From: an uncultured Paracoccaceae bacterium
Lineage (GTDB): Bacteria; Pseudomonadota; Alphaproteobacteria; Rhodobacterales; Rhodobacteraceae
Direction: 5' to 3'
DNA length: 64,000 bases
Assembly (NCBI GenBank): GCA_913041145.1
Contig: CAJWHE010000001.1
Coordinates: 124,001 to 188,000 of the forward strand
The position numbers and the translations under genes are program-made. This document shows, one piece after another, positions 1 through 64,000 of this stretch. Position 1 is the stretch's first letter; every line of letters begins with the position of its first letter. The notes below the pieces were generated by a model. The model was not told the DNA's origin. It was given only the letters and a program-made list of their open reading frames with translations, and did no database searches.

Positions 1-1553
<1,553 letters not shown>

Positions 1554-1580
1554 CCCATCCTCCAATATGTAATAAATTTA

Positions 1581-1605
1581 AAGGCCCATTTTAATGGGCC
1601 TTTTT
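1581..1605. terminator. Bidirectional intrinsic terminator between groL and tldD
   Basis: AAGGCCCATT and its reverse complement AATGGGCCTT form a ten-pair stem around a very short loop. It is followed by a T run on the plus strand, and on the minus strand by TTTAAATTT. The T run overlaps the stop codon of the convergent tldD, so one hairpin can serve both genes. Confidence 0.85.
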
Positions 1606-3040
1606 ATATTTTGGCGCCTCCAACTGTAAGACCACCAATCATTAAAGTTGGCTGACCTACGCCTACTGGTACCCACTGACCTGCTTTTCCACAATTGCCG
1701 ACCCCCGGATCTAATTTGAGGTCATCTCCGATCGCACGGATATTTTTTAGGGCTGTTGCTCCATCACCTATAATTGTGGCCCCTTGAACTGGGTGAAGTA
1801 TTTTTCCATTTTCTACTTTGTATGCTTCTGTACACGAGAAGACAAATTTCCCATTAGTTATATCTACTTGACCGCCCCCAAATCCAACTGCGTAGATTCC
1901 GTTGCGCAATTCAGCTAAAATATCATTAGGACTGTCTGTACCTGCCAACATATAGGTATTAGTCATTCTTGGCAGGGGAGAATGCGCATAACTTTCTCTC
2001 CTGCCATTTCCTGTTGGTAATGAATTCATTAATCGTGCATTTTGTCGATCCTGCATGTAGCCAACCAGAACACCATCTTCTATTAATGTATTTTTTCCAC
2101 TTGGAGTTCCTTCATCGTCTATTGATAATGAACCGCGTCTGTTAGGTATTGTACCATCATCCAAGATAGTGACACCACTGGCCGCTATTTTTTGACCCAT
2201 AAGTTTACAAAAAGCACTTGTTTTTTTTCGATTAAAATCACCCTCTAAACCATGCCCTATTGCTTCATGCAGTAGTATTCCGGGCCAACCAGGGCCAAGC
2301 ACAACATCCATTACACCGGCGGGTGCAGGGTGTGAGTCTAAGTTTACTAAAGCTATTCTTAAAGCTTCTTTGACTAATGGTTTCCAGTGACTAGAGGCTG
2401 TTAGTGTAGCTAGGTTTTCTCTACCCCCGCTGCCAGATGATCCGGTTTCACGGCGGCCGCTCTGATCAACTATTACTGAGACGCTGAGGCGGATCATTGG
2501 TCTACTATCGTTTAAAAGAGGCGTATCTAGGCGGAGTATGGATATCTCTTGAATTGACGAAGCCAAACTTATTGATACTTGAACTACGCGCCTGTCAAGT
2601 TCACGAGCAAAGCTGTTAATCTCTTGCAGAAGATCAACTTTATATGAAAAACTGAATTCATTAATGGGATTGTTATTGGAATAAAGTATTTTACCAGCTT
2701 TTACTGGGGAGGTAGCTAAATCGCTTTTACCTCCTTTGCCTTTGGTAGCTCTAATCGATGTTTCAGAGGCTCTATGAATTGATGCTTCAGAGATTTCGTT
2801 AGAATGGGCGTAACCAGTTTTTTCCTTTTTTACTACCCTTAGACCAAAACCTTGTGAACTGCTATAATTAGAGTTTTTAAGCTTATTATCTTGCAACAAG
2901 AAAGACTCGCTCTTTCTGCGTTCAAAGAATAGCTCTCCATCATCAGCGCCATGTAAAGCGCTCTCTAATATTTTTACTGTTTTATCTTGGTTAAGATAAG
3001 TTTTAAAAGGGTTGAAACTGTTATAATTTTTTTTAATCAT
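1604..3040 (-). CDS. tldD: TldD/PmbA-family metalloprotease TldD
   Basis: Zinc-dependent protease subunit of the TldD/TldE (PmbA) pair. In other bacteria this pair processes peptides such as microcin B17 and degrades unfolded peptides in the cytosol. The 478-residue protein has the family's usual length and carries LLHEAIGHGLEGDF. The zinc motif HEAIGH is near residues 258-263, and a later Cys in FSCTEAY is a candidate third ligand. The glycine-rich C-terminal end (GVGQPTLMIGGLTVGG) is typical. It starts with ATG at 3040, 154 bases from the divergent coxB. The partner tldE/pmbA is not in the window. TldD commonly lies next to the cox genes in Rhodobacterales (established synteny, from memory). 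Confidence 0.95.
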   Translation of the reverse strand: MIKKNYNSFNPFKTYLNQDKTVKILESALHGADDGELFFERRKSESFLLQDNKLKNSNYSSSQGFGLRVVKKEKTGYAHSNEISEASIHRASETSIRATKGKGGKSDLATSPVKAGKILYSNNNPINEFSFSYKVDLLQEINSFARELDRRVVQVSISLASSIQEISILRLDTPLLNDSRPMIRLSVSVIVDQSGRRETGSSGSGGRENLATLTASSHWKPLVKEALRIALVNLDSHPAPAGVMDVVLGPGWPGILLHEAIGHGLEGDFNRKKTSAFCKLMGQKIAASGVTILDDGTIPNRRGSLSIDDEGTPSGKNTLIEDGVLVGYMQDRQNARLMNSLPTGNGRRESYAHSPLPRMTNTYMLAGTDSPNDILAELRNGIYAVGFGGGQVDITNGKFVFSCTEAYKVENGKILHPVQGATIIGDGATALKNIRAIGDDLKLDPGVGNCGKAGQWVPVGVGQPTLMIGGLTVGGAKI

Positions 3041-3194
3041 TTGAACTTTCTAAACTGTTCTGTGATATACCTGCGGCATGGTAGCGCGAGATAAGGTCAG
3101 GTGCTTGCCCCTAGGGACTTTATATGCTTTCTCCACATTAATATAGCTTGTTTATGGTGTTGCAATAGCGCTTTTTAATTATAGGATTTCAAGG

Positions 3195-4076
3195 ATGAGA
3201 TTTTTAAAAATTCCCTTATTTTTTACTTTGTTATTTTCTGGAAAAGCAGTGATGTCTCAAACAGTTCAAGATGGCTTGGAAATTATAGGAAGACCAGTGA
3301 ATAAAGCATTGGGCTTTCAACCTGCAGTCACTGAAATGGCAAGAGACCTACAATGGCTTGATAACTTTCTTTTAGTAATTGTTACCTTTATTACCCTTTT
3401 CGTAACGGGGTTGTTGTTATATGCAACTATAAAGTTTAGTAAGAAGAATAATCCAAAACCTGCATCATTTACTCATAACTCGCCGCTCGAAGTTGCTTGG
3501 ACATTAATTCCTGTTTTAATTTTAATTTTTATTGGAGCTTTCTCGGTCCCTGTTCTTTTTAAGTCTCAAAAAATTCCAGAAGGTGAGATTGTAATAAAGG
3601 CTACAGGTAATCAGTGGTACTGGAGCTATGAGTATGTAGATCATGAGTTTGAATTTGATAGCTTTATGATTGGCGCAGGAGAAAATAGAATTACCCCTGA
3701 AACAGTTACAGAACTTGTTGATGCTGGGTATTCAAAAGACGAGTTTTTACTGGCTACAGATACTGCTTTGATTATACCTGTTAACAAAGTAGTTGTTGTT
3801 CAGGTAACTGGGGCAGATGTTATTCATGCTTGGAGTATGCCCGCATTTGGTGTGAAACAGGATGGTGTTCCAGGCAGGTTGGCAGAGCTTTGGTTTAAAG
3901 CAGAACGAGAAGGGATTTATTTTGGTCAGTGTTCAGAACTTTGTGGAAAATCCCATGCCTACATGCCAATTACCGTAAAGGTGGTTAGCCAAGAGAGCTA
4001 TGAGTCTTGGTTAGATGGAGCTATAGAGGAATATGCCGGATTGCCAAGGCGTACTAATTTAGCGTCGATTGATTAA
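3195..4076 (+). CDS. coxB: Cytochrome c oxidase subunit II
   Basis: Electron-entry subunit of the aa3-type cytochrome c oxidase. It receives electrons from cytochrome c at the periplasmic CuA centre. The 293-residue protein begins with a cleavable-looking signal peptide, then has two transmembrane helices (about residues 55-78 and 97-118) and a cupredoxin domain. The aromatic stretch QWYWSYEY and the CuA ligands H211, C246, C250, H254 and M257 (within CSELCGKSHAYM) are all present, so the copper site is intact. The ATG at 3195 follows an AGGA at 3183-3186. It is the first gene of a compact nine-gene run that assembles the oxidase. Subunit I is not encoded in this window and must lie elsewhere, as in many Rhodobacterales. 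Confidence 0.97.
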   Translation: MRFLKIPLFFTLLFSGKAVMSQTVQDGLEIIGRPVNKALGFQPAVTEMARDLQWLDNFLLVIVTFITLFVTGLLLYATIKFSKKNNPKPASFTHNSPLEVAWTLIPVLILIFIGAFSVPVLFKSQKIPEGEIVIKATGNQWYWSYEYVDHEFEFDSFMIGAGENRITPETVTELVDAGYSKDEFLLATDTALIIPVNKVVVVQVTGADVIHAWSMPAFGVKQDGVPGRLAELWFKAEREGIYFGQCSELCGKSHAYMPITVKVVSQESYESWLDGAIEEYAGLPRRTNLASID

Positions 4077-4118
4077 AGCTAATTTATATCAATTCCTAGC
4101 GTATTTTATAGGAAAAAT

Positions 4119-5054
4119 ATGAGTGAAATAACACAACAAATAGATTTAAATGAAGCAGAATTTGGAGATTATTTTGCGTTATTAAAGCCGCGTGTTATGT
4201 CATTAGTGGTCTTTACTGCGGCTGTTGGACTTTTTATAGCTCCTGGTTATACACATCCCTTTATTGCGTTTACCTCTATATTATTTATTGCACTTGGTGG
4301 AGGAGCTTCAGGTTCTTTAAATATGTGGTTTGATCACGATATAGATTCAGTGATGAAAAGAACCCAAAGTCGTCCAGTACCTAGTGGACGGATAAAACCT
4401 GGAGAAGCACTATCTTTTGGTATGTGGTTGTCTTTTATTTCGGTAGTCATGTTAGGTCTAGCATCAAACCTTCTTGCTGCAGGAGTTTTGGCTTTTACCA
4501 TTTTTTTCTATGTAGTAATTTATACGATGTGGTTAAAGCGATGGACGCCCCAAAACATAGTAATTGGGGGTGCGGCGGGTGCTTTTCCACCACTTATAGG
4601 ATGGGCAGTCGCCACCGGTGATATTTCACATATAAGTATAATGATGTTCCTTTTAATTTTTTTATGGACGCCGCCGCATTTCTGGGCATTGGCACTATTC
4701 ATGAATGATGAATATACAGCAGCTGGTGTCCCCATGCTAACAGTTACGCATGGAAAACTTGAAACGCGTAAAAAGATAGTACTGTATAGCCTTTTGCTTG
4801 CTCCTGTGGCTTTGGGACTATCTTTTACCAGCGTTGGAGGGCTCATATACTTTGTAATAGCAGCTGTATTAAATATTAGGTTTATTTTTGGTGCCTGGGC
4901 GTTATTAAGGCGTGATGAAGAAATAGCAAAAAGTGACAATTATATTCAAGAGAGAAAGTATTTTAGGCAATCACTTTCATACCTTTTTTTACATTTTTTA
5001 GCATTGGCATTTCAGTCCATGTGGATAAAAGCTGGTTTAGAGGCTTGGTTTTGA
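4119..5054 (+). CDS. ctaB: Protoheme IX farnesyltransferase (heme O synthase)
   Basis: Integral membrane UbiA-family prenyltransferase that adds a farnesyl group to protoheme, giving heme O, the precursor of heme A for cytochrome oxidase. The 311-residue protein is almost entirely hydrophobic with about eight to nine membrane segments. The prenyl-diphosphate/Mg site reads [15 protein letters not shown], with N68, D72 and D76, and a later loop [10 protein letters not shown] is the heme O synthase signature. The gene follows coxB by 42 bases. Its TGA stop overlaps the TTG start of the next small gene in a 4-base TTGA, so the two are probably translationally coupled. Confidence 0.97.
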
Positions 5055-5239
5055 GTTTCCGCCCCGCCCATGAGTTACACCGCCGTCGTTTGGGAAGAAA
5101 CATCGGATTAGGACTGGTATTAATTGCTTTGGTATCCATTGTATTTGGTTTAACAATTGTTAAAGTATCTAACGGTGGTAATATTGAAGCGTTTGATCAT
5201 ATTACAAGGCCAGCCTTAGTGCCTGTTGGTAAAGAATAG
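5051..5239 (+). CDS. Small single-pass membrane protein of the cox cluster (CoxF-like)
   Basis: The 62-residue product starts [21 protein letters not shown] (first residue read as Met) and has one membrane helix at about residues 21-39. It ends in a short hydrophilic tail with [14 protein letters not shown] chose TTG at 5051 rather than the ATG at 5021. AGAGG sits seven bases before the TTG, the start overlaps the ctaB stop (TTGA), and the protein then begins with the charged HELHRRR segment that I recall at the same place in Rhodobacterales cox clusters. Its position between ctaB and ctaG implies a role in oxidase assembly or copper/heme insertion, but that is inference. The family is poorly characterised. 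Confidence 0.8.
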
Positions 5240-5241
5240 AA

Positions 5242-5823
5242 ATGGAGTTAGCCCAAAGAAATAAGAAAATGTTGTTTGGGTTGTCTGCCGTTGTATTGAT
5301 TATGATAACATTAGCTTTTGCATCCGTTCCTTTCTATGATTGGTTTTGTCGTGTGACTGGTTTTGCTGGAACTACTCTTACTGCTGACACGGAATCTACT
5401 ATAATTATTGATAGAGAAATAAAAATTAGATTTGACGGGTCTGTAGATAGAGCACTCGCTTGGGAGTTCAAGCCAGTTCAAAAAGAAATGAACGTAAAAA
5501 TCGGTGAGATGGGGTTAGCATTTTATGAGGCTTATAACCCTACCTCAGAGCCTATAATGGGTACTGCAAGTTATAATGTTTTTCCATTTTCAGCAGGTTC
5601 ATTTTTTACAAAAATTGATTGCTTTTGTTTTGAAGAACAACTTCTTGCGCCTGGTGAACGAGTTCAAATGCCTGTAAGCTTTTACATCAATCCTGATATT
5701 GAAAATGATAGGGATGGTAAATTTATTAATCAGATAACACTCAGCTATACTTTTTATCAGCGAGAAATTGTTGAATCCGCTACAATTATGTTAGAAAACC
5801 CAAAAAAAGTAAAACTAAACTAA
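5242..5823 (+). CDS. ctaG: Cytochrome c oxidase assembly protein CtaG (Cox11 family)
   Basis: Copper chaperone that delivers copper to the CuB site of subunit I on the periplasmic side of the membrane. The 193-residue protein has a short cytoplasmic N terminus, one membrane anchor (about residues 11-30) and then the conserved VPFYDWFCRVTGFAGTT segment with Cys36. The copper-binding CFCF motif is intact, with C127 and C129. It starts two bases after the small CoxF-like gene and precedes coxC by 21 bases. The length and all diagnostic residues match the Cox11 family, so confidence is high. Confidence 0.96.
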   Translation: MELAQRNKKMLFGLSAVVLIMITLAFASVPFYDWFCRVTGFAGTTLTADTESTIIIDREIKIRFDGSVDRALAWEFKPVQKEMNVKIGEMGLAFYEAYNPTSEPIMGTASYNVFPFSAGSFFTKIDCFCFEEQLLAPGERVQMPVSFYINPDIENDRDGKFINQITLSYTFYQREIVESATIMLENPKKVKLN

Positions 5824-5844
5824 AACCCATAAGGGAAATTAAAA

Positions 5845-6645
5845 ATGGCACATGTTAAGAATCACGACTACCACATTTTATCACCATCTTTGAACCCCTT
5901 CTTAGGGGCTGTTTCCGCGTTTGCTATGTTTACAGGTGTGGTTTTCTGGCTCCACGGAAGTAGCCCTTGGTTAGCTATAATTGGATTGGTTGGAGTTCTT
6001 TATGTTATGTTTAGCTGGTGGGCAGATGTAATAGACGAAAGCCACGCAGGGGACCATACTCCAGTGGTAAGAATTGGGCTCCGGTATGGTTTTATTTTCT
6101 TTATCACGTCTGAGGTAATGTTTTTTTTAGCATGGTTTTGGTCCTTCTTTAAACATGCTATGTATCCAATGGGTCCAAACTCACCAGCAATTGATGGAGT
6201 ATGGCCTCCGGTCGGTATAGAAACTTTTGATCCGTGGCATTTACCACTTATTAATACCCTTATTTTATTGTGTTCGGGGGCTGCTGCTACATGGGCACAC
6301 CATGCGCTTGTTCATGAAAACAATCGTAAAGATGTTAAGAATGGACTAATATTAGCTATTTTACTCGGAGCTCTTTTTTCAGTTTTTCAGGCTTATGAGT
6401 ACAGTCATGCTGCTTTTGGTTTTTCAGGAAATATCTATGGGGCTAACTTTTTTATGGCTACGGGATTCCACGGTTTTCATGTTTTAATTGGAACAATTTT
6501 TTTAGCAGTTTGCCTTATCAGAACTTATGCGGGTCACTTTACGCCGGAAAGACACATTGGGTTTGAGGCCGCTGCCTGGTATTGGCATTTTGTCGACGTA
6601 GTTTGGTTATTTTTATTTTTGGCAGTTTATGTTTGGGGCGGTTAG
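5845..6645 (+). CDS. coxC: Cytochrome c oxidase subunit III
   Basis: Third core subunit of the aa3 oxidase. It stabilises subunit I and supports proton uptake. The 266-residue protein opens with [20 protein letters not shown], a typical subunit III N terminus. It has about seven hydrophobic helices and the conserved blocks [29 protein letters not shown] and [16 protein letters not shown], ending [28 protein letters not shown] precedes the ATG at a normal distance. It continues the oxidase operon after ctaG, with surf1 58 bases downstream. Confidence 0.97.
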
Positions 6646-6703
6646 ATAAAAAATTTTCTGCTTTTAGTAATTTGACCTATTAAAGAAACCTTAGTGAGGG
6701 CGA

Positions 6704-7390
6704 GTGTTGAGAAACTTTGTTTCACCTTTTATTTTTGGATTTGGTGGCGTTCTCATTCTAATAGCTTTGGGCTCGTGGCAGATCCAACGACTATCTTGGA
6801 AGCAAAATATTTTAAGTGAGATCGAGTTAACAACCACAGCCACACCTAAACAGCTTCCTGGCAATGAAAGTAAAGAAAAAAACCAGTACATGCCTGTTGT
6901 AACTAACGGTAAAATTTTGAACTCAGAAGTTCATGTTTTAATTTCTATCAAATATAAAGGTCCAGGGTATCGAGTAATAAGTGCCTTTGATCTAGGGAGT
7001 CGGAAGGTACTTTTAGATCAGGGGTTTATGCCATTGAATGCTAAAGATAACCTGAGCAAGCCTTGGCAGGCTGATGTTATTGGAAACCTTTACTGGCCCA
7101 GTGAGATTGATAGCTTTACACCAAAACCGGATTTCACGAAAGGAATTTGGTTTGCGAGAGATGTTGCCAAAATTGCAAAAAAACTTGGTACTGATCCTGT
7201 TATGATTGTTGCAAAGAGTATTTCTCCACAAAGGCCAGAGGTGATGACTTTGCCTATTACTCCAGATCGCATCCCAAATAATCATTTTCAATATGCAGTA
7301 ACATGGTTTTCGTTGGCTTTAGTCTGGGCAGGGATGACACTCTATCTGGTTTGGCGTATTAGATATACGAAAAAGAAATTGAGAGATTAA
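6704..7390 (+). CDS. SURF1-family heme/oxidase assembly protein
   Basis: Membrane protein that helps insert heme A into cytochrome oxidase subunit I. The 228-residue product has the SURF1 architecture: an N-terminal membrane helix (about residues 8-25, followed by LGSWQIQRLSWKQ), a central periplasmic domain (GPGYRVISAFDLG, LLDQGFMPLN) and a C-terminal helix preceded by NNHFQYAVTWFSLAL. The start is either GTG 6704 or TTG 6707, and the GAGGG just upstream fits the TTG slightly better by spacing. It ends one base before thrC, so the oxidase genes and thrC are likely co-transcribed. Confidence 0.93.
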   Translation: MLRNFVSPFIFGFGGVLILIALGSWQIQRLSWKQNILSEIELTTTATPKQLPGNESKEKNQYMPVVTNGKILNSEVHVLISIKYKGPGYRVISAFDLGSRKVLLDQGFMPLNAKDNLSKPWQADVIGNLYWPSEIDSFTPKPDFTKGIWFARDVAKIAKKLGTDPVMIVAKSISPQRPEVMTLPITPDRIPNNHFQYAVTWFSLALVWAGMTLYLVWRIRYTKKKLRD

Positions 7391-7391
7391 T

Positions 7392-8774
7392 ATGCAATAT
7401 ATTTCAACAAGAGGGGCAGCACCAGAGTTAAACTTTGAAGAAGCAATGCTTACGGGGTTAGCAAGAGATGGTGGGCTTTATGTGCCCAAGACATTACCCC
7501 AATTTGATTCGAAATTTATCGGTTCTCTATCTTATTTGTCTTATGAGGAAATTGCTTTTAAGGTAATGAAGCCTTTTGTTGGGGAAGTGTTTGAAGAAGT
7601 AGAGTTTAAAAATATAATTCATCAGTCTTATTCTAATTTTGTTCATCAGTCTAAAGCGCCTCTTAGGCAACTTTCAGAAAAGCACTACTTACTAGAGCTT
7701 TACCATGGTCCAACATTGGCATTTAAAGATTTTGCCATGCAATTAATAGGACAGCTATTCCGGGCTTCTCTTAAAAAAACAGGAAAAAGAGTTACTATCA
7801 TCGGTGCGACGTCTGGTGACACGGGGTCAGCTGCAATCGAGGCATTTAAAGGTTTAGAGGCTGTGGATGTGTTTATCTTGTATCCACGTGGACGCGTTTC
7901 TGAAGTCCAAAGGCGTCAAATGTCAACTCCTTCAGCTACAAATGTACATGCAATTTCAATTGATGGTGATTTTGATGATTGTCAGAAAGCTTTGAAAGAC
8001 CTTTTTAATGATCTGAAATTTCGTGATCAGGTTAATTTATCGGGAGTTAATTCTATAAATTGGGCAAGAATAATGGCTCAGATAGTATACTATTTTTCTT
8101 CATACTCTTCTCTTAACCTTGGTGGTAAAAAAGTACGCTTTACAGTTCCAACCGGAAATTTTGGTGATATCTTTGCGGGATATATAGCAAAAAAAATAGG
8201 ATTACCTATATCTAAGCTCATTATAGCTACTAATCAGAATGATATTCTCCATAATGCTTTAACATCTGGTGAATATGCTAGGGGTATAGTTAATCCATCA
8301 ATGAGTCCCTCTATGGATATTCAAGTAAGTTCAAATTTTGAACGCGCCATATACTATGCGCTTTCATGTGATTCGAGTAAAGTTAGTCAACTTTTTGAAG
8401 ACTTTGGACATACTGGAAGTTTTAAAATTCAAGAATCGACACTTATTAATTTACTTGCCCATTACTCTTCAGGAAAGGTTAGTGAAGATGAGACATCTGA
8501 AACAATAAATAATGCTTTGAAAAAATATAAGGTTGAAGTTTGTCCTCACACAGCTGTTGGTCTAAAAGTAGCAGAAGATAATATGTGTGACGAACCAATG
8601 ATTACTTTGGCTACTGCTCATCCCGCAAAATTCTTTGAAGCTTATGAAAGCTCTACTGGGAAAAGACCTGTTATGCCAAAGAACTTATCTAATTTATTTA
8701 GTAAGAAGGAGCGCATAACTGAATTACCAAATAATCTTGATGCAATTAAGAGCGTTGTTCTTGAAAGGATTTAA
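7392..8774 (+). CDS. thrC: Threonine synthase
   Basis: PLP enzyme that converts O-phosphohomoserine to threonine, the last step of threonine synthesis. The 460-residue protein is of the long (fungal/proteobacterial) class and begins MQYISTRGAAPELNFEEAML. The PLP lysine is K112 in PTLAFKDFAMQ, and the phosphate-binding loop GATSGDTGSAA follows at about residues 137-147. It starts one base after surf1 and ends three bases before the M16 peptidase gene. The other threonine-pathway genes here, lysC and hom, are remote (12263 and 39957), so the pathway is dispersed. No threonine attenuator or leader peptide is seen, since there is no room for one. Confidence 0.97.
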   Translation: MQYISTRGAAPELNFEEAMLTGLARDGGLYVPKTLPQFDSKFIGSLSYLSYEEIAFKVMKPFVGEVFEEVEFKNIIHQSYSNFVHQSKAPLRQLSEKHYLLELYHGPTLAFKDFAMQLIGQLFRASLKKTGKRVTIIGATSGDTGSAAIEAFKGLEAVDVFILYPRGRVSEVQRRQMSTPSATNVHAISIDGDFDDCQKALKDLFNDLKFRDQVNLSGVNSINWARIMAQIVYYFSSYSSLNLGGKKVRFTVPTGNFGDIFAGYIAKKIGLPISKLIIATNQNDILHNALTSGEYARGIVNPSMSPSMDIQVSSNFERAIYYALSCDSSKVSQLFEDFGHTGSFKIQESTLINLLAHYSSGKVSEDETSETINNALKKYKVEVCPHTAVGLKVAEDNMCDEPMITLATAHPAKFFEAYESSTGKRPVMPKNLSNLFSKKERITELPNNLDAIKSVVLERI

Positions 8775-8777
8775 AAT

Positions 8778-10040
8778 ATGACTGAAATGTTACATACTTT
8801 TTCGAATGGGTTTCGGGTTGTTACGGAGAATATGCCGGGATTAGAGAGTGCTACTGTTGGGATTTGGGTAAATGCTGGTGGTCGACATGAGACCACTGAA
8901 CAAAATGGGATTGCTCATTTTTTAGAACATATGGCATTTAAGGGAACACGAAAAAGAACAGCTTTAGAAATTGCTGAACAGATAGAAGACGTTGGTGGAT
9001 ATATAAATGCTTATACTAGTAAAGAAGTTACGGCTTATTATGCTAGAGTATTAAAAAATGATGTTAACCTGGCTCTGGAGGTAATAGGGGACATCGTTCT
9101 TAATCCACTTTTTGATAAAAATGAAATTGAAGTGGAACGAGGTGTTATCTTACAAGAAATTGGAATGTCGTTAGATACACCTGACGATATAATTTTTGAT
9201 TGGTTGCAGGACTCAGCATACCCTGATCAACCATTTGGTAGGACTATACTGGGCCCAAGTGAAAAAATTTCACAATTCACAAAAGGTGATTTGTCTAAAT
9301 TTATTAAACAACATTATAGTCCCGATAGACTAATTCTATCCGCTGTTGGTGCAGTTGATCACGATCAAATAGTGCGTTTAGCAGAGAATATATTTGGTCA
9401 CCTTTCTAGAGTAGATTCCACACCTACGATCCCCGCAAAGTTTTCAACCGGCAGTAAAAAAGTGATTAAAAAGTTGGAACAAGCACATTATGCACTAGCC
9501 TTTGAAGGCTGTGGGTATAGACACGATGATTTTTTTGCAGCGCAAATCTTTTCGAGTGCTTTCGGTGGAGGCATGTCATCGAGGCTCTTTCAGGAAGTCA
9601 GAGAAAAGCGTGGATTGTGTTATTCTATCTTTTCTCAGTTAGGCGCATATTCTGATACTGGTTTAATGACTATCTACGCTGGCACGTCTGAAGATTCCGT
9701 TAAAGATCTTTCAGATATTATAATTGATGAGTTAAAACGAGCTTCTGCAGATTTGTCAGAATCAGAAGTAACTCGTGCTCGAACCCAAATGAAAGCTGGA
9801 CTTTTAATGGGTCTAGAAAGCTCTTCAGCGCGTGCTGAACGTCTGGCTAGGTTAGTAGGTATTTGGGGAAAAGTTCCAAAACTTAAAGAAACTATCGAAA
9901 AGATTGATCATGTGTGTCTAGATCAGGTACGAAATTTTTCTCAAGAGTTAACTTTAAACAAGAAAGTTGCCATGGCAACTTATGGCCCAGTAAAAAGATC
10001 CCGTAGTCTTCAAGATATTAAAGATCGATTGTCTCAATAA
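8778..10040 (+). CDS. M16-family zinc metallopeptidase (processing-peptidase-like)
   Basis: Zinc peptidase of the pitrilysin/mitochondrial processing peptidase family. The 420-residue protein has the inverted zinc motif HFLEH (H47, E50, H51) with the downstream Glu in EVERGVILQEI. It also has the MPP-type glycine-rich segment FGGGMSSRLFQEVREKRGLCYS in the C-terminal half (position about residue 258 on). Alphaproteobacterial members of this group are close relatives of the mitochondrial processing protease beta subunit. The natural substrates in bacteria are mostly unknown. It follows thrC by three bases, and its TAA overlaps the next gene's ATG by one base (TAATG). Confidence 0.95.
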   Translation: MTEMLHTFSNGFRVVTENMPGLESATVGIWVNAGGRHETTEQNGIAHFLEHMAFKGTRKRTALEIAEQIEDVGGYINAYTSKEVTAYYARVLKNDVNLALEVIGDIVLNPLFDKNEIEVERGVILQEIGMSLDTPDDIIFDWLQDSAYPDQPFGRTILGPSEKISQFTKGDLSKFIKQHYSPDRLILSAVGAVDHDQIVRLAENIFGHLSRVDSTPTIPAKFSTGSKKVIKKLEQAHYALAFEGCGYRHDDFFAAQIFSSAFGGGMSSRLFQEVREKRGLCYSIFSQLGAYSDTGLMTIYAGTSEDSVKDLSDIIIDELKRASADLSESEVTRARTQMKAGLLMGLESSSARAERLARLVGIWGKVPKLKETIEKIDHVCLDQVRNFSQELTLNKKVAMATYGPVKRSRSLQDIKDRLSQ

Positions 10041-10633
10041 TGCTAGGCTTGAATCGCAAGCTTATTATTGAAACTGAGCGTATGTCACTTAGACTTCCAG
10101 TGCAAAGTGATTTCAAGTCCTGGGCTATGCTTAGGGAAGAGAGTATTGAATTTTTAGAACCTTGGGAGCCAGCTTGGTCTATTGATCATTTATCTAAAAA
10201 AAACTTCAGTAATCGAGTTTATTGGTCTCAAAAAGCAGTTGGAGATGGTACTGCTGTTCCCGTATTTATGATATTGCGTTCTACCGGAAAAATTTTGGGA
10301 GCAATTACCTTAGATAATATTAGAAGGGGACCTGCACAGGTTGGAACGCTTGGGTACTGGATTGGAAAAAGCTACGCTAGAAATGGTTTTATGCGAGAGG
10401 CTATTGAAGCATTAGTATACTACGCGTTTAATTCTATAGACCTGAGTAGGATAGAAGCTGCATGCCTACCAGATAATTTAGCCTCAAGGAGTGTCTTAGA
10501 GAAATCAGGATTTAAGTATGAAGGTGTTGCTCAAAGTTACCTTCAAATAAATGGACGTTGGCGCAATCATGTCTTATACGCTTGCCTTAGATCTGATCGT
10601 CGAGGTAAGACTTTAATAGGAAAAGATCAGTAA
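10040..10633 (+). CDS. GNAT acetyltransferase, RimJ/RimL-like
   Basis: Acetyl-CoA-dependent N-acetyltransferase of the RimJ/RimL branch, whose characterised members acetylate ribosomal protein N termini. The 197-residue protein starts LIIETERMSLRLPVQSDF and shows the acetyl-CoA loop region GYWIGKSYARNGFMREAIEALVYYAF. The C-terminal block CLPDNLASRSVLEKSGFKYEGV is typical of the family. It overlaps the M16 stop by one base (TAATG), which indicates translational coupling and the end of the cox-thrC operon. The substrate cannot be read from sequence. A ribosomal or antibiotic target is possible but unproven. Confidence 0.88.
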   Translation: MLGLNRKLIIETERMSLRLPVQSDFKSWAMLREESIEFLEPWEPAWSIDHLSKKNFSNRVYWSQKAVGDGTAVPVFMILRSTGKILGAITLDNIRRGPAQVGTLGYWIGKSYARNGFMREAIEALVYYAFNSIDLSRIEAACLPDNLASRSVLEKSGFKYEGVAQSYLQINGRWRNHVLYACLRSDRRGKTLIGKDQ

Positions 10634-10723
10634 TTTATTTGATGTCTTTTGTCATTGGTATATTAAATGAAAATTAAGAACATCTTGTTGACTAATTCAA
10701 TAATCTAATATGAAGTTTCCGTT

Positions 10724-12139
10724 ATGATAAAACCCGTATCAAATATAATAGAGGCAAAGCTTAGGGAATGCCTGCCTGAAAGCGTGTTTCGGGAGTTAAC
10801 TAACTCATATTTAGAAGAGCCGCGTGGCCGTCATTTTGGGATAGAGGGTTTATTATTAACACCTGACAATACAAATGATGTGGCTCGAATAGTTAGAATT
10901 TGTTCAGAACATAATATTGGAATAGTTCCTTATGGAGGAGGGACAGGCCTAGTTGGTGGGCAAATTATGCCGGATGGTCCGAAACCAGTTATATTATCTT
11001 TAGAGCGGATGAATATGGTGAGAGATGTCTGGTTGTCTGAAAACATAATGATAGCCGAAGCAGGCGTAATTCTAAAAGATATACAAGATCTGGCAGACTC
11101 GTCTGAACGAATATTTCCACTCTCTTTAGCTTCAGAGGGGTCTGCTAGGATAGGAGGAAATTTAGCGACAAATGCCGGAGGTGTAAATGTCGTAAGGTAT
11201 GGAAATACTCGTGATTTATGTTTAGGAATTGAGGCTGTCTTGCCTGATGGTCGTATATTTAATGGCCTTTCTCGGTTAAGAAAAGATAATACAGGGTACG
11301 ATCTAAATAACCTTTTTATTGGTTCGGAGGGCACTTTAGGTATCATAACTGCCGCTAGTTTAAAATTATTTCCTAAACCAAAAAATGAAGCTTCAGCTTT
11401 CTTTGTAGTTAAGGACCCTAGAGCTGCAATTGAGTTATTCTCACTTTGTAGAGATAGATTGGGAACCGATCTATCAGCATTTGAGTTGATAAGTTGTGTA
11501 GGCTTGCAGTTTTTAAAAGAAGTTGGGCCTGACGTGATCTTACCATTTTCATATGAACCGCAGTGGATGGTATTATTAGATGTTGGTTGTCACCAAGGCA
11601 CATTGTCTCAAGAGGTCTTGGAAGTTCTTTTTGAAGATGCCTATGATCGAGACCTGGTAATGGATGGAGTGATATCTCAGTCCATACAGCAAAGAGATGA
11701 TTTCTGGAAAGTCAGAGAAAGTATCCCCGAAGCCAACCACCGTACAGGAGCCATTTCCTCGTCTGATTTATCAGTTCCTATCGGTATGATTCCAGAATTT
11801 ATTTCTCGGGCAGAGCAAAGACTATCAGAGATTGGAGAGTTTAGAATTAATTGTTTTGGACATGTTGGGGATGGGAATATCCATTATAACGTTTTTCCCC
11901 TTCCTGGAGAATCTAGATCTGATAGAGATCATGATCGAAAAAAAGTGAAAAAAATATTATATGATATCGTTAGTAACATGGATGGTTCATTTTCAGCAGA
12001 ACATGGTATTGGGCGTTTAAAGACAAATGAATTGAGTCTTTATTCAGATCCGACCAAATTAGCGTTAATGAAATCAATAAAAGGTGCACTAGACCCAAAA
12101 GGTATTATGAATCCTGGTGTGATCTTGAAGATAGAATAA
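10724..12139 (+). CDS. FAD-linked D-2-hydroxyacid dehydrogenase (GlcD / D2HGDH-like)
   Basis: Flavoprotein of the vanillyl-alcohol-oxidase fold that oxidises a D-2-hydroxy acid such as D-2-hydroxyglutarate, D-lactate or glycolate. The 471-residue protein has the FAD-binding PYGGGTGLVGGQ (about residues 69-80), GNLATNAGGVNVVRYGN and NNLFIGSEGTLGIITAA in the N half. The C-terminal cap carries the metal-site motif HVGDGNIHYNVFP and the end signature EHGIGRLKTNEL. It is a single-subunit form, with no glcE or glcF nearby, which favours a D2HGDH or D-lactate type over a GlcDEF complex. The substrate is not decided by sequence. Confidence 0.9.
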   Translation: MIKPVSNIIEAKLRECLPESVFRELTNSYLEEPRGRHFGIEGLLLTPDNTNDVARIVRICSEHNIGIVPYGGGTGLVGGQIMPDGPKPVILSLERMNMVRDVWLSENIMIAEAGVILKDIQDLADSSERIFPLSLASEGSARIGGNLATNAGGVNVVRYGNTRDLCLGIEAVLPDGRIFNGLSRLRKDNTGYDLNNLFIGSEGTLGIITAASLKLFPKPKNEASAFFVVKDPRAAIELFSLCRDRLGTDLSAFELISCVGLQFLKEVGPDVILPFSYEPQWMVLLDVGCHQGTLSQEVLEVLFEDAYDRDLVMDGVISQSIQQRDDFWKVRESIPEANHRTGAISSSDLSVPIGMIPEFISRAEQRLSEIGEFRINCFGHVGDGNIHYNVFPLPGESRSDRDHDRKKVKKILYDIVSNMDGSFSAEHGIGRLKTNELSLYSDPTKLALMKSIKGALDPKGIMNPGVILKIE

Positions 12140-12262
12140 ATAATTTCTAAAATGGCATTAAATCTGTTTAAAAATTAGAACTTAATGTATTTTTTAACTA
12201 AACTAGAACTAGTCTTCCTATTTGCAAAAGTTTTAAATCAGAAACAGATTGCCTCAAAATTA

Positions 12263-12285
12263 TTAAACTTGTTTTTCAAGTTTAA
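12263..12285 (-). terminator. Possible AT-rich hairpin at the lysC 3' end
   Basis: TTAAACTTG and its exact complement CAAGTTTAA flank a 5-base loop spanning the last codons and stop of lysC. On the minus strand it is followed by TAATTTT. The stem is weak because it is AT-rich and the T tract is broken, so it may be a terminator, an mRNA stabiliser or chance. Confidence 0.35.
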
Positions 12286-13501
12286 AAGTGTTGTGAAGTG
12301 CTTGAACTGCCAGTTCTAAGTATTTTCTATCTATTAAAACAGAAATTTTTATTTCAGAAGTTGTAATAACTTTGATATTTATGTTTTCATCTTTAAGGGT
12401 ATTAAACATTTGAGCTGCTACACCAGCATGAGATCTCATCCCTATTCCAACGACAGATACTTTTGCAACCTCAGTATCCGCAATTAAGTCTTCAAAGTGT
12501 ATTTGTCCAGATACCCTATGTTCTAGAAGCGCATTCTTAGCCCTGTCTACATCTTGGGTGGGACAAGAGAAGGTCATATCGGTTAAACCGTCATCAGAGA
12601 TATTTTGTACTATCATATCTACATTAACCCCTGCTTCAGAAAGAGGGCCAAATATTGCTGCTGCTATTCCTGGCTTATCAGAGACTGAGATCAAAGTCAT
12701 TTTTGCCTCGTCACGTGAAAAAGCTACCCCTGCTACTACATTTTTTTCCACAACGTCTTCCTCCTTGCATACTATGGTTCCAGACTGATCCGGACTTGGA
12801 TCAAAGCTTGATAAGACACGCACTCTAACATTGAAGCGCATAGCTAACTCAACTGATCTTGTTTGAAGAACTTTTGCGCCCTGCGAAGCTAACTCTAACA
12901 TTTCTTCAAACGATATTTGATTTAATTTTCGCGCCTTTTCGCAGACTCTAGGGTCTGTAGTGTAAATACCATCCACGTCAGTGTATATATCGCATCGCTC
13001 TGCACCAAACGCTGCTGCAAAAGCAACTGCTGTAGTGTCCGAGCCGCCACGGCCAAGTGTTGTGACTCTATTGTCCAAAGAGAGTCCTTGAAAACCTGCA
13101 ACGACAGCAACTTTCATACCTTCTTTGAATTTCGTTCTTAAGTTTTGGGTAGGAATTTCCTCTATTCTCGCAGAACTATGATTACTTGACGTTTTTAACG
13201 GGACTTGCCATCCCTGCCAACTTCTTGCTGGAATATCCAGATTCTGAAGTACTAAAGCTAAAAGCCCAGCTGTAACCTGCTCTCCTGATGAAACTATTGC
13301 GTCATATTCTCGGGCATCATAAATTGAGGACGTCTTATTTACCCAACCAATAAGTTCATTCGTTTTTCCTGACATCGCAGAGACGATAACTATTACTTCA
13401 TAACCGCGGGAAACCTCAACTTTAACGCGTTCTGCAGCTTTTTTAATTAACTCGATCGTAGCTAGTGAAGTGCCACCAAATTTCATAACTAAAAGAGGCA
13501 T
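12263..13501 (-). CDS. lysC: Aspartate kinase
   Basis: Phosphorylates aspartate as the committed step to lysine, threonine, methionine and diaminopimelate. The 412-residue monofunctional enzyme begins MPLLVMKFGGTS, with the kinase motif KFGGTS at residues 7-12 and VTTLGRGGSDTTAVA further on. Two C-terminal ACT domains (from about residue 265; MTLISVSDKPGIAA and KVSVVGIGMRSHAG) indicate allosteric feedback control by end-product amino acids. A 9-bp inverted repeat covers its stop codon. It lies downstream of the DUF1178 gene on the same strand, with 127 bases between them that can hold its promoter. Confidence 0.97.
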   Translation of the reverse strand: MPLLVMKFGGTSLATIELIKKAAERVKVEVSRGYEVIVIVSAMSGKTNELIGWVNKTSSIYDAREYDAIVSSGEQVTAGLLALVLQNLDIPARSWQGWQVPLKTSSNHSSARIEEIPTQNLRTKFKEGMKVAVVAGFQGLSLDNRVTTLGRGGSDTTAVAFAAAFGAERCDIYTDVDGIYTTDPRVCEKARKLNQISFEEMLELASQGAKVLQTRSVELAMRFNVRVRVLSSFDPSPDQSGTIVCKEEDVVEKNVVAGVAFSRDEAKMTLISVSDKPGIAAAIFGPLSEAGVNVDMIVQNISDDGLTDMTFSCPTQDVDRAKNALLEHRVSGQIHFEDLIADTEVAKVSVVGIGMRSHAGVAAQMFNTLKDENINIKVITTSEIKISVLIDRKYLELAVQALHNTFKLEKQV

Positions 13502-13628
13502 TTAATTCTCATACAGTTGTTTTATCAGAAAGTTGAATAAATCTTAACAGAAAGAAGGGCAAGTAATAGAATATTTGTGTCAAAGAATTTTTAAAATATT
13601 CAAGATATGTTGCTCATTTGACTATAGC

Positions 13629-14075
13629 TCAATTAGTTTTTTTGCTCGGAATGAACGGTAATGGAACGACAGAAATTCCATCATTAATCAACTCTTTAGC
13701 TTCTTGGATGGTAGATTCCCCGTATATTGATCTGTCAGGTACGTCTCCAATATGCATTTTTCGGGCTTCAGATGCGAAATTTGGTCCAACATTCTCCGAA
13801 TTTTTTTCTATATGATTTCTAAATTGTTTAATTGCTTTTTCTGTTTTCGTAGAGGGAGTTGAAAGTGGAAGTTCATTACTAGTCTTTGGTAAATTGGATT
13901 TGCTATTATTTTTAATACCGATATTGGGAGTCATTATTGCCTTTGAAACTTTATTAACTCCACACACAGGGCAGCATAGTAGTCCAGAACTTACAAGTTT
14001 ATCGAATGCTTCCGCAGACTGGAACCAACTTTCAAATTTATGCTTATTTTCGCAATCTAAAGCATATTTGATCAT
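13629..14075 (-). CDS. DUF1178 family protein
   Basis: Conserved alphaproteobacterial protein of unknown function, 148 residues. It begins MIKYALDCENKHKFESWFQSA, with a CCPVCG knuckle near residue 34 that could bind zinc as half of a site together with the earlier Cys8. The middle is low-complexity (NNSKSNLPKTSNELPLS) and the end contains ENVGPNFASEARKMHIGD, a family signature. I chose ATG at 14075 because AAGG precedes it at good spacing and the family starts M-I-x-Y. The longer reading frame from 14132 adds 19 unlike residues. It sits between the Nudix gene and lysC, an arrangement I recall from Rhodobacteraceae. Confidence 0.85.
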   Translation of the reverse strand: MIKYALDCENKHKFESWFQSAEAFDKLVSSGLLCCPVCGVNKVSKAIMTPNIGIKNNSKSNLPKTSNELPLSTPSTKTEKAIKQFRNHIEKNSENVGPNFASEARKMHIGDVPDRSIYGESTIQEAKELINDGISVVPLPFIPSKKTN

Positions 14076-14155
14076 TATGTTCGTTACCTTATAAAGTTTA
14101 ACAATAAATAAGAAATATTTTGGACGATGCAAGAGAAGGGCCCGATTATTTCCAA

Positions 14156-14626
14156 TTATTTTCTCAAATACTTTGCATTTAGTAATAATTTTGGCTTAAA
14201 GTTTGTTAAAATATCTTTTAATTCTGGTTCTGATAAAAATTCTCCAGCATTACTTATATTAACCCATTTCCGGGATCTCTCATGTGCTTCGTCATAATCT
14301 GATATTAGGTTTTCTACTTTAAGAGGATAAACATAAACAACACATTTTGTTAGGCCCTGATCTAATTTTTTTAGGTATGAGTAACTCCCTAGACAGATAT
14401 CAAATGTTGTACCCGAGGCGCCAGCTTCTTCAAAAGCTTCTTGTTCGGCCACTTTGTAAGATTTTAGACCTTTAATTGGCCAACCTTTAGGGATTATCCA
14501 GCGCTGAGACCGTCGACTGGTTATTAAAAGAACTTTTGGGTTTTCTTTAGGAATAATTTGAAAGCAAAGTGCTCCAACTTGCCTAATCTCTTTATTCACA
14601 AGAATTTCAGTTTTATTTTTACTCAA
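14156..14626 (-). CDS. Nudix hydrolase
   Basis: Pyrophosphohydrolase of the Nudix superfamily, 156 residues. The segment WIIPKGWPIKGLKSYKVAEQ followed by EAFEEAGASG is a Nudix box in which the usual REUxEE reads QEAFEEAG. The first Arg is therefore replaced while the metal-binding EE pair is kept. This PKGWP variant resembles the diphosphoinositol-polyphosphate phosphohydrolase-like group common in alphaproteobacteria. The substrate is unknown. It is followed on the same strand by the DUF1178 gene after about 80 bases. Confidence 0.88.
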   Translation of the reverse strand: MSKNKTEILVNKEIRQVGALCFQIIPKENPKVLLITSRRSQRWIIPKGWPIKGLKSYKVAEQEAFEEAGASGTTFDICLGSYSYLKKLDQGLTKCVVYVYPLKVENLISDYDEAHERSRKWVNISNAGEFLSEPELKDILTNFKPKLLLNAKYLRK

Positions 14627-15025
14627 AGTAAACTCGATGTTGATTAATTTGGTAGGAAGGGAGTGGACTTGTTCCGTCCTCAGATAATTGCTGTTTCCTT
14701 AAGCTAAATTTAACTTATTTTTTAGTATAAAAATTTTATGTTATAGCATTTGATGATAGCTGAATTTAATTAATTATCAAGTTCTTGAAAATGAGTTAAA
14801 ATTTGGACAGCAGCTAAATAGTGTTTCTAAGGAAATTAAGCTATACTGCATAAATTATTAAAGAAAGCTAATGCAGTGTCTGGGTTCATAATTTGACATA
14901 TCGGCATGATATATTCATAAAAAAAAATTTGGCTGAACAAAAAAGGTGATACTTGGTTGTACCACAGCTGTTACCTGATAGATTTAAATTTCTCCAATTA
15001 CATTATTAAAAGGACTTTAGGTTAG
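14627..15025. other. 0.4-kb non-coding region with a 7-bp inverted repeat upstream of the oxoprolinase gene
   Basis: No reading frame with coding character is seen here. The stretch lies between the divergent Nudix and oxoprolinase genes and is very AT-rich. It contains an inverted repeat, ACTGCAT at 14845-14851 and ATGCAGT at 14871-14877, ending 15 bases before a good -35 hexamer at 14893. That is a sensible place for a regulator to bind. The rest shows nothing I can identify. Confidence 0.5.
14893..14921 (+). promoter_or_regulatory. Candidate sigma-70 promoter for the oxoprolinase gene
   Basis: A perfect TTGACA at 14893-14898 is followed after 17 bases by CATAAA, which matches four of six bases of the -10 consensus. 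Transcription would begin near 14928 and give a leader of about 100 bases before the ATG at 15026. Confidence 0.4.
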
Positions 15026-18000
15026 ATGAATAAGAAAAAATGGGATTTCTGGATTGATCGTGGTGGTACTTTTACGGATGTAGTGGGGCATAGTCCGAGC
15101 GGTACGCTTAAGACCTTAAAGTTATTATCTGAGAATCCAGAGCAATATAAAGACGCAGCGGTCCAAGGGGTACGCTTACTTTTAGGGTTAAGTGAGGCAG
15201 ATTCGATACCGGAGGATATGATAGATTCAGTAAAAATGGGCACGACAGTTGCCACTAACGCATTACTAGAACGCAAAGGAGATCGAACTATTCTTCTTAT
15301 AAATGAGGGCTTAAAGGATCTTCTGAAAGTTGGATATCAAAATAGACCAAAGCTTTTTGACTTAGAAATAAAAAAACAGTCAGCTATCTATGAGGATGTA
15401 GTGGAAATTCCTGGTCGATTGGATGCTAAAGGCTTGGAAATTACAAGATTAGACGAGCGGTTAGCACGCAGTGTCCTCCTCTCAGGCTTTAAAGGTGGAT
15501 TTAGATCTGTTGCTATAGCGTTTATACATTCTTACTTAAATTCCAGCCATGAGAGTAGGGTGGCTGAAATAGCACGAGAAGTTGGTTACACGCAGATTTC
15601 AACTAGTTCTGGTACTTCCAGGCTTATAAAGCTTGTTAGCAGAGGGGACACAACCGTGGTTGATGCTTATCTCTCACCTATCTTGCGGAGATATATTAAT
15701 CAAGTTTCAGAAGAGTTAAAAGCAGATGAAGGAGGAGTTAAGAGTTTATTTTTTATGCAGAGTTCTGGCGGGTTAGTTGATTCTGGTAGTTTCCAGGGTA
15801 GAGATGCTATTTTGTCTGGTCCTGCTGGTGGTGTCGTTGGAATGGTGAAGACAGGTGAGTTAGCTGGATTTAAGAAACTAATAGGTTTTGATATGGGCGG
15901 AACTTCTACTGATGTTTGCCATTTTTCAGGTCATTATGAAAGATCTTTTGAAACAGACATTGCTGGTGTTAGAATGCGTGCTCCAATGATGAACATACAT
16001 ACTGTTGCAGCGGGTGGTGGCTCTATTCTTTCTTTTCAAGACGGTAGGTACCAAGTTGGTCCTGATAGTGCTGGTGCAAATCCAGGGCCTGCCTGCTATC
16101 GTCGCGGCGGCCCCTTAACCGTTACCGATTGTAATGTAGTTTTAGGAAAGATTAATCCAAAATATTTTCCTAAGATATTTGGTCCAACTGCAGATGAGCC
16201 TTTGGATAAAGAAATTGTTATAAAAAAATTTAAAGAGTTAGCAGATTCTATATCAGCTGAGACTGGGTTAGGCCCCTTGAGTCCTGAAGAGACAGCCGTT
16301 GGATTTCTCAGAATTGCTGTTCAAAATATGGCACGTGCAATAAAGAAAATTAGTGTAGATCGAGGATATAACATTACAGAATATACATTAAATTGCTTTG
16401 GTGGAGCAGGTGGACAGCATGCATGCGCAGTTGCAGACGCTCTAAGCATGAGCACAGTCTTTTTACACCCTTATTCAGGAGTTTTGTCAGCTTACGGAAT
16501 GGGTTTGGCTGATATACGGGTGTTAAAAGAGCAACATTTCAATCAAGACTTAAGAGAAACATCAAAAGCTGGTTTAATCATAAAAAAACTTTCTAACGAG
16601 GCGGTAGAAGAAGTGGTTAATCAAGGCGTACCCAGAAAAGAAATTAATGTAATTAAAACAGCTTATTTAAAATACTCAGGCTCTCATCAAAGTATTGAAG
16701 TAAACTTTGACTCTTCTGAAAAAATGTTAATGGAGTTTAAAAAAAATCATCAAATAAGGTTTGGATTTGCCTCTCCAGTGGATGACTTAATTATTGACAT
16801 GTTAACTGTAGAAGCCATCGGTAAAAATAATAGTTATATTGACCAAGTAAGTTTGGGGAATAAAAATGAATCGAAAGCCATATCCCACATTTCATTAAGT
16901 GGGTATGGTAAAATTCCCCTATATAATCGCGAATTGTTAATTTCTGGTCAGATCTTAAAGGGGCCTTCAGTGGTTATGGAAAAAACTGGGACGACAGTTG
17001 TTGAAGATGGTTGGGCGGGTTCTGTAGATAAATTTGGAAATTTAATTTTACAACGACTTAAAGAAAGAGAAAGTGAGCTTGCTTTGGGTACGAAAGTCAA
17101 TCCAATTATGCTTGAGATATTTAATAATCTTTTTATGTCGATTGCAGAGCAAATGGGGTCAACTCTTCAAAATACTGCTTACTCGGTTAATATAAAAGAA
17201 AGGTTAGACTTCTCATGTGCACTTTTTGATGCTTCTGGAAACCTGGTTGCAAATGCACCGCATGTACCAGTGCACCTTGGGTCAATGTCGGACGCGGTAC
17301 GTAAAGTAGCTGAGCTTAACTACGGAAAAATTAAACCGGGAGATTCGTTTGTATTAAACGCACCATTTAATGGGGGAACTCATTTGCCCGACGTTACTGT
17401 CATAACCCCAGTTTTCAATGAGCGGGTCGACAAAATATTATTTTTTGTTGGATCTAGAGGACATCACGCTGACATTGGTGGTAGAACTCCTGGCTCAGCA
17501 CCTCCTGATAGTAAGAGTATTGAAGAGGAAGGTGTTGTAATTGACAATTTTAAAATTGTTGACCAAGGGAATTTTAGAGTTGAAGAGACGCGAGAACTAC
17601 TTAGGTCAGGGCTTTACCCTTGTAGAAATATTGATCAAAATATTAAGGATTTAGAGGCACAATTAGCTGCGAACGAAACAGGAATTCGAGAAGTTACTCA
17701 AATGATCAAAAACTTTGGCATTAAAACTGTCCAAGCTTATATGAATCATGTGCAAGATAATGCTGAGGCTTCTGTGCGGCAAGTTATTGGAAAATTAAAG
17801 AATGGAAGTTTTAGATATCCAATGGATTTTGGACAAAAAATTGAAGTTCAGGTTAGAGTTAACGCCCGTAAGGGTACCGCAGAAATAGATTTTACTGGGA
17901 CTTCTCTTCAGGGTCCTAATAATTACAATGCACCGCGTTCGATATGTAATGCTGTTGTTTTATATGTATTTCGTACACTTGTTGGTGCCGAAATTCCCTT

Positions 18001-18628
18001 AAATGAAGGCTGCTTAAAACCTCTCAAAATTATTGCACCAGAGGGTTCAATGATTAACCCCAAGTATCCGGCTGCAGTGATAGCTGGAAACACAGAGGTT
18101 AGCCAAAATATCTGTGACTGTCTTTTTGGAGCATTAGGGGTTATAGCAGGATCTCAGGCTACAATGAATAATTTTGTTTGGGGTAATGACCACTTTCAAA
18201 ACTATGAGACAATTGCTGGCGGTAGTGGTGCTGGCCCAGGCTTTCATGGGGCATCAGGGACTCAAGTTCATATGACAAATACCTTGATGACTGACCCAGA
18301 GGTACTAGAAAGTCGTTTTCCTGTAAGATTAGAAAATTTTTCTATTAGAAAAGGGTCTGGAGGAAAAGGGGCCTGGACTGGTGGAGATGGTATCCGAAGA
18401 GTTGTAAAATTCTTAAACCCAGTAACTGTAACAACATTGTGTTCTCACCGAATTGTACCACCGTTCGGAGTGGGAGGCGGTAGCCCTGGCATGGTTGGTC
18501 AAGACACAGTGATACGAGCTAATGGTGCTAGGGAACCGCAACCTGGTAACACGGAAGTTCACCTTGAGTCCGGGGACGCATTTGAAATGCTTACTCCAGG
18601 AGGAGGGGGATGGGGAGAATACAAATAG
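15026..18628 (+). CDS. 5-oxoprolinase / hydantoinase HyuA-HyuB fusion
   Basis: ATP-dependent amidohydrolase of the hydantoinase/oxoprolinase family, 1200 residues. This is the length of fused 5-oxoprolinases, which open 5-oxoproline to glutamate. The N-terminal HyuA half begins with [12 protein letters not shown] (residues 11-22) and has a second phosphate loop [10 protein letters not shown] near residue 288, as expected for an actin-like ATPase fold. The HyuB half starts around residue 694 ([20 protein letters not shown]) and carries [13 protein letters not shown] and [16 protein letters not shown] with candidate metal-binding histidines. The gene stands alone, with no LamB/PxpABC-type oxoprolinase genes nearby. 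It could instead act on hydantoins or other cyclic amides. Confidence 0.9.
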
Positions 18629-18666
18629 TTGGCTTCGTATTTTTTATTGATAATTTGCTTATTTTA

Positions 18667-18694
18667 TTGACATTTAATGAGACGAAGGTATAAG
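18667..18694 (+). promoter_or_regulatory. Sigma-70 promoter of rpsD
   Basis: TTGACA at 18667-18672 and TATAAG at 18689-18694 are separated by 16 bases, giving one perfect and one five-of-six hexamer. Transcription should start near 18701, leaving a leader of about 108 bases before the GTG of rpsD. Confidence 0.75.
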
Positions 18695-18700
18695 CGCAAT

Positions 18701-18808
18701 TTGTTGGTGTTGGTGGACCCCGTAAGGGGATTCCTGTCGGAATTTTTCAGAGGACAACGCCCTTCACTAGGCTAAAAAATAGCCGTTATTTATGGAAGGA
18801 GATCAGCC
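18701..18808 (+). promoter_or_regulatory. Structured rpsD leader with three short hairpins
   Basis: Three perfect stem-loops follow the predicted start site. They are CCCC-GTAA-GGGG (18718-18729), ATTCC-TGTC-GGAAT (18730-18743) running into five T residues, and GGCTA-AAAAA-TAGCC (18770-18784) just before the ribosome binding site AAGGAG at 18796-18801. The first two stack directly and end like an attenuator. S4 is a known autoregulator in other bacteria, so a regulatory leader is plausible, but no known RNA family is recognised. Confidence 0.5.
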
Positions 18809-19429
18809 GTGACAAAACGCACGTCTGCCAAATATAAAATTGATCGAAGGATGGGAGAAAATATATGGGGCCGTCCAAAGTCACCAGTAAATAGAAGAGA
18901 ATATGGACCGGGCCAACATGGACAGAGGCGCAAAGGTAAGCTGTCTGATTTTGGTCTCCAATTAAGAGCAAAACAGAAACTTAAAGGTTATTACGGTGAT
19001 CTTACCGAAAAGCAGTTTCGTAGAATATTTAAAGAAGCAGAGCGAGTTAAAGGTGACACAGGTGAAAACCTTGTTGGATTACTTGAGAGGCGCTTGGATG
19101 CAGTGGCCTATAGGGCCAAATTTGTTCCTACTGTTTTTGCGGCCCGTCAGTTTGTGAACCATGGGCATCTGCTAGTAAATGGAAAACGTGTTAACATTCC
19201 TTCGTATACGGTAAAAGAGGGAGATATAATAGAAGTCAGGCCTCGTTCTAAGCAACTTGCAATAGTACTTGAATCTGCACAGTTACCAGAAAGAGAAGTG
19301 CCTGATTACATGGAAGTTGACCAAAGCAAGATGGTTGCTACTTTTGTGCGTACACCGGGGCTAGGAGATGTACCTTACCCTGTAATTATGGAGCCAAACC
19401 TAGTGATTGAGTATTATGCTCAAAACTAA
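18809..19429 (+). CDS. rpsD: 30S ribosomal protein S4
   Basis: Primary 16S rRNA-binding protein that nucleates 30S assembly. The 206-residue protein begins [20 protein letters not shown] and includes the S4-family segment [16 protein letters not shown]. The S4 RNA-binding domain lies at about residues 95-155 ([20 protein letters not shown], then [16 protein letters not shown]). The GTG start is supported by AAGGAG seven bases upstream. The gene is monocistronic, with its own promoter and leader and a strong terminator 23 bases after the stop. That fits separate control from the main ribosomal protein operons, as in many alphaproteobacteria. Confidence 0.98.
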
Positions 19430-19452
19430 TTGACAGAATTTTATTATATTTA

Positions 19453-19482
19453 AAGGCCGCTTAATTCCAGCGGCCTTTTTTT
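19453..19482 (+). terminator. Intrinsic terminator of rpsD
   Basis: AAGGCCGC (19453-19460) pairs perfectly with GCGGCCTT (19470-19477) across a 9-base loop. It is followed by an uninterrupted T run to 19482. It lies 23 bases after the rpsD stop codon and separates rpsD from the MFS gene. Confidence 0.93.
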
Positions 19483-19524
19483 ATTCTCCTCGCTAATGTG
19501 TGATTAGGTCGGTACAGAGGTTTT

Positions 19525-20769
19525 ATGATTTTTGGCAATTACAAAAATAGGGCTAATTTAGTTGATGCGAAGGAGTTTTCCTTTGTAAGACAACCAGTAT
19601 TTTTGTTGATTTTAATGGCCTTTGCAATGCCGATGGCATTTTCTGTCTGGACGGCATTACTTAATAATTTTGTTATTGAAATGGCGGGGTTCACTGGAGT
19701 TGAGATCGGGTGGCTTCATAGCATAAGAGAAATCCCTGGTTTATTAGCGGTTGGTGTAATTTTTGTACTTATTTTTGTAAGAGAGCAATTACTTGCTCTT
19801 CTATCTCTAATACTTTTAGGTATTGCTAGTGGGCTTACAGCATTTTTTCCTCAATTTGGAGGAATTATAATTTTAACTTTCTTTGCATCTATTGGTTTTC
19901 ATTATTTTGAGGCTGCCAATCAATCTCTTCAACTTCAGTGGATAGATAAAAAAGTAGCTCCACAGACCTTAGGTTGGATTTCTGCTGTCGGATCATTTTC
20001 GTCATTAGTAGCATATGGTACATTGGTTGTTACGTGGAAGGCATTTAATTTATCTTTTGGATTTGTATATGTAACATCTGGCGCAATAACTGTTCTAATA
20101 GCATTGTTATGCTTATTATTTTACCCTCGCTTTGAAACTCCGCGTGCTCAGATTAATAAAGTGATAATTCGAAAAAAATATTGGTTGTATTATGCTCTAC
20201 AGGTTATGTCGGGAGCTAGGAGACAAATATTTCTGGTTTTTGCTGCCTTTATGATGGTTGAGAAGTTTGGTTTTCAAGTTCATGAAGTAACGATCTTATT
20301 CCTTCTAAACTTTATAGTAAGTATGCTTTTTGCTCCGATAGTAGGTAAGGCTATTAATTTGTTCGGTGAAAGGTGGATTTTAATAGTCGAATATGTAGGA
20401 CTAACAATAATTTTTTTGGCCTATGCAGGGATCTATTATTTTGATTGGACTGTTACGGTTGGTATAATATTATTTATAGCAAACCACTTATTTTTTTCGA
20501 TGTCTTTTGCAATTAAAACTTATTTTCAAAAAATAGCTGAACCACATGATATTGGATCCTCAGTTGCTGTGGCATTTACAATAAATCATATACCAGCTGT
20601 ATTTCTACCTGCAGTTTTAGGATATATTTGGATTGTAGAACCGTCTGGTATTTTTGTTATGGCTGCACTTATGGCTCTTTTATCTTTGATTTTGGCTTTT
20701 TTTGTTCCAAGAAACCCAGAGCCTGGTGCTGAGACAATTTTAAATATAAGGAAAAGCAATAGAGAGTAA
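19525..20769 (+). CDS. Major facilitator superfamily transporter
   Basis: Inner-membrane permease of 414 residues with about 12 hydrophobic helices and a central cytoplasmic loop (YPRFETPRAQINKVIIRKKY, near residue 195). The N-terminal motif region IEMAGFTGVEIGWLHSIREI resembles the loop 2-3 area of drug/sugar-type MFS proteins, but no substrate signature is clear. AGAGG sits before the ATG at 19525. It is bounded by the rpsD terminator upstream and msrA about 50 bases downstream. The substrate is unknown. Confidence 0.85.
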   Translation: MIFGNYKNRANLVDAKEFSFVRQPVFLLILMAFAMPMAFSVWTALLNNFVIEMAGFTGVEIGWLHSIREIPGLLAVGVIFVLIFVREQLLALLSLILLGIASGLTAFFPQFGGIIILTFFASIGFHYFEAANQSLQLQWIDKKVAPQTLGWISAVGSFSSLVAYGTLVVTWKAFNLSFGFVYVTSGAITVLIALLCLLFYPRFETPRAQINKVIIRKKYWLYYALQVMSGARRQIFLVFAAFMMVEKFGFQVHEVTILFLLNFIVSMLFAPIVGKAINLFGERWILIVEYVGLTIIFLAYAGIYYFDWTVTVGIILFIANHLFFSMSFAIKTYFQKIAEPHDIGSSVAVAFTINHIPAVFLPAVLGYIWIVEPSGIFVMAALMALLSLILAFFVPRNPEPGAETILNIRKSNRE

Positions 20770-20818
20770 GTTATACGTTTGATATAGAATATATTTAAAA
20801 CAATGATGGAGTTTATGC

Positions 20819-21469
20819 ATGTTTGGCTTTGGAGAAAAAACTATAGAAATGGTTTCGTTAGAGACTGCACTAAAAGGGCGTGATGAAGCGTTAATTACTG
20901 CTAATTATCATTTTGTAAATGGACGTCCATTAAATTTAAAAATCCCTAATGGAATGGATGTAGCAATTTTTGGACTGGGATGTTTTTGGGGTGCAGAGCG
21001 GATATTTTGGAGCTTGGAAGGCGTTTACACTACCATGGTGGGCTACACATCTGGGTTTACATTGAATCCAACCTATCAGGAAGTATGTACTGGCATGACA
21101 GGGCATAATGAAGTTATAAGGCTTGTCTTTGACCCTTCTATTATTTCATATAGTAAACTTTTGACAATTTTTTGGGAATCTCACAATCCAACGCAAGGAA
21201 TGAGACAAGGGAATGACTTAGGAACCCAATACCGTAGTGGTATTTATTGCTCAGATGACACTCAAATCTTGGTTGCGAATGAAACAAAAGTGGCATATGA
21301 AAAGGCACTTGTGAATAGTGGTTACGGCAAGATAACAACAGAAATTTTGAATTCTGATTTGTTCTATTTTGCTGAGGACTATCATCAACAATACTTAGCT
21401 AAAAACCCTTCAGGTTATTGTGGAATTGGTGGTACAGGTATCACTTGTTTAACCGGAATCAATGTTTAG
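20819..21469 (+). CDS. msrA: Peptide-methionine (S)-S-oxide reductase MsrA
   Basis: Repairs methionine S-sulfoxide in proteins using thioredoxin. The 216-residue protein has the catalytic motif GCFWGAE with C55 and the family blocks VGYTSG, YQEVCTGMTGHNEVIRL and YHQQYLAKNPSGYC. C201 and C210 near the C terminus are the likely resolving cysteines, matching the E. coli-type three-cysteine mechanism. Its TAG stop shares its G with the GTG start of prmA (TAGTG), so the two are coupled. No msrB is in the window. Confidence 0.96.
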   Translation: MFGFGEKTIEMVSLETALKGRDEALITANYHFVNGRPLNLKIPNGMDVAIFGLGCFWGAERIFWSLEGVYTTMVGYTSGFTLNPTYQEVCTGMTGHNEVIRLVFDPSIISYSKLLTIFWESHNPTQGMRQGNDLGTQYRSGIYCSDDTQILVANETKVAYEKALVNSGYGKITTEILNSDLFYFAEDYHQQYLAKNPSGYCGIGGTGITCLTGINV

Positions 21470-22344
21470 TGTCTACGTTTACCGCATTTACAACATTATT
21501 AGGAAAAGAAAATGCTTCAGCACTTAGTGTAGCTCTGGAGTCTTTAGATCCAGCTCCAGTTGGAATAGGTGTGTTTGAGATTGAAGATAAATCAAATACA
21601 TGGGAGGTTGGAGGATATTATACCAAAAAGCCTAATGAAATTGAACTTACTTTATTAAGCTTTGCTTATGGTGCGAAACCATTTACTTTTTCTGATGTTC
21701 CTGACCAAGACTGGGTTTCACATGTGCAAAGAAACTTACCACCTGTTGAGGCGGGAAGGTTTTTTGTATTTGGTAACCATGATGCACACAAGGTCCCAAA
21801 ATCTTCCATTGGTCTGCTTATTGAGGCTTCTATGGCATTTGGCACAGGGCACCATGGAACAACAAAGGGTTGTCTATTGGTATTAAATGACTTGATAGCT
21901 GAAGGGGTCTCACCAAAGAAGATAATTGATATAGGTTGTGGAACTGCCGTTTTAGCGATGGCGGCAGCAAAAATTTGGGATGAAACTATAATTGCAAGTG
22001 ATATTGATCCAACAGCAGTTGCTGTCGCAAAAATAAATTTCATATCTAATAAATTAGAGCAAAAAGTATCATGTATTCAATCTAAAGGCTTCAGTCATCC
22101 AAGCATTAGTGAGGAAGGACCCTATGATTTAATTTTTGCAAACATTTTAAAGGGGCCATTGATTGATATGGTATCCGAGTTCTCTGAGCATTGTGCCTTC
22201 GGGGGGACTATAGTTTTATCAGGTTTATTGAATGAACAGTATGATGAAGTATTACGTGCTTATAATAGAAATGGTTTTAAACTTATACAAAAAAAATCGT
22301 TGGGAGAGTGGATGACACTAAGGATGCAAAGAGAGATCGAATAG
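21469..22344 (+). CDS. prmA: Ribosomal protein L11 methyltransferase
   Basis: SAM-dependent methyltransferase that trimethylates ribosomal protein L11. The 291-residue protein has the SAM-binding motif IDIGCGTAVLAMAAAKIWD (near residue 150), the upstream FGTGHHGTTKGCL segment and the FANILKGPLIDMV catalytic-loop region, all typical of PrmA. I set the start at GTG 21469, overlapping the msrA stop. From there the product begins MSTFTAFTTLLGKENA like alphaproteobacterial PrmA. The longer frame from 21418 adds 17 residues (MWNWWYRYHLF...) that only re-read the msrA 3' end. Confidence 0.93.
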   Translation: MSTFTAFTTLLGKENASALSVALESLDPAPVGIGVFEIEDKSNTWEVGGYYTKKPNEIELTLLSFAYGAKPFTFSDVPDQDWVSHVQRNLPPVEAGRFFVFGNHDAHKVPKSSIGLLIEASMAFGTGHHGTTKGCLLVLNDLIAEGVSPKKIIDIGCGTAVLAMAAAKIWDETIIASDIDPTAVAVAKINFISNKLEQKVSCIQSKGFSHPSISEEGPYDLIFANILKGPLIDMVSEFSEHCAFGGTIVLSGLLNEQYDEVLRAYNRNGFKLIQKKSLGEWMTLRMQREIE

Positions 22345-22400
22345 TTTGTTTCTCTGATATTACATATTTGATAATGCCTTGAATTAATTAATACTTAACT

Positions 22401-22429
22401 TTGCAAATGTTCTTGTTTCGTGCTACTCT
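22401..22429 (+). promoter_or_regulatory. Candidate promoter for ruvC operon
   Basis: TTGCAA (22401-22406) and TACTCT (22424-22429) are 17 bases apart. The -10 element is preceded by TGC, an extended -10 pattern. It lies 28 bases before the ruvC start. Confidence 0.35.
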
Positions 22430-22456
22430 TTTTTAATAGGTGATGAGTGAGAGAGT

Positions 22457-22963
22457 ATGCGAGTTTTAGGAATTGATCCTGGCCTTCGTAATTTGGGTTG
22501 GGGAGTAATTGAGTCAAATGGATCACGTCTAAGCCATGTTGCAAACGGGGTTTGTAAGTCAGAGGGAACTGAGTTGGCTCTAAGATTAGTTAGCCTCTTT
22601 AATCAATTAACTTTAGTAGTTAAGGAGTTAAAGCCTGAGTCAGTGGCAGTTGAAAAAACATTTGTAAATAAAGATGGAGAGAATAGCTTAAAGTTAGGCC
22701 AGGCAAGGGGTGTCGCGATGTTGGTGCCAGCAATAGCTGGCTTACCAATTGGCGAGTATGCTCCTAACACTATAAAAAAATCAGTTGTTGGGGTTGGGCA
22801 TGCGGATAAAAGGCAAGTTGAACATATGGTTAAAATACAACTTCCTGGTATAAAAATTTTAGGTTCAGATGCTGCAGATGCTCTAGCTATAGCTATTTGC
22901 CATGCGTTCCATCTTAATGCAGGTTCTAACCTTGAATTGGCTATTAGAAAGGCAAAACGATGA
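22457..22963 (+). CDS. ruvC: Holliday junction endodeoxyribonuclease RuvC
   Basis: Resolves four-way DNA junctions during recombinational repair together with RuvAB. The 168-residue protein has all four catalytic acids: D7 in RVLGIDPG, E66 in VAVEKTF, and D138 and D141 in GSDAADALA. The ATG at 22457 follows a GAGAGAG purine stretch. Its TGA overlaps the ruvA ATG in an ATGA, and the order ruvC-ruvA-ruvB is canonical. It is a full-length, normal member. Confidence 0.97.
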
Positions 22964-23616
22964 TTGGAAAACTATCAGGAAAAGTTGATTATCGTGGCAA
23001 AGACTATGTTCTCATTGATGTGAATGGTGTTGGATATGCTGTTTATTGCTCTGATAGAACTCTTGCATTATTACCAGAGACTGGAGAGCCTGTGTCTTTG
23101 TATACTGATCTTTTGGTAAAAGAGGATATATTGCAATTGTTTGGGTTCACTACCTTAATCGAAAAAGAGTGGCATAGATTATTGATGACTGTTCAAGGGG
23201 TCGGTGCTAAGGCCTCGATGACAATCTTGGGAACGCTTGGACCAGAAGGTGTCACCCGGGCAATTTCAATTAGTGATTGGAACGCAATAAAAGCAGCGAA
23301 GGGTATAGGGCCAAAGACTGCTCAGCGTGTAGTGATTGAGCTTAAAGATAAAGTACCAGCTGTAATGTCGTTGGGAGAGTTTGAGGTTTTAGATTTAAAT
23401 GAATCGAGCTTAAGAGATGGATCTTCAACCTTAAATCAGCGAAATGAACTAAGTTCTTCAGGTATCCAAGCTGAAGCGTTGTCAGCACTTATAAATCTTG
23501 GGTACTCACATGGGGATGCAGCGCAGGCAGTTGGAAAAGCTGTTGAAAAATCTGAGTTACTTGAAACCCCTGCAATAATTAAGTTAGCTTTAAAACTTTT
23601 AGCAGTAGCCAATTAA
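22960..23616 (+). CDS. ruvA: Holliday junction DNA helicase subunit RuvA
   Basis: Tetrameric junction-binding protein that loads the RuvB motor. The 218-residue protein begins [20 protein letters not shown] (OB-fold domain I). It has the tandem helix-hairpin-helix region around residues 70-130 ([17 protein letters not shown] and [20 protein letters not shown]) and a C-terminal domain III ([20 protein letters not shown]) that contacts RuvB. It is slightly longer than E. coli RuvA because of the linker at residues 140-170. It overlaps ruvC by four bases. Confidence 0.97.
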
Positions 23617-23661
23617 TATCAAGGGTTTTAGATGGAGAGACAGAAAAGGACACTTTAAATT

Positions 23662-24696
23662 ATGGTTTCAAGTGATAGCGAAATATTAAACTTAAGTTCA
23701 GAAGTTCAATCAGAAGATGTTGATAGAGCTTTGAGACCTCAGATGCTATCTGAATTTATTGGTCAAAAAGAGGTTCGAGAGAACTTACGAATTTTTATAG
23801 ATAGTGCTCGAAAACGAAAAGTTGCGCTTGATCATACAATATTCCATGGACCACCCGGGTTAGGCAAAACAACGTTAGCACAGATTATAGCTCGTGAGAT
23901 GGGTGTAAATTTTAAGATGACGTCTGGCCCAGTATTGGCAAGAGCGGGGGATTTAGCCGCGATTTTAACAAATTTAGAAAAAAATGATGTTCTTTTTATC
24001 GACGAGATCCACCGGTTAAACCCGGTAGTTGAGGAAATTCTATATCCAGCTTTAGAAGACTTTGAATTAGATCTAGTGATAGGGGAAGGCCCTTCAGCTC
24101 GAACTGTTCGAATTGAACTGCAACCCTTTACTTTGGTTGGTGCTACTACACGTCTTGGTTTGTTAACGACCCCTTTACGTGATAGATTTGGTATACCAAT
24201 CAGGCTACAGTTTTATTCCGTGAAGGAATTAAATCAAATTATTTTGAGGGGTGCCCAGCTGTTAGGGGTTCCAATTGATTCAAATGGAATTGAAGAAATT
24301 TCAGAGCGAGGGCGTGGTACTCCACGTATAGCTAACCGACTTTTAAGAAGAGTAATAGATTTTGCCGTAGTTCAAAATGATGGTAAAATCTCTCGTAGCT
24401 TAGCTGATGTCTCTTTAACCAAACTGGGTGTGGATAATCTTGGATTGGATGCAGCAGATCGGGGTTACTTAAGACTAATTGCTGAAGGTTATCAAGGTGG
24501 CCCAGTTGGAGTTGAAACACTGGCCGCAGCACTAGCTGAAAGCCGTGACGCTCTTGAAGAGGTTATAGAACCATATTTGCTACAGAAAGGTTTATTACAA
24601 CGCACACCCAGGGGTAGAATGCTCACTGATAATGCTTGGCGCCATTTGGGTTTAGAAGTTCAAAAAAAAAGTAATGATCTATTTGGTAACGATTAA
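23662..24696 (+). CDS. ruvB: Holliday junction DNA helicase subunit RuvB
   Basis: Hexameric AAA+ motor that drives branch migration with RuvA. The 344-residue protein has the linker [15 protein letters not shown], Walker A GPPGLGKT at residues 63-70, Walker [11 protein letters not shown] with D114-H117, sensor 1 [19 protein letters not shown] and a C-terminal winged-helix domain ending [16 protein letters not shown]. Forty-five bases separate it from ruvA. It is complete and typical. Confidence 0.98.
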
Positions 24697-24742
24697 AGTA
24701 ATTCTTACTTTAAAATCATATTTTACCAGGAGTATTAAATTT

Positions 24743-25174
24743 ATGTCTCAAAAATGTTATGAATTCAGTTGTCGAGTTTACTACGAAGATACAGATTTGG
24801 CAGGTGTTGTTTATTACGCAAACTATCTCAAGTTTATTGAACGGGCCAGAAGCGAATGGATAAAAAAATTAGGTATAAATCAAAAAAAAATGATGGTTGA
24901 ACAAAAAAAAGTTTTTACTGTTCGGAGAGTTGAAGCTGATTATCTATCGTCAGCAAAATTTGATGATACACTTTTAATTGAAACAAAAATTGAAAAACTG
25001 ACATCTGCTAGAGTTGTATTATCTCAAGTTATTTCTGTTAAGGGAGTTATAATATTTAAGGCAATTGTTACAATTGCTTGCGTTAACCTTTGTAAAGGGA
25101 TTTCAAGAATACCAGTAAATATTTTTCAGATAATGTTAGATTACAAAAAAAAGAATATTTTTATAGATGAATGA
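24743..25174 (+). CDS. ybgC: Tol-Pal-associated acyl-CoA thioesterase YbgC
   Basis: Hotdog-fold thioesterase of the YbgC/FadM group, usually the first gene of tol-pal clusters. It hydrolyses short acyl-CoAs and may link lipid metabolism to the envelope. The 143-residue protein has CRVYYEDTDLAGVVYYANYL, with the catalytic Asp at residue 18 in the DTD motif. I chose ATG 24743, which has AGGAG nine bases upstream. The frame from 24674 would overlap ruvB and adds an unlike N terminus. It is followed by tolQ after about 80 bases. Confidence 0.93.
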   Translation: MSQKCYEFSCRVYYEDTDLAGVVYYANYLKFIERARSEWIKKLGINQKKMMVEQKKVFTVRRVEADYLSSAKFDDTLLIETKIEKLTSARVVLSQVISVKGVIIFKAIVTIACVNLCKGISRIPVNIFQIMLDYKKKNIFIDE

Positions 25175-25253
25175 TAGTAATGTTAAAAAAAAAGTTATAA
25201 AATAACAAGTATAATTTTAATTAGAGATAGTAAAAGTAGAAGAGTAGGTGCAA

Positions 25254-25949
25254 ATGGAAGCAGAGGTTGCAAGCCTCGTAGAGAAGGTTGATTTCTCAAG
25301 TTTTACACTAATTTCACAGGCATCGATTGTTGTGAAATTAGTTATGCTTATTCTTTTACTAGCTTCAGTTTGGTCGTGGACCATCATTATACAAAAGACG
25401 ATTAACTTTAGAGTAGTTCGTCGAAAAATAAGAAAATTTGATAAAATATTTTGGTCTGGTAAACCTTTAGATGAATTATATGAAATAGTTAATGAAAAAA
25501 CAAAAGGTCCTTCAAGTTTAGTTTTTGCTACAGGCATGGCTGAATGGGAGAGGTCTAAAAGTGAGAATGGTGGGTCAACCCCTGGAGTTTCTTCGCGTAT
25601 CGAGCGTTCGGTAGATATTATTATAGTGAAAGAACAAGAAAAGTTAAGTTATGGATTAGCCTTCCTGGCTACAGTCGGATCTACGGCACCTTTCGTAGGT
25701 CTTTTAGGAACAGTGTGGGGTATAAAAAATGCATTTGAAGAAATTGCAATTTCTCAGAATACAAATTTAGTAACCATTGCACCTGGCATAGCTGAAGCCC
25801 TGGTGGCAACAGCCCTGGGTTTGTTTGCGGCTATACCTGCTTTAATATTTTATAATAAACTTTCAGGTGATTTAGATCGTATAATTCGAACTTTAGAGAT
25901 ATTCTCGGACGAACTCAGTACAATTTTTTCACGAGAACTGGAATCCTAG
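25254..25949 (+). CDS. tolQ: Tol-Pal system proton channel subunit TolQ
   Basis: Inner-membrane subunit of the TolQR proton-driven motor, which energises TolA during cell division and outer-membrane constriction. The 231-residue protein has three membrane helices: one near residues 25-45, and two in the C-terminal half around the conserved LAFLATVGSTAPFVGLLGTV and GIAEALVATALGLFAAIPAL segments. The ATG at 25254 has GAAGAG nine bases before it. An in-frame GTG at 25248 is an alternative. Two bases separate it from tolR. Confidence 0.96.
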   Translation: MEAEVASLVEKVDFSSFTLISQASIVVKLVMLILLLASVWSWTIIIQKTINFRVVRRKIRKFDKIFWSGKPLDELYEIVNEKTKGPSSLVFATGMAEWERSKSENGGSTPGVSSRIERSVDIIIVKEQEKLSYGLAFLATVGSTAPFVGLLGTVWGIKNAFEEIAISQNTNLVTIAPGIAEALVATALGLFAAIPALIFYNKLSGDLDRIIRTLEIFSDELSTIFSRELES

Positions 25950-25951
25950 AA

Positions 25952-26419
25952 ATGGCAACAGAATTTTATTATTTGGATGCAAGAAGAATAAAGCGGAGGT
26001 ATCATCAGAAATTTCGTCAAAAGCTGATTTCAGAAATAAATGTGACCCCTTTTGTGGATGTCGTGCTTGTGCTTCTTATTGTGTTCATGATTGCAGCGCC
26101 AATGATGATTGTTGGGGTCCCAGTTAAACTACCCAAAACGGCAGCCAGCACCCTACCAAACCATCTTGAAGCACCATTAGAGATTACCTTAACAGGCAGT
26201 GGAGAGTATTTAGTGATGAATACACCTGTAAAATTTAATGAGTTAATTTCTAAATTGGACAGCATTTCTTTGCAAAGAACAAATAAAGAAGTTTTTTTGC
26301 GAGTAGATCGTGTCGTAAAGTACGAAATGGTTGCCCAAGTAATTGGTGCCCTGAATCGAAGGGGTTATTTGGAAATTACTTTTGTTACTGATAATAATGG
26401 ACCCTTATTAATAAACTAA
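25952..26419 (+). CDS. tolR: Tol-Pal system protein TolR (ExbD family)
   Basis: Second subunit of the TolQR motor. The 155-residue protein has a basic N terminus, then EINVTPFVDVVLVLLIVFMIAAP, a single helix with the proton-conducting Asp in PFVDVV. A periplasmic domain follows (LPKTAAS, ITLTGSGEYLV, VFLRVDRVVKYEMVAQV). It lies between tolQ (2-base gap) and tolA (12-base gap). Confidence 0.96.
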   Translation: MATEFYYLDARRIKRRYHQKFRQKLISEINVTPFVDVVLVLLIVFMIAAPMMIVGVPVKLPKTAASTLPNHLEAPLEITLTGSGEYLVMNTPVKFNELISKLDSISLQRTNKEVFLRVDRVVKYEMVAQVIGALNRRGYLEITFVTDNNGPLLIN

Positions 26420-26431
26420 GGTGAATAATTA

Positions 26432-27340
26432 GTGTTGAGTACTAATCTGAAGACAGCCTTTAATGTTGGCCTATGTTTGTCAGGGTTTGGGCATGTAGTA
26501 TTGATATCTTGTGCGCTTTTTGGTGGTTTTTTTATTTCAAAAAGTTTGCCTCTTGCGCCTCTAATTACAAAAGTTTCTATTATTAGTGAGAAAGACTTTA
26601 AAACTAAAGTAATTTTGGAAAGGGAAAGGTTTTTAAAAGCTCAAGGCTCTTCGGTGGAACGTCATAATACTGAGATTAATAACAAAAAATTGTTAGATGG
26701 TGAGAGTACTTCTTTGATAATACCAAATGGTACGGACACAAAGTCTACGGTTGTGAAAGATAATAAACTAAATCTAAAAAAAGTTTCAGAGAAATCTGAG
26801 TTACTGCAACGAGAGGCAGGAGCTCTAAATCCTTCTTTAGATCGCACGAGTTTATTTGAATCAGAGATATTAGAACCTCTGATAACAAAGTCAGTAGCCA
26901 AAGAGGATAATATTTTGCAGAGAAATCGTGAATTTTTTCAAAATCTACCAGTTATAAAAATATCTGATAAGATAATCAAAGAGGCCTTTGAAAATGATAT
27001 TTCTAATGATCTAGTTGTAAAAAAAATGCTCAAAGGAATATTAGAACCTGCTGTTGGAGAGTGTTTTAACTTTGGTCTCGCAGGGCAGGAGCCAAATATT
27101 TTAAAAGCAGATATTTTGGTTTCTTTTTCGTTAAGAGAAAATGGAAAACCTATTATTTCATCTATAAGTTTTGAGTCTTTTTCAGGAGGTGATTATATGA
27201 CAGCTAGTAAATTGTTTGATGCGGCAAGACGTGCTATAATTCGCTGTGGGCTGAAGGGGTATCAATTGCCGAACAGTAAATATAGTTATTGGAAGAACGT
27301 GGAAGCACGGTTCAATTTAAAGGGAATGAGCCTTAAATGA
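26432..27340 (+). CDS. tolA: TolA-like envelope protein
   Basis: Periplasm-spanning link between the TolQR motor and TolB/Pal. The 302-residue protein has one N-terminal membrane helix (about residues 13-33) and a long hydrophilic Lys/Glu/Ser-rich middle. A C-terminal domain ([20 protein letters not shown], then [20 protein letters not shown]) has the pattern of the TolA/TonB-like domain with two cysteines. It is shorter and more divergent than E. coli TolA, and the assignment rests largely on position. The GTG start at 26432 has AAGGTG about nine bases upstream. It overlaps tolB by four bases (ATGA). Confidence 0.88.
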
Positions 27341-28677
27341 AGAAGTTATTTAACAATAGTTTAATTTTGAAAATAATGCCCTTAATACTTGTATTATCCT
27401 TAGTTTTTTGTGGTACGTTTGCAGTTAGTCAGCCACTTAAAATAGAAATTAATAAAGGAATAATTGAGCCTTTACCTCTTGCTCTACCTAGTTTTGTAGC
27501 TGAAAATAATTTAAGTGAGATAGGTGAAAACCTCACATCTGTGATTATTGATGATCTATACGGAACAGGGTTGTTTAAAATTATTGAAGATCGTACCCAG
27601 GCATATGAAATCACCAATTTTAATAAACCAATTCGTTTCGGCGATTGGAAAACTATAAATTCACAAGCACTGTTGGTAGGCTCGGTCTCTTCTAATGGAA
27701 CAACTAATATTACTGTAAAATTTCGTCTATTCGATGTTTTTTCAGAGACCCAGATTGGAAATGGATTGAAGTTTTCTGGACCTAAGAAGGGTTGGCGTCG
27801 AATAGCACACAAGATAGCTGATGAGGTTTACTCTAGATTAACTGGAGAACAAAAATATTTTGATAGCAGAGTGGCCTTTGTAGCACACAAGGGACCAAAA
27901 AATAATTTAAAAAAACGCTTAGTTTTGATGGATTATGATGGAGCTAATCAAGTCTTTCTCACTAATGAAGAGGATTTTCTGGTCCTAGCTCCGAGGTTTT
28001 CTCCTAATGGAAATAAACTACTTTTCACTTCTTATGAGTCGGGGTTTCCTCAGATTTACCTATTAGATATAAGATCACGAACGAAAATAATTTTACAAGA
28101 AAACCCTGGAGAAATGAGTTTCTCATCTAGTTTTTCGCCGAATGGAGAAGACATCGTTTTCTCGTTAAGTGCTGGATCTAATACTGATATATACAAGCTA
28201 AATATAGCCTCTAATTCACGATCTCGACTTACATCTTCAGTCGCTATAGATACCGCTCCAAGTTTCTCGCCTGATGGTAGAAAAGTGGTATTTGAAAGCG
28301 ATCGTTCAGGAACTCAACAATTATATATTATGCCATCTTCTGGAGGTAACGCAAAAAGAATTTCTTTTGGAAAAGGTAGTTATGGGACGCCTTTTTGGGC
28401 TCCTACAGGTAATTTAATTGCTTTTACTAAACAAAATGAGGGTGTTTTTCATATTGGGATTATGAGCTCGGAAGGGTTGGAAGAAACCCTTTTAACAACG
28501 TCTTTTTTAGATGAAGGACCAACATGGTCACCAAATGGGCGGGTTATAATGTTTACTAGAGAAACTTCAGGTTCTGGAGGTTCATCAACACTTTACTCAG
28601 TTGATGTAACTGGACAAAACTTGAAACCGGTACGTGCAAATTCATCAGACCCGTCATGGTCAAAATTGTTAAATTAA
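27337..28677 (+). CDS. tolB: Tol-Pal system beta-propeller protein TolB
   Basis: Periplasmic protein that binds Pal and TolA. The 446-residue protein has an N-terminal signal peptide (about residues 1-31, [13 protein letters not shown]), an alpha/beta domain to about residue 165, and then PD40-type propeller repeats. Repeated [49 protein letters not shown] and [15 protein letters not shown] units are easy to see. It starts in an ATGA overlap with tolA. It is a normal, full-length member. Confidence 0.97.
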
Positions 28678-28755
28678 AGCAGAGATATCCAATGTTACTT
28701 ACTTATGTTAAAGTTTTATCAGATTGAAAATTTCTTTTTAAATGGATGGAAGCTA

Positions 28756-29232
28756 ATGAAGTTTTTTTTTAGAGTTATCTGCATGATAATGACAGCACTA
28801 ATTTTTGCATGCACTAATGATATCGAAGAAACTAATGGTAACCCTTCTACAATTAATGGTCTCATAGACTTCGAAGAGGTTGAGTATTTTACTGAAGTGA
28901 TTGGGCAAACTGTTCTATTTGATATTGATAAAGCTGATCTTAATGACAGTGCGAGGTATATTTTGATCTCACAAGCTGTTTGGTTGAATGAAAATAATGA
29001 GTATACAATTTTTATCACTGGTTATGCAGATGAACAGGGCACTCGAGGATATAACTTAGCTCTTGGTGCAAAAAGGTCTGCGGCAGTTAGAGATTTTCTT
29101 ATTTTAAATGGGGTCAAAGAAGATCGACTTCAGACATCAACCTTTGGAAAGGAAAAACCACTCAAAATATGCTCCTCTGAAAAGTGTTATTCAGCAAATA
29201 GACGAGCTGTCACCGCTATTCGTAGGGATTAA
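28756..29232 (+). CDS. pal: Peptidoglycan-associated lipoprotein Pal
   Basis: Outer-membrane lipoprotein that binds peptidoglycan and TolB. The 158-residue precursor has a short signal with lipobox ALIFAC, giving a lipidated Cys near residue 19, and then an OmpA-like domain. That domain has FDIDKADL, GYADEQGTRGYNLALGAKRS and the ending CYSANRRAVTAI. The Asp and Arg that clamp diaminopimelate are present. I chose ATG 28756 over 28705 because the shorter form gives a proper lipoprotein signal and has GGAAG just upstream. It lies three bases before ybgF. Confidence 0.94.
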   Translation: MKFFFRVICMIMTALIFACTNDIEETNGNPSTINGLIDFEEVEYFTEVIGQTVLFDIDKADLNDSARYILISQAVWLNENNEYTIFITGYADEQGTRGYNLALGAKRSAAVRDFLILNGVKEDRLQTSTFGKEKPLKICSSEKCYSANRRAVTAIRRD

Positions 29233-29235
29233 GTT

Positions 29236-30048
29236 ATGAATTATATGCGTATTACTTTTTTGTTTTTTTGTTATTTTTGGTTAAGCACGGTAGGTTTTTC
29301 TCAGGATCGAACACTTTCAGATATAAGGGCTGAGCTCCCATCTCTTTTCGGTGAGATCAAGTCCCTTGAACTGCAGTTAAAAACCTCCAAAGTTGAAAAT
29401 CTGATAATAAAAGGGGAACATCTAGATCGGATAAAAAGTATCGAAAAAGAATTAATAAATATAATATCCCAAGTGGAGAATCTACAATACCGCATTGAAA
29501 GAATCGTTCGAGAAGGTACGAATCACATTGCCGATATTCGTTTTAGACTTTGTGACATAGAGCTAGATTGCAATATAGAGAATTTCTCGCCAGGGAATAT
29601 GCTCGGTAAAGCTCCAGTTCGATTAAAAGAAATTTCTGGTAATTCTGATATGTTCAAAGGTTTAACTGCGCTCGAGAGAAATGAGCTATATTTAATCGAG
29701 ACATTATTGAGGGCTGGTAACCCCACTGGAGTTATGGCTCGATTAGAGGTTTTTCTGGATGCTTATCCTATTGGAACAATAAGAATGGAGCTTATGTTTT
29801 TACTTGGCAAGACATTAATGGTTGAAAAACAGTGGAGTAAGGCTGCAAAAATTTATCTGGATATTTACTCTAGTTTCCCAAAAGTTCCTCGATCTGGAGA
29901 AGCACTCTACTACCTGAGTGTCTCTTTTGCTGAGTTAAACCAGTTTGAGCGGGCTTGTTTAATGCTCACGGAACTTCGAATTGAGTACCCAAGATCAAAT
30001 TTCGTAAATGATGCATCTCAAAAAGCTATGGAATTAAACTGTCAGTGA
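29236..30048 (+). CDS. ybgF: Tol-Pal system protein YbgF (CpoB-like)
   Basis: Periplasmic coordinator that in E. coli (CpoB) links Tol-Pal to peptidoglycan synthesis at the septum. The 270-residue protein has a signal peptide (about residues 1-22, ending TVGFSQ) and a coiled-coil region (LPSLFGEIKSLELQLKTS). A C-terminal TPR domain follows (ELMFLLGKTLMVEKQWSKAA, IYSSFPKVPRSGEALYYLSV, LMLTELRIEYPRSNFV). The stop overlaps the GTG of tilS in GTGA, so the two are coupled. Confidence 0.93.
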   Translation: MNYMRITFLFFCYFWLSTVGFSQDRTLSDIRAELPSLFGEIKSLELQLKTSKVENLIIKGEHLDRIKSIEKELINIISQVENLQYRIERIVREGTNHIADIRFRLCDIELDCNIENFSPGNMLGKAPVRLKEISGNSDMFKGLTALERNELYLIETLLRAGNPTGVMARLEVFLDAYPIGTIRMELMFLLGKTLMVEKQWSKAAKIYLDIYSSFPKVPRSGEALYYLSVSFAELNQFERACLMLTELRIEYPRSNFVNDASQKAMELNCQ

Positions 30049-31283
30049 AAATAGATAAGTACCCAGAGTTAACTATAGATTTTGATAAGGTGTTTGGGGT
30101 TAAACACTCTAAGATTGGTGTTGCAGTTTCTGGAGGTGGAGACTCAATTGCTTTACTACTTTTAATTTACAAATGGGCTCAAGAAACTAAAAAGACGATA
30201 TTAGTTGCAACTGTTAACCACAATCTCAAGCCAACAGCAAAGGACGAAGCTAATCAAGTTTCACTATTTTGTTCAAAATTAGGAATCTTGCATAATGTAT
30301 TAACTTGGGAAAATTGGAATAAAAAAGGAAATGTACAGGCATCTGCTAGGAAAGCTCGGTACCAACTCCTAACTAAATGGGCAGTAGAAAATAATATTAG
30401 TTGCGTAGCCTTGGGCCATAATAGTGATGATGTTGTAGAGAACTTTTTTATACGACTTTCTCGTGGATCTGGAGTTGATGGGCTCTCGCAAATGCTACCT
30501 TCATTTGAACTTGATAATATAATTTATTTAAGACCATTGATTGATGTAAGTCGAGAAGAGTTACGAACATTCTTAAATGTAACGAAGAATAAATGGATTG
30601 AAGATCCTGCGAATGATGATAAAAATTTTCACCGGGTGAGAATTCGAAAATCCTTAAGTTTACTAGATCAAATGGGCATAAATTCAAAGAGTGTGATCAC
30701 TGCATCTAAGAACCTTCGTGAGGCAAGCCAGGCATTGGATATATATACTGGGGTCGTTGCAAAAGAGTGTGTATCTTTTAAAGATGGGGATATCATATTT
30801 AACGTACCTTTACTTTTGAACCACCCTATTGAAATCCAAAGGAGGTTATTGCTTAAAGCAATGCTATTCTTGGCAAAGTCAGAGTTTGGACCGAGATCAT
30901 CGGAATTAAGTAATTTACTGACATCATTTTCAAAATACAGGCCTCACACATTAAAAGGATTTTATTTTTTTCCTGTGGAAGAAAAAATGAGAATGAGTAG
31001 AGAGTATAAAGCAATAGAGCACTATGCTACTAAACCTAATAACGTTTGGGACCATAGGTGGTATGTTAAGGGCCCTAAACTATCTAATCTCTGGATCCGA
31101 CCTTTAGGTGAAAAGGCATTGTCAGGTTTCACTAATTGGAAAAACTTTGGTATACCAAAATATGCACTAATTTCATCTCCTGCAGTTTGGAATGGTAATA
31201 ATCTAGAACTATCACTTTTCTTAGAAAGAGATAATTTATGGGAGCTAAGTCTTAATATAAAAGAAAAAGAGTTTTTCGGGTGA
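30045..31283 (+). CDS. tilS: tRNA(Ile)-lysidine synthase TilS
   Basis: Modifies C34 of the tRNA-Ile CAU anticodon to lysidine so that it reads AUA codons. This matters in an AT-rich genome such as this one. The 412-residue protein has the PP-loop SGGGDS at residues 29-34, then HNLKPTAKDEA and LGHNSDDVVENFFIRLSRGSG, all diagnostic. The GTG start at 30045 overlaps the ybgF stop. Its place between ybgF and ftsH is standard for alphaproteobacteria. Confidence 0.95.
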   Translation: MKIDKYPELTIDFDKVFGVKHSKIGVAVSGGGDSIALLLLIYKWAQETKKTILVATVNHNLKPTAKDEANQVSLFCSKLGILHNVLTWENWNKKGNVQASARKARYQLLTKWAVENNISCVALGHNSDDVVENFFIRLSRGSGVDGLSQMLPSFELDNIIYLRPLIDVSREELRTFLNVTKNKWIEDPANDDKNFHRVRIRKSLSLLDQMGINSKSVITASKNLREASQALDIYTGVVAKECVSFKDGDIIFNVPLLLNHPIEIQRRLLLKAMLFLAKSEFGPRSSELSNLLTSFSKYRPHTLKGFYFFPVEEKMRMSREYKAIEHYATKPNNVWDHRWYVKGPKLSNLWIRPLGEKALSGFTNWKNFGIPKYALISSPAVWNGNNLELSLFLERDNLWELSLNIKEKEFFG

Positions 31284-31374
31284 AACTAGGTATTGAACCT
31301 GCGAAAGTTATACCTATCTAAAGATCATAAACATTTGTATAATATAGCAGAAATGATTTGTTGGGAGAATTCCA

Positions 31375-33288
31375 TTGAGTAATAATGTGAAACAAGTAGC
31401 TTTTTGGGTGGTATTATTTTTATTAATACTGGCGTTATTTAATTTATTCAGTGGAGATAAAGTTACCCTAAGCTCTAGGACAATTCCGTATTCAGATTTT
31501 ATTTCAATTGTAGAAAAAGGAGAAGTCTCGGGGGCGACGCTAGATGGCGAACAAATAATTTTTCAAACAGCTACTCAGCAATACATGACTGTAAAACCAC
31601 AAGGTGTAGATGTGACACCTATACTTCTTCAAAACAAAGTAGCGATAGACGCAAAGCCACAGGAAAAAAATGGACTTTTATCTTACGTGGGAACTTTATT
31701 ACCATTTTTATTTATTATAGGAATATGGCTTTTCTTTATGAATCGTATGCAAGGTGGTGGAAAAGGTGGAGCCATGGGCTTCGGTAAGAGTCGGGCTAAA
31801 TTACTTACAGAAAAACAAGGAAAAATCACTTTTGATGATGTAGCAGGTATTGATGAAGCAAAAGATGAGCTTGAGGAAATAGTACAGTTTCTGAGAGAAC
31901 CTCAAAGGTTTTCAAGCCTTGGTGGTAAAATTCCAAAAGGGGCCCTTTTAGTTGGTCCTCCAGGAACAGGTAAAACACTTTTAGCTAGAGCTATTGCCGG
32001 AGAGGCAGGAGTTCCATTTTTTACAATTTCTGGTTCAGATTTTGTTGAGATGTTTGTTGGTGTTGGTGCCTCTCGGGTGAGGGATATGTTTGAGCAAGCG
32101 AAAAAAAATGCTCCATGTATTGTTTTTATTGATGAGATTGATGCTGTTGGGCGATCACGTGGGGCAGGTTATGGTGGTGGAAATGATGAAAGAGAACAAA
32201 CATTAAATCAACTATTGGTTGAAATGGATGGCTTTGAGGCTAATGAAGGGATAATAATTGTAGCGGCAACAAATAGACCAGATGTTCTCGATCCAGCACT
32301 TCTTAGACCTGGTAGATTTGATAGACAAGTTCAGGTTCCAAACCCAGACATTAAAGGACGAGAAAAAATTCTTAAGGTCCATTCTAAGAAAGTTCCTCTG
32401 GGCCCTGATGTGGATTTACGGATTATAGCGAGGGGTTCCCCAGGATTTTCTGGAGCTGATTTGGCCAATTTGGTAAACGAGTCTGCCTTGTTAGCTGCTA
32501 GAATTGGACGAAGATTTGTTACAATGGGTGACTTTGAGAGTGCCAGAGATAAGGTTATGATGGGCTCTGAACGTCGTTCAATGGTAATGACAGAAGATGA
32601 AAAGAAGTTAACGGCGTATCATGAAGCTGGTCATGCAGTAGTGGGGTTAAACGTTCCTGAACACGATCCCATACATAAAGCTACTATCATACCCAGGGGT
32701 CGAGCCTTAGGGCTTGTCATGAGCCTACCTGAACGAGATCAATTGTCTGTGACTTATAAAAAGTATAAGTCAAAAATAGCAATGGCCATGGGTGGAAAAG
32801 TTGCTGAGGAGTTAATCTTTGGGGTAGATAATGTAACCTCTGGAGCTGCATCTGATATTCAACAATGCACCAAGATCGCTAGGGCGATGGTAACTCAATT
32901 TGGTTTTACAAAAGAGTTAGGGCATGTTGATTATGCAAATGAGCAAACATCTTACCTCGGAATGTATGGTGGCGGATCTAATCATTCCAGTATGACTCAA
33001 AAAATAATTGATGAAAAAGTTAAAGAGATCATAGATGAGGGTTATGAAACGGCAAAAAGAATTTTAACTGAACAATCTAAGGATCTTGAGAATTTGGCAT
33101 TAGGACTTCTTGAATATGAGACATTAACTGGTCCTGAAATAGTCAAAGTAATCTCTGGAAAGCCGCTAAACCGAGACGATGACGATGATGGATTAGCTGA
33201 AGTGAAATCTTCAGTAGTCTCAATTCCAAGGGCTAAGAAGCCTAAAATAAAGGGTGATAACACTTTAGATCCAGAGCTCTCAACTTAA
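31375..33288 (+). CDS. ftsH: ATP-dependent zinc metalloprotease FtsH
   Basis: Membrane-anchored AAA+ protease that degrades misfolded membrane proteins and short-lived regulators. The 637-residue protein has two N-terminal helices (about residues 9-26 and 103-121), Walker A GPPGTGKT at 194-201, Walker [13 protein letters not shown], the second region of homology [19 protein letters not shown], and the zinc site HEAGH at 416-420. The TTG start at 31375 is supported by GGGAG seven bases upstream. A TATAAT hexamer lies at 31338-31343 but without a clear -35 box. I see no sigma-32 promoter. Confidence 0.98.
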
Positions 33289-33339
33289 GATAAAATAATA
33301 ATAGAACTGAGATTAATATAGTTTTTGGAGAAAATAACT

Positions 33340-34233
33340 TTGCAAAATATAATCGATGGAAAAGCTTTTGCGACAGAGCTTAAAGAAAAGGTTGCGGCTT
33401 ATGTAAAGACTTTAAAGTTAGACCACGATATTACTCCTGGTCTAGCTGTTGTTATCGTCGGGGATGATCCAGCAAGTCACGTATATGTAAGATCTAAAGG
33501 TAAGCAGACAATTGAAGTAGGGATGAAGTCAGTAGAGCATAGACTTGAGGTAGATACGACTGAAAAAGATCTATTAGAATTGATAAAAAGTTTAAATTCT
33601 GATGATACAATTCATGGGATTTTAGTACAATTACCTCTTCCTGATCATCTTAATGAGGACTTAATTATTAATTCTATTAATCCTTCAAAAGATGTTGATG
33701 GTTTCCATATATCAAACGTCGGTTTGCTTGCTACGGGACAAAAAGCGATGGTTCCATGTACCCCTTTAGGGTGCTTGAAATTACTTTTAAATTATTATGA
33801 TGGAAATTTATCAGGTCTAACGGCCGTTGTTGTCGGGAGATCTAACATAGTAGGTAAACCTATGGCTCAGCTACTACTAAGCAAGAGCTGTACTGTCACC
33901 ATTGCTCACAGTAGGACAAAAAACTTAAAAGATGTCACTGCTCAGGCAGATATAGTGGTCGCAGCAGTTGGTAGGCCTGGGATGATTTCAGGCGATTGGA
34001 TAAAAAAGGGCGCTACGGTTATTGACGTAGGAATTAATAGAGTTCAGTCAGAAGATGGGAAATCAAAAATTGTAGGGGATGTCGACTTTTTGAGTGTTTC
34101 AAAAGTTGCGGGAGCCCTTACTCCAGTTCCAGGAGGGGTTGGCCCAATGACTATATCATGTTTGTTAGCTAACACTGCTATTGCATGCGCCAGAATAAAT
34201 GGATTGGATGACCCGGATAAATTAGCTTACTAA
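33340..34233 (+). CDS. folD: Methylene-tetrahydrofolate dehydrogenase/cyclohydrolase FolD
   Basis: Bifunctional enzyme that interconverts 5,10-methylene- and 10-formyl-tetrahydrofolate with NADP. The 297-residue protein has [20 protein letters not shown] with the catalytic Lys of the YxxxK-like motif, then [14 protein letters not shown], and [15 protein letters not shown] and [16 protein letters not shown] moved the start to TTG 33340, since GGAG is nine bases upstream and the protein then begins [11 protein letters not shown] as the family does. An in-frame TTG at 33325 contains that SD and is unlikely. Confidence 0.95.
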
Positions 34234-34280
34234 TCTAAAAGTTTTTGATAAATCAGATATTGAAATTATAGTTTTTAAGT

Positions 34281-34958
34281 TTAGTAAATTCTAAGTATTT
34301 CTGAACCTTTTTGATTATTATTAAAGAATGGTACTGAATCTGGTAGACTGCTGTTAAGTGTCAATGCTTCGGCTTCTGCTAAAACAATTTCTGTTATAAA
34401 CGGTAGGTCTAGTTTTCGTGCTTCTTCAAAGGAAACCCACTGTAAATGACTAAGTTCATCGCTGGCTTCAGAAAAATCGTCAAGTTGACTAATAATTAAA
34501 TTAGCATCTGCTAGGAAAAACCTAGCATCGAACCTCCTTGTTCTGTTTGGGGGTGTTATTGCCCGAAAAATGAAACGAAAATTTTTTGCAGAAGGACCAT
34601 AACCACTCTTAAAGAAATTTTTCCAGCTTTCATTATCCGGACTATTAAATTTCTTATAGATTTTTTTTCCAAACATTAACCCTGTTTCCTCCCAAATTTC
34701 TCTAATGGCAGAAGTTAGAAATGCATGAGAAGGATTTATATTTGAGTGTTCCTTTAGACGGTTTAAACATATTTCATTTGGTTGACTTAGCAATTTTATA
34801 TCTGCATCAATAGGATCTACTGCCCCTCCAGGGAAAACAAATTTATTTGGCATAAAGGCGGCTGCCTTACCCCTTTGACCCATCAGTACTTTAGGAACAG
34901 GACCATCCTCTCTAACTATTATGACGCTACTGGCATCCCTAATTTCAGTTTCCTGCAT
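34281..34958 (-). CDS. Nudix hydrolase with split Nudix box (NUDT19-like)
   Basis: Nudix-fold hydrolase of 225 residues, beginning MQETEIRDASSVIIVREDG. The expected glycine-rich start of the box (FVFPGGAVDPIDADIK) is separated by about 30 residues from the catalytic helix AIREIWEETGLMFG. The conserved REUxEE is therefore intact but displaced, as in NUDT7/NUDT19-type CoA pyrophosphatase-like enzymes. The substrate is not proven. It lies seven bases downstream of the DUF983 gene on the same strand, so they probably share a transcript. Confidence 0.87.
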   Translation of the reverse strand: MQETEIRDASSVIIVREDGPVPKVLMGQRGKAAAFMPNKFVFPGGAVDPIDADIKLLSQPNEICLNRLKEHSNINPSHAFLTSAIREIWEETGLMFGKKIYKKFNSPDNESWKNFFKSGYGPSAKNFRFIFRAITPPNRTRRFDARFFLADANLIISQLDDFSEASDELSHLQWVSFEEARKLDLPFITEIVLAEAEALTLNSSLPDSVPFFNNNQKGSEILRIY

Positions 34959-34964
34959 TTGTCT

Positions 34965-35381
34965 TTATATCCGTTCTTTTGAGGTATTAGATTTGATAAG
35001 ATTGAAACCATGCATTTCTTTCGCCCATTGAATTCCAATTATAGTGCCTTTTAGTTTAGGAAGTAGGTATAGTGAGAGGCTAATGCACCCAATAGAAAAT
35101 AAGGATGCAACCACTAAGGGGTTTGGATTAAAGTTCGTATAGGTCAATAGCAGAAGGGGTGCGAGCACATGACCCACTATAAGGATAGTTAGATATGCGG
35201 GGCCGTCATCGGCTCGATGGTGAAAGAGCTCTATCTGGCAATTGGAACATTTAGATTTCACTTTGAGATAGCTCTTAAACAGTGGGCCGTTTCCACATGA
35301 TGGGCAGCATTTTCTCCAACCATTTACGATAGCTTTTTTTACACTTCGTTCTGATTGATATTTAGATTTTTCGTGGGCCAT
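34965..35381 (-). CDS. DUF983 zinc-ribbon membrane protein
   Basis: Small alphaproteobacterial membrane protein of 138 residues and unknown function. It has an N-terminal four-cysteine ribbon (CCPSCGNGPLFKSYLKV followed by CSNCQIEL), the family signature HRADDGPAYLTILIVGH, and two membrane helices (about residues 64-82 and 88-108). In several alphaproteobacteria DUF983 genes sit in the cytochrome oxidase cluster. Here it is about 28 kb away beside a Nudix gene. A role in oxidase assembly is only a guess from that synteny. Confidence 0.88.
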   Translation of the reverse strand: MAHEKSKYQSERSVKKAIVNGWRKCCPSCGNGPLFKSYLKVKSKCSNCQIELFHHRADDGPAYLTILIVGHVLAPLLLLTYTNFNPNPLVVASLFSIGCISLSLYLLPKLKGTIIGIQWAKEMHGFNLIKSNTSKERI

Positions 35382-35557
35382 GTGGTTAGTTTCTTTATTA
35401 AATATTTGATGTTTCTTTGGAGTTTACTGAATGTATATAGAGGATTATGATGTCCTTGTGTTTAATATATAAGTACTAAAACATGTTCTTACCATAAGAG
35501 TTTTAATTTTGTAATGTAGTTTAGATATCTTAAATTTTGGAATACTAGGTATAGAAA

Positions 35558-36271
35558 ATGAGAAAAATTAAGGGAATAATTTTTGATAAAGACGGAACGT
35601 TATTAGACTTTAATAAAACTTGGGGCAGTTGGGTAGTAGAATTTCTTGGAGAAATTTCAAAAAAGTATCCCTCACTTGACAAGCGTTTATTACCAGAAGT
35701 TGCTTATTCATTAGGTTATGATCTTATCAATAAAACATTTTATCCTGATAGTATTGTTATCTCAGACACTCCTGAAGCTGGAATTTCTAAGATAATCTCG
35801 ATACTGCCGGAGTGTACTTTTTCGGATCTTTTAGCTTTGAGTAACAACATCTCAGAAAATACTAAGGGTTTCGAAGTTTTTGCATTAAATCAAATAATGT
35901 CTGAATTAAAAGCAATGGATATTTCACTTGCCGTTGCAACGAATGATTCTGAGCAAGCTGCAGTACAACATCTTAAGGATTGTCATATAGAGTCTTTTTT
36001 TAAATTCATTATAGGGTATAATTCTGGTTATGGTTCCAAGCCAAACCCTGGAATGTGTTTGGCCTTATGCTCAAAATTTAAAGTTTCGCCGTCTGAAGTT
36101 TTAATGGTGGGTGATAGTGTCCATGATATGGTAGCTGGAAAGTCGGCTGGAATGATCACTGTAGGAGTGTTAACTGGTCTTGCTGATAAAGATACGCTCT
36201 CTCCATTGGCTGATGTCATATTGCCTGATATAAGCTTTTTACCTGAATGGATAACAGTAAATTTCATATAA
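35558..36271 (+). CDS. HAD-superfamily phosphatase (phosphoglycolate phosphatase-like)
   Basis: Haloacid-dehalogenase-type hydrolase of 237 residues. Motif I is IIFDKDGTLLDF with D10 (nucleophile) and D12, motif III is GSKPNPGM and motif IV is GDSVHDMVAG. A helical cap follows motif I, as in Gph-type phosphoglycolate phosphatases, but the sequence alone does not fix the substrate. It stands alone on the plus strand, 176 bases from the divergent DUF983 gene and 102 bases before the MttB-family gene. Confidence 0.88.
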   Translation: MRKIKGIIFDKDGTLLDFNKTWGSWVVEFLGEISKKYPSLDKRLLPEVAYSLGYDLINKTFYPDSIVISDTPEAGISKIISILPECTFSDLLALSNNISENTKGFEVFALNQIMSELKAMDISLAVATNDSEQAAVQHLKDCHIESFFKFIIGYNSGYGSKPNPGMCLALCSKFKVSPSEVLMVGDSVHDMVAGKSAGMITVGVLTGLADKDTLSPLADVILPDISFLPEWITVNFI

Positions 36272-36373
36272 CTTAAAGGCGACCCAATAGGTCGTAAATA
36301 GAAATTTAGAACAAAAACTATAAGGTATCCTAAAAAGTAAGTTTATAAAACATTTAATATAGTGAGAGAAATT

Positions 36374-37918
36374 ATGGCTGATCGAAAGCGCTCCGGAGGT
36401 AGAGCAGGGAACACGCGAAGAACAAGTAGCTTAGTTCCTTCACAGATGCCGTGGAAACAACCCATAAATAATGACAAACCTACTGAACCATTGAGTTTGG
36501 ATGGAGTTCAAAACATCCATAATGGGTGTATTCGAATTTTAAAAGAAGTTGGGATAGAGTTTCTTAACCCTGAATCTCTCGAGATCTTTAAGAAGGCTGG
36601 CTGTAAAGTAACAGGCACTAATGTAAAGATGGATGAAGATTTTGTTATGGAGATGCTTAAAGCTGCGCCTGCTAAGTTTAGTATTACTCCTAGAAATGAA
36701 GATCATAAAATTGTTATTGGTGGCAAGTATATGTCATTTGGAAATGTTTCATCTCCGCCTAATTCGTGGGATTTAGCTCGAGGGAAAAGGTCGGGCACAT
36801 GGGAAAGCTATGTAGAGTTCATAAAACTTACCCAATTTTTTAACTGTATTCATTTTGCTGGAGGATACCCGGTCGAACCCATAGATATTCACGCAAGTGT
36901 TCGCCATTTGGACTGTCTTTATGAAAAGTTAGTTCTGTCTGATAAGGTTGTGCACGCATATTCTTTAGGAAAAGAAAGAGTTGAAGATGTAATGGAAATG
37001 GTTCGAATTGCGGGAGGCTTGAGTTTAGAAGACTTCAATAGCGAGTGTCATATGTATACTAATATTAACTCAGTTTCGCCACTGAAACACGATTACCCGA
37101 TGATAGAAGGTGCAATGATTCATGCTAGAAGAAATCAGGCAGTAATAGTAACTCCTTTTACTTTAGCTGGTGCGATGGCACCTGTAACAATGAGTGGAGC
37201 AGTGGCTTTATCACTTGCAGAAGGTCTTTCAGCTATAGCCCTTCTACAATATATAAACCCAGGTTGCCCTGTCGGGTTAGGAACTTTTACATCTAATGTT
37301 GATATGAAAACAGGTGCTCCAGCATTTGGTACACCTGAGTACATGCGAGCAACACAAATGACAGGCCAGATGTGTCGGTTTTATGGACTTCCTATGCGCT
37401 CATCTGGTACCTGCGCCGCAAATGTGCCAGATGGTCAAGCAATGTGGGAAACGTCCAACTCCTTATGGGCTGCAGTACAATCTGGAACTAATATGGTTTA
37501 TCATGCTGCTGGGTGGTTAGAAGGAGGCCTGATTGCTAGTCCTGAGAAGTTTGTTATGGATTGTGAAGTTTTACAACATATTCAGCGTTATTTTGATAAA
37601 TCAATAATTGATACGTCTATAGATGATATAGCTATAGATACAATTAAAGAGGTTGGTCCAGATGGTCATTTCTTTGGGTGCCAACATACACAAGACAGGT
37701 ATGAGACGGCTTTTTATCAACCTATGATTAGTGACTGGTCAAACTTTGAAGCATGGGACATTAATGGAGGCGTTTGGACTGCTGAGCGAGCTCACAAAGT
37801 TTATAAAGAAATAATAAATGAATTCCAGGCGCCAGAAATAGATATTTCTATTAAAGATGAATTGGCAGAATTTGTTAGTAAAAGAAAAAGTGAAGGCGGA
37901 GCTCCAACAGATTTTTAA
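36374..37918 (+). CDS. Trimethylamine methyltransferase (MttB) family protein, non-pyrrolysine
   Basis: Member of the MttB superfamily of corrinoid-dependent amine methyltransferases, 514 residues. It begins MADRKRSGGRAGNTRRTSS, a basic head typical of the Rhodobacterales branch. Conserved blocks include LKEVGIEFLNPES, MSFGNVSSPPNSWDLARGKR, HVDCL-like RHLDCLYEKL, FTLAGAMAPVTMSGAVALSL and GTNMVYHAAGWLEGGL. The frame contains no amber codon, so it lacks the pyrrolysine that true trimethylamine MttB requires. Such homologues include glycine betaine methyltransferases (MtgB) in anaerobes, but the marine alphaproteobacterial ones are uncharacterised. No corrinoid protein, activator or methyl-acceptor enzyme is nearby. 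I chose ATG 36374 over GTG 36362 because GAGAGA precedes it. Confidence 0.9.
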   Translation: MADRKRSGGRAGNTRRTSSLVPSQMPWKQPINNDKPTEPLSLDGVQNIHNGCIRILKEVGIEFLNPESLEIFKKAGCKVTGTNVKMDEDFVMEMLKAAPAKFSITPRNEDHKIVIGGKYMSFGNVSSPPNSWDLARGKRSGTWESYVEFIKLTQFFNCIHFAGGYPVEPIDIHASVRHLDCLYEKLVLSDKVVHAYSLGKERVEDVMEMVRIAGGLSLEDFNSECHMYTNINSVSPLKHDYPMIEGAMIHARRNQAVIVTPFTLAGAMAPVTMSGAVALSLAEGLSAIALLQYINPGCPVGLGTFTSNVDMKTGAPAFGTPEYMRATQMTGQMCRFYGLPMRSSGTCAANVPDGQAMWETSNSLWAAVQSGTNMVYHAAGWLEGGLIASPEKFVMDCEVLQHIQRYFDKSIIDTSIDDIAIDTIKEVGPDGHFFGCQHTQDRYETAFYQPMISDWSNFEAWDINGGVWTAERAHKVYKEIINEFQAPEIDISIKDELAEFVSKRKSEGGAPTDF

Positions 37919-37942
37919 TTAGTTATATTTAGTTAAAGTAAT

Positions 37943-38017
37943 TGGCAGTCCCTAGGGGAATTGAACCCCTCTTTCCAGGTTGAAAACCTGGCGTCCTAAC
38001 CGATAGACGAAGGGACC
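37943..38017 (-). tRNA. tRNA-Glu (anticodon TTC)
   Basis: The minus strand folds as a standard cloverleaf with acceptor GGTCCCT pairing AGGGACT (one G-U pair). The anticodon arm CCAGG-TTTTCAA-CCTGG gives anticodon TTC, and the T arm is GGGG-TTCAATT-CCCC. The terminal CCA is encoded. It lies just downstream of recJ on the same strand. Confidence 0.97.
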
Positions 38018-38098
38018 ACCGGATACAGTTAGTGAGAGAGCTTTTAAGGCAAATACCTCTAAGGTAGCAAGAGAAAAATGTTACAAATAAAAGTTATT

Positions 38099-39853
38099 TT
38101 ACACATGTGCTGCATCTTCGATTATAAGCTGCACTGTTTGACGGCCTTGCCAGGTGTTTTTTCCTATCACTCCCGCTAAATGAAATTTTTTACCAGAATG
38201 ATTCTCTAAGACTTCACCTAATGATGAATTAAATGCTCTGAAACAAATAGCTTCGATTTTGTTTTTATTATTAGAGCCAAAGGTAAGCTTAAGATGGTCA
38301 GTGCCAACTCTTTTTGTAAAAAGAATACTTTGGTTGGGAAATACAAATTTGGGGTGTGGAGCACCGGAACCGAATGGACCAGCAGCATCTAACGCATCAA
38401 TTAACTCGATTGTTGCCGCATTTGGCATTAAGAGCCCATCGAGATAGTAATCTGTAGTGGTTTGAAATGTGATATCCCTTGAATTTATCAACTCTGCTAA
38501 CCTGTCAAACGCTGGAGTTAATTGCTTTTTTGAAAGAGTTATTCCTGCTGCCATTGCGTGTCCCCCTCCTTTTTCAATAAGACCCTCTAAAACAAGTTTT
38601 TGGATCAGTGAACCAAGATCGATTCCAGGGATTGAGCGCCCAGACCCTTTACCTATGTCGCCTGAAAAAGCTACTACAAAAGATGGGCGGTTAGTTTTCT
38701 CTTTTATTCTAGAGGCGACTATACCAATCACTCCTGGGTGCCAGTCATCTCCAGAGGCAACAATGATAGAGTTATCAACTCCCATTTTTCCAATCTGACT
38801 AAGTGCTTCGTCTTGAACACGGCTTTCGATATTTTTTCGGTTTTGATTTAGTTGCTCTAATTTCTCAGCTAAGGCTTCTGCTTCAGAATCGGAAGTAGTC
38901 GATAATAGCCTTGCTCCTAGATCTGACATACCAATTCTTCCGCCAGCATTTATTCGTGGTCCCAAGATAAATCCCAAATGATATTCATTGACTGGAATAT
39001 TAATTTTCGAAACATCCATTAATGCTTTTAAACCTGGTCTTTTACGAAGTCTAAGAATTTTCAAACCCTGCTTTACGAATGCTCTGTTTATTCCAACCAA
39101 TGGGACTACATCCGCAATCGTAGCCAATGCAACCAGATCAAGGGAATTTATTAGGTTTGGACTTTGAACTCCTTTTTCTCTCAAAACACTGGCCGTCGCG
39201 ACTAAGAATAGAAAAACTACTCCTGCGGCACAGATATAACTCATATCACTAGCCTCATCTTGACGGTTGGGATTAACTACGGCCACTGCCGCTGGTAACT
39301 CTTCCCCCCCTAAATGGTGATCAATTATAATTACATCCGTTTTATTATTTATTCTTTGTATTGGTTCAAAAGATAGAGTGCCACAATCGACACATATAAT
39401 CAGATCATGGTTTTCAGATAAGTGTTGAAATGCTTTCGTATTGGGGCCGTAACCTTCTTTTATTCGATCTGGGACGTATAGAGTTGTTTCTAAACCCTGA
39501 TCTCTAAGCCATGTTATTATTAATGTTGCTGATGCTGCTCCATCAACATCGTAATCAGCAAATATAGCCACTCGCTCCATATTCTCTAGAGCTTGCACGA
39601 GCCGTTTGGACGCTTTGTCCATATCTTTCAGGTGAAAAGGATCTGGTAATAAGTCTCTTAATTTTGGAGATAGGAAATTTTCAACAGAATTTGGTGTGAC
39701 ACCTAACCTTGCCAGTATTTGGCATACCTGAATAGGTGTATCTATTATTTGAGAAATTGTTTCAGAAATACGATCATGTTGTGATGTGGGGCCTCGCCAA
39801 GAGTTTCCAAGAATTGAATTTTCTATATTCAGAAAATAATTTGACCCAGACAT
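38099..39853 (-). CDS. recJ: Single-stranded-DNA-specific exonuclease RecJ
   Basis: 5'-3' single-strand exonuclease acting in recombination and mismatch/base-excision repair. The 584-residue protein has the DHH-family motifs FADYDVDGAAS (D100, D102, D104), LIICVDCGTL and IIIDHHLGG (D178, H179, H180). It also has the DHHA1 region PGVIGIVASRIKEKTNRPSF and GGGHAMAAG, and a C-terminal OB-like domain ending TVQLIIEDA. It is preceded by hom on the same strand with a 103-base gap and followed by tRNA-Glu. Confidence 0.97.
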   Translation of the reverse strand: MSGSNYFLNIENSILGNSWRGPTSQHDRISETISQIIDTPIQVCQILARLGVTPNSVENFLSPKLRDLLPDPFHLKDMDKASKRLVQALENMERVAIFADYDVDGAASATLIITWLRDQGLETTLYVPDRIKEGYGPNTKAFQHLSENHDLIICVDCGTLSFEPIQRINNKTDVIIIDHHLGGEELPAAVAVVNPNRQDEASDMSYICAAGVVFLFLVATASVLREKGVQSPNLINSLDLVALATIADVVPLVGINRAFVKQGLKILRLRKRPGLKALMDVSKINIPVNEYHLGFILGPRINAGGRIGMSDLGARLLSTTSDSEAEALAEKLEQLNQNRKNIESRVQDEALSQIGKMGVDNSIIVASGDDWHPGVIGIVASRIKEKTNRPSFVVAFSGDIGKGSGRSIPGIDLGSLIQKLVLEGLIEKGGGHAMAAGITLSKKQLTPAFDRLAELINSRDITFQTTTDYYLDGLLMPNAATIELIDALDAAGPFGSGAPHPKFVFPNQSILFTKRVGTDHLKLTFGSNNKNKIEAICFRAFNSSLGEVLENHSGKKFHLAGVIGKNTWQGRQTVQLIIEDAAHV

Positions 39854-39956
39854 TAATATAATTCGTCCTATTTCTATGTAAAATTGAATTAATTTAGAGA
39901 AATTTAAATAACTACTGACATTAAAGAGATTCGTTAAAGTTTTGATTAATTAAGTT

Positions 39957-41249
39957 TTAATAATTTAGCTCTTCAATTCTTAAGGCTACTGGCTCTTGTG
40001 TAATTACTCCAGTTTTTGGAAGTTCTTTCAATACTTTTTCGACTGACTCACTTGAAGTAGAATGTGTTACAATTAGGACTGGTGCCTTGCTAGACTCATG
40101 ATCATATTGCCGCATTCTATTTATAGATATACTCTCTTTTCCTAGACTTGCTGTTACTTTAGCAAGAGCTCCTGGCTTATCTTCGAGGAGTAAACGAATG
40201 TAGTAAGGGGCATCTACAGAGAAGTCGGATACTAAAGCGTTCTTAAGTAGTTTATAAGGTACCCCAAAAGTTTTTATTTTTGATCCATTTATAATGTCAA
40301 TTATATCTGAAACAACAGCGTGAGCTGTTGGGTTTCTACCCGCACCGGGACCTTGTAATATTATTGAACCAGAGTCTTCTGTTTCTATTACAACCATGTT
40401 TGTGCCTCCCTCTAGTAGACCTAGTGGGGATCCTGCTGGTACCAAGCATGGTTTAACTCTTTGCTCGAGCCCGGCTTCAGTCATTTCACACACCCCTAAG
40501 AGTTTTATACGAAAGCCCATATCTGATGCGTGTTTGATATCATCTATTGAGATTGCCTCAATCCCTTGCACATTAACACCTGAAAAGTTTACGTTTGTAC
40601 CAAAAGCTAAACTTGATAAAATCGCGAGCTTGTGCGCAGAATCTATACCTCCAACGTCTAAGGTTGGATCTGACTCCAAAAAACCTAAATCATCAGCCTC
40701 TTTAAAAATAGATTCATATGATAACTCAGATTCTTCCATGCGTGTTAAAATATAGTTACAAGACCCATTCATAACGCCCATCACTCTTGTCACTTTATTA
40801 ATAGAAAGTGCCTCATTTAAGACTTTTATTACTGGTATTCCTCCAGCTACGGCGGCTTCAAATTTTAATAAAACTTCCCTTTCTTCTGATGCTTTTGCAA
40901 GTTTATTACCATGCATAGCTAATAAGGCTTTATTTGCCGTAACGACGTGCACCCCATTTGAAATAGCGGCTTCTATAGACTCTTTTGCCACACCGTCTTC
41001 ACCCCCAATGAGCTCCACGTAAATATCTATATCATCTCTAAGCGCTAAGTTCACCGGATCGCTTTCCCAGTGATAGCTATCTATTGGTTGATCTCTATTT
41101 TTTTCTCTGGATTTTGCTGATACCGCAACTATTTTAATCGCTCGGCCTGTCTTTATCTCAATTGAATTTGAGTAATCTCTTAGTATTTTAATTACTCCAA
41201 CTCCCACAGTTCCAAGACCGGCGATACCTATACGAATGGGTGACAGCAT
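39957..41249 (-). CDS. hom: Homoserine dehydrogenase
   Basis: Reduces aspartate semialdehyde to homoserine for threonine and methionine synthesis. The 430-residue monofunctional enzyme has the Rossmann loop GLGTVG at residues 11-16, ANKALLAMHG, GGIPVIKVL, VMNGSCNYILTRM and EADDLGFLESDPTLDVGGID, plus a C-terminal ACT domain (YYIRLLLEDKPGALAKVTAS) for feedback control. It is separated from the upstream lipoprotein gene by about 70 bases. I see no riboswitch or leader peptide in that gap. Confidence 0.97.
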   Translation of the reverse strand: MLSPIRIGIAGLGTVGVGVIKILRDYSNSIEIKTGRAIKIVAVSAKSREKNRDQPIDSYHWESDPVNLALRDDIDIYVELIGGEDGVAKESIEAAISNGVHVVTANKALLAMHGNKLAKASEEREVLLKFEAAVAGGIPVIKVLNEALSINKVTRVMGVMNGSCNYILTRMEESELSYESIFKEADDLGFLESDPTLDVGGIDSAHKLAILSSLAFGTNVNFSGVNVQGIEAISIDDIKHASDMGFRIKLLGVCEMTEAGLEQRVKPCLVPAGSPLGLLEGGTNMVVIETEDSGSIILQGPGAGRNPTAHAVVSDIIDIINGSKIKTFGVPYKLLKNALVSDFSVDAPYYIRLLLEDKPGALAKVTASLGKESISINRMRQYDHESSKAPVLIVTHSTSSESVEKVLKELPKTGVITQEPVALRIEELNY

Positions 41250-41320
41250 TTTTTCCCCTTAACGGATTTCATCTCTTAACTTGTTATTCAAAAATAAAGT
41301 TTTAAGCAACTTTCTATATT

Positions 41321-41614
41321 TTATTTTTTTTGTTTGCTACATTCTTGTAGTAAAATTTCTACTTTTTTAGGGGAATATTTATTTTTATTTTTAAGAGCAG
41401 ATGATCTGCACTTTAAGACGAGCATCTTTTCTTTGAATACTTTATCTGTATTATTAGATTTATGTTCATTTTTTATGGTATCAACGGTTGGTAAAGAATG
41501 CACTGGAATAAGGTCATGATACTTGAGCCCCTGCGTTTCATCAGATAGTTTGTATTTTGGAAGCATTGGGTTGCACCCTATAAGAGTTAAAGACAAAAAA
41601 AGAAATAAACGCAT
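41321..41614 (-). CDS. Small predicted lipoprotein, unknown function
   Basis: A 97-residue protein with a clear lipoprotein signal, MRLFLFLSLTLIGC, giving a lipidated Cys14. The mature part is short, Lys-rich and hydrophilic, with two further cysteines (in LKCRSS and LLQECSK) that could form a disulfide in the periplasm. I do not recognise a family. It lies upstream of hom on the same strand and may share its transcript, but a functional link is not implied. The lipobox and the base composition match real genes here, so I judge it coding. Confidence 0.7.
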   Translation of the reverse strand: MRLFLFLSLTLIGCNPMLPKYKLSDETQGLKYHDLIPVHSLPTVDTIKNEHKSNNTDKVFKEKMLVLKCRSSALKNKNKYSPKKVEILLQECSKQKK

Positions 41615-41734
41615 ATAAAATTAACCTAATTGACTAAGGGTTTTAGGATAAAAGTAAGAATATTAGGATAGGATGATATGGGTAGTGTAGCAAGCAAGAC
41701 TTGAAATGATTTTTAGTTTCTATAGACTCCTATA

Positions 41735-42331
41735 ATGGCTCGTACAAAAGGTTCTGATTCAAAGCTAACAGAGTTACGCATCCGAAAAGTGGCCTTAAAC
41801 CTTTTTTCTCAATACGGTTACGCGGCAGTTTCTATGAGAAGGATCGCTTCGAAACTGGATCTCCAAGTTGGCACATTATATTTATATACGCCTAATAAAC
41901 AGGCCTTACTTTTTGATCTTTTGAAAACACATATGGACTCTGTGTTAAAAAATTGGGGGTTAGAGAATGTAGAAATAGAGCCAGATAAGAGATTAAAAGC
42001 TTTTACAAAGTTTCATATACGGTTTCATATAGGTCGCATAGAGCATGTGAATATATCTTATAATGAGTTGAAAAATTTGACAGGAGAAAATTTTGATCAT
42101 GTAAATTCTTTACGAAGCGAATATGAGAAATCATTAGAGGAAATTCTAACTTTTGGACGCGATCAGGGTTACTTTGATATTCAAGATGTAAAACTTACTG
42201 GACTGGCCATAATAGCTATGCTGAATGGGGTGCTAAAATGGTATCGAACCGATGGCAGATTGAGCCTAGATGATGTTGAGGAGATCTATAGTGAAATGGC
42301 GTACAAATCTGTTATGATAGTAGATAATTAG
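41735..42331 (+). CDS. TetR-family transcriptional regulator
   Basis: DNA-binding repressor of 198 residues. The N-terminal helix-turn-helix domain is plain (KVALNLFSQYGYAAVSMRRI, then ASKLDLQVGTLYLYTPNKQ, about residues 17-62). It is followed by an all-helical ligand-binding and dimerisation domain that carries no recognisable effector signature. It is convergent with glyA and divergent from the small lipoprotein gene, so its target cannot be assigned from context. The ATG at 41735 is the only sensible start. Confidence 0.9.
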   Translation: MARTKGSDSKLTELRIRKVALNLFSQYGYAAVSMRRIASKLDLQVGTLYLYTPNKQALLFDLLKTHMDSVLKNWGLENVEIEPDKRLKAFTKFHIRFHIGRIEHVNISYNELKNLTGENFDHVNSLRSEYEKSLEEILTFGRDQGYFDIQDVKLTGLAIIAMLNGVLKWYRTDGRLSLDDVEEIYSEMAYKSVMIVDN

Positions 42332-42352
42332 ATTTTCATTTTAAAGAAACTA

Positions 42353-43636
42353 TCAATAAATAGGAAACTGCTTACAGAGCTGTAAAACTTCTTGTTTTAC
42401 AGATTTTTCTATGGCTATGTTTTCTTCTTCTCCATGTTTCCCTAACCCATCTACAACTTTTACTATCATTTTACCAATTAATCTGAATTCAAATTGAGAA
42501 AAACCACGTGTCGTTCCTGCTGGAGTTCCTAAACGGATACCACTGGTTATAGTAGGTTTTTCAGTATCAAAAGGAATGCTATTTTTATTACAGGTGATGT
42601 TAGCGTTCCCAAGAGCTATTTCTGTAGCTCGTCCTGTGACACCTTTTGGCCTCAAATCCACTAGTAGTACATGAGTATCCGTTCCACCCGTTATAACGGC
42701 TAAACCACCGTTAATTAACTCATCTGAGAGAGCTTTTGCATTTATTATAACATTTTTTGTGTACTCTTTGAATTCAGGAGTAAGTGCTTCTCCAAATGCT
42801 ACTGCCTTAGCTGCAATAACATGCATAAGTGGGCCTCCCTGCAACCCTGGAAAGATTGCTGAGTTGAATTTTTTTGCAAGAATTTCATCATTTGAAAGAA
42901 TGATTCCTCCACGTGGTCCGCGCAGAGTTTTGTGCGTCGTTGAAGTTACTGCATGAGCATAAGGGAAAGGACTTGGATGTTCCTTGGCAGCAACAAGTCC
43001 CGAAAGGTGAGCCATATCAACCATTAGATAAGCCCCTACAAGATCTGCTATTTCACGCATTTTTTTGAAATCTATTTGACGTGGTATAGCAGAGCCGCCA
43101 GCGATAATTAGTTTAGGTAGATTCTTTTTTGCTAAAAATTCTACCTCTTCATAATCTATTTCAAGTGTATTCACATCTACACCATATTGAATGGCATTAA
43201 ACCACTTTCCTGATAAGTTTGGCTTTGCACCGTGTGTTAAATGCCCTCCGCCATCCAGGCTCATTCCAAGTATAGTGTCTCCTGGACTGAGTAGTGCTAA
43301 AAAAACTGCCTGATTAGCCTGGGAGCCAGAATTGGGCTGAACGTTAGCATAATTGCAATCAAATAATTTGCAGGCTCTTGAAATAGCTAAGTTTTCTGCA
43401 ACATCAACATATTCACAACCGCCGTAATATCGCTTTCCTGGATATCCTTCAGCATATTTATTAGTCATGATGGAGCCTTGAGCTTCCATCACAGCCCGAG
43501 ATGTAATATTTTCTGAAGCTATTAGTTCTATTTCTTCTTGTTGACGTAAAAGCTCCTTTTTAATAGAGCCATACAATTCTGGATCACTATCATTTAGACC
43601 TTGTTCGAAAAATTTTTTGTTGAAAGGGGTAGCCAT
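42353..43636 (-). CDS. glyA: Serine hydroxymethyltransferase
   Basis: PLP enzyme that converts serine and tetrahydrofolate to glycine and methylene-tetrahydrofolate, feeding the FolD reaction encoded earlier in the window. The 427-residue protein has [29 protein letters not shown] and the PLP lysine K236 in [15 protein letters not shown] chose the ATG at 43636, which follows GAGG by five bases, over a GTG two codons earlier that overlaps this ribosome site. Upstream lies a 12-bp palindrome (43725-43736). No glycine riboswitch is visible. Confidence 0.97.
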
Positions 43637-43724
43637 TCTCACCTCGATTACTTTGTAAATAGAATAATTTTTATTTGTATTTAGAGTGATTAGCTAAAAA
43701 GTAAACTCGTATTGTATACTTTAA

Positions 43725-43736
43725 TACTTTAAAGTA
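43725..43736. promoter_or_regulatory. 12-bp palindrome between glyA and nadK
   Basis: TACTTTAAAGTA is a perfect palindrome in the 159-base gap between the divergent glyA and NAD kinase genes. A partial copy (ATACTTTA) lies just before it. It could be an operator for either gene. It is short enough to arise by chance in AT-rich DNA. Confidence 0.25.
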
Positions 43737-43795
43737 ATTTATAATACTTGCAATTTATTTGGCACAAGCAATTAATAGAGCATCGGACTTAAATT

Positions 43796-44563
43796 ATGGT
43801 AAAAAAGTATAAGCTTTCATTTATGGCCTCAAATACGCTTGAGGCTTGTAATGCGTTGAAAAGCTTGGTTGAAACCTACGGTCAAGTGGAGGCAGACGAA
43901 AGTGATGTAATAGTCGCCTTGGGTGGTGATGGCTTTATGTTGGAAACCCTGCATGTAACTCAACCTTTAAATCGCCCCGTATACGGTATGAATTGTGGGA
44001 CAGTAGGTTTCTTAATGAATGATTTTCGTAAACAAGGTCTGCAAAGTAGGCTTGAAAAGAGTCAGGAAGAGTTAATTAACCCTCTTAGAATGCGAGCTGT
44101 AAGTGCGAGTGGCGAGACACATGATTATTTAGCAATTAATGAAGTGTCTTTGTTACGAATTGGCGCACAGGCTGCTAAACTTAAGGTATCAGTTGATGGG
44201 AAAGTTAGAATAGAAGAACTTGTGTGTGATGGAGCACTAGTCTGCACCCCTGCAGGATCAACCGCTTACAACTATTCGGCCCATGGTCCAATTTTACCAA
44301 TAGGAAGTGATGTTTTAGCCCTAACTGCTATGTCGGCATTTCGCCCCAGACGATGGAGAGGCGCTTTATTGCCAAAGATCGCAAAGGTACGGTTAGACGT
44401 TTTGGAACCAGAAAAACGTCCGGTGGTAGCTTTTGCTGATAGTAGAGCTGCTGGGCCAGTAACGTCAGTTGAGATTGAAACAGAGCCAGCTATTGTTCAT
44501 AAAATTCTTTTTGATCCTGGCCATGGGTTAGAAGAAAGATTAATTACAGAGCAATTTGCTTAG
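43796..44563 (+). CDS. nadK: NAD kinase
   Basis: Phosphorylates NAD to NADP. The 255-residue protein has the GGDG motif at residues 43-46 (VIVALGGDGFMLETL), then NCGTVGFLMND, the conserved NE of INEVSLLR, CTPAGSTAYNYSAHGPILPI and a C-terminal beta domain. It begins MVKKYKLSFMASNTLEA and is of the short alphaproteobacterial type. It is monocistronic, divergent from glyA, and followed by a 308-base non-coding stretch. Confidence 0.96.
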   Translation: MVKKYKLSFMASNTLEACNALKSLVETYGQVEADESDVIVALGGDGFMLETLHVTQPLNRPVYGMNCGTVGFLMNDFRKQGLQSRLEKSQEELINPLRMRAVSASGETHDYLAINEVSLLRIGAQAAKLKVSVDGKVRIEELVCDGALVCTPAGSTAYNYSAHGPILPIGSDVLALTAMSAFRPRRWRGALLPKIAKVRLDVLEPEKRPVVAFADSRAAGPVTSVEIETEPAIVHKILFDPGHGLEERLITEQFA

Positions 44564-44871
44564 TTAAAGCTTTCTGTTTTAAAAGCGCCAACCTGATTCT
44601 TATTTGATATTCAGATAATCCAACTATTGATTGATAATTAGATAAAAAAATATATAAATCTCATTCCTGACATATTTGAAAAGAAGGTAAATTACTTTTA
44701 ACTTCTTTAATAATAATTTATTTCGTATTAGCAGTACGTATTATTTAAGCTTTCGAAAAATATAGCTTTAAGAAAGATAATATGCGAAACTTGATTTAAG
44801 CTGAAGAAGTAGAGTTAAATAGGTTATATACAATTTAGTTTAATATTAAACTAAATTTAGGAGTAAAGTTA
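44564..44871. other. 308-base non-coding region before the malic enzyme, with repeats
   Basis: No coding frame is seen. The AT-rich stretch contains a heptamer direct repeat CGTATTA at 44724-44730 and 44737-44743, 13 bases apart. A weak promoter-like GATAAT lies at 44776-44781, and a long perfect palindrome at 44832-44857 sits immediately before the Shine-Dalgarno sequence AGGAG (44859-44863) of maeB. Confidence 0.5.
44832..44857. repeat. 26-bp perfect palindrome upstream of maeB
   Basis: The left arm AATTTAGTTTAAT is followed directly by its exact reverse complement ATTAAACTAAATT, with no unpaired centre. It ends one base before the AGGAG of maeB. It could be an operator for a dimeric regulator, or an mRNA hairpin that affects access to the ribosome binding site. 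Confidence 0.6.
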
Positions 44872-47151
44872 TTGACTACAGAAAGAAAAAAATTTTTTAC
44901 TCAGTCGGCGCTTGATTATCACCGACACCCAAAGCCAGGAAAATTGGAGGTAAGGGCTACCAAACCTTTAGCTAACGGTAGGGATTTATCTCGAGCATAT
45001 ACCCCTGGTGTCGCTGAGGCTTCCTTAGCTATTAACTCTAACCCTGATCTAGTAAGTGAGTATACTATAAGAGGTAATCTTGTAGGGGTCGTAACTAATG
45101 GTAGCGCTGTTTTGGGCTTGGGAGATATTGGAGGCCTAGCTGCAAAGCCTGTAATGGAAGGAAAGGCAGTACTGTTTAAGAAGTTTGCAAATATTGATTG
45201 CTTTGATATCGAGTTAAGTGAAACAGATCCTTATAAACTTGCAGAGATAATTTGTTCAATGGAGCCAACATTTGGAGCTATTAACCTTGAGGATATAAAG
45301 GCTCCTGACTGCTTTATTGTCGAGAAAATATGTAGAGAAAAAATGAAGATTCCTGTTTTCCATGATGATCAGCATGGAACTGCAATTGTTGTTGGGGCGG
45401 CTGTTACAAATGCACTATTAGTTAATAAGAAAAAATTTAAAGATATTAAGGTTGTATCTACAGGGGGGGGTGCGGCAGGAATAGCTTGTTTGAATATGCT
45501 AATAAAGCTTGGTGTAAGAAAAAAAAATATATGGCTATATGATATAAATGGCGTTGTTTATGAAGGGCGTCGGGAAGAGAAAGATTCACATAAAAGTGAT
45601 TTTTCGCAAGATACAAAATTACGTGACTTAAACGAGATTATTGCTAATGCAGATTTGTTTCTTGGGCTTTCAGCAAAAGGTGTCTTAACCACTCAGATGG
45701 TGGAAAAAATGGCTTCTTCCCCTATAATATTTGCCTTAGCAAACCCAGATCCAGAAATTTTACCAACCGAAGTCCTCTCTGTCCGTCCTGATGCTATAAT
45801 AGCAACTGGTCGATCAGATTTTCCAAATCAGGTTAATAATGTATTATGTTTTCCATTCATTTTTAGGGGTGCGTTAGATGTAGGTGCATCTGAGATCAAT
45901 GATGAAATGAAAATTGCCTGTGTCAATGGGATAGCTCAATTGGCTAGGGCTACGAGTTCTGCTGAAGCTGCTGAAGCATATCGCGGAGAGAAAATGTCCT
46001 TTGGAAGAGATTACCTAATTCCAAAACCTTTCGATCCACGTTTAATGGGTGTGATAGCGTCAACCGTTGCGAAGGCTGCTATTGAAAGTGGGGTAGCAAC
46101 TAGACCGATCGAGGACTTTGCCTCCTACCGAGAGTCTTTAGATAACTCTATATCAAAATCCGCTTTGCTAATGAGGCCAGTTTTTGATGCCGCGTCCAAA
46201 CAATCTCGCAAAGTGGTGTTTGCGGAAGGAGAGAGTGAAAGAGTTTTAAGAGCGGCATCTGCAGTATTAGAAGAAACTACTGATAGACCAATTCTTATTG
46301 GTAGAAGAGACGTAATTTTTCGCAAAATAGATCGAGCTGGTTTGTTAATGCAGGCTGATAGGGACTTTGAGTTGGTGGATCCTCAGAATGACGCGCGGTA
46401 TCGGGACTATTGGACAACTTATTTATCAATTATGCAAAGAAAAGGAGTCACTCCGGAACTAGCGCGCAGGATTATGCGAACCAATACGACTGCTATAGCC
46501 GCAGTAATGGTCCATCGCGGAGAGGCAGATAGTTTAATATGTGGTACATTTGGTCAATATCGATGGCATCTAAATTATATTCAGGATGTATTAGGCAGTG
46601 GTGCTTTACACCCAATCGCGGCGCTTTCTTTGATGATTTTAGAAGATGGACCACTTTTTATAACTGACACAAATGTACATTCAGAACCAACTCCACGCGA
46701 AATAGCTGACACTGTTATTGCGTCAGCAAGACATGTTCGACGCTTTGGTATTGAACCTAAAATCTCCCTTTGCTCCCATTCTCAGTTTGGTAATTTGGAT
46801 TGTGATACAGGAAGGAGAATGCGTGAAGCATTAGATATTCTTGATAGTAAAAGTAGAGATTTTATGTATGAAGGAGAAATGCATACTGACTCAGCTTTGG
46901 ATGAAGAGCTACGACAGAGGATTTTTCCAGATTCTAGGTTTTCTGGTTCAGCGAATGTTTTGGTGTTTGCAAATACAGATGCCGCGTCAGCAGTAAGAAA
47001 TATCCTAAAGATAAAAGCAGGTGGTACAGAAGTCGGCCCAATTTTGATGGGAATGGGTAACCGTGCGCATATAGTTACGCCTGCTATAACAGCTAGAGGT
47101 TTGTTAAATATTTCTGCATTGGCAGGAACACCAGTGTCTGAATATGGTTAA
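44872..47151 (+). CDS. maeB: NADP-dependent malic enzyme with C-terminal phosphotransacetylase-like domain
   Basis: Oxidatively decarboxylates malate to pyruvate, supplying NADPH and pyruvate. The 759-residue protein has the malic domain ([33 protein letters not shown]), the NAD(P)-binding region with [26 protein letters not shown] and [19 protein letters not shown]. From about residue 430 it has a Pta-like domain, which in MaeB proteins is regulatory (acetyl-CoA sensing) rather than catalytic. The TTG start at 44872 has AGGAG eight bases upstream, and the product begins [21 protein letters not shown] 26-bp palindrome precedes it. Confidence 0.96.
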
Positions 47152-47244
47152 GTTTATTTTTTTAAGTTATATATACTTTATTAATAGGTAATTAGATCAG
47201 GCATATGTAAGACTTAATTTTTAAGATGAAAGTGGAGTATTTTT

Positions 47245-49134
47245 TTGGGTTACGATGACGTCTACGCTAAATGGCAGCTGAATCCTGAAACGTTTTGGAT
47301 GGAGGCTGCTAAAGGGATTGATTGGTTTAAGAAACCAAGTAGAGCACTTTTTGAGGATGAAAACACATCTAACTGGTTTAAAGACTCAAGTGTAAACTGT
47401 TGCTGGAATGCAGTGGACAGGCATGTGGAGGCAGGTAATGGTGATCGAACGGCAATACTTTATGATAGTCCAGTAACTTTAACTAAAAGGGCTATTAGCT
47501 ACTCTGAGTTACAAAAAAAAGTAGCACTTTTAGCAGGAGGGCTAAGAAATAAAGGTATAATAGCAGGAGATCGAGTAATCATATATATGCCAATGGTACC
47601 CGAGGCCATAGAGGCAATGCTTGCATGTGCGCGTCTTGGAGCTATTCATTCAGTCGTTTTTGGTGGTTTTGCGTCCAATGAGCTTGCTACTCGAATAAAC
47701 GATGCAAAACCAAAAGCTATTATTGCAGGAAGTTGTGGGATCGAAGGAAATAAAGTTATTGACTATAAACCGCTTTTGGACGGTGCGATAGAAATATCAG
47801 CCCACAAACCATTGTTTTGCGTAATACACCAGAGAGATCAATTGAAAGCGACATTATTTGCAGAAAGAGATGTCGATTGGGATGATTTAAAAACTAACAG
47901 TGTGCCTGTGGACTGTGTTCCGGTCAGTGGTGATCACCCTTTATATATCCTATACACTTCTGGAACTACGGGTGAACCCAAGGGTGTCGTTAGGCCTACG
48001 GCAGGGCACATGGTTGCTTTGCATTGGTCTATGTCAAATATTTTTAATGTTAATCCTGGAGATGTTTATTGGGCTGCTTCGGATGTGGGTTGGGTGGTTG
48101 GACACAGTTATATCGTGTACGCACCTTTGTTGAATGGAAATACTACAGTTCTTTTTGAAGGAAAGCCGGTAGGTACACCCGATGCTGGTACCTTTTGGCG
48201 TATTATGGACGAGTATAAAGTAAAAACTTTCTTTACAGCGCCAACTGCCTTCAGAGCTATTAAACGTGAAGACCCACTTGGAAATCTGGTAAGCGAGTAT
48301 GATTTAACTTCCTTAAAATCAATATTTTTGGCTGGTGAGAGAGCGGACCCTGACACAATTAATTGGGCTTCTAAAATGTTAAATGTCCCAATTATAGATC
48401 ATTGGTGGCAGACAGAAACTGGCTCACCAATGGCGGCTAATCCATTAGGAATAGAACAATTGCCCATAAAATTGGGCTCTCCATCAGTGGCAATGCCAGG
48501 TTGGAATATACAAGTACTGGATGATCAAGGGCTGGTAGTCGAGGCTGGTGAGTTAGGCGCTATTGTAGTTAAATTACCTCTCCCTCCAGGATCAGCAACT
48601 ACTCTTTGGAAGGCGCAGGAAAGATATATTAAGAGTTATCTTAATACATTTCCCGGCTATTATGAAACCGGTGATTCTGGATATATTGATATAGATGGGT
48701 ACATCTATATTATGGCTCGAACTGATGATGTTATTAATGTTGCTGGTCACCGGCTGTCTACTGGAGCAATTGAAGAAGTTTTAGCAGGGCATCCAGACAT
48801 AGCCGAATGTGCGGTGATAGGAGTTTCAGATCCGCTTAAGGGCCAACTTCCATTAGGTTTTTTGTGCTTAAATAGTGGATGTAATCGAAAGCATAATGAT
48901 ATTTTAGCTGAAGTTATCAGTGACGTAAGAGGTAAGATTGGACCGGTTGCCTCCTTTAAGTTGGCTTGTGTAGTTGACCGTTTACCAAAAACTCGCTCAG
49001 GGAAAATACTTCGGGCCACTATGCTCTCTATTGCCAATGGCAAGGAATACAAAATGCCTGCAACTATTGATGATCCAACCATCCTGAAAGAAATTTCTGT
49101 AGCGTTAAGTTCCTGTGGGTATCCGATTGGTTAA
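47245..49134 (+). CDS. prpE: Propionyl-CoA synthetase PrpE
   Basis: AMP-forming acyl-CoA synthetase that activates propionate (and some acetate). The 629-residue protein begins MGYDDVYAKWQLNPETFWME and has CCWNAVDRHVEAGNGDRTAI, VFGGFASNELATRI, the AMP/phosphate loop YTSGTTGEPKGVVRP near residue 236 and the catalytic lysine in LPKTRSGKILRATM near residue 585. The N-terminal pattern and length match PrpE better than acetyl-CoA synthetase. The TTG start at 47245 has GGAG seven bases upstream. It lies 93 bases after maeB, so a shared role in C3 metabolism is possible. No methylcitrate or propionyl-CoA carboxylase genes are nearby. Confidence 0.93.
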   Translation: MGYDDVYAKWQLNPETFWMEAAKGIDWFKKPSRALFEDENTSNWFKDSSVNCCWNAVDRHVEAGNGDRTAILYDSPVTLTKRAISYSELQKKVALLAGGLRNKGIIAGDRVIIYMPMVPEAIEAMLACARLGAIHSVVFGGFASNELATRINDAKPKAIIAGSCGIEGNKVIDYKPLLDGAIEISAHKPLFCVIHQRDQLKATLFAERDVDWDDLKTNSVPVDCVPVSGDHPLYILYTSGTTGEPKGVVRPTAGHMVALHWSMSNIFNVNPGDVYWAASDVGWVVGHSYIVYAPLLNGNTTVLFEGKPVGTPDAGTFWRIMDEYKVKTFFTAPTAFRAIKREDPLGNLVSEYDLTSLKSIFLAGERADPDTINWASKMLNVPIIDHWWQTETGSPMAANPLGIEQLPIKLGSPSVAMPGWNIQVLDDQGLVVEAGELGAIVVKLPLPPGSATTLWKAQERYIKSYLNTFPGYYETGDSGYIDIDGYIYIMARTDDVINVAGHRLSTGAIEEVLAGHPDIAECAVIGVSDPLKGQLPLGFLCLNSGCNRKHNDILAEVISDVRGKIGPVASFKLACVVDRLPKTRSGKILRATMLSIANGKEYKMPATIDDPTILKEISVALSSCGYPIG

Positions 49135-49194
49135 TTATTTTATATTTCCAAACAATACTGATAAGTAGATATCTCAAGTAAAAGGTTTATATCA

Positions 49195-49596
49195 ATGTCT
49201 AAAGAAAGAGAGCTATTTAATGCGGCGCTAAAGGTACAAAAAAATGCTTATGCGCCGTATTCAAATTTTTTGGTAGGGGCAGCCTTAAGGAGTTCATCTG
49301 GAAAAATTTACACAGGGTGTAATGTTGAAAATATAGCATACCCCGAGGGTACGTGCGCTGAAGCAGGTGCAATAGCATCTATGATTGCTGGGGGTGATAG
49401 AGAAATAAAGGAGCTCACCGTAGTAGCTGATAGTTCAAAACCTGTTGCTCCATGTGGTGGTTGTCGACAAAAAATTTCAGAGTTTGGCAGTAGTTCCATA
49501 GTTATTTCTTTAGCTACAACTTCTGGTGATATCATTAGCACTTCATTGGGAGAATTACTTCCTGGTGCTTTTGATCAGAGTTTCATGAAGCTCTAA
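49195..49596 (+). CDS. cdd: Cytidine deaminase
   Basis: Zinc enzyme that deaminates cytidine and deoxycytidine to uridine and deoxyuridine. The 133-residue protein is the small homotetrameric type, with the first zinc ligand and catalytic Glu in GTCAEAGAI and the second pair of ligands in APCGGCRQ. The substrate-binding segment NVENIAYPEG is present. AAGG precedes the ATG. Its TAA overlaps the deoA ATG by one base (TAATG). It opens a coupled salvage operon cdd-deoA-deoB-upp. Confidence 0.96.
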   Translation: MSKERELFNAALKVQKNAYAPYSNFLVGAALRSSSGKIYTGCNVENIAYPEGTCAEAGAIASMIAGGDREIKELTVVADSSKPVAPCGGCRQKISEFGSSSIVISLATTSGDIISTSLGELLPGAFDQSFMKL

Positions 49597-50906
49597 TGAA
49601 TGTAGGGTCCTTAATAGAGCGGGTTCGCAACAAGAAGTACATTACTGAAACTGACATGCTGGAGTTTGGGTCTATGATTTCAAGCCCAATTATAAGTGAT
49701 GCGCAGATTGGGGCGTTTGCTATGGCTGTTTGCCTTAATGGCTTAAGTCTCGAGGCTCGAGTAGGTTTAACTAAGGGAATGCGAGATAGTGGTGATCAAT
49801 TAGTATGGGATTTACCTGGGCCAGTTCTCGATAAACATTCCACGGGTGGTGTGGGTGATCCTGTTTCATTATTACTAGCACCGGCTTTGGCAGCATGTGG
49901 AGCTTTTGTCCCTATGATTTCTGGAAGAGGACTGGGTTATACTGGAGGTACACTGGACAAGTTAGAGTCAATTCCTGGTTATTCTTCAGATATTTCTAAG
50001 GAGAGGTTTCAAGGAATAGTAAAAAAGATTGGTCTCGCTATAGTTGGAGCGTCAGACGACGTAGCCCCAGCAGATCAGCGTCTCTATAGAATACGTGATG
50101 TGACTGCTACAGTTGATAGCCTTGATTTAATAACTGCATCTATCTTATCGAAGAAATTGGCTGCAGGTTTGGATAGCTTAGTTTTAGATGTAAAAACTGG
50201 ATCTGGAGCTGTAATAAAAGAATTTGAAAAATCAGAGCTATTAGCGAGATCACTAATAGGTGTAGCCAATGGTGCAGGTTGTCCGACAGTTGCCCTTCTA
50301 ACTGATATGTCACAGCCTTTGGCAAATGCGGCAGGTAATAGCCTGGAAGTAAAATCTGTAATGGAAACCCTAAGCGGCATGCAAGTTAATGATAGATTGT
50401 TGGAGGTGACTATCGAACTGGGATCTGAACTTATTAATCTTAATAACCCTTCTCAAAGCCTCAAAGATAGTAGGTGCCTATTAAAGGGTTCTATATCTTC
50501 GGGTAGGGCTATGGAATATTTTTCTAGAATGGTTTTTGAAATGGGTGGTCCAAAAAGCTTTGAGAGTGACTGGGCCAAATATCTTCCAAAATCACCTGTC
50601 GTAAAAGAAATTAGATCTAACAAGACGGGTTATATTGACAGGATTGATACGGAAGTTCTTGGTCAAGTAGTAGTAATGTTAGGTGGAGGGAGGAAATTAG
50701 AAAGTGATAAAGTAGATCCCTCAGTTGGGCTGTCGGATCTAATGAAAATAGGAACTAAAGTTGATCTCAAAACACCTATTGCGATTTTGCACGCCTCTAA
50801 TGAGCAAGACGTAATAAGAGCAGAAGCAATAGTTCGAGGAGCATTTTCGATATCGTATAATTTTAAACCCCCACCGACCCTTATCCATCGGTTAGATTCT
50901 AAATGA
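49596..50906 (+). CDS. deoA: Thymidine phosphorylase
   Basis: Phosphorolyses thymidine and deoxyuridine to base and deoxyribose-1-phosphate. The 436-residue protein has DKHSTGGVGDPVSLLLAP, SGRGLGYTGGTLDKLESIPG and LVLDVKTGSGAVIKEF, the family signatures. It overlaps cdd by one base and deoB by four (ATGA). The next operon gene, deoB, takes its pentose product. Confidence 0.96.
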   Translation: MNVGSLIERVRNKKYITETDMLEFGSMISSPIISDAQIGAFAMAVCLNGLSLEARVGLTKGMRDSGDQLVWDLPGPVLDKHSTGGVGDPVSLLLAPALAACGAFVPMISGRGLGYTGGTLDKLESIPGYSSDISKERFQGIVKKIGLAIVGASDDVAPADQRLYRIRDVTATVDSLDLITASILSKKLAAGLDSLVLDVKTGSGAVIKEFEKSELLARSLIGVANGAGCPTVALLTDMSQPLANAAGNSLEVKSVMETLSGMQVNDRLLEVTIELGSELINLNNPSQSLKDSRCLLKGSISSGRAMEYFSRMVFEMGGPKSFESDWAKYLPKSPVVKEIRSNKTGYIDRIDTEVLGQVVVMLGGGRKLESDKVDPSVGLSDLMKIGTKVDLKTPIAILHASNEQDVIRAEAIVRGAFSISYNFKPPPTLIHRLDSK

Positions 50907-52099
50907 GTAGAGCTTTTTTAATTGTAATGGATTCTGTCGGTTGTGGAGGAGCTCCAGATGCTAAGGATTTTGGTGATGAAGGTGCAAACACATTAGGTAA
51001 TATTATGAATTCCTGTTCCAGTGGAGATGCGAACATTGGAAGAATTGGGCGTTTGAATGTTCCAAATTTTAAAAGCCTTGGTTTAGATTCAATCCTTAAT
51101 CTTGCAGTAAAGTCGAGTAATATGGAGGTCATGGAAAAACCTAAAGGACTTTGGGGGGTTGCTACTCCGACGTCCCCGGGGAAAGATACACCTACGGGCC
51201 ATTGGGAGTTGCTCGGAGTTCCGTTGCCGTGGAAATGGAAATATTTTAAGAACAAACAGTTTAGTTTTTCATCTGAGATTATAGATCTTATCAAAGAACT
51301 TTCAGGGTCAAGCGGCATACTTGGCAACTGTCACGCTTCTGGTACAGAAATAATAGAGAAATTTGGTAAGCAACACTTAAATAGTGGATGGCCAATCTGT
51401 TATACTTCGACTGATAGTGTAGTCCAAATTGCTGTTCACGAAGAGAAATTTGGTCTAGATTGGCTTTATGAATTATGCCGTAAATTAGCACCATTTTGTC
51501 ATTCTAGGAGAATTGGAAGAGTGATTGCGAGGCCTTTTGTTGGAGACGAAAAAAGTGGCTTTACTCGAACAGACAACAGAAAAGATTTCTCTATTGAACC
51601 ACCGGCATCTACACTTTGTGAATGGGCATTCGAAGAAGGTAGAGAAGTAAATTCTTTAGGAAAAATTGACGATATATTTTCAAACAAGGGTATTTCATCA
51701 ACTAAAACGGGACCTGATAAATTACTAATGGAAAATTTGTATGATTTATTGGATAGCGCCTCCGATGGTAGTCTGAATATCGCAAATTTCGTAGAGTTTG
51801 ATAGCTTGTATGGTCATCGTCGTGATGTTTCGGGGTATGCCAGACATCTAGAATGGTTTGATTCAAAGTTAACAGTCTTATTAAAAAAGATTCGTCAAAA
51901 TGATTTAGTTATATTAACTGCTGATCATGGCAATGATCCAACTTGGACAGGAACAGATCATACTCGTGAATGTGTACCAATTTTTGGTATAGGTTTGGGT
52001 GAACAAGAAATAGGTAACGTTCCTTTTGTTGATGTGTCTGCATCAATTGCTAAGTATCTTGGTGTACGCAATCGTGGGGTTGGTAAAAGTTTTATATAG
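50903..52099 (+). CDS. deoB: Phosphopentomutase
   Basis: Interconverts (deoxy)ribose-1- and -5-phosphate. This alkaline-phosphatase-superfamily enzyme has 398 residues. It has the N-terminal metal site FLIVMDSVGCGGAPDA, the phosphorylated threonine region SPGKDTPTGHWE, and the C-terminal metal site VILTADHGNDPTWTGTDHTRE. The start lies in an ATGA overlap with deoA. Deoxyribose-5-phosphate aldolase (deoC), which would complete the pathway, is not in the window. Confidence 0.96.
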   Translation: MSRAFLIVMDSVGCGGAPDAKDFGDEGANTLGNIMNSCSSGDANIGRIGRLNVPNFKSLGLDSILNLAVKSSNMEVMEKPKGLWGVATPTSPGKDTPTGHWELLGVPLPWKWKYFKNKQFSFSSEIIDLIKELSGSSGILGNCHASGTEIIEKFGKQHLNSGWPICYTSTDSVVQIAVHEEKFGLDWLYELCRKLAPFCHSRRIGRVIARPFVGDEKSGFTRTDNRKDFSIEPPASTLCEWAFEEGREVNSLGKIDDIFSNKGISSTKTGPDKLLMENLYDLLDSASDGSLNIANFVEFDSLYGHRRDVSGYARHLEWFDSKLTVLLKKIRQNDLVILTADHGNDPTWTGTDHTRECVPIFGIGLGEQEIGNVPFVDVSASIAKYLGVRNRGVGKSFI

Positions 52100-52138
52100 A
52101 CCCTAATTATATTAATTAAGAGATGTAGGAGAAAGAAT

Positions 52139-52771
52139 ATGGTAGATCACCTCACAATAGTTAAACATCCACTCGTGCAGCATAAATTAACTTTAATGCG
52201 AAAAGTCTCAACTCCCACTGCTTTGTTTAGACAACTCCTAAGAGAAATTAGTCAACTTTTAGCTTATGAAATTACTAGAAATTTAGAAACAAAAAATTTA
52301 AAAATCGAAACACCCTTAGTTGAAATGAACTCTCCTGAGTTGGCTGGGCGTAAACTTGCTCTTATTTCAATTTTACGTGCTGGAAATGGTTTACTCGATG
52401 GTATGTTGGAGTTAATTCCTTCTGCTAGAGTAGGATTTGTGGGGTTATATCGGGATGAAAAAACTCTTCAGCCAGTTCAATATTATTTTAAGGTTCCGGA
52501 TTTATTAGAGGAGCGAATGGTCATCGCTGTTGACCCTATGTTAGCCACTGGAAATTCATCTGTTGCGGCGATTAATCTTCTCAAAGAAGCAGGGGCAAAA
52601 AATATTAGTTTCTTATGTTTATTAGCTGCCCCTGAAGGAGTTGAAAATATGAGAAAAGCGCATCCAGACGTTAAAATTGTAACAGCTGCACTGGACAGCC
52701 ATTTAAATGAAAATGGATATATTGTTCCAGGCTTAGGTGATGCTGGTGACCGAATGTTTGGTACAAAGTAA
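52139..52771 (+). CDS. upp: Uracil phosphoribosyltransferase
   Basis: Salvages uracil to UMP with PRPP. The 210-residue protein begins [20 protein letters not shown] and has [20 protein letters not shown], the PRPP-binding loop [18 protein letters not shown] and the C-terminal uracil-binding ending [22 protein letters not shown] sits about eight bases before the ATG. It is the last gene of the salvage operon and converts the uracil released from uridine nucleosides. Confidence 0.97.
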
Positions 52772-52787
52772 ATTAATCAATTGAGTT

Positions 52788-53804
52788 TTACTGTTCACAG
52801 ATCGTTTGTAAACTTATCCAATCACTATCCCGGATAAGAAGTGGGGCGCTAATTTTTCTATAAGGATCACCTTCTATCAATATCATTGTGGATTCGCCTG
52901 TAACGTCTAGAGCGTATGCAAAAGGGCTAGTTGCCACACGAGAATCCTGAAACCTTTTCAATAGACTTTCTTGATTTATTTGACTTTCAGAAGCTGTTAA
53001 TATTTTCTCAGCATGTTTTCGTAAAGTCTCTTTTTTTATTTTTCCTGTGGTAAGTAATCTAAGTAAAGTTCCAATTTTAGCTTCTTTTATAAGAATTAGG
53101 AAAGGATCATTATTTTTGTGTTCGTCGAGAGAATTGTAGAGATATCCGACTGCGACTTCAGGAGTGTCGTGGTCTTCAAAGACGGTCTTGTCTATCAAGT
53201 GTATGTTACCCGGTAATGATATTACTTTCTTTCTACTGTCTGGAACTATTAACAGCCTGTGATTGATTTTTCCAAGGACACGAGTTTTGAAACTTAGTAG
53301 AGCACTGTCACCCAAGGTTGATGTGCATGGGCTACCAGTTAAATTCACGATTTCTGTTACAAGACTCTCTCCTATTTGAACTTTATTTTTTTGTGTAGTG
53401 ACAGATAAAGTGTGCTGAATTAATGCATTAGGTAACCAAGTAAAACCAATTACACCTAGAGCAAAAATAATACTTAATAAGATGTAAGTACGAACCCTAC
53501 CGTGTCGTGGTTTACGTTTTTCGATTATGCGGTTAACCTTTGAAATAGCTCCTATCATAATTCTATCATCTATTTCCAAAGTTTCTAACGCGTCTGGGCC
53601 GGGCTTATATACTGCTGGGAGTTTTCCATCGTTAACTCTTTCAATAGCTGGTAACGACCAGTGAGAAAGCGCTGTCTCAGTTGTATCACGTAATATTAAA
53701 GAATTGTCACCAAAAGAAACGAAGACTTCGCGCCGCTGACTGTCGATGGTTTCTTTCCATAATCCAGTGCATTCAAGGCGTTCATATTCTTTTAGTGCCG
53801 TCAT
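52788..53804 (-). CDS. Membrane protein resembling an M48 peptidase that has lost its zinc motif
   Basis: Protein of 338 residues with no family I can name firmly. Residues 1-100 are soluble, then one membrane helix (about 107-125) leads to a C-terminal domain. That domain has the layout of an M48 (HtpX/BepA-type) peptidase: an LTGSPC segment, then SLPGNIHLIDKTVFEDHDTP (196-215), as before the active site of M48 enzymes. The expected HExxH reads YLYNSLDEHK (221-230), so the zinc site is missing. The end, SDWISLQTICEQ, also fits that pattern. It would be a non-catalytic relative, possibly a scaffold or sensor. It is convergent with upp. The M48 link is my inference by eye. Confidence 0.6.
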   Translation of the reverse strand: MTALKEYERLECTGLWKETIDSQRREVFVSFGDNSLILRDTTETALSHWSLPAIERVNDGKLPAVYKPGPDALETLEIDDRIMIGAISKVNRIIEKRKPRHGRVRTYILLSIIFALGVIGFTWLPNALIQHTLSVTTQKNKVQIGESLVTEIVNLTGSPCTSTLGDSALLSFKTRVLGKINHRLLIVPDSRKKVISLPGNIHLIDKTVFEDHDTPEVAVGYLYNSLDEHKNNDPFLILIKEAKIGTLLRLLTTGKIKKETLRKHAEKILTASESQINQESLLKRFQDSRVATSPFAYALDVTGESTMILIEGDPYRKISAPLLIRDSDWISLQTICEQ

Positions 53805-53843
53805 TTAGCCTTATCCATATGTAGGGCGTTCTTTCTTAAACTC

Positions 53844-55472
53844 CTAAAGTGATTTAGTTTTTTGTCGGAGCTCAAACTTTTGTATTTTACCAGTTGATGT
53901 TTTTGGAAGATCTTGAAAAAAAACGTGCTTAGGAGTCTTAAATCCCGCTAATTGAGTTCTTGCAAAGGCTATTAACTCTTCCTCAGTGACGTTCAGCCCT
54001 TCCTTAAGTTCAACAAACGCACAAGGCACCTCTCCCCATTTGTCGTCTACTTTAGCCACTACTGCACACAACATAACAGAAGGATGACTCATTAGCACCC
54101 CTTCGACCTCCACTGAACTAACATTTTCACCTCCAGAGATAATTATATCTTTAGCCCTGTCAGCAATTTGAATATAATTATTATCATGCATCTTGGCTAT
54201 ATCACCAGAATGAAAAAAACCACCTGAAAAGGCCTCCTTTGTTGCCTCTGGGTTCTTGTAATAACCCTTCATCACAGAGTTACCTCTAATTACAATTTCT
54301 CCAAGGGTTTTGCCATCCTTAGGTATTTCTTTTTGATTTTCATCTAAAACGGTTATTTCTTCCATCATAGGGAAGGCGACGCCTTGGCGGGCTTTTATTT
54401 CTGATTTTTTTTCTTGGGGTTCATTGTCCCATTTTTCATCCCAAATACATTCTGTAACATGTCCATAAGTTTCAGTTAACCCATAGACCTGGGTAACATT
54501 GAAACCCATCGCTTCAATAGCAGCCAAGGTTGTTGGTGCTGGTGGAGCGCCTGCTGTAAAGATCTCTACTGTATGAGAAAATGATTTCTTATCGCCCTCA
54601 GGACAGTTGATTATTGAATTTAATACAATTGGTGCTCCCCCAAGGTGAGTAATATTTTCCTCAGATATGGCCGTATAGATTGATTTTGCTGTAACATCCC
54701 TACAACAATAGACTGTTCCACCAAGCATTGGCATCATCCACGTATGATTCCATCCATTGCAATGGAACAGTGGGACAATAATTAATAGTTTGGGATATAA
54801 CTGTAATTTCCAACTGACAACGGTACCCATCGTCATTAAATAGGCTCCACGGTGATGGCAGACCACCCCTTTTGGTTGTCCGGTAGTACCCGACGTGTAA
54901 TTAAGTGATAAGCTTTCCCACTCATCCTCAGGTAATCGCCAAGAGAAATTCTCACTACCAGTATTCAATAGTTCTTCATACTCTAAGTAATCACCAGATT
55001 TCGTAAAACTCCCCTCTTTGTCTTCAACTTCTATAATTTCTGGCCCTAAACCTTTACACATTTTTTTGGCCTGCTTGGCCAGGGATAGAAACTGCGTGTC
55101 AACTAACACTATTTTGGCTTCGCCATGATCAAAAATATAAGAAACTGTTTTAACATCGAGACGAGTATTAATTGTGTTTATTACCGCACCGGCGGCAGGA
55201 ATACCAAAATGAGCCTCAACCTGAGCAGGTATGTTAGGTAGAATAGTAGCTACGACATCTCCTGGATTTATACCACGCGCTGTTAGGCTCGATGCCAGTA
55301 GCGTTACACGTTTGTGATATTGTAAGTAATTATATTTCTTTGTTCCGTAAGACAATGCCAAGCGATTGGGAAAGGCAACAGATGCACGTTTTAAATGGGA
55401 TAATGGAGTTAGAGGTACATAGTTTGCTTTTGTCTTTTCAAGCCCTTGTTCATTTGACATCCAGCCCATCAT
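53844..55472 (-). CDS. Acyl-CoA synthetase (DmdB / medium-chain fatty acid CoA ligase type)
   Basis: AMP-forming acyl-CoA ligase of 542 residues. It has LNYTSGTTGQPKGVVCHHRG, VPLFHCNGWNHTWMMPMLGG, QVYGLTETYGHVTECIWDEK, the hinge region GGFFHSGDIAKM and the C-terminal catalytic lysine in LPKTSTGKIQKFELR. This subgroup includes roseobacter DmdB, which activates methylmercaptopropionate from DMSP. Close relatives use ordinary fatty acids, and sequence by eye cannot separate them. AAGGA precedes the start, and an ATG three bases later is equally possible. It is followed upstream on the same strand by a GST gene. Confidence 0.88.
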   Translation of the reverse strand: MMGWMSNEQGLEKTKANYVPLTPLSHLKRASVAFPNRLALSYGTKKYNYLQYHKRVTLLASSLTARGINPGDVVATILPNIPAQVEAHFGIPAAGAVINTINTRLDVKTVSYIFDHGEAKIVLVDTQFLSLAKQAKKMCKGLGPEIIEVEDKEGSFTKSGDYLEYEELLNTGSENFSWRLPEDEWESLSLNYTSGTTGQPKGVVCHHRGAYLMTMGTVVSWKLQLYPKLLIIVPLFHCNGWNHTWMMPMLGGTVYCCRDVTAKSIYTAISEENITHLGGAPIVLNSIINCPEGDKKSFSHTVEIFTAGAPPAPTTLAAIEAMGFNVTQVYGLTETYGHVTECIWDEKWDNEPQEKKSEIKARQGVAFPMMEEITVLDENQKEIPKDGKTLGEIVIRGNSVMKGYYKNPEATKEAFSGGFFHSGDIAKMHDNNYIQIADRAKDIIISGGENVSSVEVEGVLMSHPSVMLCAVVAKVDDKWGEVPCAFVELKEGLNVTEEELIAFARTQLAGFKTPKHVFFQDLPKTSTGKIQKFELRQKTKSL

Positions 55473-55524
55473 TCAATTCCTTTTATATTATTTAAAAACA
55501 CTATTTAGTTTTAAGAGCTATCAC

Positions 55525-56151
55525 TTATGAAGGTATAAACGCTCTTTTCATTAGATCATAAGGGTGTTTCCAGCCTGGTTGATTGGAAATCCTAGTTAAC
55601 CATGTGTTGATATTTGGCCAATCACTTCTGTTAAATCCAAATGGTTCATCATAAAAAAGATATCCGCAACAAGATAGATCGGCCATACTAATAGAATTAC
55701 CCACAAGCCAATCACGATCAGCTAGAGCATTATCAAGTACGCTAAGTGCTGCTTGAATCCTACCACTTAAGAAATTTATTGCCCCCTCAGGTCTCTTATC
55801 CGCTGGTAAAAAGTTCATAAGAAACCGTTGAATCCCTACTTGACTAGACATTTTGTGATTGTCCCAAAGGACCCAACGTAAAGTTTCATATTTATCAATT
55901 GGCTCTCCTCCAAGTTTACCAGTTTTGTCGATAATAAATTGTTGGATAGCTCCTGACTGAGAGAGGGTTACTCCATTATCAGTTACCAATGTAGGGACCT
56001 CTCCCATTCCATTTATTTTCTTATAAGCTTCTGAACGGGCTTCCCCTTTGAAAAAATCTACAAATATTGGGTCCCATTTTACTCCAGCTAACTCCATAGT
56101 TAGCGCAGCTGTGTATGCGTTACCTGATTCACCAAAACAGTATAGCTTCAT
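55525..56151 (-). CDS. Glutathione S-transferase family protein
   Basis: A 208-residue protein with the N-terminal thioredoxin-like domain (MKLYCFGESGNAYTAALTME, GMGEVPTLVTDNGVTLSQSG with the cis-Pro and the Gln-Ser glutathione-binding pair) and a helical C-terminal domain (DWLVGNSISMADLSCCGYLF). It precedes the acyl-CoA synthetase gene on the same strand with a 52-base gap. Its substrate is unknown. Functions range from detoxification to maleylpyruvate-like isomerisation. Confidence 0.9.
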   Translation of the reverse strand: MKLYCFGESGNAYTAALTMELAGVKWDPIFVDFFKGEARSEAYKKINGMGEVPTLVTDNGVTLSQSGAIQQFIIDKTGKLGGEPIDKYETLRWVLWDNHKMSSQVGIQRFLMNFLPADKRPEGAINFLSGRIQAALSVLDNALADRDWLVGNSISMADLSCCGYLFYDEPFGFNRSDWPNINTWLTRISNQPGWKHPYDLMKRAFIPS

Positions 56152-56216
56152 ATTGTTCTCCCTAAATTTTAGTATTGTATTAATAAAAATTCTATTCCTT
56201 AAATATTCAATTGAGT

Positions 56217-56250
56217 TTATACCTATTGGTAGATTTTTTAAAAGGTATAA
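56217..56250. repeat. 8-bp inverted repeat between GST and thioesterase genes
   Basis: TTATACCT at 56217-56224 and AGGTATAA at 56243-56250 are exact complements separated by 18 bases. They lie in the 196-base divergent gap. This spacing suits a dimeric regulator or a long-loop hairpin. No promoter hexamers are convincing beside it. Confidence 0.3.
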
Positions 56251-56347
56251 CTTAAGTTTAATAATATATCATGTTCCCATAGATATTTTGGGAGTTAAGG
56301 TGACCTTGACCCTAGCTAAAACTTAGGAGTTAAGTAGGCTAAGTTCT

Positions 56348-56806
56348 GTGTGCATGAGGAAACCAAATCAATTGAATCAAGATCGATTAATAATTGCAAG
56401 GAGTTTTATTAACTCTCTTCCTCATGCTCGCTATATGGGCATGAGAATTGATGAAATAGGGGCAGGGTTTGCTGTTATGTCACTGCCCTATAACGCTATA
56501 GTTAACGGGGATATAACAGGGAAAAGTATTCACTCTACTGCTATATCTGGTTTGATAGATACTTGCGGTGGTTTGTCAGTATTAGTACACAAATTGCAAC
56601 CATTAGAAACTGCTACTATGAACCTCAGGGTTGATTATATAAGACCTGCGGCTCTTAATCAGGAGGTTAGAGCAAGAGCTGAGTGTTATTATATTTCAGA
56701 TTCTGTCGCTTATGTAAAAGCCACAGCCAAAGATAACTCGTCAAGGGACCCTGTAGCGACCGCATTAGGTACGTTTGCGATTATCAAGGAGAAAATAACC
56801 TTGTAA
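56348..56806 (+). CDS. PaaI-type hotdog thioesterase, copy 1
   Basis: Hotdog-fold acyl-CoA thioesterase of 152 residues. The segment GKSIHSTAISGLIDTCGGLS occupies the place of the usual HGG catalytic motif, with H-S replacing H-G-G. The domain closes with TMNLRVDYIRPAALNQEVRA, typical of PaaI/YdiI-like enzymes. The start is uncertain: GTG 56348 or ATG 56354, without a strong ribosome site. Its TAA overlaps the ATG of a second thioesterase (TAATG), so the pair is probably made together, perhaps as a heteromer. Confidence 0.85.
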   Translation: MCMRKPNQLNQDRLIIARSFINSLPHARYMGMRIDEIGAGFAVMSLPYNAIVNGDITGKSIHSTAISGLIDTCGGLSVLVHKLQPLETATMNLRVDYIRPAALNQEVRARAECYYISDSVAYVKATAKDNSSRDPVATALGTFAIIKEKITL

Positions 56807-57300
56807 TGGGCCATAAAATTAATACTTCCGTGTTAGCTAAACATTTATCAATGGACTACGTTTTACAGGATTTCTGTGCGACTTCCACTTACATGAAGTA
56901 TCTGGATATACGTTTTATAAAAGAAAATAACTCCTACATTTCGGTATTACCATATAAATCGAACTTAATAGGGAACCCTGATTTAAACGTATTACATGGA
57001 GGTATAACTGTGGCATTGCTTGAGTTTACTGCAATGGCCCAGATACTTTATGGAAATGATAGTGTTACGTCCACTCAGGGTCCTAACCTTAGTGATAACG
57101 AAGTTGATCAATCAAAAGCCAAAGTAATTGATATCAATGTTGAATACTTGAGACCAGGTTTTGCTCAGGATTCCTTTGCGATAGCTCGAATTGTTCGCAC
57201 TGGTCGCCGCTTCGCTTGGTTGCACGTTGAAGCATGGCAAGAGGGATATAAGGAGATCTTTGCGCAAGCGTCTGTCCATTTTTCACTGGTGTCAAAGTGA
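56806..57300 (+). CDS. PaaI-type hotdog thioesterase, copy 2
   Basis: Second hotdog thioesterase, 164 residues. It carries the standard motif LHGGITVALLEFTAMAQILY and later VIDINVEYLRPGFAQDSFAI and ARIVRTGRRFAWLHVEAWQE. It differs clearly from copy 1 and is not a recent duplicate. It overlaps copy 1 by one base and the MATE gene by four (GTGA). The acyl-CoA substrate is unknown. Confidence 0.87.
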   Translation: MGHKINTSVLAKHLSMDYVLQDFCATSTYMKYLDIRFIKENNSYISVLPYKSNLIGNPDLNVLHGGITVALLEFTAMAQILYGNDSVTSTQGPNLSDNEVDQSKAKVIDINVEYLRPGFAQDSFAIARIVRTGRRFAWLHVEAWQEGYKEIFAQASVHFSLVSK

Positions 57301-58613
57301 CTGATGTTATGACAAAGAAGATTACTCATCAAAGAGTTCTGACAATTGCCGTTCCAATTTTAATATCTAATTCGACTATTCCAATTCTGGGGGCAGTTGA
57401 TACGGCGGTGATTGGGCAGTTAGGAGACCCTTCGGCTTTAGGGGCTGTGGGTATCGGTGCAATAATTATTACTGCTATTTATTGGATCTTTGGTTTCTTG
57501 AGAATGGGCACAGTAGGCCTAACATCCCAAGCATTCGGAGCTCGAGACCATACAGAAGTAGATGCAATGTTAGGTCGATGTCTAATAATTGGTTTTCTTG
57601 CTGGCCTGATTATAATCGTCCTGCATTCAATAATTTTTAAGTTTGCACTTTATATGTCACCAGCGTCATCAGAGGTTGAAGGCTTTGCCTCTAGTTATAT
57701 GGGAATTAGAATTTACTCAGCTCCGGCAGCAATTTCTTTATTTGGTATTACTGGCTGGCTTATAGCTCTGGAGCGTACAAAAGCTATTTTAATAGTCCAA
57801 CTCTTAATGAATAGTTTGAACATTTTCTTCGATATCTTGTTTGTTTCCTATTTTAAGTGGGAAATTGAAGGGGTCGCATATGCAAGCCTTATTGCTGAAT
57901 GGAGTGGTCTAATTGCTGGTTTATATTTTTGTAGAGACCGATTGATTGCAAAAGGTTTCTTTTACTTACCAAGGGTTTTTGATAAAATTAGATTAGCTAA
58001 GATGATTAGTGTGAATAGTGATATTTTGTTTAGATCATTACTTCTGGAAATTGCTATTATTTCTTTTCTGTTTATAGGGTCAGATTTTGGTGATGTTGCG
58101 TTGGCTTCAAATCACATACTGATACAGTTTTTACATATAGTTTCATACGCATTAGATGGGTTCGCTCATGCGGCAGAAACTCTTGTTGGACAATCGGTGG
58201 GCGCTCGAAATAGGAAAAGTTTTAGGCGGGCAGCCATATTAACTACGGCTTGGGCTGGAGCTATGGCAATTGTATTTGTATTAATATTTTGGTACTTTGG
58301 TGGCTGGCTTATTGATTTAATGACAGTCTCTCTTGATGTTCGAGCGGAAACACGGATATACCTTCATTTTCTTTCTATATTGCCCTTAATTGGATTATTT
58401 GCCTATATGTTAGACGGTATTTTCATAGGTGCTACACGGACCAGAGACATGCGAAATATGATGTTCATTTCGTTTGTAGGTTACTTAATTGTATTAGCTC
58501 TGTTCGTTCCGTCATTAGGTAATAATGGTCTTTGGTTAGGTTTAATTGTACTTTATATTTTGAGAGCTGTTACATTAGCCTTTAAGTATCCTGCGTTAGA
58601 AGCCAGCATTTAA
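57297..58613 (+). CDS. MATE-family efflux transporter (DinF/NorM type)
   Basis: Inner-membrane cation-coupled multidrug or metabolite exporter of 438 residues and about 12 helices. The N-terminal helix-1 region NSTIPILGAVDTAVIGQLGD and GFLRMGTVGLTSQAFGARD are strong MATE signatures, repeated in weaker form in the second half (GFAHAAETLVGQSVGARNRK). It starts at GTG 57297 overlapping the second thioesterase stop, with ATG 57309 as an alternative. The coupling suggests the exporter serves a product linked to the thioesterases, but the cargo is unknown. Confidence 0.92.
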   Translation: MTDVMTKKITHQRVLTIAVPILISNSTIPILGAVDTAVIGQLGDPSALGAVGIGAIIITAIYWIFGFLRMGTVGLTSQAFGARDHTEVDAMLGRCLIIGFLAGLIIIVLHSIIFKFALYMSPASSEVEGFASSYMGIRIYSAPAAISLFGITGWLIALERTKAILIVQLLMNSLNIFFDILFVSYFKWEIEGVAYASLIAEWSGLIAGLYFCRDRLIAKGFFYLPRVFDKIRLAKMISVNSDILFRSLLLEIAIISFLFIGSDFGDVALASNHILIQFLHIVSYALDGFAHAAETLVGQSVGARNRKSFRRAAILTTAWAGAMAIVFVLIFWYFGGWLIDLMTVSLDVRAETRIYLHFLSILPLIGLFAYMLDGIFIGATRTRDMRNMMFISFVGYLIVLALFVPSLGNNGLWLGLIVLYILRAVTLAFKYPALEASI

Positions 58614-58653
58614 TTTCTACTATGGTATACTTTAATGGGTGATAATTAAGAAA

Positions 58654-59712
58654 TTATAACCATTTCTCTCTTTTTGATCCTATAGCTGATCTTATTTTTT
58701 GATGTCCGTCTGCTTTGAGTAACTTGTCGACTCCAATACAGATTTTATTAATTACAGAGAATCCTTCGTAGACAAGTGCTGTGTACAGTTGAATAGCGCT
58801 AGCTCCAGCACATATTTTATCATAAGCATCTTCTGCAGAGCTTACCCCACCAACACCGATAATGGGTAATGACCCATCTGTTAAATGAGATATTTTAGCA
58901 ATCATTTTTGTCGAAATATCCTTTAATGGTTCACCAGAAAGGCCTCCTATCTCATTATATGCACTACTAGTAAGATTTACTTTAGATATAGTAGTATTTG
59001 TAGCTATAATCCCATCGACTTTTGACTCTGTAACAACGTTTATTAGATCTACTAATGCTTGATTTTTAAGATCTGGAGAGATTTTTACGAAGATAGGTAT
59101 ATTTTTTTTTAATTTCTTTTTTACCCCTTCAAGCTGCAAAAGTAAGAGCTTTAGGTTGTCTGGCTCTTGGAGTTCTCTTAGTTTACTCGTGTTTGGAGAT
59201 GAAATATTCAAAGTAGCAAAGTCTACAAAATCTCCGCACTCTAATAGAACTTTAGAATAGTCATCGATACGGTTTTTACTATCTTTATTAGCTCCTAGAT
59301 TAACTCCTACTGGAATTTTTGATAAACTATGCTCGAGCTTACTCCTTATGACTTTCATACCTTTATTATTAAAGCCAAAGCGGTTAATGATTGCCTTATC
59401 TTTTTGAAGTCGAAAAAGTCTTGGTTTTGGGTTTCCGTCTTGTGGTAACGGGGTCACGCCGCCGATTTCTAAAAAACCAAAACCTAATTTTGAAAGACTA
59501 TCGATTGCTTCGGCATTTTTATCAAATCCGGCAGCTAACCCAATTGGATTTTCTAAATTAAGTCCAGAAACATTAATATTTAAGGAAGGCGCACTATAAC
59601 TTGTGATGGAAGGAGATAGTTTTAATGCTAATGCCTTAATGACTAAATTATGAGCTAACTCAGGGTTAAGTTTGTTTAAAAGCTTTAGAGTAATTTTTTC
59701 TGTTAAGCTCAT
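58654..59712 (-). CDS. pyrD: Dihydroorotate dehydrogenase, class 2 (quinone-dependent)
   Basis: FMN enzyme of pyrimidine synthesis that oxidises dihydroorotate to orotate and passes electrons to the membrane quinone pool. The 352-residue protein has an N-terminal membrane-association helix region (LTEKITLKLLNKLNPELAHN) and then GLAAGFDKNAEAIDSLSKLG, GNPKPRLFRLQKDKAIINRF, NISSPNT with the catalytic serine, and GVGGVSSAEDAYDKICAGAS. I moved the start to ATG 59712, which overlaps the DUF952 stop (ATGA). The longer frame from 59751 adds 13 residues inside DUF952. Confidence 0.95.
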   Translation of the reverse strand: MSLTEKITLKLLNKLNPELAHNLVIKALALKLSPSITSYSAPSLNINVSGLNLENPIGLAAGFDKNAEAIDSLSKLGFGFLEIGGVTPLPQDGNPKPRLFRLQKDKAIINRFGFNNKGMKVIRSKLEHSLSKIPVGVNLGANKDSKNRIDDYSKVLLECGDFVDFATLNISSPNTSKLRELQEPDNLKLLLLQLEGVKKKLKKNIPIFVKISPDLKNQALVDLINVVTESKVDGIIATNTTISKVNLTSSAYNEIGGLSGEPLKDISTKMIAKISHLTDGSLPIIGVGGVSSAEDAYDKICAGASAIQLYTALVYEGFSVINKICIGVDKLLKADGHQKIRSAIGSKREKWL

Positions 59713-60047
59713 TGCAGGGATTCTGGAAATTCGTGCTTTGAGTTTTTCCAAGGTAGTTTATTGCTACCTAAAACTTCGTCGTAACACCAATGCCTATATA
59801 AGTGTGGAAATTGATTATTACCTCTAGATAGTTCCCATTTTAATTTTTCACCAAGAGTATTCGCCTCGGTCCATACAAGTGAAAGGTTTTCTTGACCATA
59901 AAAATGCTTTGACGCTGTTTCCTTAACTTGTTTAGCAGTTGAAAAGTGGATGTAACCGTCAGTTAAATCAATTCCTAAACCTTTAAATTTACCACTTCTT
60001 TTAAAGGTATCTAAACTAGGTTGGGGCATGATTTTATAAATAAGCAT
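59709..60047 (-). CDS. DUF952 domain protein
   Basis: Conserved 112-residue protein of unknown function. It begins MLIYKIMPQPSLDTFKRSGK and has the family core GIDLTDGYIHFSTAKQVKET, LSLVWTEANTLGEKLKWELS and PHLYRHWCYDEVL. It overlaps pyrD by four bases. DUF952 next to pyrD is a recurrent arrangement in Rhodobacterales as I recall it, but no biochemical role is established. Confidence 0.88.
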   Translation of the reverse strand: MLIYKIMPQPSLDTFKRSGKFKGLGIDLTDGYIHFSTAKQVKETASKHFYGQENLSLVWTEANTLGEKLKWELSRGNNQFPHLYRHWCYDEVLGSNKLPWKNSKHEFPESLQ

Positions 60048-60100
60048 AGATATCTAATTTCTCCATAGTCACTATTGAAGTGGGATTTATATTATTTTTT

Positions 60101-61063
60101 TCAGGTATTTTGATTTAAATTTAGGCATTCTGGAACGGGAGTAATTACTTTTCCATTTTTTTTGAATTCAATTAAATTATTTAATGTTAAGTCTCCCATT
60201 GCAGCCCGAGTCTCAAAAGTAGCACTACCGACGTGAGGCAGTACTATTACGTTACTCATGTGTATTAATTCATCAGGCACATTTGGTTCATTTTCAAAAA
60301 CATCTAAAGCTGCATAACCTAGTCTTTTATCTTTAAGAGCACTAATTAATGCTGTCTGATCAACTACTGAGCCTCTAGCAATGTTTATTAATGTTCCGGT
60401 TGAGCCCAATGCAGTAAGTACGCCTTCATTAACTATTTTATTTGTTTGTAATCCTCCAGGAGTTATACATATTAACACTTCACAATCGCGTGCCATAGTT
60501 TCTAAGTCTTCGTAATATGTGTATGGGACGTCCTTTGGAGACCGTGAGTGGTATAGTATTTTAGGATTAAAAATAGATAATCTTGAGGCAATTTCCTGAC
60601 CAATCCTTCCCATTCCTAAAATACCTACTACCCTATTGTCTGGTGACCGTGAGTATGGGGCCATACCTTCCAACTTCCAATTGCCACTTTTTACGTAGGC
60701 CTCATTAAAACTAAACTCTCTAAAGCTATTTAGAAACAGCATGATGGTTGTATTTGCAACCTCAGCATTTAATACGTCAGGAGTATGAGTAACGATTATA
60801 CCGCGATCGGCACAGAAAGTTGCGTCAATCGAATCATAGCCCACTCCATTTGAAGATATTATTTGAAGATTCTTAAGCTTCTCTATTATAGAGTTATGAA
60901 TGCCAACAAAGCCTGTAGTCGCAACCGCACTTATTTTGTCACCTTGTTCTGCTAAGAACTTTTCAAAGTTTGTCATTTCAACTGCTCTATGGACGGTGAA
61001 CTCAGCCTTTAGGATACTTAGACTCTTATCTGGCATATTTCCCATTATTAGTATTTCACTCAT
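60101..61063 (-). CDS. D-isomer-specific 2-hydroxyacid dehydrogenase (glyoxylate/hydroxypyruvate reductase-like)
   Basis: NAD(P)-dependent dehydrogenase of 320 residues acting on a 2-oxo/D-2-hydroxy acid pair. The Rossmann loop is GILGMGRIGQEIASRL (about residues 147-162). The catalytic triad is visible as the Arg of LINIARGSVVDQ, the Glu of LDVFENEPNVP and the His of VLPHVGSATFETR. It starts one base after the FAH-family gene, so it belongs to the sugar-acid operon. It may handle glyoxylate, hydroxypyruvate or a 2-keto product of that route. The exact substrate is unknown. Confidence 0.92.
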   Translation of the reverse strand: MSEILIMGNMPDKSLSILKAEFTVHRAVEMTNFEKFLAEQGDKISAVATTGFVGIHNSIIEKLKNLQIISSNGVGYDSIDATFCADRGIIVTHTPDVLNAEVANTTIMLFLNSFREFSFNEAYVKSGNWKLEGMAPYSRSPDNRVVGILGMGRIGQEIASRLSIFNPKILYHSRSPKDVPYTYYEDLETMARDCEVLICITPGGLQTNKIVNEGVLTALGSTGTLINIARGSVVDQTALISALKDKRLGYAALDVFENEPNVPDELIHMSNVIVLPHVGSATFETRAAMGDLTLNNLIEFKKNGKVITPVPECLNLNQNT

Positions 61064-61064
61064 C

Positions 61065-61913
61065 TTATTTATCCTGATCTACAACCTGTCGTTGTTTTCC
61101 TAGTTTTTCAATTTCTAACTCCATTAAATCACCTTTCCTAAGGTATATAGGGTTTGGCTTCATGCCCATCCCTACACCGGGAGGTGTGCCTGTTGATATA
61201 AGGTCTCCTGGGTAAAGGGTCATAAGAGAGCTTAAATGTTCTATAATCTTTGCAACTGAAAAAATCATTGTTTTGGTGTTTCCAGTTTGCATTCTTTTTC
61301 CGTTTATATTGAGATGCATTGATAAGTTTTGTGGGTCAGGAATTTCATCAGGAGTTACTAACCATGGTCCGGTTGGTCCGTAGGTGTCGCAACTTTTACC
61401 TTTCGTCCATTGGCCGGATAATTCTGTCTGAAATTCCCGTTCTGACACGTCATTCACTATGCAGTAGCCCATAACGTGACTCAGCGCATCATTCTCAGTT
61501 ACGTACTTTGCCTTTTTTCCAATTACGACACCTAGCTCAACCTCCCAATCAGACTTCACCGAGTCTCTAGGCATAAAAACCGTATCATTGGCACCTACGA
61601 TAGAAGAAGTAGCTTTTAAAAAAAGAATTGGGTGTTCTGGAATCGGCATTCCTGTTTCTTCAGCGTGATCTGAATAGTTCAATCCGATCGAAAGAAATTT
61701 ACCTACTCCACCAATGCAGGGGCCTAACCGAGAGTTACTTTTTATCAATCGCAGTGAGCTTAGATTAATTCCTTGAATTTCTTTTATAATATCAGGTCCA
61801 ATTACCGTTCCTGTAACATCTGTGATGATATCACTTAGATCTCGTATATTTCCCTCTGGATCAATAATCCCGGGTTTTTCTTGTCCTGGGTTACCATATC
61901 TCACTAATTTCAT
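61065..61913 (-). CDS. Fumarylacetoacetate hydrolase family protein (2,4-diketo-3-deoxy-sugar-acid hydrolase-like)
   Basis: Hydrolase of the FAH fold, 282 residues. Metal ligands E124 and E126 (SDWEVELGVVIG) and D155 (YCIVNDVSEREFQ) are present, as are GKFLSIGLNYSDHAEETG and LYPGDLISTGTPPGVGMGM. This form matches the LRA6/L-fuconate branch, which cleaves 2,4-diketo-3-deoxy sugar acids to pyruvate plus a hydroxy acid. It is not the aromatic FahA type. It sits between the dehydratase (9-base gap) and the hydroxyacid dehydrogenase (1-base gap). The operon supports that pathway assignment. Confidence 0.88.
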   Translation of the reverse strand: MKLVRYGNPGQEKPGIIDPEGNIRDLSDIITDVTGTVIGPDIIKEIQGINLSSLRLIKSNSRLGPCIGGVGKFLSIGLNYSDHAEETGMPIPEHPILFLKATSSIVGANDTVFMPRDSVKSDWEVELGVVIGKKAKYVTENDALSHVMGYCIVNDVSEREFQTELSGQWTKGKSCDTYGPTGPWLVTPDEIPDPQNLSMHLNINGKRMQTGNTKTMIFSVAKIIEHLSSLMTLYPGDLISTGTPPGVGMGMKPNPIYLRKGDLMELEIEKLGKQRQVVDQDK

Positions 61914-61922
61914 AGATACCTC

Positions 61923-63704
61923 TTAATGGTTGTCTCGGGGGGTATGTTTTCTAGCTATATCTTGGTATTGTGAGGCACCTTCTATTGTCATTCCCTCACT
62001 AAAAGGTAGAACTTTTTCTCTAAAAATTTCCTGCCAAGGGGTCTGACTTTCAGGATAAGGTAGTCTTTCCTTTGTAAGTAATTTTTTGCGTTTGTCTAAC
62101 TCAGTTACACTTATTACGATATCAACGGTGCATTTATTTAAGTCTATTTTAATTAAGTCTCCAGTTTTTATTAAAGCAAGACCGCCTCCTTGTGCAGCTT
62201 CGGGCGATGCGTTTAAAATAGACGGACTTCCTGATGTTCCAGACTGTCTACCATCCCCTATACACGGTAACGCATTTATTCCCCTCTTTAAAAGGTATGA
62301 AGGAGGCCTCATGTTTACCACTTCCGCTCCACCTGGGTACCCGATTGGCCCTACACCCCGCATTACGAGGATAGAGTTTTCATCAATGTTCAGACTAACA
62401 TTATCTATTTTTTTATGAAACTCCTCTGGACCATCGAATACTACAGCTTTTCCTTCGAAAGAATTCATGCTTTTTGGGTTGGAGAGGTATCTCTCTTTAA
62501 ATTCGGCACTTATAACTGATGTCTTCATTATAGCACTATCAAAAAGGTTACCCTTGAGGTTGATAAAGCCGGAGTTACTTTGCATTGGTTTATGAATTTT
62601 GAAAATTACGGCTTCATTCTTGCTGAAAACTTTATTACAGTTTTCTGCCATGGTTTTTCCGTTAACGGTAATTGCTGTTGGGTGAGGTAGTAAGTTTCCA
62701 GATATTAACTCTCCTATTACAGCGGGAACTCCTCCTGCCCGGTGGTAATCTTCCCCAAGATACTCTCCTGCAGGCTGTAAGTTAACTAGGAGTGGTATTT
62801 TGTGCCCATATGTTTGCCAGTCGTCATTATTAAGTGGTACTCCTAAGTGCTTTGCAATTGCATTAAGGTGTATTGGGGCATTTGTGGAACCTCCAATAGC
62901 CGAGTTTATTACGATTGCATTTTCAAAAGCTTCTCTAGTCATAATGTCCGTTGGACGAAGATCCTGATGGACCATTTCCACAATTCTTTTACCCGTTGTA
63001 TAACTGATTTGTCCTCGTTCACGATATGGAGCTGGTATTGCCGCTGATCCTGGTAATTGCATTCCCAAGCCCTCCGCCAGAGAATTCATGGTTGTAGCTG
63101 TACCCATCGTATTACAATAACCAACGGAGGGAGTGGATGAGGCAACCATATCCATAAATTCATCATCATCTATTTTTCCAGCAGCTAACAGTTCTCGTGC
63201 TTTCCAAACGATTGTTCCTGATCCAGTTCGCTCTCCATTAAACCAACCATTCAACATTGGGCCTACGGATAGGGCTATTGCAGGAATGTTTACTGTTGCG
63301 GCGGCCATTAGTAGAGCAGGGGTTGTCTTATCACAGCCAATATTGAGAACCACTCCATCAATAGGATAACCAAATAATGTTTCAACTAAGCTTAGGTAGG
63401 CTAAGTTTCTATCCAACATGGCGGTTGGACGTTTTCCTGTTTCTTGTATGGGGTGTACAGGAATTTCTATTACCGTTCCGCCTGCCGATACTACACCATC
63501 TCGAACTCGTTTAGTAAGTTCAATATGATGTCGGTTGCACGGGCTTAAATCACTCCCAGTCTGGGCTACACCAATTATTGGCTTGCCGGATTGGAGCTCT
63601 TCACGTGTCAGACCGTAATTTAAATAGCGTTCTAGATAAATAGCTGACATTTCCAAATTTTCAGGGTTATTAAACCATTTTTGGGATCTTAGAGTTTTAG
63701 TCAT
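61923..63704 (-). CDS. IlvD/Edd-family sugar-acid dehydratase
   Basis: Fe-S dehydratase of 593 residues. Three conserved cysteines that bind the cluster in this family are visible: C56 in [11 protein letters not shown]124 in [10 protein letters not shown] and C197 in [33 protein letters not shown] and [15 protein letters not shown] complete the signatures. The PCNRHH start and the operon (SDR, FAH hydrolase) point to an aldonate such as arabonate, xylonate or fuconate rather than branched-chain dihydroxyacids. I chose ATG 63704, with AGGA about eight bases upstream. The frame from 63737 overlaps the SDR gene. Confidence 0.9.
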
Positions 63705-63714
63705 TAAAATTTTC

Positions 63715-64000
<286 letters not shown>

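What the first reader, a model, noticed from the sequence alone, without database searches (positions are those of the whole stretch)
18701..18808. Structured leader of rpsD with stacked hairpins and an attenuator-like T run
A strong promoter (18667-18694) is followed by three perfect stem-loops. The second ends in five T residues, and the third lies just before the ribosome binding site. S4 is the autoregulator of its operon in other bacteria. Here rpsD is monocistronic, and the leader does not look like a known RNA family to me. It may be a new S4-responsive element or a short terminated RNA.
Basis: partly seen in the sequence, partly recalled or inferred. Interest (0 to 1): 0.5.

Follow-up and report, generated by a model that had tools for sequence, protein, structure and literature searches.

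The report
Structured leader of the rpsD gene
The mRNA of the ribosomal protein S4 gene begins with a folded RNA element, shared across its bacterial family, that can hide the gene's own ribosome-binding site; it looks like a so far undescribed feedback switch for S4.

Summary
The rpsD leader is a conserved three-way-junction RNA: P1 GGUGUUG/CAACGCC, P2 GGN-CCCC-GNRA-GGGG-AU-NCC, P3 a variable hairpin. A fourth helix, P4, pairs CCUUC at the end of P1 with GAAGG of the Shine-Dalgarno (SD) sequence. In a 100-genome family sample the element was found in 98, each time directly before rpsD; in the other two the leader is not in the assembly. Covariation is strong: 10 of 17 pairs change on both sides, score 0.335 against 0.099 in shuffles. 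P4 covaries: 18 of 111 leaders carry U-A for C-G at pair 5, and 4 carry C-G for U-A at pair 4. Leaders in four other families keep the junction with a different P1 and P4. No attenuator is conserved. Rfam 15 has no match, and the S4-leader sources I could read list none for Alphaproteobacteria. Best reading: S4 binds the junction, clamps the SD helix and represses its own translation. S4 binding is inferred.

The parts
18667..18694 (+). sigma-70-like promoter TTGACA-16-TATAAG; transcript expected to start a few bases before P1
   Evidence: sequence; pattern kept in 98 of 114 relatives; start not mapped
18706..18712 (+). P1 5' strand GGUGUUG
   Evidence: covariation of P1 and replacement in other families
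18715..18734 (+).
   Evidence: covariation
18740..18748 (+).
   Evidence: all three counted pairs covary, 100% of cells paired
18755..18761 (+). P1 3' strand CAACGCC
18761..18765 (+). P4 5' strand (anti-SD) CCUUC; its first C is also the last base of P1
   Evidence: covaries with the SD
   Evidence: sequence; the loop varies among relatives
18795..18799 (+). P4 3' strand GAAGG, inside the SD GGAAGGAG (18794-18801)
18809..19429 (+). rpsD, ribosomal protein S4, 206 aa, GTG start
   Evidence: ORF; one S4 match in the own genome, relatives' S4 79-90% identical within the family lists
19452..19478 (+). terminator-like hairpin after rpsD, consistent with a single-gene transcript

Best explanation
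The 5' leader of rpsD is a cis-regulatory RNA, a ribosomal-protein leader. Transcription starts a few bases before P1. The RNA folds into a three-way junction (P1, P2, P3) whose joining strands GUGG, CCUGUC and ARAGGA are nearly invariant. P4, made of CCUUC at the foot of P1 and GAAGG of the SD, abuts P1 and can stack on it. Shown here: the RNA structure, its link to rpsD and the SD-containing helix. Inferred: the transcript start, S4 as ligand and repression as the outcome.
For: Structure: 97.1% of cells paired, 10 of 17 pairs with changes on both sides, covariation score 0.335 against a shuffled mean of 0.099 (0 of 500 as high) and 0.037-0.108 for slid controls. SD helix: 108 of 111 leaders with at least 5 contiguous pairs; mean 5.40 against 5.05 +/- 0.05 when SDs are swapped between leaders, 0 of 5000 as high. 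Linkage: 98 of 100 family genomes hit, 97 within 15-127 nt upstream of S4 on the same strand, the 98th running into rpsD at a contig end. One place only in the own genome. Same junction with other P1 and P4 sequences in four other families and L100. No constant reading frame and no conserved T run leave RNA structure at the SD as the conserved feature. S4 is a known autoregulator of rpsD in Bacillus and of the alpha operon in E. coli (PMC10931766, passages).
Against: No binding, expression or start-site data. In the window the SD helix is short (5 bp) and is absent from the minimum-free-energy fold: -24.7 kcal/mol for P1-P2-P3-P4 plus the loop hairpin against -29.3 for the MFE. The leader as a whole is no more stable than shuffles. 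I saw no clear P4 in L024, L029, L105, L149 and L150 (by eye), although P1-P3 are there. The swap control for P4 does not correct for relatedness. Resemblance to the S4 site of 16S rRNA could not be tested: no 16S was found in G000 or G190. The invariant CCU could also pair with the invariant AGG instead of P2's base.
Confidence: 0.72

Rival explanations
1. The leader is a conserved translational control element, but the signal is not S4: another protein, a small RNA, temperature or ribosome availability opens the SD helix.
For: Nothing here shows S4 binding; no 16S mimicry could be tested; the P2 tetraloop is GNRA in general, so the GUAA that the Firmicutes S4 leader uses is not conserved.
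Against: The element was found only before rpsD, apart from weak hits, rpsD stands alone in a one-gene unit in the window, and S4 is the established autoregulator in two other groups.
Confidence: 0.18
2. Transcription attenuator or short terminated leader RNA, as the reader also proposed: hairpin 2 plus the T run stops transcription before rpsD.
For: Hairpin AUUCC-UGUC-GGAAU followed by U residues exists in the window.
Against: It can form in 3 of 118 leaders, all of one genus; TTTT lies inside the element in 4 of 114; it would disrupt the covarying P2 base and P3; the terminator scan did not report it.
Confidence: 0.03
3. A short upstream reading frame (GTG TTG GTG ... RGQRPS) whose translation controls rpsD.
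For: The frame is open in the window (22 codons) and in many relatives.
Against: The spacer between the two conserved halves is 1, 2 or 0 modulo 3 in 46, 38 and 18 of 102 distinct leaders, so the second half is read in all three frames.
Confidence: 0.03
4. A DNA-level element, such as an operator made of repeats, that happens to look like an RNA.
For: Very high sequence identity over the core within the family.
Against: It lies downstream of a conserved promoter; one P1 pair is U-G in 45 of 50 rows and P3 covaries despite variable loop length; one arm pairs with the SD.
Confidence: 0.02

Closest known systems
Bacillus / Firmicutes S4 leader of rpsD
   Same: Leader of a separately located rpsD, with S4 repressing its own translation through the untranslated leader and without a pseudoknot (PMC10931766, passages).
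   Different: The Firmicutes leader has a conserved GUAA that imitates rRNA (PMC7247131, passages). Here the window has GUAA in the P2 loop but GCAA or GCGA dominate among relatives, and no Rfam model matches the window. I did not compare the two structures by model.
E. coli alpha-operon S4 site (Rfam Alpha_RBS; family name recalled)
   Same: S4-related control at the ribosome-binding site of an S4 operon.
   Different: In E. coli the target is a pseudoknot before rpsM acting by entrapment (PMC10931766, passages); here a three-way junction before a single rpsD, with the SD in a simple helix. The scan of all Rfam families, which covers it, gave no match.
S4 leaders of Bacteroidia, Clostridia, Flavobacteria and Fusobacteriales (Eckert and Weinberg 2020)
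   Same: Same kind of object: leaders found by comparative genomics with S4 as the likely ligand.
   Different: Other phyla and multi-gene operons (rpsD-rpoA-rplQ or rpsM-rpsK-rpsD-rpoA-rplQ); the table lists no S4 motif for Alphaproteobacteria (PMC7247131, parts 1-2 of 6). Structures not compared, the supplements being unavailable.

Membership tests
ribosomal-protein leader (as a kind) | RNA structure in the 5' leader supported by covariation | tested here: met
   (the latter on a model-fitted alignment)
ribosomal-protein leader (as a kind) | consistently upstream of an r-protein gene | tested here: met
   98 of 98 best hits in the family sample lie directly before rpsD
ribosomal-protein leader (as a kind) | a plausible way to block expression (SD masking or terminator) | tested here: met
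   SD-containing helix P4 covaries; the effect on translation is not tested
ribosomal-protein leader (as a kind) | the r-protein binds the leader and represses its own synthesis | not testable with these tools
   needs binding and reporter experiments
Firmicutes S4 leader | conserved GUAA that imitates rRNA | tested here: not met
   the only GUAA seen, in the P2 loop, is GCAA or GCGA in most relatives; no other GUAA was systematically sought
Firmicutes S4 leader | match to its covariance model, if in Rfam | tested here: not met
   no Rfam match at gathering score, and none relevant at E <= 10
E. coli alpha-operon S4 site | pseudoknot at the start of the operon's first gene, match to the Rfam model | tested here: not met
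   no Rfam match; the conserved pairs are nested
transcription attenuator | conserved terminator hairpin with U run before the gene | tested here: not met
leader peptide / uORF | one conserved reading frame | tested here: not met

The most novel reading that the evidence does not exclude
Alphaproteobacteria carry one old S4-sensing junction (GUGG - P2 - CCnGUC - P3) that accompanied the move of rpsD out of the alpha operon, and each lineage rebuilt the closing helix around it: GGUGUUG/CAACGCC in Rhodobacteraceae, ACGCACCC/GGGCGCGU in several other families, UCCCGR/YCGGGA in yet others. It would be a class-wide feedback switch absent from Rfam.
Probability: 0.3. Interest if true: 0.72.

Novelty: new variant of a known kind. 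Interest (0 to 1): 0.6.

Why it matters
S4 nucleates 30S assembly, and its known feedback sites in Gammaproteobacteria and Firmicutes are described as structurally unrelated (PMC7247131, passages). A 2024 review notes that alphaproteobacterial rpsD lies away from the alpha operon and calls the reason for this diversity of arrangement an open question (PMC10931766, passages). A leader of this kind would explain how the separated gene is kept in balance, would add another independent RNA solution for binding S4, and is directly testable in cultured genera such as Paracoccus and Cereibacter, where it is present.

Tried and rejected
Single-sequence folding gave no signal (z -0.22) and Rfam gave none (the best weak hits, a CRISPR repeat at E 0.2 and sRNA P14 at E 8.3, are chance-level). 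The uORF was rejected on frame, the attenuator on conservation. A first P4 count contained two misplaced rows (L024, L029) and the duplicates L042 and L097; it was redone. The set of 118 contained some non-members (for example L163, L196, L224); the clean set of 114 is. Two attempts to get 16S rRNA (G000, G190) for a mimicry test found none. Of the 18 class genomes with a match at E <= 0.1, 12 (L117-L128, E 8e-5 to 0.099 per genome) have no S4 in the fetched stretch; such numbers are expected by chance in 385 genomes, apart perhaps from L117. Three weak second hits in the family sample (G477, G015, G467) were not pursued beyond reading one (L228). Paper searches for an existing description; none of the titles or abstract openings listed names an alphaproteobacterial S4 leader. 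What I saw of papers: PMC7247131 parts 1-2 of 6 and passages; PMC10931766 passages; PMC2704228 passages; all others listing only.

Full report
What is in the window. rpsD (S4, 206 aa, GTG start) lies at 18809-19429, followed by a terminator-like hairpin at 19452-19478 and preceded by TTGACA-16-TATAAG at 18667-18694. The single sequence therefore cannot decide the matter.

Relatives. Of these 110 leaders, 107 contain the same core by a fuzzy two-anchor search, 105 of them distinct; the other three are L029, L100 and L105. L042 and L097 repeat L008 and L027. The consensus is UUGGUGUUGGUGG-N-CCCC-GNRA-GGGG-AUNCCUGUC-[variable hairpin]-ARAGGACAACGCCCUUC ... GAAGGAGAUCAGCC-GUG. Conservation starts at P1: the majority-base fraction is 0.33-0.41 from -90 to -21, 0.48 from -20 to -11, 0.68 from -10 to -1, and 0.99 over the P1 strand (114 leaders). 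blastn against plasmid records finds the stretch in five Paracoccus records, in one of which rpsD is annotated directly after it; that gene table holds no RNA features.

Structure. For the covariation test I chose 50 leaders: 43 of the 51 with a short P3, plus seven with longer P3 or divergent sequence. A 17-pair three-way junction has 97.1% of cells paired, 10 pairs with changes on both sides, and a covariation score of 0.335 (shuffled mean 0.099, 0 of 500 as high; slid controls 0.037-0.108). P1 is GGUGUUG/CAACGCC, P2 is GG N CCCC-GNRA-GGGG AU N CC, P3 a hairpin of variable length. The weakest pair is N-N at the base of P2, unpaired in 15 of 50. The purines just inside P3's joining strands (after UGUC and before AGGA) are G/A in 44, A/G in 29, G/G in 23, A/A in 6 and other in 3 of 105, as a non-canonical pair might be. 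The invariant CCU could instead pair with the invariant AGG, as in the window's MFE; the changes at the base of P2 favour P2.

SD helix. The bases after P1 (CCUUC) are complementary to the SD (GAAGG). Of 114 leaders (duplicates and L024, L029, L100, L105 left out beforehand, L149-L154 and L156-L159 added), 111 could be scored; 108 have at least 5 contiguous pairs. The mean of 5.40 exceeds 5.05 +/- 0.05 from swapping SDs between leaders (0 of 5000 as high). Pair 5 is C-G in 90, U-A in 18, other in 3; pair 4 is U-A in 106, C-G in 4, other in 1. The swap keeps composition but not relatedness. The three not scored are L149, L150 and L152; by eye L152 can pair UCUUUCU with AGAAAGG, the others show no clear P4. 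Of the four left out, L100 has a P4 and L024, L029 and L105 show none by eye. The P4 loop varies widely (gap 12-123 nt, without its two misplaced rows). In the window P4 is 5 bp and not part of the MFE (-24.7 against -29.3 kcal/mol).

Linkage. The covariance model R1 finds one place in the own genome, before rpsD. In 100 genomes of the family it hits 98 (91 of 91 good-quality ones), and S4 is found in 99. 97 hits lie 15-127 nt upstream of S4 on the same strand, median 35. G447's hit runs into rpsD at a contig end; G483's contig ends within the SD; G454 has neither. At least 19 of these genomes contributed rows to R1, so this shows linkage and generality rather than independent discovery. Family members not used in the model score well: L149, L150, L152-L154 at E 4e-22 to 3e-14, L151 at 2e-22. 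In 385 genomes of the class, 18 match at E <= 0.1: all 5 of the family, one in another family with S4 beside it (L116), and 12 without S4 nearby.

Other families. I read by eye the rpsD leaders of about 84 genomes of other families. L116, L129 (same place as L170), L168, L171, L176, L192 and L196 (seven genomes, four unnamed families), and L100, show a second form. The junction strands are the same or nearly so (GUGG, CCUGUC, AGAGGA), but P1 is ACGCACCC/GGGCGCGU or similar with one mismatch or bulge (two mismatches in L100), and the bases after it pair with the SD as GUUCCUC/GAGGAAC, GUUUCCU/AGGAAAC or similar, 5-7 bp in all eight. R1 did not find six of these seven in the whole-genome search at E <= 0.1, but scores them at E 6e-6 to 0.013 in the fetched stretches with filters off, so its range is narrow. 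A model-fitted alignment of 20 divergent members, which leans towards the structure, has 14 of 17 pairs with double changes and a score of 0.618 against 0.230. L166 and L172 have a possible P1 but I found no P4, and R1 does not match L172. L165, of the same family as L192 and L196, did not show the element. Most of the other leaders read do not show this form.

A third form fits 15 of 96 leaders (10 of the 96 being of the window's family): UCCCGR - GAANGNGG - P2 - CCnGnC - P3 - GGnCUA - YCGGGACA. Its last P1 pair is A-U in 9 and G-C in 6. GUGG ... CC.GUC recalls the first junction, but homology is not established.

Mechanism. Shown: a conserved, covarying RNA in the leader of rpsD whose fourth helix contains the SD and abuts P1. 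Inferred: that the transcript starts just before P1 (promoter a median of 11 nt away, with a minority at 34-40), that S4 is the ligand, as in Bacillus and E. coli, and that binding closes the SD helix.

Novelty. Rfam 15 has no family for it. The table of Eckert and Weinberg lists S4 leaders for four lineages, none alphaproteobacterial. The passages I saw of the 2024 review mention no alphaproteobacterial S4 site. Eight paper searches gave no description (listed under Tried and rejected). It is filed as a new structural class of a known kind of regulator.

Noticed in passing
L137, L140, L142, L194, L199, L201, L205, L208, L213, L216-L221 (upstream of rpsD): A different rpsD leader form in other alphaproteobacterial families, UUCCCGR-GAANGNGG-P2-CCnGnC-P3-GGnCUA-YCGGGACA, with a covarying closing helix; possibly another, perhaps related, S4 leader.
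   Followed up: partly
L009, L010, L025, L053, L061, L070, L090, L092, L094 (ending 34-39 bases before the rpsD start): A palindromic repeat like CCGAAAAGTGGGAACCGGTTTTCGG sits inside the P4 loop in nine leaders, while the SD pairing is kept: the loop seems to tolerate insertion of a dispersed repeat.
   Followed up: partly
window 18798-18806 and relatives: The spacer between SD and start codon is conserved beyond need: GGAGATCAG in 88 of 114 leaders, GGA[GT]A[TAC]CAG in 108 of 114. Role unknown.
   Followed up: no
L160, L173, L174, L188 (upstream of rpsD): Yet another shared rpsD leader form, with CCCGCCGUUGnAAUCGC followed by GCCGGnCnGnnUC, read by eye (function not examined).
   Followed up: no
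L206, L211, L212 (upstream of rpsD): Leaders with CAGCCGGGACA before the SD, perhaps a variant of the YCGGGACA form.
   Followed up: no
G000, G190: No 16S rRNA was found in the own genome or in a one-contig complete relative with the Rfam SSU model, although the same search rang in 9 of 14 control genomes; possibly withheld or missing sequence.
   Followed up: no
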